A DNA stretch of 64,000 bases from Candidatus Binatia bacterium (GTDB lineage Bacteria; Desulfobacterota; Binatia; Bin18): assembly GCA_022826945.1 (NCBI GenBank), contig JAJDTY010000086.1, positions 1 to 64,000 on the forward strand, given 5' to 3'. Under the pieces are notes generated by a model, which saw only the letters and a program-made list of their open reading frames with translations, was not told where the DNA came from and searched no databases. A program made the position numbers and the translations under genes. Shown here piece after piece: positions 1 to 64,000 of this stretch (the first letter of the stretch is position 1; each line of letters begins with the position of its first letter).

Positions 1-59
1 AGTCCCGCCTCCCGATCGGCCACTACTCGCTCCCGCAGATCCAGCGAATACGCGTGCAT
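1..59 (-). CDS. IS630 family transposase, N-terminal fragment (continues beyond window)
   Basis: The first 19 codons on the minus strand, from ATG at 59..57, read MHAYSLDLRERVVADREAG. The Y-S-x-D-L-R-x-R-V-V opening is the characteristic first helix of the helix-turn-helix domain of IS630-family transposases. A TAGGAGGAGC ribosome site ends two bases before the ATG. The rest of the protein, including the DDE catalytic domain, lies outside the window. The fragment is short, but this motif is quite specific. The transposase would catalyse cut-and-paste movement of its element. Confidence 0.7.
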   Translation of the reverse strand, partial: MHAYSLDLRERVVADREAG

Positions 60-115
60 AGCTCCTCCTAGCTACTGGTTCTGCTCCGCTTAACATGCCT
101 GCCGCCCACCCGCTA
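1..115 (-). mobile_element. End of an IS630-type insertion sequence
   Basis: Reading the minus strand from about 115 towards 1, a truncated transporter frame ends in TAG. It is followed by about 55 noncoding bases and then a strong ribosome site and the start of an IS630-like transposase that runs off the window. IS630/Tc1-family elements insert at TA dinucleotides, and the TAG at 115..113 supplies a TA exactly where transporter coding stops, so that is the most likely junction. The exact end and its terminal inverted repeat cannot be confirmed, because the other end is outside the window. Confidence 0.6.
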
Positions 116-772
116 CTCCACAGTGGAAACTGCTCTAGTCACCAAGTTAGCCACCCCGCCTGCCTTGACCACGGCCATGACCAGGATGAGGAGCAGACTC
201 AGCGTCATCATGATGATCTGAGCGCTGTCCGTCCAGATGGAAGCGCGGATGCCCCCGGCCCAACAATAGAAGAGAATAATGGCCGTACTCAGCAGAATGC
301 CGACGTACAGCGGTTGACCCAGGGCGACTTCGAGAGCCATGCCGCCCGCCTTCAGTTGGGCCGCGGCGTAGAAGCTGAGAAAAAACAGGGTCAGGAGACC
401 GATAAAGCGACGCAGCAGGACGCGATTTTCTCCGTTCCAGAAGGTGAGCAGTTCGCCGATGCTCAGAGCCCAGCCGCCGCTGTTCATATATTGCAAGCGG
501 TAGACGGTCAGGGCGTAGACGAGGAAATGACCCAACAGCAGGCCCAGGCCCAGCCAGATGACCATGGTTCCGTTGAGGTAGGCCGCCCCCATGAAACCGG
601 CAAAAATAAACCCGCTGTATTTACTGGCGCTGCTGGAAAAGGCCAGGCTGTAGGGAGAGATGGTCTGGCTGGCCAGAAAATAGTCCTCTTCCGATTTCCG
701 GCTCTCGCGGACGGCAAAAAAACCAACCAGACAGGTGAGGCCGAGCAGAAAGAAGAGGAAGCCGAAGAGCAT
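113..772 (-). pseudogene. Sodium:solute symporter (SSS/PutP type), C-terminally truncated
   Basis: The 219-residue product is a hydrophobic inner-membrane protein with about six predicted membrane segments. It has the typical SSS start: a first helix, then the EEDYFLASQ segment, then a SSSASKYSG region, which is the conserved Na+/substrate-site neighbourhood of PutP-like carriers. Family members are about 480-550 residues with 13 helices, so more than half is missing. Coding stops in TAG at 115..113, exactly where IS630-type sequence begins, so insertion is the likely cause. A short product could still be made but should not be a working symporter. The substrate (proline, pantothenate, acetate or other) cannot be told from this half. 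Confidence 0.75.
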
Positions 773-962
773 AACGAATAGTGCTGCTATGGCATAACAC
801 GCGGCCTGTCAACGGAGTTTCTCAGCACGGAGAGCGACATTATCCGTTCAGCGGTCGCACGCTAGTTGCCTCAGACCGGTAGCGTGCCAGAGTGTTATCT
901 GATAGCTGACTCTCGACCTGCCCGCCCCCCAGGCAGATAAAGACTCTTTGGAGAAGTCCACT
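773..962. other. Divergent intergenic region, 190 bp
   Basis: This gap separates the minus-strand symporter fragment from a plus-strand gene starting at 963 and should hold promoters for both. No convincing sigma-70 promoter, operator or RNA gene was recognised. A GGAG ribosome site lies at about 950-953. Confidence 0.4.
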
Positions 963-1700
963 ATGAGTGGCTCAGCATCGCATCCCGTTTATCCTCCGGT
1001 CTATCCGCATGATCCAATTGAGGAGATTACCCAAGACGTCTTCATGGTCCGGGGCAGTCTCAAAATGAATGCTCTTCTACGGATTTCACGTAACATGGCC
1101 GTCATCCGCCATGACAGTGAACTGACTCTGGTAAACCCGGTCCGGTTACATGCCGCCGAGGAAGAGAAACTCCAGACACTGGGAACAATCAAACACGTCA
1201 TGCGTCTCGGCCCGATGCACGGCGTCGATGACCCGTATTACGTCAACACGTTTCAGGCAACATTCTGGTGCCAGCCTGGTGGTAGCATCTATACCCAACC
1301 TCCCATTGGTGTCGAAATGCAGCCCGACGGCCCGCTCCCCTTCCCGGACGCGGAGTTGTTCTGTTTCAATGGCACGTTGCAGCCCGAGTCCGCGCTCGTG
1401 CTGCACCGCGGGAGCGGCCTGCTCCTCACCTGTGACGCGCTCCAGCACTACGAGGATTATAAGCACAACAATCTGCCGGCTCGTCTGATTTTACCGTTGC
1501 TGGGCTTTCCAAAAACCACCCTGGTCGGCCCCGTTTGGCTGAGGCGGATGACACCCGCAGAAGCGTCGCTCAAGCGGGAATTCGAGCGGCTGTTAATCCG
1601 TGACTTCGATGCACTCCTGAGCGCTCACGGGAGTTTTCTGGCACACGGGGCAAAGACGGCGGTCCGGGCAGCCGTTGAGCGCGCCTTTCCCGATGGATAA
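963..1700 (+). CDS. Metallo-beta-lactamase-fold-like protein (DUF4336-like)
   Basis: The product is 245 residues. The middle (VNPVRLH, then HVMRLGPMHGVDDPYY) and the end (LLSAHGSFLAHGAK) follow the layout of metallo-beta-lactamase-fold proteins of the DUF4336 kind. The canonical HxHxDH zinc motif is not present in full: only H-G-x-D-D remains, so hydrolase activity is uncertain. I chose ATG at 963 over an upstream in-frame TTG at 948, because GGAG sits about 9 bases before the ATG and the extra residues add nothing recognisable. It stands alone and converges on the next gene, which is on the minus strand. No specific substrate can be proposed. Confidence 0.5.
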   Translation: MSGSASHPVYPPVYPHDPIEEITQDVFMVRGSLKMNALLRISRNMAVIRHDSELTLVNPVRLHAAEEEKLQTLGTIKHVMRLGPMHGVDDPYYVNTFQATFWCQPGGSIYTQPPIGVEMQPDGPLPFPDAELFCFNGTLQPESALVLHRGSGLLLTCDALQHYEDYKHNNLPARLILPLLGFPKTTLVGPVWLRRMTPAEASLKREFERLLIRDFDALLSAHGSFLAHGAKTAVRAAVERAFPDG

Positions 1701-1721
1701 GGTCGGCGGTCGCCTGACCGT

Positions 1722-2159
1722 TTACGAATCAGGCAGGGCGGTATACTCCCGCTCGGCGTACGGGAAGCCTTCCAATTCAAAATTGGGCTGCTCGTAGGGC
1801 AGGTGTCGGTTGATATAATAGGCGCGAATCTCCGCGATTTTATCCCCACGAAAAACATACCACTCCGCCCCGCGCATGGCCTCGACCGTGCCGGTTGGCG
1901 GCGTCCAGGTCATCGTCCACTCGATCACGCATTCATCTCCTTGGACCATCGCATGGTCGCAGGTCCACGTCGCCCGAATGCGCGGCTGCATCTTGGCCCA
2001 ATAGCCAGCCAGGGATTCTGCACCTCGGATGGGAGCATGATGCGTAAAGTAGTGGACAACATCGTCGGTAAAGGTCGATTTCATGAGTTCCACGTCCGCC
2101 GTACTACAGCCGCGATAATACTTCTTTATGGTCTGTACGAATGGGTGTTCCTGAGACAT
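1722..2159 (-). CDS. SnoaL/NTF2-like domain protein
   Basis: This 145-residue protein has the cone-shaped NTF2/SnoaL-like fold signature. An N-terminal helix (FVQTIKKYYRGCSTAD) is followed by FTDDVVHYFTHHAPIRGAESLAGYW, and late strands include WTMTW and WYVFRGDKIAEIRAYY. The family includes polyketide cyclases, ketosteroid isomerase-like enzymes and small binding proteins, so the activity is open. The start at 2159 is fixed by an excellent CAGGAGGAAGACA leader. A longer reading frame from 2297 has no such signal and overlaps the upstream small membrane gene. It is probably co-transcribed with that gene, whose stop is 17 bases upstream. Confidence 0.7.
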   Translation of the reverse strand: MSQEHPFVQTIKKYYRGCSTADVELMKSTFTDDVVHYFTHHAPIRGAESLAGYWAKMQPRIRATWTCDHAMVQGDECVIEWTMTWTPPTGTVEAMRGAEWYVFRGDKIAEIRAYYINRHLPYEQPNFELEGFPYAEREYTALPDS

Positions 2160-2176
2160 TGTCTTCCTCCTGTGTA

Positions 2177-2392
2177 TCATCGTCGAGAGAATTCTACGTG
2201 CCGGACGGCGTCCGTGTCCGGCATCTCCTGAGGCGGCCACTCTTCGAACTGCTCCTCCAACTCTTCGAGCATCTGCTCCTGAAAATGCCCGGCACACATA
2301 GACATGCCAAAAAGCATGAGGAGCAAGAGAGCACCGGCACCAACCAGACAGCCCGCGCCCATTTTGACACCACGCAAAAAGTCAGAGGGCAT
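2177..2392 (-). CDS. Small single-pass membrane protein, unknown function
   Basis: This putative 71-residue protein has one hydrophobic segment at about residues 12-34 (GAGCLVGAGALLLLMLFGMSM). An acidic, glutamate-rich helix (EQMLEELEEQFEEW) and a short polar tail follow. It lies directly upstream of the SnoaL-like gene on the same strand, so the two may form a small operon. The ribosome site is weak and I recognise no family. The clean membrane segment and position support a real gene, but this is an inference. Confidence 0.4.
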   Translation of the reverse strand: MPSDFLRGVKMGAGCLVGAGALLLLMLFGMSMCAGHFQEQMLEELEEQFEEWPPQEMPDTDAVRHVEFSRR

Positions 2393-2548
2393 AGGGCTTC
2401 TCGCTGTATCACAGCCGGAAACGGGCGGAAATAGCGAAGCGGGTCTGAATCAGTGGGCGGAGCATAAGAGTTTCTCGCGTTGCTATCAGTCTGAGCGACA
2501 TGGTAGAAAGACGCCCGATGAAGATGCTGGCTTGAGTCAGGAATTCCC

Positions 2549-4057
2549 GTGCCCCACGCTCAATATATTCTCGCTCTCGATCAAGGCACGACCAGTTCCC
2601 GCGCCATTCTTTTTGACCACGCGGGTACCACACGCGGGATTGCTCAGAAGGCCTTGACCCCGCTGTTTCCTCAACCTGGCTGGGTGGAACAGGACGCCAA
2701 TGAAATCTGGTCGTCACAGGCAGCGGCCGTGACCGAAGTCCTGGCCCGGACGGGTCTGTCGAGCACCGATGTCAGCGCTCTGGGTATCACCAATCAGCGT
2801 GAAACCACACTCATCTGGGACCGAGAAACGGGCCAGCCGATCTATAACGCGATTGTCTGGCAGGATCGTCGCACCGCACCGTTGTGCGACATGCTCAAGC
2901 AACAGGGTTTGGAGACTTTTTTTCGAGACAAGACCGGCTTGGTCATCGACCCGTATTTCTCGGGAACGAAAATCCGCTGGCTCCTGGACACTGTTCCGGG
3001 CGCACGCTCCAAGGCCGAAGCCGGCCGGCTGGCCTTTGGGACCGTTGATACCTGGCTCGTCTGGCAGCTGACCCAGGGGAAGAAGCATATCACCGACGTC
3101 ACCAACGCTTCACGCACCCTGCTATTGAATATCCGCACGGGAGAGTGGGATCAGGAATTACTCGATGCCCTCCACATTCCCCGCCAGCTTCTCCCCGAGG
3201 TGCACAGTTCCAGTGAAGTCTACGCGGAAACGTTAACAGACCTCCTCGCCACGGCCATACCGATGAGTGGGATGGCCGGCGATCAGCATGCGGCGCTGTT
3301 TGGCCAGATGTGTACGGCACCCGGCATGGTGAAAAATACGTATGGCACGGGCTGCTTCATGCTCATGCACACCGGCGAGCAACCCGTTCCCTCGCAGAAC
3401 AATCTGCTCACTACCGCAGCGTGGCGACGCGATAACCGCACCCAGTATGCGCTGGAGGGCAGTGTCTTTATGGCAGGAGCCGTCGTGCAGTGGCTGCGTG
3501 ATGGGCTCGGCATTCTTAAATCGTCGGCAGAGGTCGAGACCCTGGCGGCCAGCGTCCCGGACACAGGTGGGGTCTATCTCGTGCCGGCCTTTTCCGGCCT
3601 TGGTGCTCCACATTGGGACCCCTACGCACGCGGCGCACTTTTCGGTTTGACCCGTGGCTCGACCGCGGCCCATATTGCCCGGGCCGCGCTGGAAAGCATT
3701 GCCTATCAGTCCATGGATGTCCTGACAGCCATGCAGGCAGATGCAGGCCTGCGGCTCACCCAGTTGCGCGTCGATGGCGGCGCAAGTGTGAATAATCTGC
3801 TGATGCAGTTTCAGGCCGACATCCTCGGCGTGCCGGTGGTTCGTCCGAAGATTGCAGAGACAACCGCGCTAGGGGTCGCCTATTTGGCGGGCTTGGCGGT
3901 CGGCTATTGGAAAGGCCCAGGCGAGATTGCGAGTCAGTGGCAGATCGACCGTGTTTTCGAGCCCGACCTGTCGCCAGAGCGTCGGGAGGAACTCAAGGCC
4001 GGCTGGGTAAAGGCCGTGGACCGCGCCAAGGAATGGGAACCACCAGACACTGAATAA
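2549..4057 (+). CDS. glpK: Glycerol kinase
   Basis: Phosphorylates glycerol to sn-glycerol 3-phosphate with ATP in the cytoplasm. The 502-residue length matches well-studied GlpK enzymes. The FGGY-kinase landmarks are present: phosphate-1 loop [11 protein letters not shown] at the N terminus, GITNQRETT, the substrate-binding [19 protein letters not shown] in the middle, [10 protein letters not shown] (phosphate-2) and DGGASVN (adenosine motif) near residue 410. Translation appears to begin at a GTG (2549) after a short AGGA; no ATG fits without losing the phosphate-1 loop. No glpF or glpD is adjacent. The following crotonase gene starts 12 bases downstream, so the pair may be co-transcribed although their functions are unrelated. 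Confidence 0.95.
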
Positions 4058-4069
4058 GGGGAATACACT

Positions 4070-4924
4070 ATGCAAACAGGCAATTTTCGTGGTTTCACCG
4101 TCTCGATGCAGGGTCCAGGCATTAGCCTGATTACCTTTAACCAGCCCGAGCGTCTAAACGGGATGACACATCACCTGAAGCGCGGCCTGGTTGAAACCCT
4201 CATCCAGGCCCAGATGGATGACGCAGTCCGTGTAGTTATCTTTACCGGCTCGGGACGCGCCTTTTCTGCGGGCGACGATATTACGGGTCGTCCGATTGGG
4301 CAGCATGCCGGGCAGGCGCAGGTGCCCGATATTCCGGGCGGACATCATAACCCGACGGGGACGTATAACGGCCTGCGACATCTCTCGCAGCCGCTCAATC
4401 AGGCGGTCAGAAATCTGGACAAACTGACGATTGCCGCGCTGAACGGCGTGGCGATTCAAACCGGCTTCTCGCTGGCCCTGGCGTGTGATTTCCGTATTGC
4501 GTCCGAGGAGGTCCGCCTGGGCAGCGCGACGCTCCGTTTCGGACTCCTGCCCGACGAAGGCGGCCAGTTTCTGCTCACGCAGTTGATGGGCGTGGGGAAA
4601 ACCATGGATTTCCTCATGCGTAAGCGGATCGTGTCGGCCCGGGAGGCGCTGGACCTCGGGCTGGTACACGAAGTCGTGCCGCCAGCCGCACTCATGGACC
4701 GGACGCTCGACCTCGCCCGCGAGCTCGCCAACGGCCCACAGGTCGCCATGCGGATGCTCAAACGCTCCATCTATAATGCGGCCGAGATGACCTTTGCCCA
4801 GTCCCTGGACGAGATTGCCTCGAAAACTGCAGTCTCGGACCATCACCCCGATGCCGAAGAAGGCATGCGGGCGTTTCGGGAGAAACGCTCGCCCCGGTTT
4901 AATCGGTGGCTGGAGGAGAAATAA
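4070..4924 (+). CDS. Enoyl-CoA hydratase/isomerase (crotonase) family protein
   Basis: This 284-residue crotonase-fold protein probably acts on an acyl-CoA thioester in the cytoplasm. The first oxyanion-hole segment is seen in GSGRAFSAGDDITG near residue 65. The second region is in ALNGVAIQTGFSLALACDFRIAS. The catalytic-loop equivalent LRFGLLPDEGG keeps one acidic residue, but the other glutamate of true hydratases is not obvious, so isomerase or another crotonase activity is possible. The C-terminal helix (FREKRSPRFN) is typical. The start at 4070 follows AAGGGGAATACACT. The gene lies 12 bases after glycerol kinase and before a small ribbon-helix-helix gene. It could supply crotonyl-CoA to the ethylmalonyl-CoA pathway, but nothing specific shows this. 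Confidence 0.8.
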   Translation: MQTGNFRGFTVSMQGPGISLITFNQPERLNGMTHHLKRGLVETLIQAQMDDAVRVVIFTGSGRAFSAGDDITGRPIGQHAGQAQVPDIPGGHHNPTGTYNGLRHLSQPLNQAVRNLDKLTIAALNGVAIQTGFSLALACDFRIASEEVRLGSATLRFGLLPDEGGQFLLTQLMGVGKTMDFLMRKRIVSAREALDLGLVHEVVPPAALMDRTLDLARELANGPQVAMRMLKRSIYNAAEMTFAQSLDEIASKTAVSDHHPDAEEGMRAFREKRSPRFNRWLEEK

Positions 4925-4961
4925 GCGGACTGCTCTATCCTGAGCATGCTATAAGAACCCT

Positions 4962-5177
4962 ATGAGCACCCTACAAATCAAAAACATGCCCGATTCCCTC
5001 CACCGACGGCTGCGTCGCTATACGCAAAAGCATCGCTGTACGCTGAGCGATTTTGCGAGTGAAGCCGTCGAAAGGAAACTGGCCCGGCGCGAATTTCATG
5101 AACGTCTCGCCCGTCGTCTAAAGACAGACCTCGGCGTATCGGCCGCAGTCCTGCTTGCAGAAGAAAGACAGCAGTGA
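4962..5177 (+). CDS. Ribbon-helix-helix antitoxin-like protein (FitA/VapB type), orphan
   Basis: This 71-residue basic protein opens with the beta-strand and two helices of an Arc/MetJ-type DNA-binding fold: LQIKNMPDSLHRRLRRY, then TLSDFASEAVERKLARRE. This is how FitA- or VapB-like antitoxins begin, and they normally repress their own operon and neutralise a PIN-domain RNase encoded just downstream. No such toxin follows: the next gene, 43 bases on, is a MetE-like enzyme. It is therefore an orphan antitoxin or a stand-alone repressor. The ribosome site is weak. Confidence 0.65.
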   Translation: MSTLQIKNMPDSLHRRLRRYTQKHRCTLSDFASEAVERKLARREFHERLARRLKTDLGVSAAVLLAEERQQ

Positions 5178-5219
5178 GATGTACTGCGCTGAAGCGTAAG
5201 ACAGATAAGGAGGCCAGCC

Positions 5220-6386
5220 ATGTTCGCTGCCACGCTCAATCGTCCGCTCGCCACGACGATCACCGGCTCCCTGCCGCGACCCGAATGGTTTACGCTCAAT
5301 CTTGCCGGCCGCTCTATGTCCTCAGCCTTGTTGGGTGATTATCAGTTTCACGAGCAGTATATTGATGCGGTTGCCAGTTGTATCAGCGATCAACGCCGGG
5401 CCGGGCTCGATATCCTGACGGATGGCGATATGCGCTTTGATCGGGATATCGGCGGGCGGGCGTGGTTTGGCTATATCTTTGATCGGGTGGAGGGCCTATC
5501 GCCCGGTGCGTTGCGCTCCCTTCCATTTGGCGGCTCTCCGCGAGAACTCCAGCCCGGCGATATTTTTCATGAGATTATGGTGACCCGCTTACCACCCACC
5601 GTCACGGGGCCGGTAAGCGCTGGCAGCCTTGAATACGATATCGCCTGGAAAACCGCCCAGGGGCTGGCCGAACAGCCGGTGAAATTTGGGGCCTGCTCGG
5701 CCCAGGTCGTCGATATGCTCGTGATTAATGAGCATTACCGGGACCGCCAAGAAACGATCATGGCCCTCTCCCAGGCCGTTAATGGCGAATACCATAAACT
5801 GGCCGATGCCGGCTGCCCCATTGTCCAGGTCGAGGAGCCGTGTTTCCACTTTGTGGAAGATATTGACTGGGAAATTCCGCCTGAGGTCTACGTGGAGGCC
5901 TTTAACCTGGAAGTCGCCGGGCTCCGTGACAAAACCGAAGTGTGGTGTCACACCTGTTGGGGGAACCCGTTTGCCCAGAATCTCGGCTACGGCGCGTGCT
6001 ATAAGCCCGTTTTACCGTATCTCGATCAACTGGAGGTGGACGTCGTAACCTTTGAGATGAAGTTCAACAATTTTGCCGAACTCGCCGATGTTGCCGCCGC
6101 CATCGGTAAAGACAAGAAAATCGCTATTGGCGTCGTCTCGCATCGCACCCTGCAAGTCGAAACACCGGAAGAGATTGCCGAGTCCGTGCGCCAAGCCCTG
6201 AAGCTGATTGAACCCGAACGCTTAATTCTCAGCACCGACTGTGGGTTTGGACGCCAGGGTATTTCCCGTAAGCACGCCTTCTACAAGATGGTGGCTCTCG
6301 CGCAAGGCGTCAACATCGTCCGGCGCGAACTTGGGCTGACCCCCGCCGTCATTCCTGTCGAGGCGAAAAACCTGGCGTATTTGTAA
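5220..6386 (+). CDS. MetE C-terminal-like zinc methyl/alkyltransferase
   Basis: The 388-residue protein corresponds to the C-terminal catalytic barrel of cobalamin-independent methionine synthase. Likely zinc ligands are H244 and C246 (WCHTCWGN), E279 (FEMKFNN) and C341 (STDCGFGR). N-terminal TGSLPRPEW and the DGDMRFD segment are family marks. Full MetE is about 750 residues; stand-alone barrels of 340-390 residues include archaeal-type methionine synthases, other thiol alkyltransferases and epoxyalkane:coenzyme M transferase. The last is worth testing because an alkene-type monooxygenase occurs in this window, but there is no coenzyme M biosynthesis gene here. The start follows AAGGAGG. A Baeyer-Villiger monooxygenase gene follows 45 bases later. 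Confidence 0.75.
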   Translation: MFAATLNRPLATTITGSLPRPEWFTLNLAGRSMSSALLGDYQFHEQYIDAVASCISDQRRAGLDILTDGDMRFDRDIGGRAWFGYIFDRVEGLSPGALRSLPFGGSPRELQPGDIFHEIMVTRLPPTVTGPVSAGSLEYDIAWKTAQGLAEQPVKFGACSAQVVDMLVINEHYRDRQETIMALSQAVNGEYHKLADAGCPIVQVEEPCFHFVEDIDWEIPPEVYVEAFNLEVAGLRDKTEVWCHTCWGNPFAQNLGYGACYKPVLPYLDQLEVDVVTFEMKFNNFAELADVAAAIGKDKKIAIGVVSHRTLQVETPEEIAESVRQALKLIEPERLILSTDCGFGRQGISRKHAFYKMVALAQGVNIVRRELGLTPAVIPVEAKNLAYL

Positions 6387-6431
6387 AGTTTGAGAGATAT
6401 CTTTCTGAGCGAATATCCGAATTGAGAAGCT

Positions 6432-7952
6432 ATGAGTACGGAACATTTCGATGTCCTGGTCGTCGGCGCGGGAATCTCCGGGATTGCCGCCGGCTATCAT
6501 CTACAGACCACCTGTCCGGGCCGGACGTATGCCATTCTCGAACGCCGCGATACCATCGGAGGCACCTGGGACCTGTTCCGCTACCCCGGTATCCGCTCGG
6601 ATTCGGACATGTATACGCTAGGGTATCCGTTCCGGCCCTGGACCGACCCAAAGGCAATTGCTGACGGGCCCGCCATCCTTCGCTACGTCCACGAGACTGC
6701 TCGGGAATTCGGTATCGATCGCAACATTCGCTTTGGCCACCATGTAAAACGGGCCGCCTGGTCCACAGCGGACGCACGTTGGACGGTCGAAGCCGAACGG
6801 ACCGATACGAAAGAGCGCTGCCGCTTCACCTGCAACTTCCTCTTCATGTGCAGCGGGTACTACAACTACGACGCAGGCTATACACCGGATTTTGCCGGAA
6901 CCGAGCACTTTCGAGGCCGAATCGTGCATCCGCAGAAATGGACCGATGATATCGAGTACGCGGACAAGCGCGTCATCGTCATCGGAAGCGGAGCGACTGC
7001 GGTGACGCTCGTCCCCGAATTGTCCAAGCAGGCGGCCCATGTCACGATGCTGCAACGCTCGCCCAGCTATATTCTCTCCCTGCCGTCGAAGGACTCTCTC
7101 GCCAATGCGCTGCGCCGTTTTCTTCCGAATGCCTTCGTCTATCGCCTGATTCGGTGGAAAAATGTGCTTATCGGAGCCTACTTCTTTTGGTTCTGTCGTC
7201 ACTCCCCGGAGCGTGCCAAGGCGTTTCTCTTGCGCCAAGTTCGTGCGGCGCTGGGGCCTAGCTATGATGTTGAGCAGCATTTCACACCCCACTACAACCC
7301 CTGGCAGCAGCGCCTGTGCCTGATCCCGGACAGTGACCTGTTCAAAGCGATCAGAGCCGATCAGGTTTCGGTTGTGACCGACCATATCGAGACCTTCACC
7401 GAGCGTGGCATCCGTCTGCGTTCGGGTAGGACACTTGAGGCCGACCTCGTCGTGACGGCCACGGGTCTCAATCTGCAACTCCTCGGTGGTCTAGCGGTAA
7501 CGGTCGATGGTGAGCCCGTCGAGTTCTCGAAGACGCTGACGTACAAAGGCGTCATGTTCAGCGACGTGCCGAACCTGGCCCTGACTGTTGGCTATACGAA
7601 CGCGTCGTGGACGCTGAAATGCGATCTCACCTGTGAGTATGTCTGCCGCCTGCTCAACTATATGGAGGCGAACGGCTATGCGCAGTGCTGCCCGCGCCCC
7701 CACGACCCGGATATGGAGCGGGAGCCGTTCATCGACTTCACGTCGGGTTATGTCCGGAGAGCAATCGACGCCTTCCCCAAGCAGGGCATCAAGCTGCCCT
7801 GGAGAGCCTACCAGAATTATATGCTGGATGTCTGGACGGTCGCCTATGGTGCACTGACCGACGACGCACTGGAGTTCACCAAGCGCCCGGTTGGACGACA
7901 CCAAGGTGCTCTAACAGACGATGCCACGCTCCCGGAGCAAGCCGCTGGCTGA
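6432..7952 (+). CDS. Flavin-containing (Baeyer-Villiger) monooxygenase, EthA-like
   Basis: This 506-residue FAD/NADPH enzyme would insert one oxygen atom next to a ketone or oxidise a soft heteroatom. The FAD Rossmann motif is VVGAGISG (about residues 10-17). The NADPH motif is VIGSGATAVTLVPEL (about 184). Between them lies FRGRIVHPQKW, matching the FxGxxxHxxxW fingerprint of Baeyer-Villiger and related flavin monooxygenases. The W is followed by T rather than the consensus P or D. The GSGATAVTLVP stretch is especially like mycobacterial EthA. No EthR-like regulator is adjacent. The natural substrate is unknown. Confidence 0.85.
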   Translation: MSTEHFDVLVVGAGISGIAAGYHLQTTCPGRTYAILERRDTIGGTWDLFRYPGIRSDSDMYTLGYPFRPWTDPKAIADGPAILRYVHETAREFGIDRNIRFGHHVKRAAWSTADARWTVEAERTDTKERCRFTCNFLFMCSGYYNYDAGYTPDFAGTEHFRGRIVHPQKWTDDIEYADKRVIVIGSGATAVTLVPELSKQAAHVTMLQRSPSYILSLPSKDSLANALRRFLPNAFVYRLIRWKNVLIGAYFFWFCRHSPERAKAFLLRQVRAALGPSYDVEQHFTPHYNPWQQRLCLIPDSDLFKAIRADQVSVVTDHIETFTERGIRLRSGRTLEADLVVTATGLNLQLLGGLAVTVDGEPVEFSKTLTYKGVMFSDVPNLALTVGYTNASWTLKCDLTCEYVCRLLNYMEANGYAQCCPRPHDPDMEREPFIDFTSGYVRRAIDAFPKQGIKLPWRAYQNYMLDVWTVAYGALTDDALEFTKRPVGRHQGALTDDATLPEQAAG

Positions 7953-8002
7953 CCAGCGATTTCCGAGAAACACGCTTCTCTCCGAGGGAAAAGAGAGGCG
8001 TA

Positions 8003-9103
8003 CTACGCCATACTCACAATCGCGCGTCCAATAATCTCACCACGACTCAAGGCCGCATAGGCTTCATCCGCCTGTTCCAGGCGGTAGCGCCGCGTAATGG
8101 GTTGAGACACGTTCACCTGCCCCTGGGCTGCCAAGGCCAATACCTCGGGCAGGTCGGTGCGGACACGACTGCCGTAGGAGCCCATAAGCTGAATGCCGCG
8201 GCGGACCAAACGGGTAATCTCAATGCCCGCAGTTGTCGTGCCGGGGGCAATACCGATCACCACCACCCGCCCCCCATCACGGGTCATCATAAACGCATTC
8301 ACCACGGTCTCCGGTCGTCCCAAGGCTTCAATAGCCACGTCCACCCCCTGTCCGTTGGTGGCATTGTTCACGGCTGCAACGGGTTCTTCCTGACTGGCAT
8401 TCACGGTATGGGTTGCACCAAGAGCCTTGACCGCTGCCAACTTATCGTCGCGCACGTCAACCGCAATAATCTGGCCGACCCCAAAAGCCTTGGCGACCTG
8501 AACAACGTTTGAGCCCACACCGCCTGCGCCGACGACGGCCACGCTATCACTCGGTTGGATGCGCGCCTGGTTCTTCACCGCGCCATAGGCTGTCATCATG
8601 GCACAGCCGAGAATGCACGCGTCGGTCAGGGACACATTGGCGGGAGCGGGAAAGACGTCACTGGCTGGAACAACCGCATATTCGGCGAGGCCGCCCATAC
8701 TATACATCGCCAAGGTCGAACCATCGGAACGAGAGAGACGACTCTCCCCATCGTAGAGCGTCCCCTGCAGACGGTTCAGGGCGAAGAAGGTTTCACACAG
8801 ATCGTCCCGCCCCTGCACGCAGTACGCACACACCCCACACGGCATAATAAAGCTACACACCACGTTTTCTCCGGTCCGTGTCGTCTTCACCTCAGGACCG
8901 ACCTCCTCAACAATGCCAGAGATCTCGTGACCCAGCACACACGGCACGGGGAACTTCACTTCACCCTTCATCACATGCAGGTCGGTATGGCACACACCAC
9001 ACGCAGCGACTTTGACCAATACTTCACCAGCCTTGGGACGGGGTTGCGGAATATCCTCAATAACCAACGGGCCACCAACTTCCGACAGGACTGCGGCTTT
9101 CAT
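8003..9103 (-). CDS. Zinc-dependent alcohol dehydrogenase (MDR family)
   Basis: Oxidises an alcohol (or reduces an aldehyde/ketone) with NAD(P). The 366-residue protein has the catalytic zinc site CGVCHTDLH and GHE in the N-terminal GroES-like domain. The structural zinc site is the four-cysteine CGVCAYCVQGRDDLC near residue 90. The coenzyme Rossmann motif is VVGAGGVGSNVVQ near residue 185. The start at 9103 is chosen because TAAGGAGGTATCTTCAG precedes it; a longer frame reaches to 9178 without signal. It is divergent from the SelA-like gene at 9202, so a shared promoter region of about 100 bases lies between them. Substrate not predictable. Confidence 0.9.
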   Translation of the reverse strand: MKAAVLSEVGGPLVIEDIPQPRPKAGEVLVKVAACGVCHTDLHVMKGEVKFPVPCVLGHEISGIVEEVGPEVKTTRTGENVVCSFIMPCGVCAYCVQGRDDLCETFFALNRLQGTLYDGESRLSRSDGSTLAMYSMGGLAEYAVVPASDVFPAPANVSLTDACILGCAMMTAYGAVKNQARIQPSDSVAVVGAGGVGSNVVQVAKAFGVGQIIAVDVRDDKLAAVKALGATHTVNASQEEPVAAVNNATNGQGVDVAIEALGRPETVVNAFMMTRDGGRVVVIGIAPGTTTAGIEITRLVRRGIQLMGSYGSRVRTDLPEVLALAAQGQVNVSQPITRRYRLEQADEAYAALSRGEIIGRAIVSMA

Positions 9104-9201
9104 CTGAAGATACCTCCTTATACGCCTGAGTATCCTATGCCGCGTTGACATTTTCGCCAAGGCGTTTCTATGATTCAAAACGAGAGAAGGGAGGGTTCGT
9201 C

Positions 9202-10467
9202 ATGAAGACCGACCGTTTCGGGAACCCATTTGCCGAGGCTCTGCCGTACGCCCGAGGAGCTATCTTGACCAGTACGGAAGATGATTTCTACAAACTTCAG
9301 CAGGCGGGACGGATTATCCGACGCCGCATCGATGAGAACGGTTCTGAGGCAATTTTCAATTTTACCGGGCTCGAACATGGCCTGCCGCTCAGCGGAGAAG
9401 ACGTCCTGTTTGCCCATGATGAAATCGCTCCCGCGCTGTATACGGAGCGGCTCCGCCGGCTGACGCTGGAGCATCTCGGCGGATCTCCGGATCGTCACGA
9501 CGTCATGCTCTTTAATCGACTCACCGCTGCCACATTGGCGACCCATCTCGTGCTGGTGAAACCGGGCGCTGTCGTCATCGGGGTGTCAGCCAGCCATAGT
9601 CATCCGTCCGTCATTCGGGCGGTGGCGCACGTCGGTGCTCGCCTCGTGGATACCAAAGGTGTGGAGGAGTTCACCGCGGTGATGGAACGAGAGAGAGATG
9701 TCGCCCTGGTTGTGCTCACGCGGTTAGCGGTGACCTATGAGGCCCTGCCCATTGAAGCATTGCAGCAGATCGTCCGTCTGGCCCACGAGCGGGATATTCT
9801 CGTGTATGCGGATGAGGCGGGTGGGGCGCGGGTCGGTCCCGCTATCCTGGAGCAGCCCAAGATGCTCGAACTCGGCGTAGACCTGGGCGCGACCGGGCTT
9901 GATAAGTACGGCACCAGCGGCCCGCGGGTAGGCTTGATGGCAGGTGAGAAACAGCTTGTTGCCCGCATCCGGGCTCGCGCCTGGGAGTTTGGGCTTGAGG
10001 CCCGCCCCCTGCTGTATCCGGCAGTCATCCGCTCACTGGAAGGATACACACCGGGACGTGTGCAGGCCCTGGTTGATAGCACCAAACAGGTCGCAACCGC
10101 TCTGCGGGCTCTCTTGGGGAGCCGTATACACGAAACGCCTGTGATCGCCGAGCTGCCGGCAGACGATATCCTCGAACTGGTCCTGGAGCGGGCCGGTCTG
10201 AACGCGGCCTCGCAGGCACCGATTGTTCCGTATGAGGCGGCTGCCGCGTTGGCTATGCTGCTCTTGCGGGATTATGGCATTCTGGCGGTTCATTTCGCCG
10301 CCCTGCCACCCGGTACAGCCGATTTCCTGTTCAAGTTTATGCCACCAGACACGGTGGAACGATTCGGCGGGCCCGCCGCCTTCGCCCAGGCTATTGATGC
10401 CTCACTGCACAAACTGGCGAGCCAGGTAAACCGGCCCGAACATATTCGGCGACTCCTGTTCGGTTAA
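9202..10467 (+). CDS. PLP-dependent enzyme, SelA-like / fold type I
   Basis: This 421-residue protein is a fold-type I pyridoxal-phosphate enzyme. The likely Schiff-base lysine is in TGLDKYGTSGP, and the preceding VYADEAGGARVG carries the aspartate that contacts the PLP ring nitrogen. The arrangement resembles the SelA-like group, which includes selenocysteine synthase and lyases such as D-glucosaminate-6-phosphate ammonia lyase. It is not a convincing true SelA, as it lacks the usual N-terminal tRNA-binding region. ATG at 9202, after AAGGGAGGG, is preferred to an upstream start at 9145. The last four bases overlap the convergent antitoxin-like gene. Reaction unknown. Confidence 0.6.
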   Translation: MKTDRFGNPFAEALPYARGAILTSTEDDFYKLQQAGRIIRRRIDENGSEAIFNFTGLEHGLPLSGEDVLFAHDEIAPALYTERLRRLTLEHLGGSPDRHDVMLFNRLTAATLATHLVLVKPGAVVIGVSASHSHPSVIRAVAHVGARLVDTKGVEEFTAVMERERDVALVVLTRLAVTYEALPIEALQQIVRLAHERDILVYADEAGGARVGPAILEQPKMLELGVDLGATGLDKYGTSGPRVGLMAGEKQLVARIRARAWEFGLEARPLLYPAVIRSLEGYTPGRVQALVDSTKQVATALRALLGSRIHETPVIAELPADDILELVLERAGLNAASQAPIVPYEAAAALAMLLLRDYGILAVHFAALPPGTADFLFKFMPPDTVERFGGPAAFAQAIDASLHKLASQVNRPEHIRRLLFG

Positions 10468-10706
10468 CACCGTTGCTGTACCGTTACCTCTTCCAAGGTA
10501 TCCCAGTAGCCTGGGTCGGGCTTTGGAGTTGAATGCAGGAGATGTACAAGATCGGCAAGGGTGCGAGTGGCTGGCTGGACCGGGATGATCCGACAGACCG
10601 GCTTCCCGCTCCGCTCAATAACGAACTCTTCGCCCTGATAGTGTACGCGATTGAGAAGCGCAGGAAAGGTACGAGCGGCCTGCGTTGCCGAGATGTGCAA
10701 TTTCAT
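10464..10706 (-). CDS. Phd/YefM-type antitoxin-like protein, orphan
   Basis: An 80-residue protein with the Phd/YefM N-terminal DNA-binding fold: ISATQAARTFPALLNRV, then GEEFVIERSGKPVCRIIP. Such proteins repress their own operon and bind a Doc, RelE or PIN toxin through a flexible C terminus. No toxin follows: the next sequence downstream is the end of a convergent metabolic gene, which it overlaps by four bases. It may be a relic, an orphan antitoxin acting on a toxin elsewhere, or a repressor. Confidence 0.7.
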   Translation of the reverse strand: MKLHISATQAARTFPALLNRVHYQGEEFVIERSGKPVCRIIPVQPATRTLADLVHLLHSTPKPDPGYWDTLEEVTVQQRC

Positions 10707-10785
10707 CCGAATCAGATCATCAGATTCTCGCTCGAACTCAAGGAACTCTCAAGGGCCTGCCTTTTTGGTCCAAGTGCACCACCCC

Positions 10786-13700
10786 TCAAAACAGCTCCAA
10801 CTGATCCGCCTTCTTCTTCCCCCGTGCACTCAACTGACTTCGACGACGGTCGAGTAGCTGTTCCTCAATATCGGCCAGATACGGGGAAGGGGACATGGCT
10901 TGCACCGTCCCGCGCCAGCGGCGTTTCTTGGCATGACACAGATAGAGTTTGGTCTTTGCCCGGGTGACACCGACGTAGAACAGGCGGCGCTCTTCCTCAA
11001 GGTCGGCCGCTTCGGCTTTGCCCCAGGTCAGTGGGAGAATGCCATCTTCACAGCCAACGATAAAGACAACGGAGAATTCCAAGCCTTTGGCGGCATGGAG
11101 AGTGAGTAAGGAAATCCGGTCAGCGCGGGGGTCCCAGGTATCGACCTGCGTTTCCAGCGCAAGGGTGGAAAGAAATCGGTCCAGATCATCCCCGCACTCC
11201 CGAGCGATGGGTTGCAAGAGTTCAAAGGCCGCTTTTGTCTCCTCTCCTGCCCCGGTGCTCTCAGCTTTTTCACAAGCGGATTCCAATCGTGCTACCAGAA
11301 CGCCGTCGCCGGGCTGTTCGCGTAGAGTGTCGATCAGTGCCGCTACCCCAGGATGGTCGAGCAGCCGCGTATGAGCGTGTTTCTGAAACGGCATGCCCGA
11401 ACGGTGGAGGGCCTCAACCACCGCCTCTGCTTGGGCTTCGGTTCGGTACAGCACGGCGATGTCAGAAAAGGAGACGGCCCGGTCTTCGGCGTCTCGGGAT
11501 CGACCGCTATCGATCGAAAAGAAACTGTGTCCGCCTAGTAGCGTTTCGACTGATTGCACGACGAACTCGGCCTCGGCCTTCTCTGTCCGCGCTTCATGGA
11601 GTGTGATTAAACTTGGGGTGTCGGCAAGGACCGGAGTGGATTGCTGCTCAGATCCGGACGGCGCAATGACCTGGGAAGAGAGATGGACGATATTGCTGTC
11701 AGACCGATAATTCCGCGTGAGGCGAACCACGTGCGCACCGGGGAAGTCGGTAGTAAACTGGGCGAAGAAACGGACATCCGCCCCACGGAAACGATAAATG
11801 GCCTGATCCGGGTCACCAATCGCACAGATATTTCCATCGGGTGGAACGAACAGCTTGATGAGACGGACCTGCTGCTCGTCCACGTCCTGATATTCGTCAA
11901 TACACACCCATTGGTAGCGCTCCCGGTAGGCGCCGCGCAGGCCGGTGTCGGACTCAAAGACCTGGATCGTGCGGCCAATCAGGTCATCGAAATCGACCAG
12001 ATTTCGTGCATCCAATTCCTGCTGGTATCGGTTATAGACGTCGGCCAGCCTGGCCTCAGCCGGCACTTGCCCCGTTCGTTTCGCCACCGAAATGGCTGAC
12101 AGCAGGCTACGAGTCTGGCGGGTCGAAACGCCGAGTGTTTCGCGTAATAGATGTTGACGCTCCGCGTCTGACGCGACCCGAAAGCCGCGCTGGAGACCCG
12201 CCGCGTTCCAATGCTCCTGGAGAACGGACATCCCCAAAGCGTGAAACGTAAAAAGCGGGATCGCGTCGGCAACAGCGGGCAGGAGACGGTGTAGGCGTTC
12301 TCGCATCTCGTCCGCGGCGCGACGGGTAAATGTAATGGCCAAACAGTGTTCGGGACGGACGTGGTGATTGCGTATAAGATGGGCGATACGATGCGTGAGG
12401 GTGCGGGTTTTTCCTGAACCCGGTCCGGCAACGATCAGCAGCGGGCCTGCTATAATCTCGGCGGCTCTCCGCTGGTCATTGTCAAGTCCGGCTAGGATAT
12501 CTGCGGATACCGCTACTGCTGGGTCTTCTTGGGTCGTAGGAAAAGTATCGGAAGTATGGGTTTGTGCAACGTTCCCCCTTCCCTGCTTTGGGCTGTCCGC
12601 TATACGTACGTCAGTCGGCACATTTTCCTGCTTGGTCTGAGTTGGGAGCTTCTCTTTGAACAATGACGCGCCGCTCGTCTTCTGGCGCAGCTCTTCCTCC
12701 CGAAACAGCCTGATTGTTCCGTACACGCCGTCATAGCCGGCTTCGCGGATCACTTCTTGTTTGCGCAAACGGGAGATGGCTTCCGCAATAAGCGTGTCGC
12801 CACCTTTCCGAATATCTTCCAGCGGAATATCGTTGATCAGTTGCAGTTCGGGACCCAATTGGTTGAGTAAGCCCTCGTAGTGTTGCCCCACCTTCTTACT
12901 CTTCGGACCCACATGCAGGAGCTCGGATAATATCTCGGGAAGAGGGACCAAGCTCTGAACCGCACCGGCAGTCTCGGGCTGGGTGTCGTCTTCGCGGTCG
13001 GCCAAATCGTCCACCCGGTGCATCACACCAACCGTCAGCGGCTTGCCACACTCAGGACAACGGCCCTCAAGTTGCTTGGTCTGGTGCGGCAGGAGGCGGA
13101 CCTGACAATTCCGATGCCCGTCCAGGTGATATTTGCCCTCTTCGGGAAAAAACTCGATCGTGCCGTGATACCCCTGTCCGGTCTCCAGGGCGCGACGGAT
13201 CGAGAAATAGTCAAGCTCGGTATCAAACACACAGGCTTCGCGCCCGAGTTTCTCCGGCGAGTGTGCGTCGGAGTTTGACACCAGCCGGAAGCGATCCAGG
13301 GACGACACCCGCCAATTCATCTCCGGGTCTGACGACAGGCCCGTCTCCACTGCAAAGATATGGGGAGCCAAGTCGGCGTAACACTCGTCTATGGCGTCAA
13401 AGCCGGACTTTGAGCCCAGCGCGGCAAACCACGGTGTCCAGATATGAGCCGGGACGAGATACGAGCCGGGGTCTGACTCCAGCGTGATTTCCAAGAGGTG
13501 GCGAGAGTCCAGCCCCAGGATGGGCCTGCCATCCGACTTCACATTTCCGATCTTGGACAGCCGCTCGGTTATGCGCGCTCCTGCCGAAAAATTCGGAGCG
13601 TATAACAAATGGTGAATCTTCCGCGTCTTATCGCCTTTCTTGTAGATCGTTGAGATTTCGACCGAGAGCATGAAACGTGTCGTCCCCTGACACGCCGACG

Positions 13701-13935
13701 GCAGCATCTGGGCGACTTCCTTTTCCAAGTCGGGTCGAAGGCGGAACAGACCCGGCTCGGCTGGCACCAACTGCTCCCTGAGTTCGGCCTGCCAGACCGG
13801 ATGGGTAAAGTCTCCGGTGCCGATGACGGTAATGCCTTTTTTCCTGGCCCAGTAGGCGAGGTGTTTCAAATCGCAGTTTTTGCTGGTGGCGCGGGAATAT
13901 TTGGAATGAATGTGCAAATCAGCGTAAAAAGCCAT
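10786..13935 (-). CDS. Endonuclease Q-like PHP domain fused to UvrD/PcrA-type helicase
   Basis: A 1049-residue fusion. Residues 1 to about 420 form an endonuclease Q-type PHP phosphoesterase (TIGR00375-like). Metal-site motifs are DLHIHSKYS, GTGDFTHP, IHHLLYAP and SNSDAHSPE, followed by a zinc-ribbon-like RCPECGKPL. EndoQ nicks DNA beside deaminated bases such as uracil and hypoxanthine. Residues about 480-1035 form a complete SF1A helicase: Walker A AGPGSGKT (about 502), CIDEYQDVDEQ, GDPDQAIYRFRGAD, LTRNYRSD, TLHAAKGLEF and RLFYVGVTRA. A low-complexity linker joins the halves. The start has GGAGGGGAGGA upstream. A coupled nick-and-unwind repair enzyme is the natural inference. Confidence 0.85.
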   Translation of the reverse strand: MAFYADLHIHSKYSRATSKNCDLKHLAYWARKKGITVIGTGDFTHPVWQAELREQLVPAEPGLFRLRPDLEKEVAQMLPSACQGTTRFMLSVEISTIYKKGDKTRKIHHLLYAPNFSAGARITERLSKIGNVKSDGRPILGLDSRHLLEITLESDPGSYLVPAHIWTPWFAALGSKSGFDAIDECYADLAPHIFAVETGLSSDPEMNWRVSSLDRFRLVSNSDAHSPEKLGREACVFDTELDYFSIRRALETGQGYHGTIEFFPEEGKYHLDGHRNCQVRLLPHQTKQLEGRCPECGKPLTVGVMHRVDDLADREDDTQPETAGAVQSLVPLPEILSELLHVGPKSKKVGQHYEGLLNQLGPELQLINDIPLEDIRKGGDTLIAEAISRLRKQEVIREAGYDGVYGTIRLFREEELRQKTSGASLFKEKLPTQTKQENVPTDVRIADSPKQGRGNVAQTHTSDTFPTTQEDPAVAVSADILAGLDNDQRRAAEIIAGPLLIVAGPGSGKTRTLTHRIAHLIRNHHVRPEHCLAITFTRRAADEMRERLHRLLPAVADAIPLFTFHALGMSVLQEHWNAAGLQRGFRVASDAERQHLLRETLGVSTRQTRSLLSAISVAKRTGQVPAEARLADVYNRYQQELDARNLVDFDDLIGRTIQVFESDTGLRGAYRERYQWVCIDEYQDVDEQQVRLIKLFVPPDGNICAIGDPDQAIYRFRGADVRFFAQFTTDFPGAHVVRLTRNYRSDSNIVHLSSQVIAPSGSEQQSTPVLADTPSLITLHEARTEKAEAEFVVQSVETLLGGHSFFSIDSGRSRDAEDRAVSFSDIAVLYRTEAQAEAVVEALHRSGMPFQKHAHTRLLDHPGVAALIDTLREQPGDGVLVARLESACEKAESTGAGEETKAAFELLQPIARECGDDLDRFLSTLALETQVDTWDPRADRISLLTLHAAKGLEFSVVFIVGCEDGILPLTWGKAEAADLEEERRLFYVGVTRAKTKLYLCHAKKRRWRGTVQAMSPSPYLADIEEQLLDRRRSQLSARGKKKADQLELF

Positions 13936-14049
13936 GGGCCGTCCTCCCCTCCTACCCGATTCGGGGATTATCTACTGAGAGGAGGAGGCAGGTCAACGGC
14001 GTGTCTTTCGGAACAGTAGAGGGAGCAGATGTTTCGGGACTTGAGGGCC

Positions 14050-15465
14050 TCACCGGCCCAGTGTTCTATAGTGTTCGGCCAGCACGCGGGCCACGCATGC
14101 GGTTAGCCGTTTCCCCATCGAGAGTTCCAGAAACTCGTTCGGTCCGTGCGCGTTCGAGTGTGGGCCAAGCACACCGGTAATCATAAATTGAGCGGTGGGG
14201 AATTTTTCACCCAGCATTGCCATAAAAGGAATCGTCCCGCCCTCGCCTATAGCGCACATGTCTTTGCCGAAAAATTCCTGCGAGGCACTCTGCAAAGCGG
14301 TCTCCAGCCACGGGGCGAGCGGAGGGGCGTTCCAGCCGCCAGCCGCCCATTCGGGTTCAAAGGATACCTGCGCACCATAGGGTGGGTCGTGCTCCAGGAG
14401 TTGCTGTAACGCGGCTGAGGCCGCGTCCGCGTCCAGGGTCGGCGGAATCCGCAGCGACACCTTGGCCGCGGTAACGGGCCGCAGCACATTGCCGGATTGC
14501 TCAAGCGCGGGCAGGCCGGCCGCACCGGTAATTTCGAGTTGAGGCCGCCAAGTCCGGTTGAGCAGGAGCTGGCGGATATCCGACGTCACCGCCTGGGCTC
14601 CGGAATGAAAGGGAAATTCTGCTGAGACGGTCTGCCCTAACACGTTCGCGGTTATCCGGGCCTGTTGCAGCCGTTCGTCCGGTATTGCGACCTGAAATTC
14701 GGGCGACAGGATTTCTCCGGTGCGCTCGTCTTCGAGGCGGCTCAGGAGTTGACGTAGAATACGAAAGCTCGAAGGAACGATGCCGCTAGCCGCGCCTGAG
14801 TGGACTCCTTCGGTGAGTGTCGAGACACAGAGATTTCCTGACACCAAGCCGCGCAAAGAAGTCGTAATCCAGAGTTGGTCGTAGTTGCCGCAGCCCGAGT
14901 CAAGGCAGACGACGAAGCTAGGCGTACCGATACGGTCGGCCAAGGCGTCCATATAATAGGGCAAATCCCCGCTGCCACTCTCCTCGCAGGCTTCGATAAT
15001 GACCACACAGCGGGCAACCGGAACACCCTGGCGCTTGAGTGCCGCAATGGCGGTCAGGGAAGCACAAGCCGCATAGCCATCGTCGGCACCTCCACGCCCG
15101 TACAGTTTGCCGTCTCTCAGCACCGGCTGCCACGGGCCGAGCCCGTCATACCAACCATCCATGGGCGGTTGTTTATCCAGGTGACCGTAGAGCAGTACGG
15201 TTTCAGACGAATCGCCCGGAACTTCGATAAAGAGTAAGGGCGTACGGCCCTCAAGCTGGACCACCTCAAGGCTTAGACCGGGAACCGCCTGACTGCGAAT
15301 CCAGCCAGCGATGAGTTCGACAGCCTGGTCCAGATAGCCGTTCGTTTGCCAGTCAGGGTCGTAGGCCGGAGATTGGTTGGGTATGGCCAGGTATTTCGTC
15401 AGGGTGGGGATAATACTATTATCCCAGGTGGATTCGACAAATTGCCAGGTTTTTTGGGTATCCAT
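14050..15465 (-). CDS. M20 family metallopeptidase / dipeptidase
   Basis: A 471-residue di-zinc aminoacylase/carboxypeptidase-type protein. YGHLDKQPP supplies the first metal histidine and aspartate, GRGGADDGY the bridging aspartate, and ACEESGSGD the catalytic and metal glutamates. A late GPHSNAHGPNE segment supplies the last histidine. The central dimerisation insert is present (about residues 200-360). Most relatives are cytosolic dipeptidases or acyl-amino-acid hydrolases; the exact substrate is not predictable. I chose ATG at 15465 rather than an upstream TTG at 15492; neither has a strong ribosome site. It is divergent from the ArsC-like gene. Confidence 0.88.
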   Translation of the reverse strand: MDTQKTWQFVESTWDNSIIPTLTKYLAIPNQSPAYDPDWQTNGYLDQAVELIAGWIRSQAVPGLSLEVVQLEGRTPLLFIEVPGDSSETVLLYGHLDKQPPMDGWYDGLGPWQPVLRDGKLYGRGGADDGYAACASLTAIAALKRQGVPVARCVVIIEACEESGSGDLPYYMDALADRIGTPSFVVCLDSGCGNYDQLWITTSLRGLVSGNLCVSTLTEGVHSGAASGIVPSSFRILRQLLSRLEDERTGEILSPEFQVAIPDERLQQARITANVLGQTVSAEFPFHSGAQAVTSDIRQLLLNRTWRPQLEITGAAGLPALEQSGNVLRPVTAAKVSLRIPPTLDADAASAALQQLLEHDPPYGAQVSFEPEWAAGGWNAPPLAPWLETALQSASQEFFGKDMCAIGEGGTIPFMAMLGEKFPTAQFMITGVLGPHSNAHGPNEFLELSMGKRLTACVARVLAEHYRTLGR

Positions 15466-15552
15466 ACGGGAATTGTAGCTGGCGGTTGCCAATCCGGTCT
15501 AGCCGTCCGGCCCCCAACTCGGTAAGCTGACGGTCTGAAGGAGGTTGACGCT

Positions 15553-15906
15553 ATGGCAGAGCTCGTTGTGTATCACAATCCTGGTTGAGGCAAGTCACGC
15601 GGAGCGCTCGATATTTTGCAGGAGCGCGGCGTCGAGTTCGACGTGATTGAGTATCTCAAGAGCCCCCTCGGTCGGGAAGACTTTGAACGCTTTCTGGACC
15701 TGTTGCCGGATGAACCCGCGGAACTGGTCCGTAAGGATAAAAAATTCAAGGAACTCGGGCTGAACGCGGACAACTATGTGACGCGCGAGGCCGTGGTCGA
15801 AGTCTTACTCCAGCATCCTGAGCTGATGCAGCGACCGGTTATTATCAAGGATCAAAAAGCGGTCATCGCCAGGCCGTCAGAAAAGGTGCTGGAACTGCTA
15901 GATTAG
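15553..15906 (+). CDS. ArsC-family arsenate reductase-like selenoprotein (in-frame UGA = Sec12)
   Basis: Read through one in-frame TGA (15586-15588), this gives a 117-residue ArsC (glutaredoxin-type arsenate reductase) protein. The start is MAELVVYHNPG, then the TGA codon at position 12, then GKSRGALDILQERG. E. coli ArsC has catalytic Cys12 at this spot in YHNPAC. The three arginines that bind arsenate in the family are present (LVRKDKK, QRPVII, ARPSEK). The start codon has AAGGAGG nine bases upstream, although without readthrough only 11 codons would be made. A hairpin sits 15 bases after the UGA. A pseudogene or a sequencing error (TGC/TGT to TGA) is the alternative, but one stop exactly at the redox residue argues for selenocysteine. 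Confidence 0.8.
15604..15627 (+). other. Candidate bacterial SECIS hairpin
   Basis: GCGCTC (15604-15609) pairs perfectly with GAGCGC (15622-15627) around a 12-base loop, GATATTTTGCAG, that begins with G. Beyond a two-base mismatch on each side, three more pairs (including one G-U) can form. The stem begins 15 bases after the UGA of the ArsC-like gene. Bacterial SelB-binding elements lie within the coding sequence just after UGA, and a guanine in the apical loop is typical. The structure is drawn by eye; no folding energy was computed. Confidence 0.6.
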
Positions 15907-15938
15907 CCCTCCGTCGGACGACGCTACGCGAATCCGAC

Positions 15939-17258
15939 CTACACAGGGCACGTACGCTCGGGGACGCCCACCAGGGTATGGGCATTGGCGGAGGTTACCC
16001 GGACCGGCACCAGTTCGCCGGGTCTGGCTCCGTTGCCGGGAAAGACCACTGTTTTGAACTGCGGATCTTTCCCCGCGAGCCAGTCTTTTTGCTTCTTGGC
16101 CGGCCCTTCAACCAGGACCTCGACAGTCTGACCCACCCGTTGCCGGTTGATCTCCCCCCCAATGCCTTCCTGCAGGCGGATAATCTCCTGTAGACGCTGT
16201 CCCTTTTCCGCTTCCGAGAGGGTCTCGCCCCATTTATAGGCCCGCGTCCCCTCGCGGGCCGAATACTTGAACATAAAGGCAAAGTCGTAGCGCACCTCTG
16301 CCATAAAGTCGTAGGTCGCACGGAAATCGTCTTCCTCTTCGCCCGGAAAGCCAACAATAATATCCGTAGACAGCGCTAGGTGGGGGATGGCTGCACGCAG
16401 CCGGTCCACAAGCGCGGCATATTCCTCTATCGAGTAGCCCCGTTCCATACGCCCCAGGACCCGATTTGAGGCGGCCTGGAGCGGCAGGTGGAGATACGGG
16501 ACAACTTTGTCACAGGTCGCCACGGCGTCAATCGCACTGGCATCCATATCGGACGGATGCGGCGAGGTGAAACGAATCCGCTCAATCCCATCGATACGCG
16601 CAGTCTGGCGCAGGAGTTGGCCAAAATCGACCTCGCCATCCCGATAGGCGTTGACGGTCTGGCCCAGATAGACGACTTCTTTATACCCTTGGTCAACAAG
16701 CGCTCGAACCTGGTCTAGCAGCGCCGACGCGGGCACACTGCGTTCCCGCCCGCGAACGTAGGGCACGATACAGAAGGTACAGAACTTGTCGCAGCCCCGC
16801 ATGATGGTCACCCACGCTCGCACGCCTTCCCCGCGCGCGGGCGCAACATCTGCGTAGGTTTCATCCCGGTCGAGACGGACGGACACCAGCGGTTCATCGG
16901 CACTTTCCTGCGCCAGCAAGGCCGGCAGGTTCCGATAGGCATCCGGTCCCAGCACCAAGTCAAGAAAGGGGGCTTTATCGAGCAGGGCATCCCGATGATG
17001 CTGGGCCATGCAGCCGGTCAGCCCCAGGACAACACCCGGCTTCCGGGCTTTATGTTTCACCAGATCACCCAGTCGCCCGATGATGCGCTCTTCCGCATGC
17101 TCCCGAATCGCGCAGGTGTTCAGCAGGATGACATCGGCTCCCTCCGGCCTAGACGTGGATTCGTATCCCTGCGGTTTCAGCAAGCCCAGGATGAGCTCGG
17201 TGTCAGCGATATTCATCTGACAGCCGTAGGTTTCAATATAGACGGTGCGTGTTTCCAT
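15939..17258 (-). CDS. miaB: tRNA-2-methylthio-N6-dimethylallyladenosine synthase MiaB
   Basis: A radical-SAM methylthiotransferase that adds a methylthio group to i6A37 of tRNAs reading UNN codons. The 439 residues show the full layout. The N-terminal UPF0004 domain has TYGCQMN, NTCAIRE and GCMAQ supplying three auxiliary-cluster cysteines. The radical-SAM cluster motif is CDKFCTFC in a GCDKFCTFCIVPYVRGRE context. A C-terminal TRAM domain lies about residues 370-435 (VGQTVEVLVEG). GCDKFCTFCIVP favours MiaB over MtaB or RimO. ATG at 17258 gives the canonical METRTVYIETYGCQ start. Divergent from the cobalamin-binding protein gene. Confidence 0.95.
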   Translation of the reverse strand: METRTVYIETYGCQMNIADTELILGLLKPQGYESTSRPEGADVILLNTCAIREHAEERIIGRLGDLVKHKARKPGVVLGLTGCMAQHHRDALLDKAPFLDLVLGPDAYRNLPALLAQESADEPLVSVRLDRDETYADVAPARGEGVRAWVTIMRGCDKFCTFCIVPYVRGRERSVPASALLDQVRALVDQGYKEVVYLGQTVNAYRDGEVDFGQLLRQTARIDGIERIRFTSPHPSDMDASAIDAVATCDKVVPYLHLPLQAASNRVLGRMERGYSIEEYAALVDRLRAAIPHLALSTDIIVGFPGEEEDDFRATYDFMAEVRYDFAFMFKYSAREGTRAYKWGETLSEAEKGQRLQEIIRLQEGIGGEINRQRVGQTVEVLVEGPAKKQKDWLAGKDPQFKTVVFPGNGARPGELVPVRVTSANAHTLVGVPERTCPV

Positions 17259-17353
17259 ATCATTCCTGGCAGAGGATTTTTGTAGCCGTTCCCTGACCGC
17301 AACGCAACGGCTATAAAGACAGTCCATTTGTCAGTAAAGGAGCAGACGAGCGT

Positions 17354-18268
17354 ATGATAGAGCGCATTATCTCACTCCTGCCCAGCAGTACGGAAATTGT
17401 CTGCGCGCTTGGTCTGCGCGAGCATCTCATCGGCGTCTCTCACGAGTGCGACTATCCCTCGGACGTTATCGGGCTTCCCATCCTGACCGAACCCAAGCTT
17501 GATCCCCGCGGGACCAGCGGTGATATCGATACTCGCGTCCGCGAGATTGTGCAGGAGGGGTTGAGCGTCTACCGTCTGCAAACCGAGACATTACAAAGGT
17601 TGAAACCGGACCTCATCGTAACCCAGGATCAGTGTGAGGTGTGTGCCGTTTCCCTGCCTGAGGTCGAAAACGCCGTGCAGTGTTTTCTGACGCCGGACGT
17701 GACCGTCGTGTCGCTCAGACCGGAGAAACTCGACGATATCTGGACAGATATCGGCCGGGTCGCTCAGGCAACCAATCAGGAAAAAACCGCGCAAGCGCTG
17801 ATCCAGGACGCAAAAGAACGGCTCCAGAAAATCACGCAAAAGACCCGACATTTACCCCGTCCGCGCGTGGCCTGTCTGGAATGGCTCGATCCCCTCATGG
17901 CGGCGGGCAACTGGATTCCGGAACTGGTGGGTATTGCGGGCGGGGAATATGGCCTGGTTGAGGCCGGTGCGCATACACCGACGATGACGTGGGAGGCCCT
18001 GGTTGCCTACCAACCAGAGGTCATTGTTATCACTCCGTGCGGGTTCAAAATCCCACAATCGCAGGCGGACCTGCCACAACTGACGGCCCATCCGGACTGG
18101 CAATCACTCCCGGCCGTGCAACAGAACCGGGTATATGTGGCGGACGGCAATGCCTATTATAACCGGCCTGGTCCGCGCATTGTGGAGAGTGCGGAAATCC
18201 TCGCCGAGACGCTGCATCCGGAAGCGTGCGCCGGTATGGCGGCGCCGGACTCCTATATTCGGGTCTGA
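17354..18268 (+). CDS. Cobalamin-binding (BtuF-like) protein without signal peptide
   Basis: A 304-residue member of the helical-backbone metal-receptor superfamily, to which BtuF belongs. Typical segments are RIISLLPSSTEIVCALG, the DLIVTQDQCEVCAVS region, and RVACLEWLDPLMAAGNW, then GGEYGLVEAG. There is no N-terminal signal sequence, so it is probably cytoplasmic rather than a periplasmic ABC transporter partner. Such stand-alone proteins are often annotated as cobalamin-binding. Its relevance here is that adenosylcobalamin-dependent ethylmalonyl-CoA mutase, MeaB and a cobalamin adenosyltransferase lie within the next 18 kb. Ligand not proven by sequence. Confidence 0.7.
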   Translation: MIERIISLLPSSTEIVCALGLREHLIGVSHECDYPSDVIGLPILTEPKLDPRGTSGDIDTRVREIVQEGLSVYRLQTETLQRLKPDLIVTQDQCEVCAVSLPEVENAVQCFLTPDVTVVSLRPEKLDDIWTDIGRVAQATNQEKTAQALIQDAKERLQKITQKTRHLPRPRVACLEWLDPLMAAGNWIPELVGIAGGEYGLVEAGAHTPTMTWEALVAYQPEVIVITPCGFKIPQSQADLPQLTAHPDWQSLPAVQQNRVYVADGNAYYNRPGPRIVESAEILAETLHPEACAGMAAPDSYIRV

Positions 18269-18318
18269 GCGATTCTGGCAGTCGTCGGGGAAGGAGCTAT
18301 CCTTGCGCGGTGTTCCTC

Positions 18319-18660
18319 TCACTCGCTGGGGTCAATGATCTCAATCTTTCCCTCTCGGAAAGCCTGGCCCCGCTCTTTTACCATGTGGGGATAGCTGTGG
18401 TAGAACTGCCCGCCGAGACGCAGAAAGGATTCCACTTCGGTCTCTTCAAGATCGAGGTCTTCAATGGCGCGAACCGCGTCCGCCTGGCTGGTGGCGTTGA
18501 CTAAAACGTCAAAAATCAGTCGGCTTTCCGCAGTTTGGAAATCATCGCGACTCGGCAGCTCGTCACGGTTCTGCATACTCTCGGGATGGTTATCCAGAAG
18601 GTAGCGGAGCGCCTTGAGTTCATGCCGATGTTGATCCAGCTTTCGTATTTTTTCAGGCAT
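18319..18660 (-). CDS. Hypothetical protein, helical, DnaB/DnaG-interaction-like
   Basis: A 113-residue soluble, mostly helical and acidic protein. The opening HELKALRYLLDNHPESMQN and the following two helices vaguely resemble the small helical bundles found in the DnaB N terminus and DnaG C terminus. That likeness is weak and I do not assign a function. ATG at 18660 is preferred: the longer frame from 18837 would overlap the divergently oriented moaB gene. It converges on the cobalamin-binding protein gene, 50 bases away. Confidence 0.5.
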   Translation of the reverse strand: MPEKIRKLDQHRHELKALRYLLDNHPESMQNRDELPSRDDFQTAESRLIFDVLVNATSQADAVRAIEDLDLEETEVESFLRLGGQFYHSYPHMVKERGQAFREGKIEIIDPSE

Positions 18661-18727
18661 GGATATTCCCCTCTGTGCGTTGCCAAGTCGTTCACTCTTG
18701 AGTTCAACTAGTATATACACAGGAGCT

Positions 18728-19246
18728 ATGGCTGTGACAGAGCATAAAGGCAAAGCCCATCGCACGGTCCGATGCGCCGTGATCACCCTGAGCGACACCC
18801 GGACTGAAGAGACGGATACGAGCGGCAAGCGCATCAAAGACCTTCTGGCTGAGCAGGGTCAGCCCGTTGTTGCGTATCGCATTCTGAAGGACGAACCCGA
18901 GCAGATCACAGCGGTCGTGAAGGCCCTGTTGGCCCAGCCCGAGGTTGACGCGATTATCACCACCGGCGGGACCGGTATTGCGCCACGCGATACCACATTC
19001 GAGGCGATCCAGGGCCTGCTCGAAAAAGAAATCACCGGGTTCGGCGAGATGTTTCGTATGCTGAGTTACGAAGACATTGGCGCGGCGGCCATGCTAACCC
19101 GCGCTACCGCGGGAGTTGCGAACGGGAAAGTCATTATTTCTCTGCCCGGTTCAACCGGGGCGGTCGAACTGGGCATGACCAAACTGGTCCTGCCACAACT
19201 CGGCCATATGATGTTCCTGCTACGGGGGGAACGCCATGCACATTAA
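18728..19246 (+). CDS. moaB: Molybdopterin adenylyltransferase-type protein MoaB/MogA
   Basis: A 172-residue protein of the MoaB/MogA family, which adenylates molybdopterin before metal insertion. Signature segments are VITLSDTRTEETDTSG, the TTGGTGIAPRD loop (MPT-binding, near residue 82) and ISLPGSTGAVELG. Single-domain size suits MoaB rather than MoeA. The start at 18728 has AGGAGCT right before it. It overlaps the downstream MoaD-MoaE fusion gene by 11 bases, so the two are translationally coupled in one molybdenum cofactor operon. Confidence 0.9.
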   Translation: MAVTEHKGKAHRTVRCAVITLSDTRTEETDTSGKRIKDLLAEQGQPVVAYRILKDEPEQITAVVKALLAQPEVDAIITTGGTGIAPRDTTFEAIQGLLEKEITGFGEMFRMLSYEDIGAAAMLTRATAGVANGKVIISLPGSTGAVELGMTKLVLPQLGHMMFLLRGERHAH

Positions 19247-19952
19247 GTTACGCTTTTTTGCCTCGCTCCGAGAGCGACTCGGCCGCAGTGAAGACAGTTG
19301 TGAAGTACCGGAAGGCGCAACGGTCAGGACGGTCTGGGAAGCACTCAAACGAGAGCATCCGGCCCTCGTCGAGGTTGAGCGTTCGCTCGCCTTTGCAGTC
19401 GCCCAGGAATACGTTGATGGCGATCACCCCCTGCACGATAACGATGAGTTGGCCTTTATCCCGCCGGTGAGTGGCGGCGCACCGATGGACAGTCGGCTGT
19501 CCTGTCGGATCACCCAGGACCCGATTCGCCTGGACGAGTTGACCGCCTTTGTAGCCGACCCCGGCGCGGGCGCAATGGCAACATTTGTCGGCACGACCCG
19601 AGACACCAATGAGGGTCGGCGGGTCGTTCGACTGGAATACGAGTGTTATCCCGGCATGGCAGAAAAAGAGATGGAGAAGATCGGGCAGGAGGTCCTGGAG
19701 CGCTGGCCAGTGAAAAAAGTCGCCATGCTCCACCGGCTCGGTCGGGTCGATATTGGAGAGGCCAGTGTGGCTATAGCCGTGTCGTCCGGCCATCGCCACG
19801 CCGCGTTTGAGGCGTGTCACTACGCGATCAATCAGCTCAAAGAAACGGTCCCGATCTGGAAAAAAGAACTGTACGAAGGAGGCGAGGTGTGGATCGGCTC
19901 ACAGACGGGGAAAAACGGCACCCTCCACCCGAGCGGAAGCACCGAGCAGTGA
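19236..19952 (+). CDS. MoaD-MoaE fusion (molybdopterin synthase, MoaX-like)
   Basis: One 238-residue polypeptide joins both subunits of molybdopterin synthase, which inserts two sulfurs into cyclic pyranopterin monophosphate. Residues 1-81 are MoaD (ubiquitin-like, ending FIPPVSGG). Residues about 84-225 are MoaE, with GTTRDTNEGRRV, MLHRLGRV, SSGHRHAAFEAC and the catalytic-lysine segment KETVPIWKKE. The double glycine that must be a free C terminus for thiocarboxylation is internal, followed by APMDS. In mycobacterial MoaX the fusion is cleaved right after this glycine pair, and the same is expected here. It overlaps moaB by 11 bases. Confidence 0.92.
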   Translation: MHIKLRFFASLRERLGRSEDSCEVPEGATVRTVWEALKREHPALVEVERSLAFAVAQEYVDGDHPLHDNDELAFIPPVSGGAPMDSRLSCRITQDPIRLDELTAFVADPGAGAMATFVGTTRDTNEGRRVVRLEYECYPGMAEKEMEKIGQEVLERWPVKKVAMLHRLGRVDIGEASVAIAVSSGHRHAAFEACHYAINQLKETVPIWKKELYEGGEVWIGSQTGKNGTLHPSGSTEQ

Positions 19953-19975
19953 TTCACCCTAGCGGAACTATGACA

Positions 19976-20827
19976 ATGGATATTCGAACGGTTGGGATTG
20001 TTGGCTCAGGACAAATGGGGAACGGGATCGGTCAGGTTGCCGCGCAGGCGGGTATGTCGGTGTTACTCTACGACATCAACCAAGAGATCGTTGACCGTGC
20101 GCTGGGGAATATCCAGAAGGGGCTCGTGCGCCTGACAGATCGGGGCAAATTGTCGCTCGATGAGCAAGACGCCATTCTCGGTCGTCTGCATGGCACGGCC
20201 GTCCTCGAAGACCTGAGTGGTGCCGACGTTATTATTGAAGCTGCCCCGGAAGACTCCGCCATCAAGGAGGACATCTTTCGACAGCTCGACCATATCGCTC
20301 GGCCAGAGGTCATTTTGGCCAGCAACACCTCGTCCATCTCGCTGACCCAACTCGGGGCGGTCACCAACCGACCGGAAAAAGTGATTGGCATGCACTTCAT
20401 GAACCCGCCGGTCGTCATGCAGCTAGTCGAGATTGTACGCGGCCTAGCCACCGCCGACGAGACCTATACCGTTATTGACGGGTTGGCCAAGAGAATGGGC
20501 AAAACCACAATTCAGGCTAAGGACTATGCCGGCTTTGTGGTCAACCGCATCCTGCTGCCCATGATCAACGAAGCGATCTATGCCCTCTACGAAGGAGTGG
20601 GCGGTGTGGAGGATATTGACCAGGGCATGAAGCTCGGTACCAACCAGCCCATGGGCCCGCTCGCCCTGGCCGACCTCATTGGACTGGACACTTGCCTAGC
20701 GGTCTTGGAGCGCCTGCACCACGGCCTGGGTGACGACAAATACCGTCCCTGCCCGCTGCTGCGCAACTATGTCGCTGCACACTACCTCGGGAAAAAAACA
20801 GGCAAAGGGTTCTACGAATATAGATAG
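19976..20827 (+). CDS. hbd: 3-hydroxybutyryl-CoA dehydrogenase
   Basis: NAD(P)-dependent dehydrogenase interconverting 3-hydroxybutyryl-CoA and acetoacetyl-CoA. The 283 residues match the family length. N-terminal Rossmann motif GIVGSGQMGNGIGQVAA, the SNTSSISLT active-site segment, the catalytic His in GMHFMNPP (near residue 140), and C-terminal GFVVNRILLPMINEA and GKKTGKGFYEY are all clear. ATG at 19976 is favoured because GCGGA lies about nine bases upstream; ATG at 19970 is possible. It could deliver 3-hydroxybutyryl-CoA towards crotonyl-CoA, the entry to the ethylmalonyl-CoA pathway encoded just downstream. Confidence 0.92.
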   Translation: MDIRTVGIVGSGQMGNGIGQVAAQAGMSVLLYDINQEIVDRALGNIQKGLVRLTDRGKLSLDEQDAILGRLHGTAVLEDLSGADVIIEAAPEDSAIKEDIFRQLDHIARPEVILASNTSSISLTQLGAVTNRPEKVIGMHFMNPPVVMQLVEIVRGLATADETYTVIDGLAKRMGKTTIQAKDYAGFVVNRILLPMINEAIYALYEGVGGVEDIDQGMKLGTNQPMGPLALADLIGLDTCLAVLERLHHGLGDDKYRPCPLLRNYVAAHYLGKKTGKGFYEYR

Positions 20828-20840
20828 GGATTCAGGATTC

Positions 20841-22001
20841 TTACAAGGCGGCTGCCGCCTCTTTGCAGGCGTCAATATACTCCGCCTCCGCTTGGGCACA
20901 GGACTGGGCTCGTTGTTGGTTATCCGGATATAACGACAAGAGAACCTCACCGGTCGCGGCGTAACACGCTTCTTTTGAAGCGTCGTCAAGCCGACGGCAA
21001 AACGCCAGTCCACGCTGTGGGTCGGCATGGGTCAAGATGAAATCCTTCACTGCACCGACAAGACACGCTGTCGCCTGTTCCGGGCTGCCCTGCCGACACA
21101 GGCTCATGGTCTTCTCGGCATTCCGTAATGTAAAACCGCTCACATCGCGGCCCAGACTCTCATAGCAGACAGGCACAAACGCGGCCGGCGCACTGGCGCA
21201 CACCTGAAAAGCCTTTGTGAAATCATGCTGCGAAAAGGTCAGGATGGCTGAGGATTGCATCCGGTAACAGGCGCGTTGGTAGGGCTCATCCACCGCGGTG
21301 CAGGGATACAGGGGGTCTTCCGGCCGGAGCAAGCTTCTTGGACGGTCGGCGTGGCCCTCATGTCCCTCCTGATGCGTGTGATGGGGCTGGAGAAAGGCTA
21401 CGACATTCTCCATAAAGACACCGCTGTAGCACGACTCGCGCTCCCAAGGCGAGGCTAAGGAATCGCACCCTTCGAGCGCGGTAGGAAGCTGGTAATCAAA
21501 GTATAAGGTGAGGCCGTGCCCCAGGCCGTGCAGACATTGATACTGCAAGAACGTGGACTGCCACGCATCAATCTCCCTGGTACACACCGCTGCGATGGTG
21601 TCAGCCCGTACCTCGGACAAACTGCGCAGATAGCCTTCCAGCACGCCGTGGTAACAGCCCGACCAGAACGTCTCCCGGCAGTGGGCAAATGCCTCGGCCA
21701 CATCCTTATAGTACGCAAATGATGCCCGACCGAGATGATGAGTGTAGGGATGGGCATCACGCAACACATCGGGGTCCTTCCTTGTCAGCGTGTCCAGAGT
21801 GGCAAGCGCGTGTTCGGTGCCCTGGGTGCGCAGGATTTTTTCCAGTCCGGTATGGTAACACTGCTGCTTTTGGGGCTGGTGTTGATGCCCCCCGCACTGC
21901 CCCCAGAGTTGCTCGGCCTCTTTATTTTCCTGAGCAAAGCTCGGCGGCGTCAAGACACCGACAATCCAAGCGAGCAGGATACCCGACACTATATACCTCA
22001 T
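20841..22001 (-). CDS. Secreted cysteine- and histidine-rich protein, unknown function
   Basis: A 386-residue protein with a clear signal peptide (hydrophobic core about residues 3-22, cleavage near SFA-QE). The mature part carries about twenty cysteines spaced through repeated helical-looking units, plus histidine motifs such as THHLGR, GCYHGVLEG, CLHGLGHGL, CYSGVF and an internal HHTHQEGHEGH cluster. Even cysteine spacing suggests disulfides in an exported protein. HG/GxxHG motifs could bind metal or heme, but no CxxCH cytochrome motif is present. I do not recognise the family. It follows meaB on the same strand, 15 bases downstream, so it may share that transcript. Confidence 0.6.
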   Translation of the reverse strand: MRYIVSGILLAWIVGVLTPPSFAQENKEAEQLWGQCGGHQHQPQKQQCYHTGLEKILRTQGTEHALATLDTLTRKDPDVLRDAHPYTHHLGRASFAYYKDVAEAFAHCRETFWSGCYHGVLEGYLRSLSEVRADTIAAVCTREIDAWQSTFLQYQCLHGLGHGLTLYFDYQLPTALEGCDSLASPWERESCYSGVFMENVVAFLQPHHTHQEGHEGHADRPRSLLRPEDPLYPCTAVDEPYQRACYRMQSSAILTFSQHDFTKAFQVCASAPAAFVPVCYESLGRDVSGFTLRNAEKTMSLCRQGSPEQATACLVGAVKDFILTHADPQRGLAFCRRLDDASKEACYAATGEVLLSLYPDNQQRAQSCAQAEAEYIDACKEAAAAL

Positions 22002-22016
22002 GATCTTCTCCTTGTA

Positions 22017-22991
22017 TCAGGTCCGATACTGAACACGCTCAAGCAGAGCGGAGAGCTTTCGGAACACACTCCAGTGCGCGGGTTGCTGATTCCATGTCAC
22101 GCGCGCACCCTCAACGCCCCCCAGGGCGGCTAAGCCACGTTGCCCGACCTCGTGGAGTATTTCTCCAATCCCCCACTCCAGGTGTTGGGCAGCACGTTTC
22201 TTTTCAAGACTAGCGGTTGCTTGTAGATGCTGCCAGTGCGCACTGAGGGCTTGGCTGAGCGTGCCTATATTCAGATTAGTCGTCGCGCTGACAGCCAGGA
22301 CCGGACTGTCCCAGGCTGAGGACTCAGGAGAAGCCGGTCGCCGTGCCAGGGCGAGCGCCGCCTGGGTATCGGACAGCGCTTTTTGAGCAAGTTCCTGATT
22401 ATCGGCCTTGTTCACCGCCAGAATGTCCGGGATCTCCATCACTCCGGCTTTGATAAACTGAAGCAGGTCGCCGGAAAACGGCTGGACGACCAGGACGGTC
22501 GTATCAGCGAGGGCAGCAATATCGGTCTCACTTTGGCCTACCCCAACTGTTTCAACCAGGATGACATCACAGCAATGCCGCAGTAGAAACACCGCCGAAA
22601 ACGCCTCTCGACTCAGGCCGCCCAGACGATCCCGTGCCGCGTAACTGCGAGCATAGACCTCGGCAGATAACTGCATCCGGCCACGATCGCCCAACAGCGC
22701 GCCGCCCGACACTTTGCTTGACGGATCGACCGCAATAATGGCGACCCGGCGACCAGCTTGTACCTGCGGCTCAATCAGCCGCGAAATCAGCGAGCTTTTG
22801 CCTACACCGGGCGGGCCGGTCAGGCCGACGACATGAGCCGATGCAGGCAGTGTCGAGAGGGTATCCAGGAGTGTGAGCGCTTGGGCTTGACGGTTTGGAC
22901 GCCGGTCTTCGAGCAGGTTGAGCGCACGCGCAATAGCCTGACGATTAAAATCAATCAGAGCGGCAACAGTGCTGTGGGGTGACTGTGTCAC
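22017..22991 (-). CDS. meaB: Methylmalonyl/ethylmalonyl-CoA mutase-associated GTPase MeaB
   Basis: A 324-residue G3E-family P-loop GTPase that gates cofactor loading and protects adenosylcobalamin-dependent acyl-CoA mutases. Walker A is GLTGPPGVGKSSLIS (about residue 58). DPSSKVSGGALLGDRGRM is the MeaB switch signature. ILVETVGVGQSE is the Walker B/switch II region. NKADN provides guanine specificity. The gene lies 81 bases downstream of the mutase gene on the same strand, so it probably forms an operon with it. Confidence 0.93.
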   Translation of the reverse strand: MTQSPHSTVAALIDFNRQAIARALNLLEDRRPNRQAQALTLLDTLSTLPASAHVVGLTGPPGVGKSSLISRLIEPQVQAGRRVAIIAVDPSSKVSGGALLGDRGRMQLSAEVYARSYAARDRLGGLSREAFSAVFLLRHCCDVILVETVGVGQSETDIAALADTTVLVVQPFSGDLLQFIKAGVMEIPDILAVNKADNQELAQKALSDTQAALALARRPASPESSAWDSPVLAVSATTNLNIGTLSQALSAHWQHLQATASLEKKRAAQHLEWGIGEILHEVGQRGLAALGGVEGARVTWNQQPAHWSVFRKLSALLERVQYRT

Positions 22992-23072
22992 AAACAGAGG
23001 CGACGGACAAAAGGTACGGGGCAGCTCGGGCCGCTCCTCGGGATGTGTTTAATATCCTGGCTGAGCCGACCG

Positions 23073-25058
23073 CTATGCAGACGCCTCGGCCACCTCGACC
23101 ATGTCAGACAGAATGCGCAGCATCTCAAAATCCTTCGGGGTGTATACCCGTGCAACCCCGGCCTGCCGTAAATCTTCCGCATCATCCTCGGGAATAATAC
23201 CGCCAACCACAACCGGAACATCGCTGAGGCCCTCCGCGCGCAGACCGGTGAGCACCTCGGGGACGAGGCGAAGGTGGGAGCCGGACAGAATACTCAGCCC
23301 GACCAGATGCACGCCTTCATCGCGCACGCTGGTGACAATTTGCTCAGGCGACAGACGAATACCTTCATACACGACTTCCATGCCCGCATCGCGACACCAG
23401 ACAGCGATTTGCTCAGCACCGTTGGAGTGTCCGTCCAAGCCCGGCTTTCCGATTAGCACCTTGAGCGGCCGACCCAGCGTGGCGGCACTTTTCTGCACCC
23501 TCGCTCGCAGTTCTTCAAGCTCTTGAGCAGTCTCCCCATCAACCGTTCGCGCAGCCGCCGCGCCGCCAATACCGGTTGGTGCCCGGAATTCTCCAAAAAT
23601 ATCACGCAGGGTCTGGGTCCACTCGCCCGTGGTCACACCGGCCAGCGCGCACCGAATAGAGGCCGGCATGATATTCTCGCCGTTGAGGGCGGCGGCACGC
23701 AGCCCGGAGAGAGCCGTCTCCACCTCTGCCTGATTGCGGGTGGCGCGAAACGCTTGCAGGCGCGCCACCTGATCCCGCTCGGCCGCTTCGTCCACTTTAA
23801 GAATAGCCGACGAATCACCGCTGTAGAGGGGAGATTCCGCAGTCTCGGTAAATTTGTTGACACCCACAACAGTATGGTCCCCGGCGGTAATATTACGCAC
23901 CCGCTCCGTATGGCTCGTCACGAGTTGCTCTTTGATATAGCCGAGGGCCGAAATCACACCGCCCATATCCATCACGCGCTCAACCTCTGCCCAGGCGGCG
24001 TTTTTAATCGCGCTCGTTTTTCCCTCAACCACCGTGCTTCCCTCAAAAATATCACCGTACTCCAACAGATCGGTCTCAAAGGCCAGAATCTGCTGAATCC
24101 GCAGGCTCCACTGCTGGTCCCAGGGACGTGGCAATCCCAGCGCTTCGTTCCAGGCCGGCAGTTGCATGGCGCGGCAGCGCGCATCCTTGCTGAGCGTCAC
24201 GCCTAATGCCTCTAAGACAATCCGGGGGATGTTGTTCTCCGGCTGGGCTTCCGTCAGCCCCAGAGAATTGACCTGGACCCCATACCGAAAGCGGCGCAAC
24301 TTTGGATTCTCAACACCGTAGCGTTCGCGCGTCAACTCGTCCCAGAGTTGACCAAAGGCGCGCAGCTTGCACACCTCTTCAATAAAGCGGACACCGGAAT
24401 TGACAAAGAAGCTGATCCGCCCGACCGCGGCGGTAAACTCGGCAGCATCGAGCCGCTCGGACGCACGCACCGTGTCGAGCACCGCAATCGCCGTGCACAG
24501 CGCGTAGGCGACCTCCTGGACGGGCGTGGCGCCGGCTTCCTGGAGATGGTAGGAGCACACATTGACCGGGTTCCATTTGGGAGCGTTTTTGACCGTATAG
24601 GTGATCACGTCGCTCGTCAGACGCAGGCTCGGCTCGGGCGGAAAGATATACGTGCCACGTGACAGGTATTCTTTCACGATGTCGTTCTGCGTCGTGCCCT
24701 GGAGGGCCTGAGGCTCCACCCCCTGGCGTTCTGCCGCGGCAATATACAGGGCCAGCAACCAGGCCGCAGTCCCGTTAATCGTCATGGACGTATTCATCTG
24801 GTCGAGCGGAATGTCGGCAAACAGGGTTTCCATATCACCAATATGGCAGATCGGGACGCCAACTTTTCCAACCTCTCCGCGTGCCAGAGCGTGATCGCTG
24901 TCGTAGCCGGTCTGTGTCGGCAAGTCGAAGGCAACCGACAGGCCAGTCTGGCCTTTACTCAAATTGAGCCGATAGAGTTCATTGCTCGCTTGGGCGGTCG
25001 AGTGGCCGGAGTAGGTCCGCATGACCCAGGGCCGGTCTTTGAGTCGGTCTGTTTCCAT
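23073..25058 (-). CDS. ecm: Ethylmalonyl-CoA mutase (MeaA-type, adenosylcobalamin-dependent)
   Basis: Rearranges ethylmalonyl-CoA to methylsuccinyl-CoA, the signature step of the ethylmalonyl-CoA pathway. It has 661 residues: a catalytic TIM barrel (residues about 1-480), then a B12-binding domain with the base-off motif in GKPGLDGHSNGAEQ near residue 540. The start (RPWVMRTYSGHSTA) and length fit MeaA/Ecm better than methylmalonyl-CoA mutase, which is usually longer, near 700 residues. Barrel landmarks are SVAFDLPTQTGYDSD, MNTSMTINGTA and the NICSYHLQEAG-like NVCSYHLQEAG. Co-occurrence with Mcl, Msd and Mch homologues supports this reading. Methylmalonyl-CoA or isobutyryl-type mutase is the alternative. 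Confidence 0.85.
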   Translation of the reverse strand: METDRLKDRPWVMRTYSGHSTAQASNELYRLNLSKGQTGLSVAFDLPTQTGYDSDHALARGEVGKVGVPICHIGDMETLFADIPLDQMNTSMTINGTAAWLLALYIAAAERQGVEPQALQGTTQNDIVKEYLSRGTYIFPPEPSLRLTSDVITYTVKNAPKWNPVNVCSYHLQEAGATPVQEVAYALCTAIAVLDTVRASERLDAAEFTAAVGRISFFVNSGVRFIEEVCKLRAFGQLWDELTRERYGVENPKLRRFRYGVQVNSLGLTEAQPENNIPRIVLEALGVTLSKDARCRAMQLPAWNEALGLPRPWDQQWSLRIQQILAFETDLLEYGDIFEGSTVVEGKTSAIKNAAWAEVERVMDMGGVISALGYIKEQLVTSHTERVRNITAGDHTVVGVNKFTETAESPLYSGDSSAILKVDEAAERDQVARLQAFRATRNQAEVETALSGLRAAALNGENIMPASIRCALAGVTTGEWTQTLRDIFGEFRAPTGIGGAAAARTVDGETAQELEELRARVQKSAATLGRPLKVLIGKPGLDGHSNGAEQIAVWCRDAGMEVVYEGIRLSPEQIVTSVRDEGVHLVGLSILSGSHLRLVPEVLTGLRAEGLSDVPVVVGGIIPEDDAEDLRQAGVARVYTPKDFEMLRILSDMVEVAEASA

Positions 25059-25132
25059 GTGTCGTCCTTAATCGTCTATGGATTTAAGGTGTGGGGAACA
25101 GCTCCCCAGCCCTCAATCCCCAACTCCTATTT

Positions 25133-26170
25133 CTACCCTACCCGGCGCATCTGTTCTAGAATATCGTAGCCGGTGATGGCCTTGCTCTTGGCCGCCTGTT
25201 CGGCCAGATAGGCTGGCTCGACGGTCTCGGCCTGCACCGCCTTGGCCAGGTCCATCAGCGCGATCTTAATGGTCGCCTCGTCGATCATCTCCCCGGTTTC
25301 CGGATCGGGCATCGAGCCGCCGCCCTTCTCGTGGTAGAGCTCGAGGACGCGGGAGGCATATTTGACTTGCTCGTCGTTCGGCGTATAGCAGGCGTTGGCA
25401 ATGGCGGCCTGCTGCGGGTGGATGACCCAGGTGCCGTCCATGCCGAGATTGGCCGCGCCAATGTTTTTCTCACGCAGGCCTGCCTCGATTTCCCTGACCT
25501 TTTCTTCAGGGTCGTTTTTCCGCCACAACGGCAGATAGACATTATCAACCGCGTGCAGGCCGGCGGCCTTGGCCGCCACCACCACGGCCTGCTTGGAGTA
25601 CAGGAAGTTAATGTTCTGGTCTTTCACTACTTCACGAATACCCAGGGTGGCGGCAAAGTCGGCTATCCCGAAGATCAAGCCGGCCATGCGATCCGAAGCG
25701 GTCGCAATAGCGTAGGCGTTCACAATGGCCTGGGGAATTTCGATCAGGGATTCGATCTGCACCCGCGATTTCCAGCCGGCTTCCTGTTCGAGCGTATCGA
25801 GCAGGCTGGAGACGTATTTGACATCGTCCGGCCCGTGTGTCTTGGGCAGAATAATGCCGTGAAATTTATCCGGCGCGCCTTTCACGATGGCTTCCAGGTC
25901 CCCCAGAAAAAACTCGGAGCGGATATTATTGGGCCGCACGGTAATGACTTTCTTGCCGAAATCCAGCGTGTTGAGCGCTTCGACAACACACTGCCGACTT
26001 TGTGGCCCCTTGAACTCGTACGGGCAGGCGTCTTCAAAATCCATCATCACATGATCAACCGGTGATTTGACCGGGTCAGCCGCATTGCGGTGAAGCTTCA
26101 TGCTGTGGCCGGGATAAGTCATTTCAGTGCGGGGAATGACGAAACGGGTTCCCTCATCGACTACGAACAT
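25133..26170 (-). CDS. mcl1: L-malyl-CoA/beta-methylmalyl-CoA lyase (CitE-like)
   Basis: A 345-residue member of the HpcH/HpaI-CitE aldolase family. It would cleave beta-methylmalyl-CoA into glyoxylate and propionyl-CoA, and possibly malyl-CoA too. DHVMMDFEDACP carries metal-binding aspartate/glutamate residues, VRPNNIRSEFF has the CoA/substrate arginine, and QIESLIEIPQA supplies the metal-binding glutamate. GIADFAATLG and DGTWVIHPQQ are also family marks. Length agrees with Chloroflexus- or Rhodobacter-type Mcl. ATG at 26170 is set by AGAGGAGGACTGT. It lies 74 bases upstream of the mutase gene on the same strand and so probably leads the mcl-ecm-meaB operon. Confidence 0.85.
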   Translation of the reverse strand: MFVVDEGTRFVIPRTEMTYPGHSMKLHRNAADPVKSPVDHVMMDFEDACPYEFKGPQSRQCVVEALNTLDFGKKVITVRPNNIRSEFFLGDLEAIVKGAPDKFHGIILPKTHGPDDVKYVSSLLDTLEQEAGWKSRVQIESLIEIPQAIVNAYAIATASDRMAGLIFGIADFAATLGIREVVKDQNINFLYSKQAVVVAAKAAGLHAVDNVYLPLWRKNDPEEKVREIEAGLREKNIGAANLGMDGTWVIHPQQAAIANACYTPNDEQVKYASRVLELYHEKGGGSMPDPETGEMIDEATIKIALMDLAKAVQAETVEPAYLAEQAAKSKAITGYDILEQMRRVG

Positions 26171-26293
26171 ACAGTCCTCCTCTAATGGCAGTCTCTTTCT
26201 TGTCGGCGATCTGTCGGGGTCACAAAAATAGAAGGCCCCCTCTATCAGATTCCCGCCCCTCACCCAACCTCCCTAGGCGGATGTTTGTCCGAT

Positions 26294-26347
26294 AAAGAGG
26301 GAACGTGCCCTCCAGTCATCCGCAGAAGCGGGACACGTTCCCTCTTT
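26294..26347. repeat. 54-bp palindromic repeat, variant copy (before methylsuccinyl-CoA dehydrogenase gene)
   Basis: AAAGAGGGAACGTG (26294-26307) pairs with CACGTTCCCTCTTT at the right end (26334-26347), leaving an unpaired centre. Layout, overall size (54 bp) and the outer AAAGAG..AACGTG pattern match two copies near 60.6 and 61.2 kb, but GG replaces TA at the seventh and eighth positions on both arms. That change is compensated, so the hairpin is preserved. It sits between the mcl promoter side and the ribosome site of the dehydrogenase gene (26383-26388). Confidence 0.7.
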
Positions 26348-26394
26348 TGTGGTATTTTCTCGGCACTCTTCTACTCTTTCATAAGGAGAACTGC

Positions 26395-28041
26395 ATGCCC
26401 GACACACTCCAACAAACCGGCCTGATCGTTGACGCGCTCCAAAAAGTCCGTGATGAGGCGCTCCAGCATGGCCGCAGCCTGACCGACAACGGCAAAGGCA
26501 TCGACGACCATCAGGTTCATGCCGAGCGACTAGCCTATCTGGCGACCGAAGTCGAAGCCGCCCGCTCCTGCCTGCACTACGCCCGGACCGCCAGAGAAAA
26601 TAGCGCTGACGAGACCGGCCATACGGCCAATATGGCCTTGGGGTTTGCTGCCGAGGTCGGCCAGCGCTTAGTCGGACAAGTCAGTACCCATATTGAAGAT
26701 TTCGGGTTTAATGAAGCGTTTCTGAACGACACGCTGGGACAGCCCCAGGTCAAGGCCACCATCCGGGACGGAGCACATGAGAGTCGCTTCCGCACGATCG
26801 GTCAGACTGTTTTGGCAACGAAAGGTGTAAATCATTCGTGGTTAGAGAGTGATATCGCGGAAATGACGCGGGATTCGGTGCGTCAGTTTGCCAAGAGCGA
26901 GGTTGCACCTATTGCGGAGCGCGTCCATCGCAACGACGAGCTGATTCCGGAATCCGTGATCAAAAACATGTCCGGGTTGGGCTATTTCGGCATGTCGGTA
27001 CCCGAAGAGTACGGCGGCGGCGGCATGGGTAATCTTGCTATGATTATCACCACCGAGGAGCTCTCTGCAGCCTCACTCGGCGTGGCTGGCAGTCTGATCA
27101 CCCGACCGGAAATTCTGACCAAGGCCCTGCTGCGCGGCGGTACCGAAGACCAGAAGAAGACATGGCTGCCACCGATTGCCAGCGGCGAACTGATGGTCGC
27201 CATTTCCGTAACCGAGCCGGACACCGGCTCCGACGTGGCCTCGGTCAAGTGCCGAGCCGAGCCCGCTACGGTCAACGGACAGAGCGGTTTTGTGATTGAC
27301 GGGGCCAAGGCGTGGTGCACGTTTGCCGGACGGGCAAATATTATTGCCCTGCTCGCCCGGACAAATCCCGAGGCCAGCTCCGGCGCGCGCGGGTTGTCCT
27401 TGTTCATTGTTGAAAAGGACGCCTTTCCGGGTCATTCGTTTGAGATGAAACAGGAGACCGGCGGGGTGCTTCAGGGGGACGCCATTCCGACCCTGGGATA
27501 TCGGGGAATGCATTCCTATGTGTTGAACCTTGATAAATATTTCGTCCCGGCTGAGAACCTGGTTGGTGGAGAGGCTGGGCTGAATAAGGGCTTTTACTTG
27601 CAGATGGCCGGCTTTGCCGCGGGACGGCTCCAAACCGGAGGACGCGCCACCGGGCTCGCCCAAGCTGCGCTGGAGGTCAGCGCCGCCTACGCGGACGAGC
27701 GCAAGCAGTTTAAGAAATCGCTGGGAGACTTCCAACTCACCCAGTACAAGCTGGGTCGCATGGCCACCCATATTACCGCGGCCCGCCAGATTACCTACGC
27801 CGCCGCACCGGCCATGGACAAAGACGAAGCGGCCACGCTGACCGCGGCCATGGCCAAACTGCTGGCCTGCGACGTGGCGGTCTGGGTCACCCAGGAGGGC
27901 CAGCTTATTCACGGCGGCTGGGGCTATGGCGAAGAGTATGCCATCTCGCGCTATGTCGTGGACGCCCTGGTGCTGCCCATTTTTGAGGGCGTCAAGCCTA
28001 TTCTGGAGCTCAAGGTGATCGCCCGCACGTTGTTGGCCTAG
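26395..28041 (+). CDS. msd: (2S)-methylsuccinyl-CoA dehydrogenase (acyl-CoA dehydrogenase family)
   Basis: A 548-residue flavoprotein that would oxidise methylsuccinyl-CoA to mesaconyl-CoA. Residues about 1-150 form an extra helical N-terminal region absent from ordinary acyl-CoA dehydrogenases, which are about 380 residues. The long extension is the hallmark of Msd. The core shows LGYFGMSVPEEYGG, AISVTEPDTGSDVAS, RGLSLFIVEKD and QLIHGGWGYGEEY. ATG at 26395 is set by AAGGAG seven bases upstream; an earlier in-frame start lies inside the palindromic repeat and is rejected. It is divergent from mcl, so the two pathway genes share a promoter region. Confidence 0.82.
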   Translation: MPDTLQQTGLIVDALQKVRDEALQHGRSLTDNGKGIDDHQVHAERLAYLATEVEAARSCLHYARTARENSADETGHTANMALGFAAEVGQRLVGQVSTHIEDFGFNEAFLNDTLGQPQVKATIRDGAHESRFRTIGQTVLATKGVNHSWLESDIAEMTRDSVRQFAKSEVAPIAERVHRNDELIPESVIKNMSGLGYFGMSVPEEYGGGGMGNLAMIITTEELSAASLGVAGSLITRPEILTKALLRGGTEDQKKTWLPPIASGELMVAISVTEPDTGSDVASVKCRAEPATVNGQSGFVIDGAKAWCTFAGRANIIALLARTNPEASSGARGLSLFIVEKDAFPGHSFEMKQETGGVLQGDAIPTLGYRGMHSYVLNLDKYFVPAENLVGGEAGLNKGFYLQMAGFAAGRLQTGGRATGLAQAALEVSAAYADERKQFKKSLGDFQLTQYKLGRMATHITAARQITYAAAPAMDKDEAATLTAAMAKLLACDVAVWVTQEGQLIHGGWGYGEEYAISRYVVDALVLPIFEGVKPILELKVIARTLLA

Positions 28042-28057
28042 AGCAATCGTACCCTGG

Positions 28058-28076
28058 GGGCGGGTACATCCCGCCC
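28058..28076. terminator. Hairpin between convergent genes
   Basis: GGGCGGG, a five-base loop TACAT, then CCCGCCC makes a perfect seven-pair GC stem. It lies in the 45-base gap between the convergent dehydrogenase and monooxygenase operons. There is no strong T-run on either strand, so it may act as a weak bidirectional terminator or be a repeat remnant. Confidence 0.5.
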
Positions 28077-28086
28077 GGAGCAAGAC

Positions 28087-28386
28087 CTAGAGATTCTTCG
28101 TCAAATAGAAGCGCATATAGTGTGCACTGGTTTCGATCTGTCCAGCAAAAGAACTGAGGACGGTCTCCAGTTCCTGCATGTGGAACGGCCGACCAAGGTG
28201 GGCCTCCATGGTCTCGCGCTTGATGAGACACTCGGTATCGGTCTCAACCCGAATATACGCATGGTGGTCTTCGACATGCACCTCTTTGTCCGGGTTGTCT
28301 TCGTAGATCGCATCAATTGCCGCATCCGCAATATCCCCGGCGCGGAGTACCGGGCCGACTCTGTTGTTGCCTGTCTGTTCGCTCAT
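28087..28386 (-). CDS. Diiron monooxygenase coupling/effector protein (TmoD/IsoD-like)
   Basis: A 99-residue protein of the MmoB/TmoD family, the cofactor-free effector that docks on the hydroxylase and controls oxygen activation. Seen in sequence: NNRVGPVLRAGDIADAAIDA, DHHAYIRVETDTECLIKR and FHMQELETVLSSFAGQI, close to the TmoD pattern. ATG at 28386 is chosen from family length; a longer frame would run into the Rieske gene. It is the last gene of the operon, starting two bases after the Rieske stop. The reductase gene that usually completes the operon does not follow: the next sequence is a hairpin and a convergent gene. Confidence 0.85.
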   Translation of the reverse strand: MSEQTGNNRVGPVLRAGDIADAAIDAIYEDNPDKEVHVEDHHAYIRVETDTECLIKRETMEAHLGRPFHMQELETVLSSFAGQIETSAHYMRFYLTKNL

Positions 28387-28388
28387 AT

Positions 28389-28727
28389 CTATACCCCGAC
28401 GCGCTTTGGCTCTATACCAACGACATCCACATAGATTTCGTCCTGCTCGATTTTGACGGGATAGCGGGCCAGCTCGCAGTCTTGGGGATTGATCCCTTGG
28501 CCCGACGTGACGTCGAATTGCCACACATGGGCGCTGCATGTGAGCACCTTGTGACCGTCGAAATCACCTTCGGCTAAGGAGAACTGTTGATGCGGACAAA
28601 TCCCCTGAATGGCGATGACCTCGCCATTCAGGGGGTAGACCAGGACAACGGGTTGCCCGTTAACCTCGTATGCGGCCATATCGCCCTCCCATACATCGTC
28701 GAGGCTACAGACTCGGGTGAACGCCAT
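28389..28727 (-). CDS. Rieske ferredoxin of diiron monooxygenase (TmoC/IsoC-like)
   Basis: A 112-residue Rieske-type [2Fe-2S] ferredoxin that would pass electrons to the hydroxylase. The cluster ligands are in GICPHQQFSLAEG (C-x-H) and TCSAHVWQFD (C-x2-H), with the ordinary spacing. ATG at 28727 follows the beta-subunit stop by 10 bases and gives the expected length; the upstream extension is proline-rich and unlike the family. Its presence places the enzyme among the four-component (toluene/isoprene/alkene) monooxygenases and separates it from three-component sMMO or phenol hydroxylase types. Confidence 0.9.
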   Translation of the reverse strand: MAFTRVCSLDDVWEGDMAAYEVNGQPVVLVYPLNGEVIAIQGICPHQQFSLAEGDFDGHKVLTCSAHVWQFDVTSGQGINPQDCELARYPVKIEQDEIYVDVVGIEPKRVGV

Positions 28728-28737
28728 GCAGGGAAAC

Positions 28738-29730
28738 TCAGTGTAAGTCGAGGGAACGTAAAAACTCGTGTACGGCCTGGGTGGCCGTGGCTGCTGCCTC
28801 TGGGCTGTCTGGTAAGGCCCGGCAGTATGCGTCGATGGCCCGTTCGGCCAAGGGGAGCCACTTCTCCACCCAGCCACGGATCACCGCCGCGTTTTCGGAT
28901 CGTTCGCCCGCAAAGCGGACCAGGGCGGTACCCCAGGTTCTGGAGCGCTGGACATCACGATATTCGGAATCGGCAATCAGGCCGAGCAAGCTGTCGCCCT
29001 GCCGACGGCCGGTAGCTGCCAGTTGACGCAGGAGAACCTCGTCGATGGCCAGCTTTGCCACCAAATTGAGCGCGACAAAACTCTCGCCCCAGTCGTAGGT
29101 GACCAAAACCTTTTCCATCAGTTCACGAAAGCCTTGCCAGGCCGGGTCATTTTCCCAGGCGGTACGCTCGGCCGTCCCGAATCCACTGTTCGGATAGGTC
29201 TGTTTCAACTCGGCGGCCCGATACGCAAGATGGGACACACAGCGCAGGGCATCCGCAGCCTGGTAGGTCGCGCAGTTCCGAATCGTACTCGATGGCACAA
29301 TCTGGACGAGATAATGCGAGGCCATCTGCACGGTATGAAACGCATAGCGGGCCGGAGTGTACAAGCGCGGCAGGACATCGATCCAGGCGGCATCAAGACC
29401 GGCGTCGTACTGGAGTTCGTTGTGCTGGTCGAACAGCCCTTCGATATAGGTCTCCTGGCCGTCTTGCAGGATATTGTAGGCGCGATAGGTGAGTTCGTCG
29501 GGGTCGCGAAACTCCTCCCAATCCCGACCGGTGAGAGGAGAGGCATGGCGGTATTTTTTGAACCACTTGGAGAGCGGGATATTCGGCCCCAGTTCAAACG
29601 GAGACTCTGCATTCTTGGCGTCGTACATGAGATTGGTTGAGACAATCTCATATTCGCTCGGGCGACGGCGGCGGCCGGCGAGATGACTCCAGGTCCGTAG
29701 CGGCTTGAGCGGTTCGGATTTGGTGCTCAT
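28738..29730 (-). CDS. Diiron monooxygenase hydroxylase beta subunit (TmoE/IsoE-like)
   Basis: A 330-residue ferritin-fold subunit lacking iron ligands, which forms the (alpha-beta-gamma)2 hydroxylase core. The N-terminal LKPLRTWSHLAGRRRRPSEY is highly typical of TmoE-type beta chains. Later parts include HTVQMASHYLVQIVPSSTI and SFVALNLVAKLAIDEV. Its ATG overlaps the gamma-subunit stop by four bases, so the two are translationally coupled. In TmoABCDEF-type operons the beta gene is fifth, after the Rieske and effector genes; here it is third, which is unusual. Confidence 0.92.
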   Translation of the reverse strand: MSTKSEPLKPLRTWSHLAGRRRRPSEYEIVSTNLMYDAKNAESPFELGPNIPLSKWFKKYRHASPLTGRDWEEFRDPDELTYRAYNILQDGQETYIEGLFDQHNELQYDAGLDAAWIDVLPRLYTPARYAFHTVQMASHYLVQIVPSSTIRNCATYQAADALRCVSHLAYRAAELKQTYPNSGFGTAERTAWENDPAWQGFRELMEKVLVTYDWGESFVALNLVAKLAIDEVLLRQLAATGRRQGDSLLGLIADSEYRDVQRSRTWGTALVRFAGERSENAAVIRGWVEKWLPLAERAIDAYCRALPDSPEAAATATQAVHEFLRSLDLH

Positions 29731-30014
29731 GGTCTGGGCTCGGGCGAAGCCGACTCTGCTGCTTCATAAAAGAGTTCGAGGCTCATCATGGGCGTGATGC
29801 CGGCCTCTTCAACCGTCATATCGCGCGGAAACGGTTTTTCAGCCCCGACCTTCCGCACCCGCAGCGGCGCGTCCGGCTTCTGGTTCTTCTCGAAACCAAT
29901 ACTCAGCTTGGCGGCCGTCTGACACACTTCATCCATCGTGTTCTCGGTATCGACGATGGAGACGTATAGGACAAATTCCTGGTGTAGATTATGGACAATG
30001 GGAATCTGTGCCAT
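29727..30014 (-). CDS. Diiron monooxygenase hydroxylase gamma subunit (TmoB/IsoB-like)
   Basis: A 95-residue small hydroxylase subunit. MAQIPIVHNLHQEFVLYV is followed by DTMDEV-type residues and a C-terminal VRKVGAEKPFPRDMTVEEAG, matching the TmoB ubiquitin-like fold. ATG at 30014 gives the canonical length; an earlier start at 30065 would overlap the alpha gene and add arginine- and glycine-rich residues. The stop lies within the start of the beta gene. Confidence 0.88.
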   Translation of the reverse strand: MAQIPIVHNLHQEFVLYVSIVDTENTMDEVCQTAAKLSIGFEKNQKPDAPLRVRKVGAEKPFPRDMTVEEAGITPMMSLELFYEAAESASPEPRP

Positions 30015-30022
30015 ACGGACCC

Positions 30023-31540
30023 TTAGGCGGCCTGGGCCTGCTCTTGGCGGTACTCCTCCAGCCAACTATGACTGAGGGCGTCTTCCCCCCACTCTCCCTC
30101 TTTGAGCGAAAAATAGTCGAGCAGCCCTTCGAGGGTCGGTGGCTGGATCATCCCGGCCACCATCCGGTCGGCAACGCTCAGATGATCTTTGTAGCGATCC
30201 GGGTTCTGCTGAAAAATCCAGCGGTCCACTGCCGAGCCAAAATGATACAGGCGACCCTCGTGTTCGAGCGGAAAATCCTGCAAGGGCCGACCGGTCTTGC
30301 CTGGAGCCCAGCCGGGCGTGCCGGTGATCGGCACTTGGGCCATATTGCAGAGCTGCACCATAGAGGGCAGGACCGTCTCGACCGGACCGTCCTTCAGGAA
30401 ACGGGCAATGATCGGGTCCCAGAAATGCGCCCCCCAGGTCTCTTCCCAGCCTGGGTATTTCTCCTCCAACCAGGCGCGTTCGGCCCGGCTGATGCCGGGC
30501 GGGACATCCCACCAGACCGATTTGTGAAAGGTCCAGATTCCGGCGTGCATCCCGTGGTGGCGCGTATCGAGGTCTGCCAGCATGGTGTCCCAATACCAGG
30601 GGCGTTCCAAACCGATATCAAGCAAGGTCCGCTCAAACTGACCAAAGACCCACTCCTGCATGAACTCTTTGAAGGATTTCTCGCGGCGGTCGAGCGGGGT
30701 GTAATAGTCCATGGACGGACCAGTCACCGTGGCGAATAGGGTCCAGGCCCGCCATATGGCGATATCAACTAGCCGCTGGGCCTCATCCTTCTTCCCGTTC
30801 TCGATCAAGATTTTCACGGCCGGACCGCCAATCTGGGCGTGCCGCGCTTCGTCGGTTTGAATGCTGGAGGCAAGATTGGAAAAGGAAATATCACCGGCCT
30901 GGGCGGCATCGGCCGCCAGGCCGAGAAATTGCAGATTGGAGAATCCGGTCTCAAAGGCAAACGTCAGCATCAGCGCCACTCCAACCGCGTCGCGACCGGC
31001 CATGATGTCATCGAAAAGATGGCGAGCGGCAACAACTGCCCACTCATTGGTATGCATCGACTTGGTCGCCCAGTCGAACTGCCGACTGCGGTGGACGTGT
31101 TCGTGCGGGAAATAGAGCTGAATCTGACCGTGGCGATTCTCGTCCAACGAGCCGAAGGTCGCCATATTGCGCATACCACCGGCCTTGCCAAAGCGGGCCA
31201 TGCGGGACTCCGCGCTTGATGCCATAGCCTCAAGCGTGGCAAACGCACCATAGTGCAGCTTGAGAATACTTACCCAGCCCGGCTCGGCCTGATCCAAGAA
31301 ATTGGCTCGCTGGAGCGCGGCTTTGACTGAATACACTCCGGCGTCCTTCTCGCGCTGGGTCCGTACATACTCACGATAGGTGACTTTATAGGGCTCGTCA
31401 TAGTTTTCCCAGACCTCAAGCGGCAGGCCCAGTGCCCCACTCTGCTCTTCCGGGAAAAGCGCGTCTTCAGAGACATATTTGGGCGTCCAATTGGTGTCGC
31501 GGGCAATGTCATACCAGTCGGCTCGGTCCAAGAGCGCCAT
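30023..31540 (-). CDS. Diiron monooxygenase hydroxylase alpha subunit (TmoA/IsoA/XamoA-like)
   Basis: The catalytic 505-residue subunit. All diiron ligands fall at the same numbers as in toluene 4-monooxygenase: E104, E134 and H137 (DENRH), E197, E231 and H234 (DEARH). Q141 and A107 of the pocket are kept. The conserved active-site threonine 201 is serine (FETGFSN), and residues 100 and 103 are Phe and Leu, so the pocket differs from T4MO. It would hydroxylate an aromatic or epoxidise an alkene such as isoprene or propene; which one cannot be told. CACAGGAGGGAACACCGT precedes the ATG, and it leads the five-gene operon. Confidence 0.93.
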   Translation of the reverse strand: MALLDRADWYDIARDTNWTPKYVSEDALFPEEQSGALGLPLEVWENYDEPYKVTYREYVRTQREKDAGVYSVKAALQRANFLDQAEPGWVSILKLHYGAFATLEAMASSAESRMARFGKAGGMRNMATFGSLDENRHGQIQLYFPHEHVHRSRQFDWATKSMHTNEWAVVAARHLFDDIMAGRDAVGVALMLTFAFETGFSNLQFLGLAADAAQAGDISFSNLASSIQTDEARHAQIGGPAVKILIENGKKDEAQRLVDIAIWRAWTLFATVTGPSMDYYTPLDRREKSFKEFMQEWVFGQFERTLLDIGLERPWYWDTMLADLDTRHHGMHAGIWTFHKSVWWDVPPGISRAERAWLEEKYPGWEETWGAHFWDPIIARFLKDGPVETVLPSMVQLCNMAQVPITGTPGWAPGKTGRPLQDFPLEHEGRLYHFGSAVDRWIFQQNPDRYKDHLSVADRMVAGMIQPPTLEGLLDYFSLKEGEWGEDALSHSWLEEYRQEQAQAA

Positions 31541-31647
31541 ACGGTGTTCCCTCCTGTGCCAGGCGTATCCGTACTTCTGACGAGGGAAGTATCATAGCCA
31601 AGCAGGATAGGAGGAGCAACACGAAGGGGAGGATTTGGCAGCATCCA

Positions 31648-32826
31648 TCACCGGCGAGATGCCAGCAGGGGAATGCTGCCGATGCAGCCCAGCCCGACCA
31701 CTGTGGTAGCGATCGCCACCAAAATGACCATCTCATAGCCTCCCATTCCCCACACCAGTGCGGCCAGGGTGGGGGCGAGGGCCGCGGCCAGGATGGATGG
31801 GATAGCCAGAAAGCCGGAGATAGTCCCGAAATGGGCTCTGCCCAACAGCTCGGCGGTCATCACCGGGCGGAGGATGCTGCTTATCCCAATCCCCGCTCCC
31901 TGGAGCACCACGAAGAGCGGGAGCAGCAGGGGAACGACCTGGGAGCAGAGCAGGGCTATTGCCGCACCGCTCATAGCAAGAAAACAGGTGAGAGCGATCC
32001 AAAACGTCGAAACGTATTTCTCCACTGCCAACATAGCCAGGCGACCCGCCACCTGCATGGGACCAATGGAAGAGGCTGTGAGGACCGCAGCTTCATCTGA
32101 CAGACCCCGTTCAGACAACAGCGGGAGGAGATGCGTTATCAGGCTGAAATGTTCTACATAGGCCATGCTGAATGCCACGGCGAGTAGCCAGAAGACCGGT
32201 GTCCTGAGCACGCGTGAGGCAGTTCCAGGGTGAGCGCCGATTGGAGCGCGTTGATCGGCTCGGTGTTGATCCGCATGCCGACACGCATTCCAGATGAGGG
32301 GAACAGCAACCAGGAGATTGACGCCGGCGACAATGACCACAGTATCTCTCCAGCCGACCCAGCCGACGAGCAGATGGATGCTCGGAAAGGCGAGGGTCCC
32401 GGCAAGACCGGCAACTAAGGTGACAAGGGTAATGGCTTTGCGAGCCTTGTCACCCAGGGCATGCGTCAGGATGGAGAAGCACGCCTCGTAGAGCGAGCCG
32501 GCCATGGCCACGCCAATGCCGAACCAGAGACAGTAGAATTGCCACGGATGTTCAACCCAGGCGAGGCCGGCCAGGAAGACGCCGCCCAGGGCGGCACTGC
32601 CGCTGAAGACGACCCGCCCGAAACCACGGTCTATGAGGCGTCCGGTCACAGGTCCGAGCAGGGCCGACGTAATGAGAGCCAGCGTGAGCGCTCCGGCAAG
32701 CTCGGTTTTCGACCAGCCCAGGTCGCGCTCCCACTCAAGCAGCAGCGCGGGAAACGAATAGTAGAGTGCCGCCCAGACCAGCGTTTCCGCAACCGCCAGC
32801 GGCCATACGATCCGACGGAAGGTCAT
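31648..32826 (-). CDS. Major facilitator superfamily transporter
   Basis: A 392-residue inner-membrane carrier with 12 predicted helices in two halves and a charged central loop (RHADQHRADQRAPIG, about residue 190). The loop between helices 2 and 3 has the MFS motif-A-like GPVTGRLIDRGFGR. The likely role is proton-coupled uptake or export of a small organic solute. It lies between mesaconyl-CoA hydratase and the monooxygenase operon, on the same strand as both, and could carry a substrate or a product of that pathway. No specificity is visible. Confidence 0.85.
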   Translation of the reverse strand: MTFRRIVWPLAVAETLVWAALYYSFPALLLEWERDLGWSKTELAGALTLALITSALLGPVTGRLIDRGFGRVVFSGSAALGGVFLAGLAWVEHPWQFYCLWFGIGVAMAGSLYEACFSILTHALGDKARKAITLVTLVAGLAGTLAFPSIHLLVGWVGWRDTVVIVAGVNLLVAVPLIWNACRHADQHRADQRAPIGAHPGTASRVLRTPVFWLLAVAFSMAYVEHFSLITHLLPLLSERGLSDEAAVLTASSIGPMQVAGRLAMLAVEKYVSTFWIALTCFLAMSGAAIALLCSQVVPLLLPLFVVLQGAGIGISSILRPVMTAELLGRAHFGTISGFLAIPSILAAALAPTLAALVWGMGGYEMVILVAIATTVVGLGCIGSIPLLASRR

Positions 32827-32903
32827 GCTGTTGACGCTGTATCAGCCGTCGAGACCGGGTAAAAGGCGAGACAGGCACTGAGTGCCGCTCACTGATTGGA
32901 CGG

Positions 32904-33986
32904 TCAGGTATAATGGCTGCGCCGTTTGACGGCTAGTTCACGTTCGAGATAGAAAATCTCGACCTTTTCCCCCACCCCGTCTTTGGGGATGAATTTATGA
33001 CCACGCAGGATGGTCTCGACAATACCCAGGTCGGGACGACCAGGATATTCATGGGTGCTAGTTATCTCGGTTGAGGCAAAGACAGTATCCCCAACAAAAA
33101 CCGGTCCCGTGTGTCGGCCGGTCACATAGCGCACATCCCCAACCGCATTATCGCCAACGTCGGGACAGGACAGCCCCAGGCAGAGATTAAACGGAATCCC
33201 ACCATAGACGATCAACTGACCACCAATATAGCGCTCTGGATTCTGGTCTATCATATACTGATTGGAGTGAACCTGAGAGGTATTATCCAAGAGGGCGGTC
33301 CATTCCATGTGCGCGGTGGTCACCGTCCGTCCGCGGGAATGTTCGAGCATGTCACCGGGGTGAAAGTCCTCAAAATAGGTATCATCATTGGCCAGGTGGG
33401 CCAGGTTTTCGTAACGCCGACTCTTGTCATACTCCGGCACAACAAGTTCGCAGGGGATATGGGGGATCTCATCCAGGGTCGCGTCTTCGATCTGCGCGGC
33501 CATATTATCTTTCCAGATTTGCACCTTGCGTTGCAGGGTCAGCACAATTTCACCGTGCTGGTTCCGGCCGGTCGTCTGGACGTGGACAACACCCCGGTCC
33601 TGGTCCCGTGAGGAAGGCTTGACGCCGAGGATGGTCGTCTCAACCTCAATCGTATCGCCGATATATACCGGAGCGCCAAAACGCATATCGCGGTATTCGA
33701 GATTGGCCCGCGCGTTTTCCGAAATATCTTCAACGCTCTGGCTGAAGACGATGTTCATCACCAAACCGGGCGGGGCCACCAGACCGCGGAAACCATACTG
33801 TTCGGCATAGCGCGCATTTTTCGACAGCGGATTGGTTGTCATGCCGAATTCGGTAAAGGCATTAAACAAGCCTTCGGTTACGGTTTTTCCAACCTTATGC
33901 CGAAACAACTGACCAACTGAGAAATCTTCGAGGAAATTACCGCGCTTCTTCCGGATATGCACCCGTACTCCTTTGTGTCCGTTCAT
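32904..33986 (-). CDS. mch: Mesaconyl-CoA hydratase (tandem MaoC/hot-dog family)
   Basis: A 360-residue protein with two MaoC-like hot-dog domains (about residues 15-165 and 200-340), the layout of mesaconyl-CoA (2-methylfumaryl-CoA) hydratase. It would add water to mesaconyl-CoA to give beta-methylmalyl-CoA. Seen: GNFLEDFSVGQLFRHKVGKT, GLVAPPGLVMN, GAPVYIGDTIEVETTI, then FHPGDMLEHSRGRTVTTAHM and GPVFVGDTVFASTEI. Its ATG overlaps the stop of the upstream hydrolase gene (ATGA), placing it in an operon with that gene and a cobalamin adenosyltransferase. Another MaoC-type hydratase is possible, but pathway context is strong. Confidence 0.8.
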   Translation of the reverse strand: MNGHKGVRVHIRKKRGNFLEDFSVGQLFRHKVGKTVTEGLFNAFTEFGMTTNPLSKNARYAEQYGFRGLVAPPGLVMNIVFSQSVEDISENARANLEYRDMRFGAPVYIGDTIEVETTILGVKPSSRDQDRGVVHVQTTGRNQHGEIVLTLQRKVQIWKDNMAAQIEDATLDEIPHIPCELVVPEYDKSRRYENLAHLANDDTYFEDFHPGDMLEHSRGRTVTTAHMEWTALLDNTSQVHSNQYMIDQNPERYIGGQLIVYGGIPFNLCLGLSCPDVGDNAVGDVRYVTGRHTGPVFVGDTVFASTEITSTHEYPGRPDLGIVETILRGHKFIPKDGVGEKVEIFYLERELAVKRRSHYT

Positions 33987-34669
33987 CTCAAGGCCGAGAG
34001 AAATTCCTGGCGCCCCCTGGCGCTGAGATGCAGATACATATTGTGACGTTTTTGCGCCCCAAGGGTATCCCAGGGCTGAGAAGCATAATTATGACCAGGA
34101 TAGAGAACGGTCTCGTCTGCCAGTTGTGAGAGCGTTTGCAGGCTCGAGTACATGTCTTCCGGACTGCTGCCCGGCAGGTCGACCCGGCCGCACGAGTTAA
34201 TAAACAGCGTATCACCGGCCACTAGACGATTCTCGATCAGAAAACATTGTGAGCCGGGCGTATGTCCGGGCGTGTGAATGAACTTGATGGTCATCGCACC
34301 CACAGTGGTCGTATCACCGCCCGCGACCTGCACGATGTCGGAATCGGACACACCGACCAGACGGCCGAGGAATTCGGATTCGGCCTTGTGGATATACACC
34401 TTGGCTTTCACCTGTTCGAGCAGTTCAGCCACACCCTGGATGTGGGTACCGAACAAATCGCCACCGAGGTGATCTTGGTGATAGTGGGTCACCAGCGCCT
34501 GGGTAACGGTGAACCCATCCTGTTCCGCGGCCTGAATGATGGCCGGAATATCCCAGGCGGCGTCGATAACGACCGCTTCACGCGTGGCCGTATCCCCAAT
34601 CAGGTAGGTAAAATTCTGCATGGGACCAATTTCAATTTGCTTGAAATAGAGGGAAGACTCGGCCATCAT
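33983..34669 (-). CDS. Metallo-beta-lactamase-fold hydrolase (glyoxalase II/ETHE1-like)
   Basis: A 228-residue metallo-hydrolase. THYHQDHLGG is the HxHxDH metal motif (about residue 61), HTPGHTPGSQ gives the next histidine, AGDTLF the bridging aspartate, and YPGHNY the last histidine. Its size and PGH-x-Y ending fit glyoxalase II-like thioesterases and persulfide dioxygenase-like proteins. It overlaps both neighbours by four bases. Tandem ATGs (34669 and 34666) leave the exact start open. In this operon it might hydrolyse a thioester intermediate, but this is a guess. Confidence 0.85.
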   Translation of the reverse strand: MMAESSLYFKQIEIGPMQNFTYLIGDTATREAVVIDAAWDIPAIIQAAEQDGFTVTQALVTHYHQDHLGGDLFGTHIQGVAELLEQVKAKVYIHKAESEFLGRLVGVSDSDIVQVAGGDTTTVGAMTIKFIHTPGHTPGSQCFLIENRLVAGDTLFINSCGRVDLPGSSPEDMYSSLQTLSQLADETVLYPGHNYASQPWDTLGAQKRHNMYLHLSARGRQEFLSALR

Positions 34670-35346
34670 TTCCCCTTCCGAGGGCGTTTTTTCGTGGCTT
34701 TTTTGGCGCTACGGACAGACTTTTTCGCCCTGCCGGACCGGACAGCCTTTCGCTCACTACTCCGCAGGCCACGCTCCCATAGATACTCCGGCTCTCCCAG
34801 CTTTTGGCTCACCCAACGAGAGAGGACGAACAGCAGGTCGCTGAGTCGATTCACATAGGTGAGCGGCCAGGGACTGAGGTCTTCTTCACGCGAGAGGCGC
34901 AAGATATCTCGCTCAGCCCGCCGACAGACGGTGCGGGCCTGGTGCAGAAAGCCGCCCACTTTGCCGCCGCCGGGCAGGATAAAAGAGTTGAGGGGCTCCA
35001 GGTCTTTCTGACAGGAATCGATGATACGTTCGAGACCCTTCACCTCCTGCTCGCTGACCCGAAACATGCCTTCGTAGGAAAAGTCTGCAGGGGTGGCCAG
35101 TTCACTCCCGAGGTCGAACAGCTCATTCTGGAGTTGGCGGAGGATATCGTCCAAATGTTCGGCGGCCGACAACTCTGGCTTCAGATCGTCATTAAAGACT
35201 CGGGCCAGACCCACAACCGAGTTCAGTTCGTCCAGCGTCCCATAGGCCTCGATACGAGCCGCATCCTTAGGAATCTTTTTCCCTCCAACGAGCCGGGTCG
35301 AACCCTGATCACCCGTCCGAGTATAAACCTTGGTAATGCGGACCAT
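34666..35346 (-). CDS. PduO-type cob(I)alamin adenosyltransferase
   Basis: Transfers the adenosyl group of ATP to cob(I)alamin, making the adenosylcobalamin that ethylmalonyl-CoA mutase needs. It has 226 residues. The N-terminal KVYTRTGDQGSTRLVGGKKIPKD is the ATP-binding loop of the PduO/MMAB family. EAYGTLDELNSVVG, FILPGGGKVGGFLHQARTVCRRAERD and NRLSDLLFVLSRW complete the family signature. The basic C-terminal tail (AKKSVRSAKKATKKRPRKGK) is an unusual lysine/arginine-rich extension of about 30 residues. First gene of a three-gene overlapping operon with the hydrolase and mesaconyl-CoA hydratase. Confidence 0.93.
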   Translation of the reverse strand: MVRITKVYTRTGDQGSTRLVGGKKIPKDAARIEAYGTLDELNSVVGLARVFNDDLKPELSAAEHLDDILRQLQNELFDLGSELATPADFSYEGMFRVSEQEVKGLERIIDSCQKDLEPLNSFILPGGGKVGGFLHQARTVCRRAERDILRLSREEDLSPWPLTYVNRLSDLLFVLSRWVSQKLGEPEYLWERGLRSSERKAVRSGRAKKSVRSAKKATKKRPRKGK

Positions 35347-35395
35347 TGCGACTTGGGACTGCGCAGCTCAGAACTGGGGCAATCGCCTCCCTACT

Positions 35396-37141
35396 TCAGG
35401 CTTGGAGGCGCTTATCCAGCGCCGCGTTTTCTTGCCAGAGCGCCTGCGGGAGCCGGTCTCCAAACTGGCGGAAGAATTCGCGTTGCCTCTCCGCGGCATT
35501 TATCCAGCCCGGCCGGTCCACACTGAGGAGTTCATCAAGCACCGACGGCGAGACATCGATCCCGGTCGTATCAATGTCGTTGGTATGCGGCAGATAGCCA
35601 ATTTCGGTCTCGCGAGCTTCGGCCTCGCCGTGGACCCGGGCAATGACCCAGCGCAGCGCCCGCAGGTTTTCTCCAAAGCCGGGCCAGAGGAATTTGCCCT
35701 CTTGATTTGTCCGGAACCAGTTCACCCGAAAAATTTTCGGTGGATCGGCAAGCTTTTGACCCATGTTGAGCCAGTGGCCGAAATAGTCGCCCATGTTGTA
35801 GCCGCAGAAGGGCAGCATGGCCATGGGGTCGCGCCGGATCTTCCCGACCTTTCCGGTCGCCGCGGCTGTTGTTTCAGAGGCCATCGTCGTGCCGAGTGAC
35901 ACCCCATGCTGCCAGTTGAAAGACTGACAGACGAGCGGAATCAAACCTGCCCGCCGACCGCCAAAGAGAAAGGCCGAGATCGGCACCCCTTGAGGCGATT
36001 CCCACTCTGAAGACATGACCGGACACTGGCGGGCTGGCGTCGTAAAACGGGAGTTGGGATGGGCGGCCTTCCCCTCGGACTGTGGCGTCCATGGCTTGCC
36101 CTGCCAGTCGATCGCCTCGGCCGGCGGTCCCCCGTCCAGGCCTTCCCAGTAGGGGGTGCCGTCCGGAGTGAGGGCGACATTCGTAAAGATGGAGTTCTTC
36201 GTCACAGTCGCCATGACGTTCGGGTTGGTGTGAGAGTTTGTTCCCGGCGCTACGCCAAAAAACCCGGCCTCCGGATTAATCGCCCACAGCCGTCCATCCG
36301 GTCCGGGGTGCATCCAGGCGATATCATCTCCCACCGTCCAGACTTTGTAACCCTTCTGGCTCTCCGGTGGGATCAGCATGGCCAGATTCGTTTTGCCGCA
36401 GGCGCTGGGGAACGCGGCGGCAATATACGTGGTGCGACCGCTCGGCTCTTCGATGCCGATGATCAGCATATGCTCAGCCAGCCAGCCCTCTTCACGCGCC
36501 ATATAGCTCCCCAGGCGCAGAGCGAAGCATTTTTTCCCAAGCAGGGCGTTCCCACCGTAGCCGGAACCAACAGACCAGATCGCGCGGTCTTCAGGGTAGT
36601 GCATGATAAACCGGCGATCAGGGCTGAGGTCGCCAAGCGAATGGAGACCCTGGACATAATTCTCTGACGAACCCAGACGCTCAAGCGCAACCTTGCCCAT
36701 GCGGGTCATGATGCGCATACTGGCGGCGACGTAGGGGCTATCCGTGATTTCGACGCCAACCTGACTGTAGGGCGATGTGACGGGCCCCATGATATACGGC
36801 ACGACGTACAGCGTGCGGTCTTTCATCGCTCCCTGAAAGAGTCTGCCGACTTTTTCCCTGGCTTCCGCTGGGGCCATCCAGTTATTATTCGGACCGGCGT
36901 CTTCTTTTTCCCGCGTACACACAAAGGTCAGGTGCTCAGTGCGCGCCACATCTCTGGGGTCGCTTCGGTGTAAATAGCAGTTCGGATATTTCTCCTGATT
37001 TAACGCCGTCAACGTCCCGTCGTCGAGCATGCCCTCAATCAGGCGTTGGTTTTCTTCTTCCGAGCCGTCACACCAGTGAATATTCTTTGGTCGCGTGAGC
37101 TGGGCCGTTTCTTCGACCCATTGTTCGAGTGGGGTTGGCAT
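35396..37141 (-). CDS. pckG: Phosphoenolpyruvate carboxykinase (GTP)
   Basis: Converts oxaloacetate and GTP to phosphoenolpyruvate, the gluconeogenic exit needed when acetyl-CoA is assimilated. The 581 residues and motifs identify the GTP class: the P-loop with the reactive cysteine, AAFPSACGKTNLAM, then TVGDDIAWMHPGPDG for metal binding, NPEAGFFGVAPGT, and SAFLFGGRRAG near residue 400. PNCYLHRSDPRDVARTE is the N-terminal hallmark. The leader carries AGAGGAGACCACCCTGACT. An AT-rich stretch with a T8 run lies at 37200-37215 in the presumed promoter region. Its place beside ethylmalonyl-CoA pathway genes makes metabolic sense. Confidence 0.97.
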   Translation of the reverse strand: MPTPLEQWVEETAQLTRPKNIHWCDGSEEENQRLIEGMLDDGTLTALNQEKYPNCYLHRSDPRDVARTEHLTFVCTREKEDAGPNNNWMAPAEAREKVGRLFQGAMKDRTLYVVPYIMGPVTSPYSQVGVEITDSPYVAASMRIMTRMGKVALERLGSSENYVQGLHSLGDLSPDRRFIMHYPEDRAIWSVGSGYGGNALLGKKCFALRLGSYMAREEGWLAEHMLIIGIEEPSGRTTYIAAAFPSACGKTNLAMLIPPESQKGYKVWTVGDDIAWMHPGPDGRLWAINPEAGFFGVAPGTNSHTNPNVMATVTKNSIFTNVALTPDGTPYWEGLDGGPPAEAIDWQGKPWTPQSEGKAAHPNSRFTTPARQCPVMSSEWESPQGVPISAFLFGGRRAGLIPLVCQSFNWQHGVSLGTTMASETTAAATGKVGKIRRDPMAMLPFCGYNMGDYFGHWLNMGQKLADPPKIFRVNWFRTNQEGKFLWPGFGENLRALRWVIARVHGEAEARETEIGYLPHTNDIDTTGIDVSPSVLDELLSVDRPGWINAAERQREFFRQFGDRLPQALWQENAALDKRLQA

Positions 37142-37355
37142 AGTCAGGGTGGTCTCCTCTAGATAAGAGTGGATGCTAATACTGAGAACAAAAGATGATA
37201 AGTTTTTTTTATATCTTGTCCCAGGTGGAGCGTCAATAATGCTCCTGGCTTAAAGAATAGACTTTTCGGGTAGTTCCGTCCAGTATTGGGAAGGAGGAAC
37301 ACCGGACGGGAACGCACCGGTTCGTCTCCACCGAGAGGTCTGTTGCCTCAGGAAG
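37142..37355. other. Intergenic region, 214 bp, upstream of pckG and downstream of the PAS-receiver gene
   Basis: It contains an AT-rich block (37190-37220) that may hold the pckG promoter. An imperfect inverted repeat, GTTCCGTCC (37273-37281) against GGACGGGAAC (37304-37313), has one bulged base and could terminate the PAS-receiver transcript. No gene is evident. Confidence 0.4.
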
Positions 37356-38840
37356 CTAGGCGTGACTCGCTTCTTCGGACTTGCACAGTTTGAGGATCGT
37401 CTCTTTCAGCCGGTCCGGATCGACCGGCTTCTTGAATAAGACGTCCTCTAAGCCTTCCAGACGACTCCGTTTGATCACGTGGTCTTTGTCGTAAAAATAG
37501 GCCGTCATCAGGACAACAGGCAGTTGCGGGTAGCGCTCCTTGGCCTCCATGTAGAGATCGTACCCGTCCAGGTCAGGCATCACCACGTCACTCAACACCA
37601 TGTGGAAGGGGTTCTGGTTGAGAAAGTTCTGATCAAGGATCTTCAACGCTTCAATACCGTTGGTCGCGACCTCAACACTACAACCGTCTTCGGTTAACAA
37701 GTCACGCAACGAGTAACACACGCCCAGATCGTCATCGACCACCAGGAGACGCAGGCCGGCCAGGGCCTGGGTTGCTGGCCGGGCACCAAGGGAATGTGGC
37801 GCTACCACTTCATCCCGCCCCAGGTCCGCCATCCGAGAACCGTGCAGGTACTCGGTCGTGTCATAGCGCTCGCCGTGGGCCATATCGTCAATCCGCGCAA
37901 CAATCCCGCGGATCTTTGCCAGCTCGCGCTGGATGGATTCCACCCGTTCCTCCTGGACAACGTATTCTTCGTCCGGAAAACTTTGCGCCATGTGTTTGGT
38001 CAGAATATCCAGATTATTAAAGATGACCTCGAGCGGGTTATTGATCCGATGCCCGAGACCGACGGCTAATTCACCCAGCGTCGCTAACTGATCTCGCCGA
38101 CGGATCTCCCGCAGGTCTTTCAAAAAGCCAACTGAGCCGGCCTCGTTTCCCGCATCATCATAAATAATAGAACCGGAAATAGCGGCAGGAATATGCTCGC
38201 CGCTCTTTGTCACGAGCGTGGTCTCGAAATTCTTCACCTTGCCCTTCTCGCCGATCTCCTCGCTCCGCATGGCCTCCATGACGCGACGCGCCTCATCGAT
38301 GCTCGGGTAGACAGAGGACTGAACCCGTTTGCCGTGAATCTCTTGTGAGGTATAGCCTAGGGTCTGATGCGCCCCATCATTATAAAAAATAATCTGACCC
38401 TTCTGGTCGAGCGCAATAACGATATCGAGGGAACTTTCGAGTAGCCGCTCGAAATATCCCGGCGGCAAACGGATCTCACGCAGGTCGCGATGAAAGCCGA
38501 TCGAACCGATTTCGGCCCCGTTTTCGTCGTAAATAATCGAGCCCGAGAACGAGATGGGGATGTGCTCGCCACTCTTTGCCACCAGGACGGTTTCAAAGTT
38601 CTTGAGCTTGCCCTTTTCCCCAATGTCCTCGCTGCGCATCGCCCCCAGCACCCGCCGGGCTTCTTCGAGGCTCGGATAAAGCATGACCCGTTTCCCTTGG
38701 ACCTCCTCTCGGGTGTAGCCCAGGGTCTTGCTCGCTCCGTCGTTGTAGAAGATGATTTGTCCTCGATGATCGACGGCAATGACAATGTCAAGAGAACTTT
38801 CGAGGAGCCGTTCAAAATACACAGAGGAGAGCTGGAACAT
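37356..38840 (-). CDS. PAS-PAS-DHp-receiver protein lacking a kinase ATPase domain
   Basis: A 494-residue signalling protein. Two nearly identical PAS domains (residues about 6-126 and 129-250) both contain YFERLLESSLDIVIA and YNDGA..TLGYT, pointing to a recent internal duplication. Next comes a histidine-kinase dimerisation helix with LGELAVGLGHRINNPLEV (candidate phosphoryl histidine). No HATPase_c N-, G1- or G2-box follows. From about residue 370 there is a receiver domain (LLVVDDDLGVCYS, then LSDVVMPDLDGYDL and LMTAYF). It may be a phosphorelay protein phosphorylated by another kinase, or a degenerate sensor. No adjacent kinase gene was seen. Confidence 0.85.
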   Translation of the reverse strand: MFQLSSVYFERLLESSLDIVIAVDHRGQIIFYNDGASKTLGYTREEVQGKRVMLYPSLEEARRVLGAMRSEDIGEKGKLKNFETVLVAKSGEHIPISFSGSIIYDENGAEIGSIGFHRDLREIRLPPGYFERLLESSLDIVIALDQKGQIIFYNDGAHQTLGYTSQEIHGKRVQSSVYPSIDEARRVMEAMRSEEIGEKGKVKNFETTLVTKSGEHIPAAISGSIIYDDAGNEAGSVGFLKDLREIRRRDQLATLGELAVGLGHRINNPLEVIFNNLDILTKHMAQSFPDEEYVVQEERVESIQRELAKIRGIVARIDDMAHGERYDTTEYLHGSRMADLGRDEVVAPHSLGARPATQALAGLRLLVVDDDLGVCYSLRDLLTEDGCSVEVATNGIEALKILDQNFLNQNPFHMVLSDVVMPDLDGYDLYMEAKERYPQLPVVLMTAYFYDKDHVIKRSRLEGLEDVLFKKPVDPDRLKETILKLCKSEEASHA

Positions 38841-38922
38841 GGAAGACCACTTACTTGTTCACTCTGCACCGAGCGCTCGGCATCATTCGGAGAGCGATGC
38901 TCGGGGGTATTGTTTACATACT

Positions 38923-39384
38923 ATGTTAGGCCGCTGGTTTCCTAATCGTCAAGCCCAGCCTCTTGCCCGCCACTCCCTGGTTCGAGCCAGCCTTCTGCTG
39001 AGCCTAGTGCTGCCGTGTAGTCTGGGAGGATGCTACTGGCTCAAATACGAAAAACTCATGCGCACTCATATCCAACTCATGAATGCGATGACCGACAAGA
39101 TGAACCGGTTCTTGGAAGACAACGACCCGCTGACCCCAGCCATGATGAATGAGTTTCTGTATCCGCTCGAACGGGCGCGGGACTTCTCCCGCATTGTGGC
39201 CCAGCGCTACGCCGACCGGCCCTCGCTCGCCGCCTTTAACCAGCTCCTTGACCTGTACCAAAGCCTCGTCACGGAAGTTGACCGACTCCGTGTTCAACCT
39301 GGCAGCCTCGATCATTTTCAATCCCAGACCCAGGCAGTCCGAGACCAGGCCGCGCGAGTCGAGGGACTCCTGGATTCCGAATAA
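38923..39384 (+). CDS. Putative lipoprotein, helical, unknown function
   Basis: A 153-residue protein whose N terminus has basic residues, a hydrophobic stretch (ASLLLSLVLPCS) and a lipobox-like LGGC, suggesting a lipid-anchored envelope protein. The mature part looks helical and charged (KLMRTHIQLMNAMTDKMNRF; later ARDFSRIVAQRYADRP; QAVRDQAARVEGLLDSE). I chose ATG at 38923 because it places the signal at the N terminus; the upstream extension overlaps the divergent PAS-receiver gene. No family recognised. It converges on folK with a one-base gap. Confidence 0.6.
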   Translation: MLGRWFPNRQAQPLARHSLVRASLLLSLVLPCSLGGCYWLKYEKLMRTHIQLMNAMTDKMNRFLEDNDPLTPAMMNEFLYPLERARDFSRIVAQRYADRPSLAAFNQLLDLYQSLVTEVDRLRVQPGSLDHFQSQTQAVRDQAARVEGLLDSE

Positions 39385-39385
39385 G

Positions 39386-39880
39386 TCAGCCGTTTGGAGG
39401 CAAGCACAGAACCTGTTTGTCGTCTGCAAGGCCGGCCAGGAGTTCAGCCACAGTCGTACCGAGGAGGGGATGGACAAACTGTGGCGCCAGCTCAGAGAGC
39501 GGTAAAAGCACGAACCGACGTCGGTGCATTTCCGGATGGGGGATCTGCAATTGCGCTTCGCTCACAATCTGCTTGTCAAAAAATAATATATCGAGATCAA
39601 TTGTGCGCGACGCCCATTTTTTCGTCCGCTTGCGGCCGAGTGCCGACTCAATTTTTTGCAGGTGACTTAGGAGTTGCTGCGGGCTCAACGAGGTCTCCAA
39701 TTCAACTACGCCGTTGACATACCAGTTCTTCGCCTCCCCAATCGGCTCAGTCTCATACAAGGAGGAACAGCACACGATGGACGTCCGGGAGAGGTCGGCC
39801 ATCAGATCGAGTGCCTTTTGATAATACGCCTGGCGGTTGCCGAGATTGGACCCGACGCCAATAAAGACCTGGCTACCCAT
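39386..39880 (-). CDS. folK: 2-amino-4-hydroxy-6-hydroxymethyldihydropteridine pyrophosphokinase
   Basis: Folate biosynthesis enzyme (HPPK) that moves pyrophosphate from ATP to hydroxymethyl-dihydropterin. It has 164 residues, the ordinary length. FIGVGSNLGNR starts the protein, SSLYETEPIG follows, GRKRTKKWASRTIDLDILFF is the signature with the metal aspartates, and PHPEMHRRRFVLLPL completes the site. ATG at 39880 gives MGSQVFIG. It lies 14 bases downstream of lhgO on the same strand and is probably co-transcribed with it. Confidence 0.95.
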   Translation of the reverse strand: MGSQVFIGVGSNLGNRQAYYQKALDLMADLSRTSIVCCSSLYETEPIGEAKNWYVNGVVELETSLSPQQLLSHLQKIESALGRKRTKKWASRTIDLDILFFDKQIVSEAQLQIPHPEMHRRRFVLLPLSELAPQFVHPLLGTTVAELLAGLADDKQVLCLPPNG

Positions 39881-39894
39881 TGCCCCTTCCCCGG

Positions 39895-41109
39895 TTACGT
39901 CTTCCACGAGAACGCCTGCGCGGCCTGCCTCGCAATCTGCTGCCCGATGGCGAGCGAAGCGGTTGCGCCCGGCGAGGGGGCATTCAGCACATGGATGGCG
40001 TGCGGCGAACTGGTAATGACAAAATCGTCCACCAAAGCACCATCGGTAGAAATCGCCTGGGCGCGCACCCCGCTGCCGCCCGGCAGTAAGTCCTCTGCCT
40101 GCAACTCGGGGAGAAGACGCTGGAGCGCACGCAAAAACGCCGCTTTACTTAGAGAACGGTAGATTTCTCCAAGGCCGGTTTGCCAATATTTGCGCGCTAT
40201 CGTCCGAAACCCGGAGAAGCGTAGCGTTTCCCATAAGTCTTGAGGGATCAGATCAGCCCACTGATAGCCCTCTCGGGCAAAGGCCAAGACCGCATTCGGT
40301 CCGGCTTCCCGCTCCCCGGTCATAGTCCGGGTGAAATGGACACCTAAAAAAGGAAAGGCCGGATCCGGCACCGGATAGATGAGATGATTCACCAGGGCGT
40401 GTTTGTTCGGGGCAAGGGTATAATACTCACCGCGGAACGGGACAATCTGTAATGCCGGCTCAGCCCCTGCCATGCGTGCAATCCGGTCACACTGGAGACC
40501 GCCACAGTTAATGACCGCCCGCGTTCGGGTAGCAGCGGTGGCCGTCTCCACAACCAGTTGGCCGTCAGTCGAGACAATTTTCTGCACCTGCTGCGCACAC
40601 TGAATCTCGCCCCCGGCTTCTTGAACCAGGGCAGCATACTGCTCGGCCACCCGTACATAGTCAATAATCCCTGTTGCCGGGACGTACAGGGCTCGGATAC
40701 CCGCAGCATGTGGCTCAATTTCCCGCAGCCGCTCGGGACCGATCATTTCCAGCCCCGCAACGCCGTTGGCCGTCCCGCGCCGGTGGAGTTCCTCAAGCCG
40801 AGGGAGCTCGTCCGCCGAAGTTGCCACAACGACTTTCCCACACCGCTCATAGGGGATATCGTGTTGGTCGCAAAATTCGGCGAGCAGCGCGCCACCGCTC
40901 ACACAGGTCTGAGCCTTGAGCGAGCCGGGTTTATAATAAATACCAGAGTGAATAACCCCGCTGTTATGACCAGTCTGATGCGCGGCTAGGCGGGTCTCCT
41001 TTTCGAGGACTCCCAGTCTGACCCTGGGGTATTGGCGGGTAACGGTCAGGGCGGTGGCTAGGCCAAGGATTCCGCCGCCAATGATGATAAGGTCAAACTG
41101 GTCTGCCAT
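39895..41109 (-). CDS. lhgO: L-2-hydroxyglutarate oxidase
   Basis: FAD-dependent oxidase/dehydrogenase of the DAO family that converts L-2-hydroxyglutarate to 2-oxoglutarate, removing a metabolic side product. The 404-residue protein starts with the FAD motif LIIIGGGILGLATALT and has EKETRLAAHQTGHNSGVIHSG and GIYYKPGSLKA, which are diagnostic of LhgO. VPFRGEYYTL and the late VLNAPSPGATASLAIG are also typical. Two adjacent ATGs (41112 and 41109) are equally possible. Divergent from the MATE transporter gene, 69 bases away. Confidence 0.9.
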   Translation of the reverse strand: MADQFDLIIIGGGILGLATALTVTRQYPRVRLGVLEKETRLAAHQTGHNSGVIHSGIYYKPGSLKAQTCVSGGALLAEFCDQHDIPYERCGKVVVATSADELPRLEELHRRGTANGVAGLEMIGPERLREIEPHAAGIRALYVPATGIIDYVRVAEQYAALVQEAGGEIQCAQQVQKIVSTDGQLVVETATAATRTRAVINCGGLQCDRIARMAGAEPALQIVPFRGEYYTLAPNKHALVNHLIYPVPDPAFPFLGVHFTRTMTGEREAGPNAVLAFAREGYQWADLIPQDLWETLRFSGFRTIARKYWQTGLGEIYRSLSKAAFLRALQRLLPELQAEDLLPGGSGVRAQAISTDGALVDDFVITSSPHAIHVLNAPSPGATASLAIGQQIARQAAQAFSWKT

Positions 41110-41178
41110 CATACACCCAGGAACGACATTCTCTTTCATCTGCCTATACAAAACACACGCGCACTGCAAACCACGCCT

Positions 41179-42576
41179 ATGTTTACTCCCACCCGAGCCG
41201 GGCTCAGCGAAATTCTGTACTTTGCCTTGCCGATTATTATGTCGATGGCCTCGTACACGGTAATCGGTTTTGTTGACACCTGGATGGTGGCCCAAGTCGG
41301 CACGGCTGAGGTGGCCGCAGCCATGCCGGCCGGCATTATCGCCTATACGCTCACCGCCCTCCCGCTGGGCATTACGCAGTGCGTCAGCACGTTCGCCGCT
41401 CAGGCCCTGGGGAAGGAGAGACTCGACGAAGGCTCAATAGTCGCCTGGCAGGGTCTGTATTTGAGTGGGGTGGTCGGTCTCGCGTTCTTCGCATTGTGGC
41501 CAGCCGCCCCCCATTTCTTTTCCCCGTTTGGACACGAGCCGGACATTATTGCGCTTGAGGTCGTCTACTTCCGCATCCGGCTGTGGGGCATAGGCTTCTC
41601 GGTCGCCATCGGCGCGCTGAGTGGCTTCTTCTACGGGATGCACAGGCCCAAGGTCCCACTCGCCGCCACGGTGATTGCCAATATCGTTAACGTCTGTTTC
41701 GCCTACACCTTGATCTTCGGCAAATTTGGCGCACCGGCCCTGGGTCTCAAGGGGGCGGCCCTGGCGATGGTGCTCAGCTTTGTCGTCCAGTTCGCGGTAC
41801 TCTTTCGGGTCTTCCTCTCCCAGCCGTACGCAACCCAGTTTGCCACCCGGGCGGTCTGGAAGCCGAACTGGGTCGCGACCCGCCGGCTGCTGCACATTGG
41901 CCTGCCCGCCGGGACGCAGATGGCTATCGATGTCTTAGGCTGGGGCGTCTTGATTATTTTGATGGTTGGCCAGTTCGGCAAACAGCAACTGGCTGCCAGT
42001 AATATCGCCATTCAATACATGACGGTCTCATTCATGCCCACGCTGGGGCTGGGCCAGGCGCTGACCGCGCTGGTCGGACGCTATATTGGAGAGGGTAAGC
42101 CCGACCTTGCCGTTCAACGCACGTATGAAGCGTTCTTTCTGGCCATGTTGTATATGGCGCTGATGGGCATGGGCTACGTCCTGTTTCGATTCTCTTTCCT
42201 GAGTTTTTTCAGCCAGGACCCGGTCGTCATCCAGGTCGGCAGTACCTTGCTGATCTGCGCGGCCCTGCTGCAAGTTTTTGACAGCATGGGCATTACCTTT
42301 GCAGGAGCCCTGCGCGGGGCGGGAGATACGCACTGGATTGCCGGGCTGACGCTCACGCTTTTAGTGTGTGTCTTCACGCCGCTCAGCCTGGGTTCGGTGC
42401 TCTTTACCAATCTCGAATCCCTCGGACCGTGGCTGGCTGGTACCATTAACGTCTCTCTGTTTGGCTTGGGTTTATGGTGGCGCTTCTCCCGAGGACGCTG
42501 GCGGGAGATTGATATTTTCGCTACGCAGCGTAGGAGGAGAGAGCGGGCAGCCGCTTCCGTGCAGGTCGCAGACTGA
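41179..42576 (+). CDS. MATE family efflux transporter (NorM-like)
   Basis: A 465-residue inner-membrane protein with 12 predicted helices. The opening SEILYFALPIIMSMASYTVIGFVDTWMV is typical of MATE drug/sodium antiporters, and the second half repeats the pattern (GLPAGTQMAIDVLGWGV). It would export cationic or organic toxic compounds using a Na+ or H+ gradient. The stop codon overlaps the ATG of the following heme-dependent N-demethylase gene by one base (TGATG), so the two are translationally coupled. That suggests joint handling of an amine compound. Confidence 0.9.
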   Translation: MFTPTRAGLSEILYFALPIIMSMASYTVIGFVDTWMVAQVGTAEVAAAMPAGIIAYTLTALPLGITQCVSTFAAQALGKERLDEGSIVAWQGLYLSGVVGLAFFALWPAAPHFFSPFGHEPDIIALEVVYFRIRLWGIGFSVAIGALSGFFYGMHRPKVPLAATVIANIVNVCFAYTLIFGKFGAPALGLKGAALAMVLSFVVQFAVLFRVFLSQPYATQFATRAVWKPNWVATRRLLHIGLPAGTQMAIDVLGWGVLIILMVGQFGKQQLAASNIAIQYMTVSFMPTLGLGQALTALVGRYIGEGKPDLAVQRTYEAFFLAMLYMALMGMGYVLFRFSFLSFFSQDPVVIQVGSTLLICAALLQVFDSMGITFAGALRGAGDTHWIAGLTLTLLVCVFTPLSLGSVLFTNLESLGPWLAGTINVSLFGLGLWWRFSRGRWREIDIFATQRRRRERAAASVQVAD

Positions 42577-43520
42577 TGACAACGTCGCCCTCAGATTTAC
42601 CTTTTCCGTCTCCACCTGACTACGCGCCGTTCAAGGCCGAACCGTTTCGGCTCTCAATGGGACTCATACCGCTCAATCTCAAAGACTGGATCGAGCCCGA
42701 TGCCCAGTGCGCCGTTGAGCTCAAAGAGAAAGAACGCCTCCTCACCGAACGGCACGCTGAAGTCTTTGCCGCTCTGCCTGAGGCGGATCCAGGTTCGGCT
42801 GAAACCTTGGCCCTGCTGGTTGAGCATCTCCCCAGCCGATTTCCAGAATTGTACAAGAGAAGCGGAGATCGGTTCGACAATCTTGCCACCGGCCAGCAGT
42901 GGGGGATTCACGGCACGCCTTTACATCCACTCGATCTGGCAGGTCGGCTTATCCAGGAAGATCTCTGTCTCATGCAGCGGCAGGCGCACACCCAGGTCTA
43001 CCATCTGGTCGGAGCGTCTTTATGCTTTCCGACGCGCTGGCGTTTAGCGGACAAAATTGGCAAGCCACTCAACACGATTCATGCGCCGATTCCCGGCTAT
43101 GCGGAACAGCTCGCCAGCACTATGGACAAGTTTTTTGACCGGCTGAAAGTCGAGAGGCCCGTCTGGCGACTCAACTGGGCTCTGATGGACGACCCGACCC
43201 TTTTTCAGCCGACCAGGAGCAGTCGAAAACGTGCCGACATCACGCCGGAGAATGCCGGAGACAGCATCTGGCTGCGCATCGAACGACAGACCCTCCGCCG
43301 TCTGTCGCATACCCGCGATATTCTGTTCACCATCCGCGTCTACGTCAGACCCCTCGCTCACCTCGCCACGCAGCCAGACCACGCCGCTCGGCTTGCCGCG
43401 GCCCTGCGCGCCCTCCCCCAGCCCGTCCGGCGGTATAAAAACCTGCCGCCATTTCTTGACGCGGCCTTGGCGTGGCTGGAGCGGACGGCAGAGAAGAAGA
43501 GCAACTCTTTCCAAACGTAG
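42576..43520 (+). CDS. Heme-dependent oxidative N-demethylase (HODM, DUF3445)
   Basis: A 314-residue member of the DUF3445/HODM family, whose characterised member removes methyl groups from dimethylamine using a heme with a PAS-like fold. Seen: PFRLSMGLIPL near the start, then LCLMQRQAHTQVYHLVGASLCFPTRW, then GKPLNTIHAPIPGY. Near the end, LRIERQTLRRLSHTRDILFTIRVY is also characteristic. Coupled to the MATE gene by a one-base overlap. Because the organism carries C2/C1-type assimilation genes, methylated amines are plausible substrates, but a wider substrate range is possible. Confidence 0.85.
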   Translation: MTTSPSDLPFPSPPDYAPFKAEPFRLSMGLIPLNLKDWIEPDAQCAVELKEKERLLTERHAEVFAALPEADPGSAETLALLVEHLPSRFPELYKRSGDRFDNLATGQQWGIHGTPLHPLDLAGRLIQEDLCLMQRQAHTQVYHLVGASLCFPTRWRLADKIGKPLNTIHAPIPGYAEQLASTMDKFFDRLKVERPVWRLNWALMDDPTLFQPTRSSRKRADITPENAGDSIWLRIERQTLRRLSHTRDILFTIRVYVRPLAHLATQPDHAARLAAALRALPQPVRRYKNLPPFLDAALAWLERTAEKKSNSFQT

Positions 43521-43682
43521 TGCACCCATGGAGCAAGAGGAGGCACGCATCTCTCCTTCACGGTCCGACTCCACGACAGTTTACGAGCGCGGCAGCGCCG
43601 GGGGATGGAGCAGGGTCTTCGACTTCGCTAGCGCTACGCTCGAACGGAAGGAGGCTCCGTAAAAATGTCGTATCCTGAGTCT
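43521..43682. other. Intergenic region with REP-like palindrome (43618-43644)
   Basis: This convergent gap between the N-demethylase and tetR-like genes holds TTCGACTTCGCTAGCGC at 43618, whose outer TTCGA pairs with TCGAA at 43640-43644 around a GCTAGC core. TTCGACT..GCT-type palindromes are common interspersed repeats, so it may be a REP element or terminator. A 44-codon frame from 43528 to 43662 crosses it and is not convincing as a gene. Confidence 0.4.
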
Positions 43683-44273
43683 TCACGGTAGAGGCTCAAG
43701 CGTGTCAATCAGACGACGGGCACACTCGTAGGCCGCCTTTCTATACGTGTCGGGAAGTTGCAACGGCGCCAGCGCTTCGTAATTGGAATACAGAGCAATG
43801 ATACCGGAGGCTACAGTCCAGCAGTTTTTTCGACTGGCCTGAGGAAAGGCGAGATTGAGCTGAGTGGCCACCACCTGAATAAATTCTTCCATCGATTGAC
43901 CGAGAAGCTCTTGGATTTTTGGATACTGTCCGGCCTCGACGACGAGCTTTCCGAAAATGATGCTCTCTTCACTCACGCCTGAAGATGTTGGAGAAAAAAG
44001 CCATGCTAACAGCTTTTGGGCACGATCTTTCCGCGGGAGATAGGCAACGAGCTTCTCCAGTTGCCCGCTATATTTCTCAACGAGACGTTCAACCAGAGCA
44101 CTGATGAGGGCAGATCGATTGCCAATATAGTGCCGCAGGATACTCCGTTTGACCCCTGCTTCTTCAGCTACGCGTTCGAGCGAAGACCCTTCTAGGCCGT
44201 ACTGCAAGACGCACCGCTCAAAGGCGTCAAGAATTTGAGCCGTCCGTTCTTGCGTGAGATCTCTCCGTGGCAT
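43683..44273 (-). CDS. TetR family transcriptional regulator
   Basis: A 196-residue repressor-type protein. The N-terminal helix-turn-helix is clear: RTAQILDAFERCVLQYG, LEGSSLERVAEEAGVKRS, then ILRHYIGNRSALISAL (the usual tyrosine-containing recognition end). The C-terminal ligand domain (about residues 75-190) is unremarkable. It is divergent from the DUF2141-membrane protein-Rieske oxygenase operon. The intergenic region carries inverted and direct repeats over the promoter, so it most likely represses that operon and perhaps itself, released by an unknown ligand. Confidence 0.92.
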   Translation of the reverse strand: MPRRDLTQERTAQILDAFERCVLQYGLEGSSLERVAEEAGVKRSILRHYIGNRSALISALVERLVEKYSGQLEKLVAYLPRKDRAQKLLAWLFSPTSSGVSEESIIFGKLVVEAGQYPKIQELLGQSMEEFIQVVATQLNLAFPQASRKNCWTVASGIIALYSNYEALAPLQLPDTYRKAAYECARRLIDTLEPLP

Positions 44274-44389
44274 CGGTCCTCTCGTCGCCGCCGCTAAGCT
44301 TGTTCTACCCGAGCGCTGGCCGGGAGCAAAGACCGGTCAATCTCCGCTTGTGGCTGGTTGAAGAAGAAAGAGTTATATATATTTTCATT

Positions 44390-44434
44390 ATTGACAATCT
44401 ATTTTCTCCCCTGTAGATTGTCGATATTGACAAT
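44390..44434 (+). promoter_or_regulatory. Promoter with candidate TetR operators
   Basis: A -35-like TTGACA (44391-44396) and -10-like TAGATT (44414-44419) are separated by 17 bases. Over them lies an inverted repeat: GACAATCTA (44393-44401) and TAGATTGTC (44414-44422), nine perfect pairs with a 12-base spacer. ATTGACAAT occurs at 44390-44398 and again at 44426-44434. An AGAGGAGG ribosome site leads to the ATG at 44455. Overlap of repeats with the promoter is what a TetR-type repressor site would look like. Confidence 0.7.
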
Positions 44435-44454
44435 TTTAAGAGGAGGACAAAATC

Positions 44455-44931
44455 ATGCTATATAGACAACATCGCGCGCTTACACAAACCTTGAAGAAAG
44501 GCGTCAGTACCCTGGGTCTTCTGGCTGGTATGAGCCTCACCCCCATCCACGGTTGGGCAGGGGATCTCACTATAGAAGTGAGAGGGGTACGCAACGCGCA
44601 GGGCAATATCATCGCCGTACTCTATGATGAGCAACAGGCATTCCTTGCTCAGGACTGGATGCGCGCAACGGCAAGCGTACAACTCGTCGCACGGGAAGGG
44701 ACGACACGGTTTACTATTCATGATCTCAACCCAAAGTCCTATGCCGTTGCCGTCCTGCACGATGAGAACGGGAATGCGGATCTCGACCTGCGGGATGCTG
44801 TGCCGACTGAGGGCTACGCGTATTCCCAAGGAGCAGGGCAGTTCCAACTCCCTTCTTTTGAGGAGGCGCGCTTCGAGGTTACCAGCAAAGATGCTCCGGT
44901 TATCATCCAGCTCATCTATCATCAGCGTTAA
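44455..44931 (+). CDS. Secreted DUF2141 protein
   Basis: A 158-residue exported protein. A signal peptide covers about residues 1-35 (core STLGLLAGMSLTPIHGWA). The mature part is DUF2141: LTIEVRGVRNAQGNIIAVLYDE, then the diagnostic AVLHDENGNADLDLR and a GYAYS segment. The domain is a beta-sandwich of unknown function found in the envelope of many bacteria. It is the first gene under the TetR-controlled promoter and precedes a small membrane protein and a Rieske oxygenase. Confidence 0.9.
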   Translation: MLYRQHRALTQTLKKGVSTLGLLAGMSLTPIHGWAGDLTIEVRGVRNAQGNIIAVLYDEQQAFLAQDWMRATASVQLVAREGTTRFTIHDLNPKSYAVAVLHDENGNADLDLRDAVPTEGYAYSQGAGQFQLPSFEEARFEVTSKDAPVIIQLIYHQR

Positions 44932-44965
44932 GACTCCCAGCGAGTGCTCCTTTGGAGAGAAGCAC

Positions 44966-45223
44966 ATGAAGGCTACCAAATGGCGCTCTGTTCTCGGTCT
45001 CCTCCTCGTCTATATCGCTGTGTTTCTCAATTGGCAGTGGCTGTGGGGCGTACTGTTCTTGTTCTGGATTATCCCCGATTTTTTTACCGGAGAGACCTCT
45101 TTTATTGAGCCTATCGAGCGACAAGAGAATCCTATCCTGTACTGGACAATTCTCCTGACGTGGCTTGTCTTGAGCCTCTATCTGCTGGCGACCCTTTTCT
45201 TTGATGAAGGGGTTCTTTTATGA
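44966..45223 (+). CDS. Small two-helix membrane protein
   Basis: An 85-residue protein with hydrophobic segments at about residues 8-38 (aromatic-rich NWQWLWGVLFLFWIIP) and 60-80 (WTILLTWLVLSLYLLATLFF). TTTGGAGAGAAGCAC precedes the ATG. Its stop overlaps the oxygenase start by four bases (ATGA), so its translation is coupled to that gene. I recognise no family. It may anchor or serve the oxygenase at the membrane, but that rests only on position. Confidence 0.7.
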   Translation: MKATKWRSVLGLLLVYIAVFLNWQWLWGVLFLFWIIPDFFTGETSFIEPIERQENPILYWTILLTWLVLSLYLLATLFFDEGVLL

Positions 45224-46374
45224 GTACGACCCTAACCATCCCTGTCCTTCCTGTTGAAGCGTATACTTCCCAAGACTGGTTTGAAGTCGAGCAGCGGGTC
45301 ATTTTTAGTCAGACCTGGCAATTTGCCGGGCTCATCGAAGACCTGGCCGAGCCTGGAGATTATTTGACAGTTCAGGCTGGGCAGAACAATATCGTCGTCC
45401 TATGCGACAGGGACAGACAGCTACGTGCGTTTCACAATATCTGTCGCCACCGAGGCACGCCGCTCCTGCGCGCTGCCGGGCGGATTCACGGGGCCATTAC
45501 GTGTCCTTATCACAATTGGATGTATTCATTTGAAGGCACGCTCATAGGCGTCCCGCAAAAAAGTACTCAATTCCCTGAGACTGATCTCCGGCAGCTCTGC
45601 TTGCACCACGCTTCGGTAGAGACCTGGCGTGGGATGATTTTTACGCACTCTGACTCACACGCGGAGCCTTTAACGCGGTGGTTTACCGGCGTGGAGGAAT
45701 ATCTGGGGCCGCACCAGCCCGAAGAGCTAGTCGAAGATGAGAGTGCTCGCACCCGCCATGAGATCAATGCGAATTGGAAAGTTGTGGTCGAAAACTATAT
45801 TGATGGCTACCACTTGTCTCACCTGCATTCCGATACCTTGTCTATGTACAATCACAAAAAAATTGAATCTGGCTTCGTCGGCCCGCACTTTGTTTTTTAT
45901 CAACCACTAGCCAAAGACTATTTGGACAGCATCGAGACAAAAACTCGTCTCTCCGTGGGTGACCATATCCCGACAGAGCAACTTGGGGCGTATGTGCCCC
46001 TGTTATTTCCGAACCTTGGACTCGCAGAAACAGAGGCGGACTGGTCGATCTTCCATATTATTCCACTCACACCCGAGAAGACGCTGGTTAAAACGCGCTC
46101 GAAGTTGATACCTGTGTCCCCGTGGGCTTATACCAAACGACAATGGGCTTCTTGGGAATATTGTCAGTCACAAGGTCAGAAGCCATCAAACACTCAGAAT
46201 GAGCAAGACCCTCTGGCCTCCGGCGATTTTATGGCGGAGGATATATTTATCTGTGAGCAATTACAGAGCGCTCTTCGGTCCCCCTATTTCGCTGTCAGCG
46301 CGACAGCAAAAGACCTGGAACAATCAATCGTACAGTTTCAGAAATTGATCAAAAATTGGGTTGAAAGCAGTTGA
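45220..46374 (+). CDS. Rieske non-heme iron oxygenase alpha subunit
   Basis: A 384-residue ring-hydroxylating-type oxygenase. The Rieske [2Fe-2S] site is NICRHRGTPLL with CPYHNWMYSFEG (about residues 75-105). The mononuclear iron site shows ENYIDGYHLSHLHSDTL (two histidines) and a later aspartate candidate in DFMAEDIFICEQ. It would use O2 and external electron carriers, which are not encoded here, to oxidise an organic substrate, possibly quaternary amine, aromatic or sterol-like. It is the third gene of the TetR-controlled operon. The upstream part is AT-richer than its surroundings, which may signal acquisition. Confidence 0.88.
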   Translation: MSTTLTIPVLPVEAYTSQDWFEVEQRVIFSQTWQFAGLIEDLAEPGDYLTVQAGQNNIVVLCDRDRQLRAFHNICRHRGTPLLRAAGRIHGAITCPYHNWMYSFEGTLIGVPQKSTQFPETDLRQLCLHHASVETWRGMIFTHSDSHAEPLTRWFTGVEEYLGPHQPEELVEDESARTRHEINANWKVVVENYIDGYHLSHLHSDTLSMYNHKKIESGFVGPHFVFYQPLAKDYLDSIETKTRLSVGDHIPTEQLGAYVPLLFPNLGLAETEADWSIFHIIPLTPEKTLVKTRSKLIPVSPWAYTKRQWASWEYCQSQGQKPSNTQNEQDPLASGDFMAEDIFICEQLQSALRSPYFAVSATAKDLEQSIVQFQKLIKNWVESS

Positions 46375-46463
46375 CACCCCGAACATAACACCGAGTTGTA
46401 AAGCATAACGCAAAGCAAGGGACGGGGCTTTTTCTTCCTCGTCGCTCACAGTAAAAGAGAGGC

Positions 46464-46955
46464 ATGAAAGATTTAACACTCTTAGGACGTACAGTGGGCG
46501 AACTGCTCAAGACGCATCGCCACACGATTGCGGTAGCCGAGTCTTCAGCCGGCGGTTTGATCTCGGCGGCTCTCCTGACCGTGCCGGGAGCGTCGGCGTA
46601 TTTTCTGGGCGGCGGGGTGATCTATACCCATGAAGCGCGTCGGTCACTACTGGCCCTGCCCGACGAAGCGCTTGAAGGTATTCGAGCGAGTACCGAGGAG
46701 TATGCGCTACGTCTTGCTCATCAGGTGCGGGAGCGTTTTGGGACAACCTGGGGGCTGAGTGAAACCGGAGCAACCGGACCGACCGGCAACCGCTACGGTG
46801 ATGCAGCCGGGCATGCGTGCTTTGCTGTTGTCGGACCGGTTGAAGAAACGTTGACCTTAGAGACCGGCAGTCCGGACCGGGAAGCAAATATGTGGACATT
46901 CACCCAGACCGCCCTTGATTTGCTAACCCAGTCTATTCAAAAAAGCTCCACGTGA
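46464..46955 (+). CDS. pncC: CinA C-terminal family nicotinamide-nucleotide amidase
   Basis: A 163-residue stand-alone PncC domain that would deamidate NMN to nicotinate mononucleotide for NAD recycling. AVAESSAGGLISAALLTVPGASAYFLGGGVIYT contains the serine/lysine-type active-site region, and LSETGATGPTGNRYGDAAGH is the second signature (family GxxGPxG, with an extra residue pattern). The C-terminal CinA domain alone is common and active in many bacteria. It starts 11 bases upstream of the next secreted protein, suggesting an operon. Confidence 0.85.
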   Translation: MKDLTLLGRTVGELLKTHRHTIAVAESSAGGLISAALLTVPGASAYFLGGGVIYTHEARRSLLALPDEALEGIRASTEEYALRLAHQVRERFGTTWGLSETGATGPTGNRYGDAAGHACFAVVGPVEETLTLETGSPDREANMWTFTQTALDLLTQSIQKSST

Positions 46956-46965
46956 GGAGATTTCC

Positions 46966-47439
46966 ATGTCGTGTCGTATTCTCAAAGCACTGAAAACAAC
47001 GCTCTTCCTCATTTGTTGCCTGAGCCTGCTACCAGCCCCTTCGGTCTGGGCGCAGGGCGGAGTCGGCGTGGGCGGCGACCGGCCCTCGGCCAAGACCCGG
47101 CGCTTTCCTTTCAAAGTAGTGGTGACCGGCTTTCTCAATACCGATCCGGCCCCGGATGCCCTAGCGGTCATCCAACTCGGCGTGACCGGCTATCGGGGCG
47201 ATTTCCAACTCGAAGTCACGAATGTCACCGCGCCCGACTCGCCCCAGCTTACCCCGCGGCAGATTTTCCTGCACCGAGCCGGCAAGAGAAAGGCCGACCT
47301 CGATGTGACCGGTCCCCGTGACACACTCGCAAAAATCGCGCAGGCCCAGCCCGGCACCCCACTTGAACTCACCGGCTGGTACGCCCAGCGTGACGGCGAG
47401 TTTCGACTCGAAAACGTTCGCATTGTCGGCTTTGAGTAG
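46966..47439 (+). CDS. Secreted protein of unknown function
   Basis: A 157-residue protein with a good signal peptide (about residues 1-29, ending VWA-QG), then a short glycine-rich stretch and a beta-rich body. The end (GTPLELTGWYAQRDGEFRLENVRIVGF) looks like an OB- or small beta-barrel-type fold, but I do not assign a family. It sits 10 bases after the pncC gene and just before the decayed peptidase-like gene. Confidence 0.6.
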   Translation: MSCRILKALKTTLFLICCLSLLPAPSVWAQGGVGVGGDRPSAKTRRFPFKVVVTGFLNTDPAPDALAVIQLGVTGYRGDFQLEVTNVTAPDSPQLTPRQIFLHRAGKRKADLDVTGPRDTLAKIAQAQPGTPLELTGWYAQRDGEFRLENVRIVGFE

Positions 47440-47456
47440 TCGGGGACAAATAATTG

Positions 47457-48210
47457 ATGGCTCTATGCCATTCCAGAACGCTGTCTATCCTTCTCGTGCT
47501 CCTACTGTTGGTTACCATCTGTAGCGTCGTACAGGCTCAGCCAAAACGACCGCTCACGATTCCAGTGAAGCCAAGCAATCCTCAGCAGTCAGCGGCAGTG
47601 CAGCCCCTACCCGCGCGGGCAGAAATCCGCCGTGACCTGCACCTGGTTTTGAAAGCTTCGAATCTTTCCGAGCGTCTGGAGCACGACCTGGGTTTTGCCC
47701 AACTGCAAGCGAGCAAGCAATTCGAAGATATTGCCCTTGCGTTTTCACGCCTATCGGGCTGATTTCCGGCTCAGTCAGCCTGCTGACGAGTTCCGAGTGT
47801 AGTCAGTCGAGACCGATGCTCTGGGGCTAACCCACGTCCGTCGGCAACAGACCTTTCATGACATCCCTGTCTGGGCAGCCGAGTTGGTTGTGCACTTGAA
47901 CGCCGACACCCAGGTCTACCTCGTCCAGGGGCGCTATATTCCAACTCCGCACAATCTGTCTCCCGACCCGGAGCTGACAGAACAGACGGCATTACAGCAG
48001 GCTGCTGACCACCTGGGGCAACCTCTCACTAGGTGTCTCAAATGCCAGGCGACACTCGTGATTGTTGCGGCAGAAGGCAAAGCTCCACGTCTGGCCTATT
48101 GCGTCCTGGCTCTCCTGAGTGTGTCCGAGGGGAGGGAGGTCATGGTTGATGCTCAGACGGGCGGGGTATTGCAAAAACTGTCAACTGTACAGAGAAGACG
48201 CCAGCCATAG
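47457..48210 (+). pseudogene. Decayed FTP/PepSY propeptide-type gene (M4 peptidase paralogue)
   Basis: ATG at 47457 starts a signal peptide (LLVLLLLVTICSVVQA) and a propeptide-like helix. Near 47740-47760 the frame shifts: the natural continuation HAYRADFRLSQPADEFRV lies in another frame, is then broken by TAG (47800-47802), and resumes as SVETDALGLTHV, IPVWAAELVVHLNAD and so on to 48210. The latter parts match the FTP and PepSY segments of the intact giant peptidase just downstream (VPVWPADIIVHLNPAG; FVPTPKNLS). No peptidase domain remains. At least two lesions argue for a pseudogene from tandem duplication. Confidence 0.75.
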
Positions 48211-48358
48211 AGACCTTGACAGATAAAGGCGTTCTCGGATAGGTGCCTTTGGAGATACAAACAATATGCATGTAAGGAAGAATGTAGAGAAGCCTGTGTT
48301 TTTCCTGGTCAGAATTTTCCAAACCGAGACACTGCCAAGCAAACAATAGCACAAGGCT

Positions 48359-51300
48359 ATGACTGCTCGTCGAAAACACCATCAGAGACAAATGAGAAAA
48401 GCATGCGGCTGTGCAATCGCTCTCCTGACGATTTTCCTGCTAAACTGGAATCTGGCCGGTGGCAATACACCGGCATTGTATCTTCATCCCTTAGTTCAGC
48501 CCAGCACGCTTGCTCCGGCGAGCGACTCATTAGAGGTTGACCCGGATCCGCGCACAACCGTGTTGGCCCAGCGCCTCAGTCAGCATCTCGCCGGTCTCCA
48601 AACGGACGCACCATACACCCCGCCTCCCCAGCTTACTCCCGAGCAGCGCCAGGCCCTGTCCGAGCTTGAGACCCGTTGCCCAGGTGAGGTGTCGGTCAGC
48701 CTTCGTCCGTTGGCCGGCACGCCGCGCCAGATCACAGGCGCAGTGTTACAGCAGGCCATACACGGTGTCAGTGCAGTAGGCGATTCGCCTCTCACGACCG
48801 CCCGGACGTTTCTCCGCGCGAATTGTGACCTGCTGCGCCTTGACGACCCGAACGCCGAACTTGTCCTCGTTCGTCGGCATACCGATGAGTTGGACCGGAC
48901 GCATTTGCGTTTTCGTCAACAGTATCAGGGCGTGCCCGTCTGGCCGGCTGATATTATTGTTCACCTCAATCCAGCCGGCCAAGTGGATCTCATGAATGGG
49001 GCGTTCGTGCCCACACCAAAAAACCTCAGCACGACTCCAACGCTCGACGAAGCGACTGCGGTTGAGTACGCCCGCACTGGGCTGACTGACGGTGACAAAG
49101 CCGAGGTCACCTCCTCCGAACTCATCATCTACGCACCGGGCGACGCCCCGCCCCGCTTGGCCTGGAAGCTGGAGTTGGCCCTCGGTTTGCCCTCCCAGTG
49201 GCTGGTGATCATTGATGCCCTCAATGGAGACGAGTTGACGGCCTATAACCAGGTCATGCACCAAGCCCCCCAGCAGGAGTGCGGGGTTTTCGATGACCCG
49301 CCCCGGCCTCACCATTTCTCGGTCAGGAATGATAATACTGTTGTTGATCTGTTTGACAATCCTCGTCCGCTCAATATATGGCGGCAAGACTCCACTCGCT
49401 GGATGATTGATACCCGTACACATGGGTCCAATTCGGCACATCGGGGTCAGCACGATTGGATTCAGCGCGGTGCTATTTGGGTCCGCGATGCGCAGAACCA
49501 GGAAATCCTCTCCGACGCTCCTGTCGTTTGCCAGCAGCATGACCCGCCCCCTTGGCTGCCCGATGCAGTCAGCGCTTCGTATAATTTGTCTCAGGCCTAC
49601 AACTATTATCGGGATCGACACGGCCGGGATTCGTTTGACGATGATGGCGCATCGATTCATGCGATCGTCCGTTATGGTCAGAACCTTAAGAATGCGTTCT
49701 GGTCCCTCGGCTCGAATCTCATCGTCTTTGGCGATGGTCGTCCGTATGCTGGAGCGCTGGACATCGTGGGCCACGAGCTGACCCATGGGGTTGTCGAGCA
49801 TTCGGCGAATCTGCTCTATCAAGACCAGCCGGGCGCGTTGAACGAGGCGTTTGCCGACATTTTCGGCGAAATGATCGAAGCCCGGACCAGAGGCCGTCCA
49901 GACTGGATTACCGGCGGAGACCTGCGCCTCCCAGCCTCTGGCGGCGGTGGCCCGGACCTTGGCCGCCCGATCCGTAATATGGCAAACCCCGGGGCTTTCC
50001 TCACGCATCTCGGTCGCCCGTATCCGGAGAAAATGAGCGAGTTTTTTCGTATTCGGGAAAACAACGGCGGTATCCACATCAATAACAGTATTATCAACCG
50101 TGCCTTTTATCTGCTCGCAGAGGGTCTTGAAGGATCCATTGGCCTGCGTGCCGCCGAGTTGATTTTCTACCGTGCGCTGACCGAGCATCTGGTCCAGAAC
50201 TCGCAGTTTACTGATGCTCGTCTGGCCTGTATTGATGCCGCGAAAGAACTCGCACGCTCTGAGAAGTATTCAGATGTAGTCCGGCCAGACGCATTCCAGA
50301 AAGTAGCCGAGGCGTTTGGGAAGGTTGAGATTTACGACGTTGGCACCACCCCGAACCCGTCTCTCCCCAGCGTTCGCGGGCCGGATTCCACCCTCTTTGT
50401 GTATCGAGATGTCCTGGGCCAGTTTCGGCTGGGCCGGCGGGAAGCGGCCCAAGGCGACGGGGAACAAGGGGTCCAACTGGCTGAGGATATCGTGGTCCGC
50501 GCACGTCCCTCTGTCTCCCGTGACGGCAATTTGGCAGTCTTTGTCAATGCCGAAAACGACCTCTGCTTCATTGCAACCAATGGCACTGGACAACAGTGTC
50601 TTGAGTCTCCCGACCCGGTTGCGGCGGCGGCCATGTCCCCCGACGGTCGGTTGTTTGGCGTGATCCTGCTGAATAAGTTGGGTAACCCGGATAACACGAT
50701 CACCATTCTGAATGTGGAAACCGGGGAGCGGCGCACCTTTCTGCTCACCCCTTTTGCCCGTACTGTTCCCGTACCCGACACCCTCCCCTATGCGAGTACG
50801 ATCAATTTCACCGTCGACGGACAGTGGCTCATCTACGACGCCCTGAGTGCGGCGACCGTCAGCGGCGATGAGGATTATCTGGGCCAGCGTGGCCAGTGGA
50901 GCCTGTACGCCTTGGATCTCCAAACGGGCATGGGCTTCCCTTTGATTCCACCCGAACGCGGCGCTCATTATGCCTTTCCGGCCTTGAGTCAGACGAGCGA
51001 CAATTTTCTGATCTTTGACATGTTTGATGAGACTCGGAATCAATCGACAGTCTATACTGCCAAGCTGTGGACCGGAGAGATGAAGAAGATTGCGACGGTG
51101 GAGGGCGGCTTTGGCGTGCCCGGTTTTACTGGCGACGATACAGCGCTGGTGTTCTCTCAACGCGACCCGAGCGTGTCAACCGGGTTTTCCCTGGTCAGGC
51201 AACCGCTGAAGGCCGACCGTCTAAGCAAAGAAGGGGAACCATCCATTTGGCTGAAGAATGCCGAGATGGGCGTCATCTACCGCCGCCGTCCATCACGACC

Positions 51301-52159
51301 GGGCTTAACCGGCAGGTTGGAGAATCCTTCCCACGGCTCATCGCAGAGCGGTGTCGGGCGGTTCTCCGGCTGGGTGTGTATCACCGGACCGGGGGGAGAA
51401 CCCCCACCCCCCGCCGTGCCCGAAGTGGCAGAGCGGTATTTTTACGACGCGCTTGAGCACAAAGAAAAATCGGTAGACAACCGGGGGAACTGGTGGGCGC
51501 GGACCGGCTCAGGGAACAAAACGCACATCAGGGGACAGACGACTGTCCAGGAAGTGGTTGATCAAGTCCGACGTTTCACGATCTCTTACGTGGACGACGG
51601 CGGCTACGACCGAACAGAATTTTACGAGACGATTCTGGGCGCAGGCGGGATATTCACTATCGACATCGGTAATGTGCGGCTGAGTTGGACCATTACCGGT
51701 TTGTCAAAAAGCACCCTGCCACCGGACCCGCGCCGCCCGGCAGGCACGGTCAGTCCGCCACGGATCACCATTGATGTCGAGCCAGGCGCGACCGTGAGAA
51801 ATCAGGATGGTTCCCCCTGGAAACCGGTCCCGCTCACCCAGACCATGGATGAGTTGGGCCGGGATATGTACGTGGTGAATATTCTGGAGGACTATATTCC
51901 GGGCCGTCTCCCAGTGTCCAGCGTAGAGATTGAAATTAACGACACGACCCGAATTCCGGCTGCGTATGGAACCGAGCGGCGTGATACGACGAGTGTCTGC
52001 GGCGATAGCAAGAACGGCTTTGTCCTGCCGTACAACTGGAATCTGCTGGGCGATGGCACGCATACGGTGCGGGCAATCGCCGATGGGGTGGAGTTCGACA
52101 GCGCCACGTTTACCGTAACCACCCAGGGAACAGAGTTCCTGCGCGGTGCGGAGCGGTGA
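48359..52159 (+). CDS. Secreted M4 (thermolysin-like) metallopeptidase with beta-propeller region
   Basis: A 1266-residue exported zinc protease. There is a signal/anchor near residues 14-34, then the FTP and PepSY propeptide (about 110-310), the M4 catalytic domain with HELTH (H472, E473, H476), E496 in NEAFADI and H573 in GIHINNS. Spacing of H472 to E496 is 24, as in thermolysin. From about 690 to 990 TolB-like repeats (SRDGNLAVFVN, MSPDGRLFGVI) form a propeller. The C terminus ends with a YNWNLLGDGTHTVRAIADG motif, seen in many secreted bacterial proteins. Most M4 enzymes are 500-600 residues, so this is over twice normal. Likely extracellular protein degradation. Confidence 0.9.
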   Translation: MTARRKHHQRQMRKACGCAIALLTIFLLNWNLAGGNTPALYLHPLVQPSTLAPASDSLEVDPDPRTTVLAQRLSQHLAGLQTDAPYTPPPQLTPEQRQALSELETRCPGEVSVSLRPLAGTPRQITGAVLQQAIHGVSAVGDSPLTTARTFLRANCDLLRLDDPNAELVLVRRHTDELDRTHLRFRQQYQGVPVWPADIIVHLNPAGQVDLMNGAFVPTPKNLSTTPTLDEATAVEYARTGLTDGDKAEVTSSELIIYAPGDAPPRLAWKLELALGLPSQWLVIIDALNGDELTAYNQVMHQAPQQECGVFDDPPRPHHFSVRNDNTVVDLFDNPRPLNIWRQDSTRWMIDTRTHGSNSAHRGQHDWIQRGAIWVRDAQNQEILSDAPVVCQQHDPPPWLPDAVSASYNLSQAYNYYRDRHGRDSFDDDGASIHAIVRYGQNLKNAFWSLGSNLIVFGDGRPYAGALDIVGHELTHGVVEHSANLLYQDQPGALNEAFADIFGEMIEARTRGRPDWITGGDLRLPASGGGGPDLGRPIRNMANPGAFLTHLGRPYPEKMSEFFRIRENNGGIHINNSIINRAFYLLAEGLEGSIGLRAAELIFYRALTEHLVQNSQFTDARLACIDAAKELARSEKYSDVVRPDAFQKVAEAFGKVEIYDVGTTPNPSLPSVRGPDSTLFVYRDVLGQFRLGRREAAQGDGEQGVQLAEDIVVRARPSVSRDGNLAVFVNAENDLCFIATNGTGQQCLESPDPVAAAAMSPDGRLFGVILLNKLGNPDNTITILNVETGERRTFLLTPFARTVPVPDTLPYASTINFTVDGQWLIYDALSAATVSGDEDYLGQRGQWSLYALDLQTGMGFPLIPPERGAHYAFPALSQTSDNFLIFDMFDETRNQSTVYTAKLWTGEMKKIATVEGGFGVPGFTGDDTALVFSQRDPSVSTGFSLVRQPLKADRLSKEGEPSIWLKNAEMGVIYRRRPSRPGLTGRLENPSHGSSQSGVGRFSGWVCITGPGGEPPPPAVPEVAERYFYDALEHKEKSVDNRGNWWARTGSGNKTHIRGQTTVQEVVDQVRRFTISYVDDGGYDRTEFYETILGAGGIFTIDIGNVRLSWTITGLSKSTLPPDPRRPAGTVSPPRITIDVEPGATVRNQDGSPWKPVPLTQTMDELGRDMYVVNILEDYIPGRLPVSSVEIEINDTTRIPAAYGTERRDTTSVCGDSKNGFVLPYNWNLLGDGTHTVRAIADGVEFDSATFTVTTQGTEFLRGAER

Positions 52160-52179
52160 GAGCGGCAAATGCAACCGAC

Positions 52180-52959
52180 CTACAGATCAATCGGCAACTC
52201 AAGGTATTCGTGATAGATAAAGTCGCGGTGTTCGAGCAGTATCGGCTTCACCGCGGCTTGCACCACCGGATCAGTATTAATATACATGGCTCGAAGGCCG
52301 GCCGGCATCGGACACAGCTCGTGCGGCAGCGGTTGGATGAGCGCGGCAAACGTGGCCCAATAAATGTCGAGTGCGGACAACTGGTTGCCGATAAAAAACC
52401 GACTGCCATTGTTTTGCTGCTGTTCCAGGCGGGAGCCGAGCGTCGTCACAATGTTGGCCACCCGGGTCGGTGCGGCCTCGGCCTCCTCCTGATTATAGCC
52501 GTATTTATTCCCCATATGCGAGGCAAAGGCCCGCGCCGATTCGTCCGCACCCGAGTCGGTCAAGACCGTGTGGAGCAGCATCAGACGTTTGGACCAGCCA
52601 TAGCCATGCTCGCCGCACAGCTCGTTACAATAGCCGAACATCAGCATCCGCTCCTCGATATTGTCCGGTATCAAAGCCGGGGTCGGCTCAAGGCGCTCAG
52701 CCAAAAAAAGCTGCTCTATCCAGGTTGAGCGCGGCGGTTCATCGTTCCAGATCGCAACCGGAGCCGTCGCCTGCGCGGTCCATTCGGTCAGTTCCGTGTT
52801 GGGACCGCCGAGTTCCTGACGGACGCGGACATAGGGAATCTTTTTGACGTACAAAATACCCTTGGCAGCCTCGCTCCACGGACCTGGCACACCGAGCGTC
52901 AGCACGAGCCGCAATCCGGACAGTGTTCTGGCCTCTGCCACCTCAACAAATTCACCCAT
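52180..52959 (-). CDS. Glutathione S-transferase-like protein
   Basis: A 259-residue GST-fold protein. The N-terminal thioredoxin-like part has GILYVKKIPYVRVRQELGG and APVAIWNDEPPRSTWIEQLFLAER. The C-terminal all-helical part ends with FFIGNQLSALDIYWATF, the usual GST C-terminal motif with its N-capping S/T-x-x-D. ATG at 52959 is set by ATAAGGAGGGAGATC. The diiron protein gene is 248 bases upstream on the same strand. Substrate unknown; conjugation of reactive epoxide-type compounds is a possibility. Confidence 0.75.
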   Translation of the reverse strand: MGEFVEVAEARTLSGLRLVLTLGVPGPWSEAAKGILYVKKIPYVRVRQELGGPNTELTEWTAQATAPVAIWNDEPPRSTWIEQLFLAERLEPTPALIPDNIEERMLMFGYCNELCGEHGYGWSKRLMLLHTVLTDSGADESARAFASHMGNKYGYNQEEAEAAPTRVANIVTTLGSRLEQQQNNGSRFFIGNQLSALDIYWATFAALIQPLPHELCPMPAGLRAMYINTDPVVQAAVKPILLEHRDFIYHEYLELPIDL

Positions 52960-53206
52960 GATCTCCCTCCTTATTATCTGTGTGATAAGCGCCAACGATC
53001 AGCCCGCCATGTATCTGGACCGTCCGTCGTCACGCCTGATTATACTATACGAGCGGGGAGAGTATACCGATTAGCGGGAAGGGAACAAACCGAGTATGAG
53101 GCCCACAGAATCAAGGAGGATTCAAGAACAGAAAAAGCAGGACGCGGAAGCATCCTGCTGAAGTAGAGAGGGGCGGGCTTGAAACCCTGCCCTTCTACGT
53201 CCGCCT
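52960..53206. other. Intergenic region, 247 bp, with two hairpins
   Basis: AGCAGGA (53136-53142) pairs with TCCTGCT (53153-53159). Just downstream, GTAGAGAGGGGCGGG (53163-53177) pairs imperfectly with CCCTGCCCTTCTAC (53185-53198). The second fits a terminator for the diiron protein gene ending at 53207, or a GTAG-GGGCGGG-type interspersed palindrome. The region near 52960-53080 probably carries the GST promoter. No gene is evident. Confidence 0.5.
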
Positions 53207-54202
53207 TTACGCGGCTGCCTGCGCTCGTTGCTGTGCTTGTGGAGCAGAAATGCCCATGGCTCCGAGCTTCTCAATCGACCGCTCACTCAGCAGGCCGACT
53301 TTTTCCATATTGCTCCACAGGGCGGCATGAAAATCTTTCTTAAAGAAGGTTCGAAATGCGACATATTCGTTTTTTTTGGCCACTTCGTGACGCATGGTTC
53401 GGATGTCTTCTATCTCGGCCTTGGTAAAGCCGACGGCTTCGTAGGCTTCTTGCGGAAACTGCCCCTGCAAAAGTCCAGCGGTTGCTTCGCAGGCAAACTC
53501 TTCGACCTCTTTGAGCTCCTGCTCGGATAATTCCTGTATCTGGTCGGGCAGACTCAGCATCCCAAAACCCATGTGGCGAGATTCGTCAGAAAGGATGCGG
53601 CGGCAAATCTGGCTGATCAACGGATCTGGGCTGTGGTCGGCCAGCATCCGAAACAGCGATACCGCCAGGGTTTCCGCTACGAGTTGGGTTCCTACGGTCT
53701 TGAGATACCACTGTGGCATGGCCAGGACGTGGTCAAACAGGTTCTTGAGGTTGGCGGTCAGCGGATACGTCACCCCGACTTTGTCGTACAGGTAGCGGGC
53801 CAGCACCTCTGAGTGCCGCGCTTCATCAGCGACCTGGGTCGCCATAAAAAACTTCGAGTCGATACCCGGAACAACATTGGCAATCTGGCCACAGACCATG
53901 AGGGCGAATTGCTCGCCGTACATGAGCTGGCTGATCCGCCAGGCAGAGAAGTGCCGATTCAGGTCGAGTCGATGCTTGTCGTCCAGCTTGTCCCAGTATT
54001 TTGTGCCGTAAATATCAATTAACCCATCGGGCAAAATGCCGCAGTCCGGATCGCCCCCGGCGTCCCAGTCAATATCGGTCGAAGCATTCCACTGGTCGCG
54101 TTTCGCCTTCTCGTACAGACGGCGCATGTCCTGATCCTGGACATCGAGCAGTTGGGTAAAAATTGCATCGGAGGTGGCCTTCACTGTATGCGTCTGTGAC
54201 AT
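53207..54202 (-). CDS. Ferritin-like diiron protein (oxygenase/oxidase type)
   Basis: A 331-residue helical protein with a complete carboxylate-bridged diiron ligand set: E97 (YGEQFA), E127 and H130 (DEARH), E177 (VAETLA), E207 and H210 (DESRH). The protein matches the R2/AurF-like, acyl-ACP desaturase-like superfamily of ferritin-fold oxygenases; I cannot pick a subfamily. An alanine/glutamine-rich tail (QAQQRAQAAA) ends it. No reductase is adjacent. It lies alone between the GST and a dehydrogenase-like gene. Possible activities include N-oxygenation or desaturation. Confidence 0.75.
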   Translation of the reverse strand: MSQTHTVKATSDAIFTQLLDVQDQDMRRLYEKAKRDQWNASTDIDWDAGGDPDCGILPDGLIDIYGTKYWDKLDDKHRLDLNRHFSAWRISQLMYGEQFALMVCGQIANVVPGIDSKFFMATQVADEARHSEVLARYLYDKVGVTYPLTANLKNLFDHVLAMPQWYLKTVGTQLVAETLAVSLFRMLADHSPDPLISQICRRILSDESRHMGFGMLSLPDQIQELSEQELKEVEEFACEATAGLLQGQFPQEAYEAVGFTKAEIEDIRTMRHEVAKKNEYVAFRTFFKKDFHAALWSNMEKVGLLSERSIEKLGAMGISAPQAQQRAQAAA

Positions 54203-54312
54203 CAGACACTCCTTGTTTTTTGGATTTACTTAGCAGTTCACTATTAGAACATGTGCGTTCATTTCTAACCTAATATCTCCATCCATGTCAACATGCCTAG
54301 ACAGCGTATATA

Positions 54313-55200
54313 TCAGGAATCTCGTTTCAGCGCTCCGCATTGGCCGAGCGCTTCAAGCACTTGACGCAGCGTCCAGTCGTGTTCTCCATTCTCCGGGAAT
54401 CGGTCGGGCAGGCTGAGCCGGCCAAGCTCGGCCAAAGTCTGCTGAGTCCCGCGCGCCATGACGGCGGAAGAGCGTAAGTGTTCCAGTGTTTCGGCCAGCT
54501 CACGCATTTCTTCAGCCCGTCTGGCGGCATGAAAGGGATAGGTCGGCACGAGCCATTCCAGCGACTGCATGATTCCTGGAAACAACTCGGTGTAACAGGC
54601 GAGCAAATCATCCAGGAAATCATATTCCTGCGCGGCCACAGTCAGTTCACTCAGCACAGCAACCAAGCCCTTATTGAGCCCGGAGAACAACATCTTAAAG
54701 GCCGAGGCTTGGCCAATGGCGTTCCCTAAGGGACGCATACGGAGCGATTTCCCGAGAACCGCCTCAAATTCCCGGACGTGCGGACCGCTGACATACACGG
54801 TGCAGCGACCCCGCACATCCCGAGCCGGACCGATGATGCAGGCATCGAGAAAGTCACAGCCCACAGCTCGAATCGTCTCGCCCACCTGGCCAACGGTCAT
54901 GGGAGAGACGGCATTGGCGTCAACGAATACCGGCCTCCGGTTCACCTGTCGCACGGCCTGGGCAAAATCGCGTGAGATCGCTCGGGCGGCCGTTGGAGGA
55001 ATGATGGAGAGGACGATGTCCGCCTGCTCGACAACCGCCGCCAGGGAATCGAGCTCGGTTATTGCGGCCTGGGCGCTGAGCTGTCGCGTGCGTGAGCTCC
55101 GTCCGACCAGCGTTGTCACAACGGCAAAGCCGTCTTCTTTCAGCACACGCCCTACATTGTGGCCCATATCACCGGGGTAGAGGATGCCTATGGCTTGCAT
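54313..55200 (-). CDS. NAD(P)-binding 6PGDH/3-hydroxyisobutyrate dehydrogenase-like protein
   Basis: A 295-residue beta-hydroxyacid dehydrogenase-like protein. The N-terminal AIGILYPGDMGHNVGRVL is a Rossmann start in which the usual GxGxxG reads YPGDMGHNVG. VDANAVSPMT and ACIIGPARD occupy the place of the substrate loop, and KMLFSGLNKGLVAVLSEL carries the catalytic-lysine-like region with N and K. The C terminus resembles the DUF1932 type found in some plant- and bacteria-derived relatives. ATG at 55200 has AGAGAGGGACG upstream. Substrate unknown. Confidence 0.7.
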   Translation of the reverse strand: MQAIGILYPGDMGHNVGRVLKEDGFAVVTTLVGRSSRTRQLSAQAAITELDSLAAVVEQADIVLSIIPPTAARAISRDFAQAVRQVNRRPVFVDANAVSPMTVGQVGETIRAVGCDFLDACIIGPARDVRGRCTVYVSGPHVREFEAVLGKSLRMRPLGNAIGQASAFKMLFSGLNKGLVAVLSELTVAAQEYDFLDDLLACYTELFPGIMQSLEWLVPTYPFHAARRAEEMRELAETLEHLRSSAVMARGTQQTLAELGRLSLPDRFPENGEHDWTLRQVLEALGQCGALKRDS

Positions 55201-55299
55201 CGTCCCTCTCTCTATTAGACTACTCAACAGCGATCACCCCTGCATACCAGAGTCCGACTTCATCCGCACCCCACATTTCGTATCGGATATTCCTGCCGT

Positions 55300-55857
55300 A
55301 TGATGGGGCGCATGAAAAGCCTACGAGCGGTCGTGCTGTGTGTCCTTCTCGGGCTGGGTGGAGTCTATGCCTGGATGCAGACCCCCTCCTATTCGGTCTA
55401 TCACCTCCAACAGGCGCTCAAGACGCGCAACTATGAGACCTTTACGCAGTATGTCGATATCGACAGTGTAGTGAGTTACGCCCTGGAGGATTTGGGACAG
55501 AGGGTGCCAGATATCCCGCAACCGCAGGACACGCCGCCGGACTCCCTCGTCGGGCTCCTGCACAAGGGTCTCAAAAGTCTGACTCGGGATGTCCAGGACC
55601 TCGCCAAGGCAGGAGTAGCGTTTGCAATACAACAGACCTTTCAAAACTCAGAGCTGACGCTCCCGCAGATCCCGACTGTTGCCCTTATCGGAACGATCAT
55701 CGGCGGGGATACTCGAGAAGATATCCGCTACTTCTCCGTTCCACTCGATAGCGGCGAAGAGATTGAGATTGGACTCCGCCATACCCCTGAAGGTCGGTGG
55801 CGCGTCGTCCGGGTCACCAATGTTCAGGCCTTGCTGAAGGCGGTCTTCAGGGAGTGA
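55300..55857 (+). CDS. DUF2939 family membrane-anchored protein
   Basis: A 185-residue protein with one N-terminal hydrophobic segment (LRAVVLCVLLGLGGVYAWM), probably an uncleaved anchor. The TPSYSVYHLQQALKTRNYETFTQYVDIDSVV segment after it is characteristic of DUF2939. The family is of unknown function. The start is uncertain: ATGs at 55300, 55303 and 55312 all lie in frame. The stop is two bases before the deacetylase-like gene, so the two are probably one operon. Confidence 0.85.
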   Translation: MMGRMKSLRAVVLCVLLGLGGVYAWMQTPSYSVYHLQQALKTRNYETFTQYVDIDSVVSYALEDLGQRVPDIPQPQDTPPDSLVGLLHKGLKSLTRDVQDLAKAGVAFAIQQTFQNSELTLPQIPTVALIGTIIGGDTREDIRYFSVPLDSGEEIEIGLRHTPEGRWRVVRVTNVQALLKAVFRE

Positions 55858-55859
55858 GG

Positions 55860-56777
55860 ATGCAAGCCTTTACCTCCGCTCGCTATACCCCACCCATGGG
55901 AAATCACTCCTATCCCATGGACAAGTATCGTCTGGTCCCGGAACGGCTGCTGGCCGAGGGTATCCTCATGCCAGAGGAAATCGTTGAGCCACAGCCGATA
56001 GCCCTTGAAGACATTCTTCGTGTGCATACGCCGGAATATGTCCACGCCTTTCTGAACGGGACACTGGAACGCAAGGCCCTGCTCCGTCTCGGCCTGCCCT
56101 GGTCTCGGCAACTTGTCCACCGCGCGTTTGCCGTGATCGGTGGAACGCTGGGGGCGGCCCGGGCCGCACTGAGAGATGGGATTGCCGCCAATCTGGCCGG
56201 GGGCACCCATCACGCCTTCGCCGACCATGGCGAAGGTTACTGTATTTTTAATGACTTGGTCATTGTCCTGAGACGGCTACGGACAGAAGACCGTATCGGT
56301 CGTGCTCTCGTTCTCGATCTTGACGTGCATCAGGGGAACGGCACGGCCGCGTTGTGTCAGACCGATCCCGACACCTTCACCTTTTCCATGCACGCGGCCA
56401 ATAACTACCCCGCCCACAAGGAACACAGCTCGTGGGATATCGCCCTGCCGGACGGCACAACGGGCGAACAGTATTTAGGCCGGCTGGGGGAGAGCCTGCC
56501 CGTACTCCTCGAACGAGCCCGGCCGGACCTGATTCTGTACCAAGCCGGCGTGGATGTACTCCAGGGCGACCGGTTCGGAAAACTGGCGCTATCGATGGCT
56601 GGGGTTGGCGAACGGGATCGGATAGCGTGCGACTTCGCCCGGCGGGCGGGAATACCGCTTGTTGTCACATTGGGCGGAGGCTACGCGCGAGACATTGACA
56701 GGATTGTGACCGCCCACTGTCAGACTATCAGCGCGGCAAAGACTACCGGTTCCTATCTCGGCGTGAGTGTCGGGTGA
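55860..56777 (+). CDS. Histone deacetylase/AcuC-family deacetylase
   Basis: A 305-residue zinc hydrolase of the HDAC superfamily. THHAFADHGEGYCIFND contains the two active-site histidines and the following family glycine-tyrosine. LVLDLDVHQGNGTA holds the zinc aspartate and histidine. TFTFSMHAANNYP and LILYQAGVDVLQGD supply the remaining zinc aspartate. Bacterial relatives deacetylate acetyl-lysine proteins, polyamines or acetyl-CoA synthetase (AcuC). GGAGTGAGG precedes the ATG, two bases after the DUF2939 gene. The target is not known. Confidence 0.9.
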   Translation: MQAFTSARYTPPMGNHSYPMDKYRLVPERLLAEGILMPEEIVEPQPIALEDILRVHTPEYVHAFLNGTLERKALLRLGLPWSRQLVHRAFAVIGGTLGAARAALRDGIAANLAGGTHHAFADHGEGYCIFNDLVIVLRRLRTEDRIGRALVLDLDVHQGNGTAALCQTDPDTFTFSMHAANNYPAHKEHSSWDIALPDGTTGEQYLGRLGESLPVLLERARPDLILYQAGVDVLQGDRFGKLALSMAGVGERDRIACDFARRAGIPLVVTLGGGYARDIDRIVTAHCQTISAAKTTGSYLGVSVG

Positions 56778-56861
56778 CTCTCCAGGTCTGGACTGAGAGA
56801 GCTCCATAAGTCTGCAACAGTAGCAAACGAAATCACACTCACACCCTCATGAAACTGTCCT

Positions 56862-58328
56862 CTACTCGACTATCAACGGTAGTTCTTCTCCCTGCGCCAG
56901 ACTCGTCAGAAACGCCCGCAGTTCGTCATCCGACAGCCCTGGCGTATCTGAAGCGGCAAACAGCAGCGCCACATTCTGGTCAGCGGGCGAGAGGCTGGCC
57001 AACTGAGCTTGGGCACGGCTGCGGATCACCGGACCGACCAGCCGCGCTAATTCGGACAGAAAGCGAGAGGCGATGAGGATTTTTTCGGCCGCACTGTTTG
57101 CCCGGCTCTGCAGGTCCTGATGGACCGTAATCATTCCCGCGTGCAAAACGAGTTCATTGCCATTCAGCGCCCACAGTTCTTTCGGCACCTGGCCCCACAG
57201 GACAGTCAGTTCGTCCGTCACCGGCCATAGCGCGGTGTGCAGCAGCGTCGTACTCTCTGCGGCAATCAGACGAACGAGGGCAGCCTTCCAGTCGGGGGAG
57301 AGAGCCGGATTGCCCCGCAGGACAGGTTGTACGGGCTGAGGCAAGCGTTCGAGGATCTCTCCCTTTTCATCCAGGACAAGATGATCCTCAAGTGCCTGTC
57401 CCAGGATGGTCAGGCTGGCGATATAGCGGCGTTGTCCCTCTTCGGTCTGGAGCACGCGGAGTCGATGGGCTTCGGCCACTAGGTCGGCCCGGTAATAGAT
57501 ATGGCCGTGGTCGTAGACTTTTTCGACGCCGTTGCGCAGTTGCACGCAGGTATGCGCTCCTGGATAAAACCGTTCGTGCGGGGCGGGCCGCCAGTCAACC
57601 GCGGTCTCAACCATCGTCATATGCAGAGCGGCCTCTTCGGCCCCCTGAGTGAAACGCTCGCGATTGGCCCCAACCTCCCCACCACAGACGAAGGACTCCC
57701 GCAGAGTAAAAAAGAGCTGATCGCTGGGATATGGTCCGTAGTAGCGGAGCGCCTGTTTTTCCTGGTCCTGCCCTAACCGGGCTAGCACGTTCAAGATGGT
57801 TGCCCCGCCGCCTGACGGGAGATACACTGGAGCGTCTAACGGCGGGAGGGTCTCCACGTCTTCATACGGGACCGAGCGGAAGAAGGTAAGCGTCCGATCC
57901 ATCTCAAAGCCGCCCTCGCCAGCCAACGCTCCAATCACGTCGGACCCGCCCCAGCCCAGATGGGACACGGCGCCTCGAACGACGCCGAGAAAGTGGCCGT
58001 CCATATTGCGCACCTTAAATCGCTGCACCAGACCATCGGCGTCATAGTAAAAAAGTGAGAGTAAACGTCCGTGGCGATCAAAAGTCCCCAGACGGCGGAG
58101 AGCTGAACTCGCGGCAATGGCCGGTAGAAAGAACGTCAGCGTCCCGTGAGCGGAGCGTTCCAGGCAAACCTGCCCGTTCGCATACCAGCGGAAACGGTGC
58201 GCCTCGGCGACCGGCTCGGTTGTATTCAACACAGTCCGAAAGAACGCCAAGCGACCCGGCTCGACCAGTTCGGCTTCCAGGGTCTGGAGAGCCAGTTCCA
58301 AAACGTCAGCAGGGAGCGGGCTGGTCAT
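56862..58328 (-). CDS. Uncharacterised protein encoded beside the Ski2-like helicase
   Basis: A 488-residue soluble protein with no signal peptide or membrane segment. It is rich in beta-strand-like stretches in the first 250 residues (TFFLPAIAASSALRRLG, RHGRLLSLFYYDADG). Later helices include SAAEKILIASRFLSELARLVG. I recognise no catalytic motif or family. ATG at 58328 lies 31 bases after the helicase stop on the same strand, so they are very likely co-transcribed. The natural inference is a partner of the helicase, for example in DNA or RNA repair, but nothing in the sequence proves it. Confidence 0.6.
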   Translation of the reverse strand: MTSPLPADVLELALQTLEAELVEPGRLAFFRTVLNTTEPVAEAHRFRWYANGQVCLERSAHGTLTFFLPAIAASSALRRLGTFDRHGRLLSLFYYDADGLVQRFKVRNMDGHFLGVVRGAVSHLGWGGSDVIGALAGEGGFEMDRTLTFFRSVPYEDVETLPPLDAPVYLPSGGGATILNVLARLGQDQEKQALRYYGPYPSDQLFFTLRESFVCGGEVGANRERFTQGAEEAALHMTMVETAVDWRPAPHERFYPGAHTCVQLRNGVEKVYDHGHIYYRADLVAEAHRLRVLQTEEGQRRYIASLTILGQALEDHLVLDEKGEILERLPQPVQPVLRGNPALSPDWKAALVRLIAAESTTLLHTALWPVTDELTVLWGQVPKELWALNGNELVLHAGMITVHQDLQSRANSAAEKILIASRFLSELARLVGPVIRSRAQAQLASLSPADQNVALLFAASDTPGLSDDELRAFLTSLAQGEELPLIVE

Positions 58329-58359
58329 ACGAGTAGGGGTTCGGTTGCTGAGGCGTGTC

Positions 58360-60618
58360 TCAGGGCGTGCGTAGCGCCTCAATTTGTGGCGGCGACAGGT
58401 AGGGCTCCAGGGCTTCTGGAGACGCTTCACGTACGGCCAGGGGCGAGTCGAACCCCGCAGACACCAGCGTCTTGATCTCTTCACGGTTGAGCCCAGGCAA
58501 CTGAGCCCGGGCCAACTCCAGGCTCGGCAGATCGACCCCGAGTCGCGCCCGTTCTGCCAGTTCGGACAGTTGTTTGGCCGACGCCCACCCCATGACCTCA
58601 GCAATCTCCGCCGCCGCATCCACCAGCCAACTGACCTCATCCGTCAGGCTGAGAATCGTACCGGCATAACACTGACAGCGGTTTTCCAAAGACGACAGTT
58701 CGTCTCCATTAATCCAGCCCAGCAGCAGCAGCGAGAGCTTGGCCGACCGAGCCTCCTGGGTTGTCGGCAGCATGCGGGCGTTAAGGAGTTTCTGGAGTTC
58801 GTTGCCCGGCTCATAGCCGCGTTCGCGTATCCACTCGCCCACTTTGCTTTCATATCCCCGCCCGCGATGTTCGGCCGACGACAACGGAACCTGCATTTTT
58901 TGGCCGTCTTCGGTCAGACTCAGCGCATAAAAGAGTTCCAGCTCGGACACATCGCGGCCCTGGGCAGACTCAAAGAATCGTGCCAGTTTCACCGCGGTTG
59001 CCGCACGGATGCCCTTGCGGGCCGCGACCTCTCCCAGCGTTGACGCTTCCAGCCGTCCGTCTTCAGTGCGATTGACAAGCTGCGTGGTGACCAGAACGCT
59101 CAGCGCTTGTTCTGCTTCGTCTGAGGCAGGCGCGCGTTTGCCTCGTTGCTGAAATCCGAGATAGGTCAGGTCTAAAAAAGCATGAAGCTCATCGGTCGAA
59201 AGACAGATCTTGGAGGCAATCAGGTTCAGGATACGATCCGTGAGTCCGGTCTGGCCGGGGGCCGGGGTAAACTGCTCCTGCTCGCCCATCACATAGCCCC
59301 GCCACAAGAGGTCGGCCTGGAACTGATTAGTGGCAATCAAAACGGACCGGCCAAATGCCTCTTTGCCCCATCGCCCTTCGACTTGCTCCGGGCGGCCCCC
59401 CAGAGAAGGGGGGGACGACGCGAACCCGAGTCGGCCCGCTCGTCCGGAGATATTTTCATATTCGGCCCAGGAGAGCGGGATTTCAATCGCCGTGCCGGTC
59501 CGTTTGTCCGTGTCCCATTTGACGGCCTCGATAAATACCGTGGAGGCGGGCAGATTCACCCCAAAGGCCAGCGTCGTGGTACACGCAATGACCCGCACTT
59601 CGCCCCGACGGTAGGCTGCCTCAACAATCGCCCGCTCCGCCGAGGTCAGGTCGGCATGGTGAAACGCTACCCCCCCAGCAAGGGCATCGCGCAGTTGTGC
59701 CTTGAGAGAGGTTTCTTCGAGTGGCTCAAGCGCTGCCAGCGCGTCGGCGGCTGGCGTCAGCTCGGAGGCTTCGGCCAGCTCCAGGATGCACTGGACCGTA
59801 TCCCGTTTACCTTTCAAAAAAATGAGGATCTGCTCTCCCTGCCGCGCAAGATGCGTGACGTGGGCGTATAAGAGTTCACGCGGGTCGTCTGACTCAGCGG
59901 GAGCCAGGCGCTCCTCGCCTTCTTCGCCCGTATTATACGTGCGGTAGCGAAAGCGGTCACCGAGCACCACGCCACGGTAGAGTTCAACCGGCCGTTCATC
60001 CTGTAAGAGGAGGTCGGCATCCAGCCAGGCGGCGACTTGCTCGGCCTCGCGCAGGACGGCGGAGAGCCCCAAGAGCTGTGGCCGCGGGACGGCGCTGAGG
60101 AGTTTGGTCAATGTCAGTTCCAGCCCCGACCCGCGTTCCGGGTCACCCAGCATCTGGAGTTCGTCTACCACGACCAGGGCGACCGTCCGCAGGAGGTGCG
60201 GATGACGAACGAGTAACTGGGCGAGTTTTTCGTATACGAGGACGGCCAGGTGAAAGTCCCCGTGTTCGATATCGAGATCAAACTCGCGTCTGTCACGCGT
60301 TGCTACCACGACTTTGACGCCATAGGTTCCATAGCGCGTACGAAAGGTTTCATATTTTTCTTCCGCCAGGGCACGAAGTGGCGTTAAATACAGCACGCGC
60401 TGGCCAGCAAAGGCGGCGCGCAGAGCGGCCATTTCACCCACAAAGGTTTTACCCGATGAGGTTGGGGAAGAGATAAGGAGGCTACGACCGTCAAACAGCC
60501 CGTAGCGCTGCACGGCAACTTCCTGCACGGGTAAGAGAAACTCGCCTTGCTGGCGTTCCCAGATTTCCAGCAGGGTGTCCGGCAGCTCATATTTTCGCAG
60601 GTCTCGAACGCGTCGCAT
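58360..60618 (-). CDS. Ski2-like/Hel308-like DEAD/H-box helicase
   Basis: A 752-residue SF2 helicase. Walker A is ISSPTSSGKTFVGE (about residue 50), motif Ib region TPLRALAEEKY, motif II VVDELQML (DELQ, not DEAH), motif III GLSAV, motif IV ILIFLKGKRD, motif V CTTTLAFGVNLPA and motif VI SGRAGRLGF. The C-terminal winged helix, ratchet and helix-hairpin-helix-like tail (LPGLNREEIKTLVSAGF) match Hel308. Right after motif VI about 21 residues (ASSPPSLGGRPEQ and onward) look inserted. The likely role is unwinding of forked or recombination-intermediate DNA. Confidence 0.88.
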   Translation of the reverse strand: MRRVRDLRKYELPDTLLEIWERQQGEFLLPVQEVAVQRYGLFDGRSLLISSPTSSGKTFVGEMAALRAAFAGQRVLYLTPLRALAEEKYETFRTRYGTYGVKVVVATRDRREFDLDIEHGDFHLAVLVYEKLAQLLVRHPHLLRTVALVVVDELQMLGDPERGSGLELTLTKLLSAVPRPQLLGLSAVLREAEQVAAWLDADLLLQDERPVELYRGVVLGDRFRYRTYNTGEEGEERLAPAESDDPRELLYAHVTHLARQGEQILIFLKGKRDTVQCILELAEASELTPAADALAALEPLEETSLKAQLRDALAGGVAFHHADLTSAERAIVEAAYRRGEVRVIACTTTLAFGVNLPASTVFIEAVKWDTDKRTGTAIEIPLSWAEYENISGRAGRLGFASSPPSLGGRPEQVEGRWGKEAFGRSVLIATNQFQADLLWRGYVMGEQEQFTPAPGQTGLTDRILNLIASKICLSTDELHAFLDLTYLGFQQRGKRAPASDEAEQALSVLVTTQLVNRTEDGRLEASTLGEVAARKGIRAATAVKLARFFESAQGRDVSELELFYALSLTEDGQKMQVPLSSAEHRGRGYESKVGEWIRERGYEPGNELQKLLNARMLPTTQEARSAKLSLLLLGWINGDELSSLENRCQCYAGTILSLTDEVSWLVDAAAEIAEVMGWASAKQLSELAERARLGVDLPSLELARAQLPGLNREEIKTLVSAGFDSPLAVREASPEALEPYLSPPQIEALRTP
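59359..59421. repeat. REP-like palindromic insertion within helicase gene
   Basis: These 63 bases (21 codons, frame-neutral) encode extra residues directly after helicase motif VI (GRAGRLGF), where relatives continue straight into the conserved FG-x-x-LIA strand. The segment contains two hairpins: CGCCC (59372-59376)/GGGCG (59390-59394) and CCCCCC (59396-59401)/GGGGGG (59408-59413). That is how REP-type doublets look. It is in frame and free of stops. Confidence 0.6.
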
Positions 60619-60648
60619 ATCCCTAGCTCGTCCGTGGGCCCATACTCC

Positions 60649-60702
60649 AAAGAGTAAACGTATCCAGCGTTGTTGTCGATTGGAAGGACACGTTTACTCT
60701 TT
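60649..60702. repeat. 54-bp palindromic repeat, intergenic copy
   Basis: AAAGAGTAAACGTATCC (60649-60665) pairs with GGACACGTTTACTCTTT (60686-60702) with one mismatch. The 20-base centre differs from that of the copy at 61153 by a single base. It lies 30 bases upstream of the helicase ATG, so it would be in the helicase leader or promoter. Confidence 0.85.
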
Positions 60703-60784
60703 CAGTCCCACGGAAAGGGGAAAAGGTGACAGACGAGGTACGAGGAGGAGAGACGCTAGGCGTCTGAGCGTGGTTTCCGCCTTT

Positions 60785-61312
60785 CTACCCGCCCGAGACG
60801 GGCGCTGTTTGCTGCTCCGCAAGCCGCGCCCGCACATAGCCTTCCAGCCCGCCACAGGCCAGCATCTCGATATATAGATCGGACAGGTCCCGAATCGGAT
60901 AGCGGGTACCGGCGCTCATGGATTTCACAATGCGGTTATTCACATCGATCCGTAGCCGGTCGCCCGCCCGAATTTCGCCCGCTTCCCAGAGGGTCAGCGG
61001 CGGCAGACCGATGTTGAGACAGAGCCGAAAGAATGGCCAGGCAAAGGCGGGCGCGATAATGCCGGCAATGCCGAGCTGCTGAAGCGCCTCGGCCGCCTGA
61101 ATATACTGCTCCCCGGCTCCGACTTTACCCGTTGCCAGAAGAATACTGTCCGAAGAGTAAACGTGTCCAGCGTTATTGTCGATTGGAAGGACACGTTTAC
61201 TCTTTGCGGCACCCCAACTTCCATCCGCAATACGCTCCACAATGGCCTCACTCGAAAGCGGACTCAGGACAGTCTGCGCTCGGGCTGTGACAATGAGCCG
61301 ATCCACTTGCAT
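60785..61312 (-). CDS. LeuD/aconitase swivel-like domain protein with in-frame repeat insertion
   Basis: A 175-residue protein resembling the small (swivel) subunit of isopropylmalate dehydratase or aconitase: ILLATGKVGAGEQYIQAAEALQQLGIAGIIAPAFAWPFFRLCLNIGLP mirrors the LeuD core. The GEIRAGDRLRIDV strand also fits. The N-terminal D-x-x-T-D-x-I-x-P motif of true LeuD is absent, and the core CGSSREHA loop reads GAGEQYI, so normal catalysis is doubtful. Residues about 40-55 are coded by a 54-bp palindromic repeat. ATG at 61312 follows GGTGGTG and lies 16 bases after the DUF309 stop. Confidence 0.55.
   Translation of the reverse strand: MQVDRLIVTARAQTVLSPLSSEAIVERIADGSWGAAKSKRVLPIDNNAGHVYSSDSILLATGKVGAGEQYIQAAEALQQLGIAGIIAPAFAWPFFRLCLNIGLPPLTLWEAGEIRAGDRLRIDVNNRIVKSMSAGTRYPIRDLSDLYIEMLACGGLEGYVRARLAEQQTAPVSGG
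61153..61204. repeat. Palindromic repeat copy inside the LeuD-like coding sequence
   Basis: AAGAGTAAACGTGTCC (61153-61168) is a perfect 16-base inverted repeat of GGACACGTTTACTCTT (61189-61204). In the minus-strand frame it encodes KSKRVLPIDNNAGHVYSS without a stop. The element is a multiple of three long when counted as in the other copies (54 bases), so the gene stays open through it. Confidence 0.85.
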
Positions 61313-61328
61313 GACGATGCACCACCGG

Positions 61329-61949
61329 CTAAGCGACAAGCTGCATCCGGGGAATCGCGTCCGGAGAAAACTGCTTGTACGTTGCAGGGCTCAGACCTGA
61401 GATGACCCGCTGGCATTCTTCGAGTCGGGTAATAAAATTCTGGAGTTCAACGCCAAGACAGGCGGGCAAGTGTGGAGATATCTTTATCAGTCCCTCGTGC
61501 AGCAGCGAGCGGGTGCCTACCAGGTTGCCGCGTTCGAGATGGTAGAACGCGACCGCAATCTGAATCAGCCCTTGCAAGAATTTTTTGATCTCGCCCTGCT
61601 CTTGCATCCATTGTGGCTCCAGGACTTCATGCACTTCAAAGAAGAGGTGACGGTTAAAGAGCAGGACACTTTTATGCAGGACCGTATCGAGAGCCGAGGC
61701 TCCAGCCTGCCCGGACCAGCCCTCCAGTACCGCTCCGTATTGAAGGAGTTTGGCTCTGACCGCCGGCCAGTCTGCCTCAAAATCCGGCGTGAGCACAGAC
61801 CGCAGCGTCTCGGCAAGCGTGTGCGAGGGCGGCCCATCTGCGTCTGCTCGGGCGTCGGCGGCAAGACCACGTAACATGGCGGCTTTCGCCACATCGTCCA
61901 GGGCTTCAAGCAGCAGGTCGGCTAATGCGTCACGGATAGCAACTTTCAT
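61329..61949 (-). CDS. DUF309 domain protein
   Basis: A 206-residue protein. The second half (residues about 90-160) is a DUF309 domain: LFNRHLFFEVHEVLEPQWM carries the H-E-x-x-E-like signature, and GLIQIAVAFYHLERGN with a LLHEGL segment follows. The first half is helical and unassigned. DUF309 proteins are small helical bundles of unknown function, sometimes thought to bind metal. The ATG overlaps the mutS2 stop by four bases (ATGA), so it is translated together with mutS2. Confidence 0.85.
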   Translation of the reverse strand: MKVAIRDALADLLLEALDDVAKAAMLRGLAADARADADGPPSHTLAETLRSVLTPDFEADWPAVRAKLLQYGAVLEGWSGQAGASALDTVLHKSVLLFNRHLFFEVHEVLEPQWMQEQGEIKKFLQGLIQIAVAFYHLERGNLVGTRSLLHEGLIKISPHLPACLGVELQNFITRLEECQRVISGLSPATYKQFSPDAIPRMQLVA

Positions 61950-64000
61950 GAGGAGAGCTCCGCAACCGTTGCACCTCCGCCCCCTTCACTCCGGGGAGCC
62001 TCATTAAAGGACTCACAGTATGGAGAGTCGGCCAAATATGCCCGGACCGCCCGCCTCAGCGCACCGGTTCCCATACCGTGCACGATACGCACTGACGATT
62101 GATTATTGAGGATGGCCTGATCCAGGAAGACTTCCAAACGCGGCAACGCCTCCCGAACCCGCAGGCCGAGCAGATTGATTTCGGGCCGACTCGGTGGCGC
62201 GTGATCGACGGCCACCCGAACGCGCGGCGCGGGTTTTTGCTCGGACGTCCGCCGAACCTGGACCGCGGGAACCTCAAACGTTGTCCCACCGCAACGCACC
62301 CGGGCTTTATTGCCGTTGAGCGTCAGCAAGGTACCTCGAATTTTCCCACCACGAATCTCGACCTCGTCGCCAATCTGGGGTAGTGGTGTATCGGCGACGG
62401 TCTCGGTCCAGAACGTTTGCTCTTTTGCGGCGATCTCCTTGTGCTGCTCGTGCAAGAACCGTGAGAGGTCTCGTCGGGCATCGCTGGTCGAGGTCCGTGG
62501 CGTTTGTAGGTTTTTGCGTAGCCGCGCGATGACCTCGCGGCCCTCCTCGCGGACTCGGCGGACCAGCAGCTTTGCCTCGCGCACCTCGTCCTGCCAGACC
62601 TGACGACATTTTTCCTCGGTTTCAGCCAGAAGTCGCTCTTGGCGTACACGCTGGGCGGTCGTCTGTTCGCGCTCGGACTGTACCTGGGTCCGTTCACGCT
62701 CCAGGCTGACCGAAGCGGCTTCGAGCCGGGTCAAGGCTTCAGAGAATTGACGGGCTTCCGTGGACAGGGCCGCCTCTGCCGCCCGACACACCGCTTCCGG
62801 TAACCCGAGACGCCGGGCCATGGGCAGCCCGAGGCTCTGACCCATGACGTCGTACTGGAGTTGATAGCGCGGCTGGAGAGTCTCCGGATCAAAGGCCACG
62901 GCCGCAATCTGATAACTGCCGTCCCCCACCGCAAAGAGTTTGACCGGACTTAGATGCGTAGCCAGCGCGAGGGACACCTGGCGGTCTTTCAGAACTGTGA
63001 GCAGCCCGTTTGCCAGAGCCCCTCCTTCGGCCGGGTCCGTGCCGCCGCCGGGTTCGTCAAGGAGGAGAAGCGCGGGCTCTGACAGCGTCGCCAGCATCTC
63101 CCTGACATTGGTGATATGAGCCGAGAAGGTCGAGAGGCTGTGCTCCAGGGACTGGGCATCCCCAATGTCGGCAAACACGCTCCGAAAGATGGGCAGCTCA
63201 TTGGCTTCGTCCGTCGGGATCAGAAAACCGGTCTGGGCCATAAGGCAGAGAAGACCCAAGGTTTTGAGGGCGACCGTTTTTCCACCTGTATTCGGACCGG
63301 TAATAATCAATCCCCGTTTATCATTGGGCAGGATCACATCGATGGGAACAACTGCGGTGTCTGAGGCCGTCAGCAAGGGATGCCTGGCACAACGCAGTTG
63401 AATGGCTGAGCCGAAGTGTGGCTGTGTGGCGCCGTATTTTTGCGCAAACACCACCTTGGCGTGGAGGACGTCGATTTCCGTCAAGGTGGCAAACGTCTGC
63501 TGGAGGTGATCGAGGCTCTCGCGCACCAGCGCGGTCAGCCAGACCAGAAGCCGGTGTTCCTCGGCCGCGACTTCTTTCTGGGCGAGCAGTAGTCTGTTGT
63601 TGAGTTCGACCGCGAACAGCGGTTCGATGAACACGGTTTCGCCCGATCCGGAACGATCCTGGACGATTCCCGGCAACCGCGCCTGAAAATTTGGCCGGAC
63701 GGGAATAACAAAACGGTTGTTCCGAATCGTGACAAACTGGTCGGCGACCACCTCCTGGGCCTCGCTTGAGCGCAGGGTGCGTTGCAGGCGGCGTTCAATG
63801 TCCTCGCCCAGGCTGTGGACCTGGCGTCGGAGTGAACGCAGCGTTGCACTGGCCTCGTCTTTGAGGCCACCGTTCTCGTCCAGGCAGCGCTGCAGAGCGG
63901 TCTCCAAGTCGGGCAGAGCTGGCAGGCGGTCGGCATAGCCTTTCAGACGGTCAAACACTGCTGCGTCTCGACGGAAAAATCTGGCAAGGAGCCGGGCGCG
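61946..64000 (-). CDS. mutS2: Endonuclease MutS2 (5' end beyond window)
   Basis: A C-terminal 684-residue portion of MutS2 is visible; the frame stays open to the window edge, so the true N terminus is outside. The core has FVTIRNNRFVIPV, DRSGSGETVFIEP and LNNRLLLAQ; Walker A ITGPNTGGKTVALKT, Walker B LLLLDEPGGGTDPAEG and ALATHL follow. A long coiled coil (about 430-530 of the visible part) precedes the C-terminal Smr nuclease domain (LLGLRVREALPRLEVFLDQA and VRIVHGMGTGALRRAV). It suppresses recombination and acts in ribosome-collision rescue in other bacteria. Leads the mutS2-DUF309-LeuD-like operon. Confidence 0.95.
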   Translation of the reverse strand, partial: RARLLARFFRRDAAVFDRLKGYADRLPALPDLETALQRCLDENGGLKDEASATLRSLRRQVHSLGEDIERRLQRTLRSSEAQEVVADQFVTIRNNRFVIPVRPNFQARLPGIVQDRSGSGETVFIEPLFAVELNNRLLLAQKEVAAEEHRLLVWLTALVRESLDHLQQTFATLTEIDVLHAKVVFAQKYGATQPHFGSAIQLRCARHPLLTASDTAVVPIDVILPNDKRGLIITGPNTGGKTVALKTLGLLCLMAQTGFLIPTDEANELPIFRSVFADIGDAQSLEHSLSTFSAHITNVREMLATLSEPALLLLDEPGGGTDPAEGGALANGLLTVLKDRQVSLALATHLSPVKLFAVGDGSYQIAAVAFDPETLQPRYQLQYDVMGQSLGLPMARRLGLPEAVCRAAEAALSTEARQFSEALTRLEAASVSLERERTQVQSEREQTTAQRVRQERLLAETEEKCRQVWQDEVREAKLLVRRVREEGREVIARLRKNLQTPRTSTSDARRDLSRFLHEQHKEIAAKEQTFWTETVADTPLPQIGDEVEIRGGKIRGTLLTLNGNKARVRCGGTTFEVPAVQVRRTSEQKPAPRVRVAVDHAPPSRPEINLLGLRVREALPRLEVFLDQAILNNQSSVRIVHGMGTGALRRAVRAYLADSPYCESFNEAPRSEGGGGATVAELSS

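Follow-up and report, generated by a model that had tools for sequence, protein, structure and literature searches.

How is an arsenate reductase (ArsC) gene expressed when its frame carries a UGA codon at the position of the catalytic cysteine, and which part of the mRNA could direct selenocysteine (Sec) to that codon? We asked this for a stretch of 64,000 nucleotides from a Candidatus Binatia bacterium (GenBank assembly GCA_022826945.1, contig JAJDTY010000086.1, positions 1 to 64,000), referred to here as the window. On its forward strand the arsC gene occupies positions 15553-15906. It consists of the ATG at 15553, eleven codons, the TGA at 15586-15588 (codon 12), 105 sense codons and the stop codon TAG at 15904-15906, and would encode 117 residues including U12. 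The Shine-Dalgarno sequence GGAGG (15540-15544, forward strand) lies 8 nt 5' of the ATG, and GGAGG was found before the ATG in 16/16 family sequences. An earlier, sequence-only reading of this DNA had described a ribosome site, ATG, 11 codons, TGA, 105 ArsC codons and a stop, and all of these are present. It had also expected a gene caller to pick an internal start, as is seen in the list of table-11 open reading frames, in which the gene begins at TTG 15616 and not at ATG 15553. The observation itself, an ATG followed by an in-frame TGA at the Cys12 column, the ArsC frame and a stop, is thus confirmed.

With the TGA read as a residue, the active site of the product is HNPGUGKSR, which fits HNP-x-C/U-x2-SR. 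The read-through product matched PF03960 (ArsC) at 5.4e-14 and 52.7 bits (cut-off 24), and scored 102.8 bits with TIGR00014, 3 bits short of the cut-off of 106.05. Residues 1-116 of the product aligned with residues 1-116 of the structure 1jzw. In the alignment with chain 2mu0, U12 fell on the Cys, and R60, R94 and R107 on the arginines of that chain, which bears out the proposals that the three family arginines are kept and that the TGA occupies the catalytic Cys12 column. We take Cys12, Arg60, Arg94 and Arg107 to be the residues with catalytic roles in E. coli ArsC.

The same column was followed through relatives. The family search covered 16 genomes, 15 of which had an ArsC match, giving 16 matches (two in genome G005); no ArsC match was found in the remaining one, G010. 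Each of the 16 matches contained one TGA, at the Cys12 column. In the class search 85 of 148 genomes had a match at 1e-15 or better and 86 genes were kept, with TGA (38), TGC (41) or TGT (7) and no other codon at this column. Among the named-collection loci, which overlap with the class set, 79 of 80 were readable and had TGA in 37, TGC in 37 and TGT in 5. Aligning Cys and Sec homologues, a check proposed with the earlier reading, thus placed the TGA at the redox-Cys column. Of the six closest named-collection loci (96-99%), four carry the title Candidatus Binatia, with two of these on a single contig, while one is titled Candidatus Binatota and one Desulfurellaceae. In G005, a single-contig assembly, the loci L024 and L034 (contig C1, 86036 and 5139999) are letter-identical over 3351 bases and lie ~124 kb apart across the contig ends, resembling an untrimmed circular overlap. 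Two further loci, L133 and L142, come from MAG records labelled Klebsiella pneumoniae and Bifidobacterium breve, names that look wrong; their arsC stretches are identical to that of a class member (L047) and, over 66 nt, to that of a locus titled Acidimicrobiia (L140).

Deduplication of the 66-mers left 42 different Sec sequences and 73 different Cys sequences. Eleven of the 42 Sec sequences came from outside the class search, with titles naming Gammaproteobacteria/Pseudomonadales (three), Actinomycetota/Acidimicrobiia/Acidimicrobiales/Acidimicrobiaceae (seven) and Deltaproteobacteria (one). In the window's arsC, the 66 nt that begin with the U of the UGA were identical in seven genomes of the same genus. 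The 42 Sec 66-mers aligned without gaps and fell into 5 clusters by single linkage at 80%, i.e. they are related, and all Sec-ArsC may share one origin. A count of switches between Sec and Cys was attempted with a quick tree of 124 rows, which gave 13 changes; well-supported branches forced just 1, and no number of switches is claimed.

The genome of the window (4.71 Mb in 86 contigs, 90.23% complete, 5.21% contaminated) encodes the machinery for Sec insertion. A tRNA-Sec with the anticodon TCA (70.7 bits), SelA (603.7 bits, on the same contig as the tRNA-Sec), SelB (384.9 bits) and SelD (309.2 bits) were all found above their cut-offs; the sequence-only reading had implied selA, selB, selC and selD and asked for this search. 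In the class set the tRNA-Sec was present in 34/38 genomes with the Sec form. The four without a match to it (G002, G007, G027 and G058) all have SelA, which is partial and below the cut-off in G058. The tRNA-Sec also accompanied 25/48 rows with the Cys form, and its association with the form of ArsC had a Fisher p of 1.9e-4, a value inflated by relatedness. The window's genome holds a second selenoprotein gene, a SelW-like CxxU gene (L224, contig C17, 222269-223084) with an ordinary SECIS element, and another SelW-family match, without TGA, was seen ~4 kb from it. SelW-like Sec genes with a TGA numbered 14 in the family, one of them in this genome, and TGA was absent from all three Fdh-alpha matches of the genome. 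The TGA of arsC is no read error, because it stands at the same column in the family matches and in 38/86 class-level genes. We regard it as extremely unlikely that the gene is broken with the TGA as a genuine stop, or that the TGA is a sequencing error: apart from the stop itself nothing was found to favour this, and both the TGA common to 38 class-level genes, with the frame intact behind it, and the genome's Sec machinery speak against it. The ArsC product thus appears to be a selenoprotein.

Two hairpins were considered in the mRNA downstream of the UGA, the U of which is numbered nt 1. Hairpin H1 (15604-15627, forward strand; arms 15604-15609 and 15622-15627) is the proposed spacer hairpin at about nt 14-42, its arms starting 15 nt 3' of the TGA. 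Hairpin H2 (15629-15644, forward strand; GCGUCG-AGUU-CGACGU with the loop at 15635-15638) is the proposed SelB-binding apex of the SECIS element; across the alignment it pairs nt 43-49 with nt 54-60 and has G[U/G] at nt 51-52 in the loop. Folding was compared in 30-nt windows with copies in which each gene's own synonymous codons were permuted, leaving protein and codon usage unchanged. At nt 13-42 the mean z was -1.79 to -1.85 in Sec forms (n=42) and -0.22 to -0.23 in Cys forms (n=72; p 1.8e-11), and the H1 region of the window's gene itself had a z of -1.58. The corresponding values were -1.47 for Sec vs -0.16 for Cys at nt 31-60 and -1.41 vs -0.39 at nt 40-69. At nt 22-51, which straddles the two hairpins, no effect was detected in the Sec genes (z -0.13). 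Later windows of the Sec genes gave -0.62 at nt 49-78, which overlaps H2, and weak dips at nt 184-213 (-0.66) and 193-222 (-0.46); the value at nt 94-123 (-0.56) did not differ from that of the Cys forms (p 0.27), and nt 58-87 and 67-96 leaned the opposite way. When greedy representatives below 80% identity were used, 15/15 Sec sequences were negative for each hairpin (mean -1.91 for H1, -1.58 for H2), and the means of the Cys representatives (n=58) were -0.19 and -0.26. The five Sec clusters were all negative as well (p 0.06). These comparisons show that the folding of H1 and H2 is under selection in the Sec forms only.

Of the two, H2 is the conserved, covarying hairpin. Its inner four pairs were found in 42/42 Sec sequences vs 11/73 Cys sequences, and its loop was AGTT in 36, CGTG in 4 and AGGT in 2 of the Sec sequences, giving G[G/U] in 42/42. 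In the alignment 95.9% of the H2 cells were paired, compared with 68.0% in the best slid control. The covariation score was 0.324 vs 0.188 for the best slid control, with 0/500 shuffles as high, and there were 14 double-sided cells vs a shuffled mean of 3.2, again with 0/500 as high; two of the five H2 measures were matched by some shuffles, namely double-sided pairs (3; 35/500) and further pair types (10; 21/500). The pair 45-58, for example, was C-G in 26, U-A in 8, G-C in 4 and U-G in 2 sequences and unpaired in 2. The hairpins could in principle result from GC-rich codon choice together with the conserved VEFD peptide, in the absence of any RNA signal, and the codons GTC, GAG, TTC and GAC are indeed common elsewhere in these genes. 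We regard this as very improbable, since permuting codons within the gene abolishes the effect, the Cys forms do not have it, and H2 is kept in the VEFD, VACD, VEVD and IEFG versions of the peptide alike. One Cys-ArsC from a Myxococcales-titled record (L131) keeps GTCGAGTTCGA with an AGTT loop, possibly a relic of a Sec ancestor. Relic SECIS elements in Cys forms generally were also considered; 11/73 pair the H2 core and the AGTT loop occurs only in L131, and no general claim is made.

The sequence-only reading had named a SECIS-like hairpin 15 bases after the TGA, which corresponds to H1. A hairpin does exist there and its folding is selected, but no covariation was found in the register given for it, and measured against its base composition alone H1 was not unusual (z -0.10 and 0.06). 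In an alternative register 67.6% of the cells were paired, and the register differs among lineages. The published bacterial SECIS model places the loop 16-37 nt after the UGA and gives it 3-9 nt, with a G among the first two (PMC13188914); the H1 loop of the window has 12 nt. Loop and spacing rules together fitted 10/42 H1 loops, 5/42 had an early G[G/U], and no common motif was found among the H1 loops of the 42 Sec sequences. The assignment of the SECIS element to H1 is therefore probably incomplete, because H1 shows no covariation in that register, mostly deviates from the loop and spacing rules, and stands beside a conserved H2. H1 acting alone as an ordinary bacterial SECIS, with H2 incidental, would have a conventional distance from the UGA and a hairpin stabler than its codon-permuted controls in its favour. 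With so few fitting loops, and with H2 as the conserved element, we consider this improbable.

H2 follows the published loop rules, at a distance of 46 nt from UGA to loop in 42/42 Sec sequences, which exceeds the 16-37 nt of the published model. The hairpin of E. coli fdhF comprises nt 15-31 with the fixed bases U17, G23 and U24, and SelB is said to be bound by U17 and G23 (PMC8659212); in the window, the H2 stem showed no bulged U of the U17 kind. In the SelW-like Sec gene of the window's genome the hairpin is CCGUCA-GUU-UGGCGG and places GU at nt 26-27, and GGUC occupies nt 22-25 in the Fdh-alpha-like Sec genes of two family members (G009 and G011), both of which score under the TIGR01591 cut-off. 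Since ordinary SECIS elements of these bacteria thus have GU near nt 23-27, the G[U/G] of the ArsC loop at nt 51-52 sits ~25-28 nt farther. H1 lies in this extra stretch, and therefore we propose that it serves as a spacer. According to the proposed mechanism, the product would be a glutaredoxin-type arsenate reductase with Sec in place of the catalytic cysteine, the UGA being read by SelB with tRNA-Sec under a bipartite mRNA signal. H2, with its short stem and N-G-[U/G]-N loop, would be the part bound by SelB. H1 would fold between the UGA and H2, in most cases ending right at H2, and absorb the excess length, so that H1 and H2 could stack and the effective distance of H2 would resemble that of ordinary SECIS elements. 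We favour such a bipartite SECIS in Sec-ArsC, with SelB on H2 and H1 as spacer hairpin, with moderate confidence.

The length of H1 was dropped as proof of the spacer. In folds of nt 4-42 the H1 stretch had a stem in 42/42 Sec sequences, with a span of 24-37 nt (mean 27.95, median 29), and the mean span would place the H2 loop at nt 22.05. The same procedure gave near-equal mean spans, 29.18 for the Cys forms (a stem in 65/73) and 28.79 for the permuted copies (1125/1260); therefore the mean length is set mostly by the stretch that was folded and proves nothing. The 3' end of H1 was at nt 41-42, adjoining H2, in 35/42 Sec sequences, 31/65 foldable Cys sequences and 478/1125 foldable permuted copies, the procedure capping this end at nt 42 in all three sets. 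The Sec forms are thus set apart by a stem in every sequence, by its frequent end against H2 and by a stability above that of the permuted copies. These results also bear on a reading in which H2 is a SelB-binding SECIS that acts unaided at long distance and H1 does something separate, e.g. slows the ribosome at the UGA. The conservation of H2 holds without H1, and H1 varies in register and loop and has the mean length of the controls, all of which would agree with an unaided H2. On the other hand, H1 adjoins H2 in a larger share of the Sec forms than of the controls, and with the loops of ordinary SECIS elements in the same bacteria near nt 22-28, an unaided loop at nt 50 would be odd. We consider an unaided H2 possible, though rather unlikely.

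When nt 1-66 of the window's gene were folded freely, another structure was preferred (-21.9 vs -18.9 kcal/mol) and the probability of H2 was 0.05. When nt 1-15 were kept out, a boundary that is an assumption on the ribosome, H1 plus H2 dominated in the window with an H2 probability of 0.99, and H2 formed in 41/42 Sec vs 7/73 Cys sequences. Free folding of nt 4-66 gave H2 in 32/42 Sec sequences. For fdhF it is stated that the SECIS has to be unwound in its lower portion within the ribosome (PMC4513850). A single long hairpin of nt 8-63, the free minimum-energy fold in the window, was set aside because the probability of H2 exceeded 0.5 in 37/42 Sec sequences (nt 1-63) and nt 22-51 was not under selection.

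Searching the window with Rfam gave nothing at the gathering score, and a relaxed search of 15450-16000 gave Ocean-VII at E 9.1, which is chance level. A model built from the same Sec sequences (R1) found all 38 Sec-ArsC of the class at E 9.9e-12 or better, which follows from its construction for those in the alignment. It also matched the Cys-ArsC of G057 at 1.3e-12, ahead of two Sec ones, and we concluded from this match that R1 responds mainly to shared sequence. Away from ArsC, no R1 match was better than 1.4e-4 (G144).

The protein probably reduces arsenate. The arsenite efflux protein Acr3, a supporting though not strictly defining partner of such a reductase, was found above its cut-off in 15/16 family genomes, including that of the window; G010 has neither Acr3 nor ArsC. 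The arsC gene is flanked by an M20 peptidase gene on one side and, on the other, by a radical-SAM gene with UPF0004 and TRAM domains, which we take to be MiaB-like from this domain combination. One or both of these genes were near arsC in 13/15 family loci compared, within the available flanks, and no ars genes were found among the scanned neighbours of arsC in the window. Elsewhere in the window, a protein of 386 aa is predicted at 20841-22001 on the reverse strand; it contains 18 Cys and 18 His residues, and Pfam gave no match for it at 0.001.

According to a 2026 review, some of the selenoprotein genes of bacteria do not conform to the standard SECIS model, which points to distinct classes (PMC13188914), and a 2025 study found that bSECISearch missed at least 40 known genes (13.0%) in its test genomes (PMC12013277). 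We lean, if only slightly, towards regarding the Sec-ArsC signal as such a distinct class, in which the SelB-binding hairpin is ~28 nt more distant from the UGA than usual and would be brought into position by a folded spacer hairpin that is free in sequence and register and selected for folding; the class would occur in Sec-ArsC of Binatia, Gammaproteobacteria and Actinomycetota records and be absent from Cys-ArsC. If true, the bipartite SECIS would be a concrete, testable design for one class of this kind, it would help gene finders to recover such genes, and RNA folding, rather than length alone, would be seen to set how far the SelB site lies from the UGA. A literature search that covered few subscription papers found no bacterial SECIS with two hairpins or a spacer hairpin. 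In the literature searched, Binatota and selenocysteine occurred together in one paper, selenocysteine just in the title of a reference.

Compared with the canonical SECIS of E. coli fdhF and the bSECIS model, the signal is alike in its short stem, its small loop with G followed by G or U and its intragenic position. It differs in the 46 nt between UGA and H2 loop, in the second selected hairpin between them and in having no bulged U in the window's H2 stem. The SelW-like SECIS of the window's genome has an apex of CGUC followed by AGU, which resembles the CGUCG-AGUU of H2, but unlike H2 it lies at an ordinary distance from the UGA. The protein shares the sequence family, active-site motif and three arginines with glutaredoxin-coupled ArsC (PDB 2mu0, 1jzw and 1i9d), whereas here Sec would replace Cys and the scanned neighbours in the window are not ars genes. 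ArsC-like selenoproteins, which the sequence-only reading had mentioned for marine metagenomes, are indeed on record: they appear in a 2006 survey (PMC1794560), as 'Arsenate reductase (ArsC) 1' with UxxS and 77 sequences in the GOS marine selenoproteome (PMC2398784), as ArsC UxxS (TIGR00014) in a 2026 review (PMC13188914) and in a further review (PMC9312934). The published UxxS protein has the same family, the same motif, Sec at the Cys column and common Cys homologues (PMC2398784, PMC13188914). What differs is that the gene is found here in Candidatus Binatia, with more copies in Gammaproteobacteria- and Actinomycetota/Acidimicrobiia-titled records, and that its RNA signal has been dissected. 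Sec-ArsC is thus already published and the protein described here is a further member; the RNA signal is the new part.
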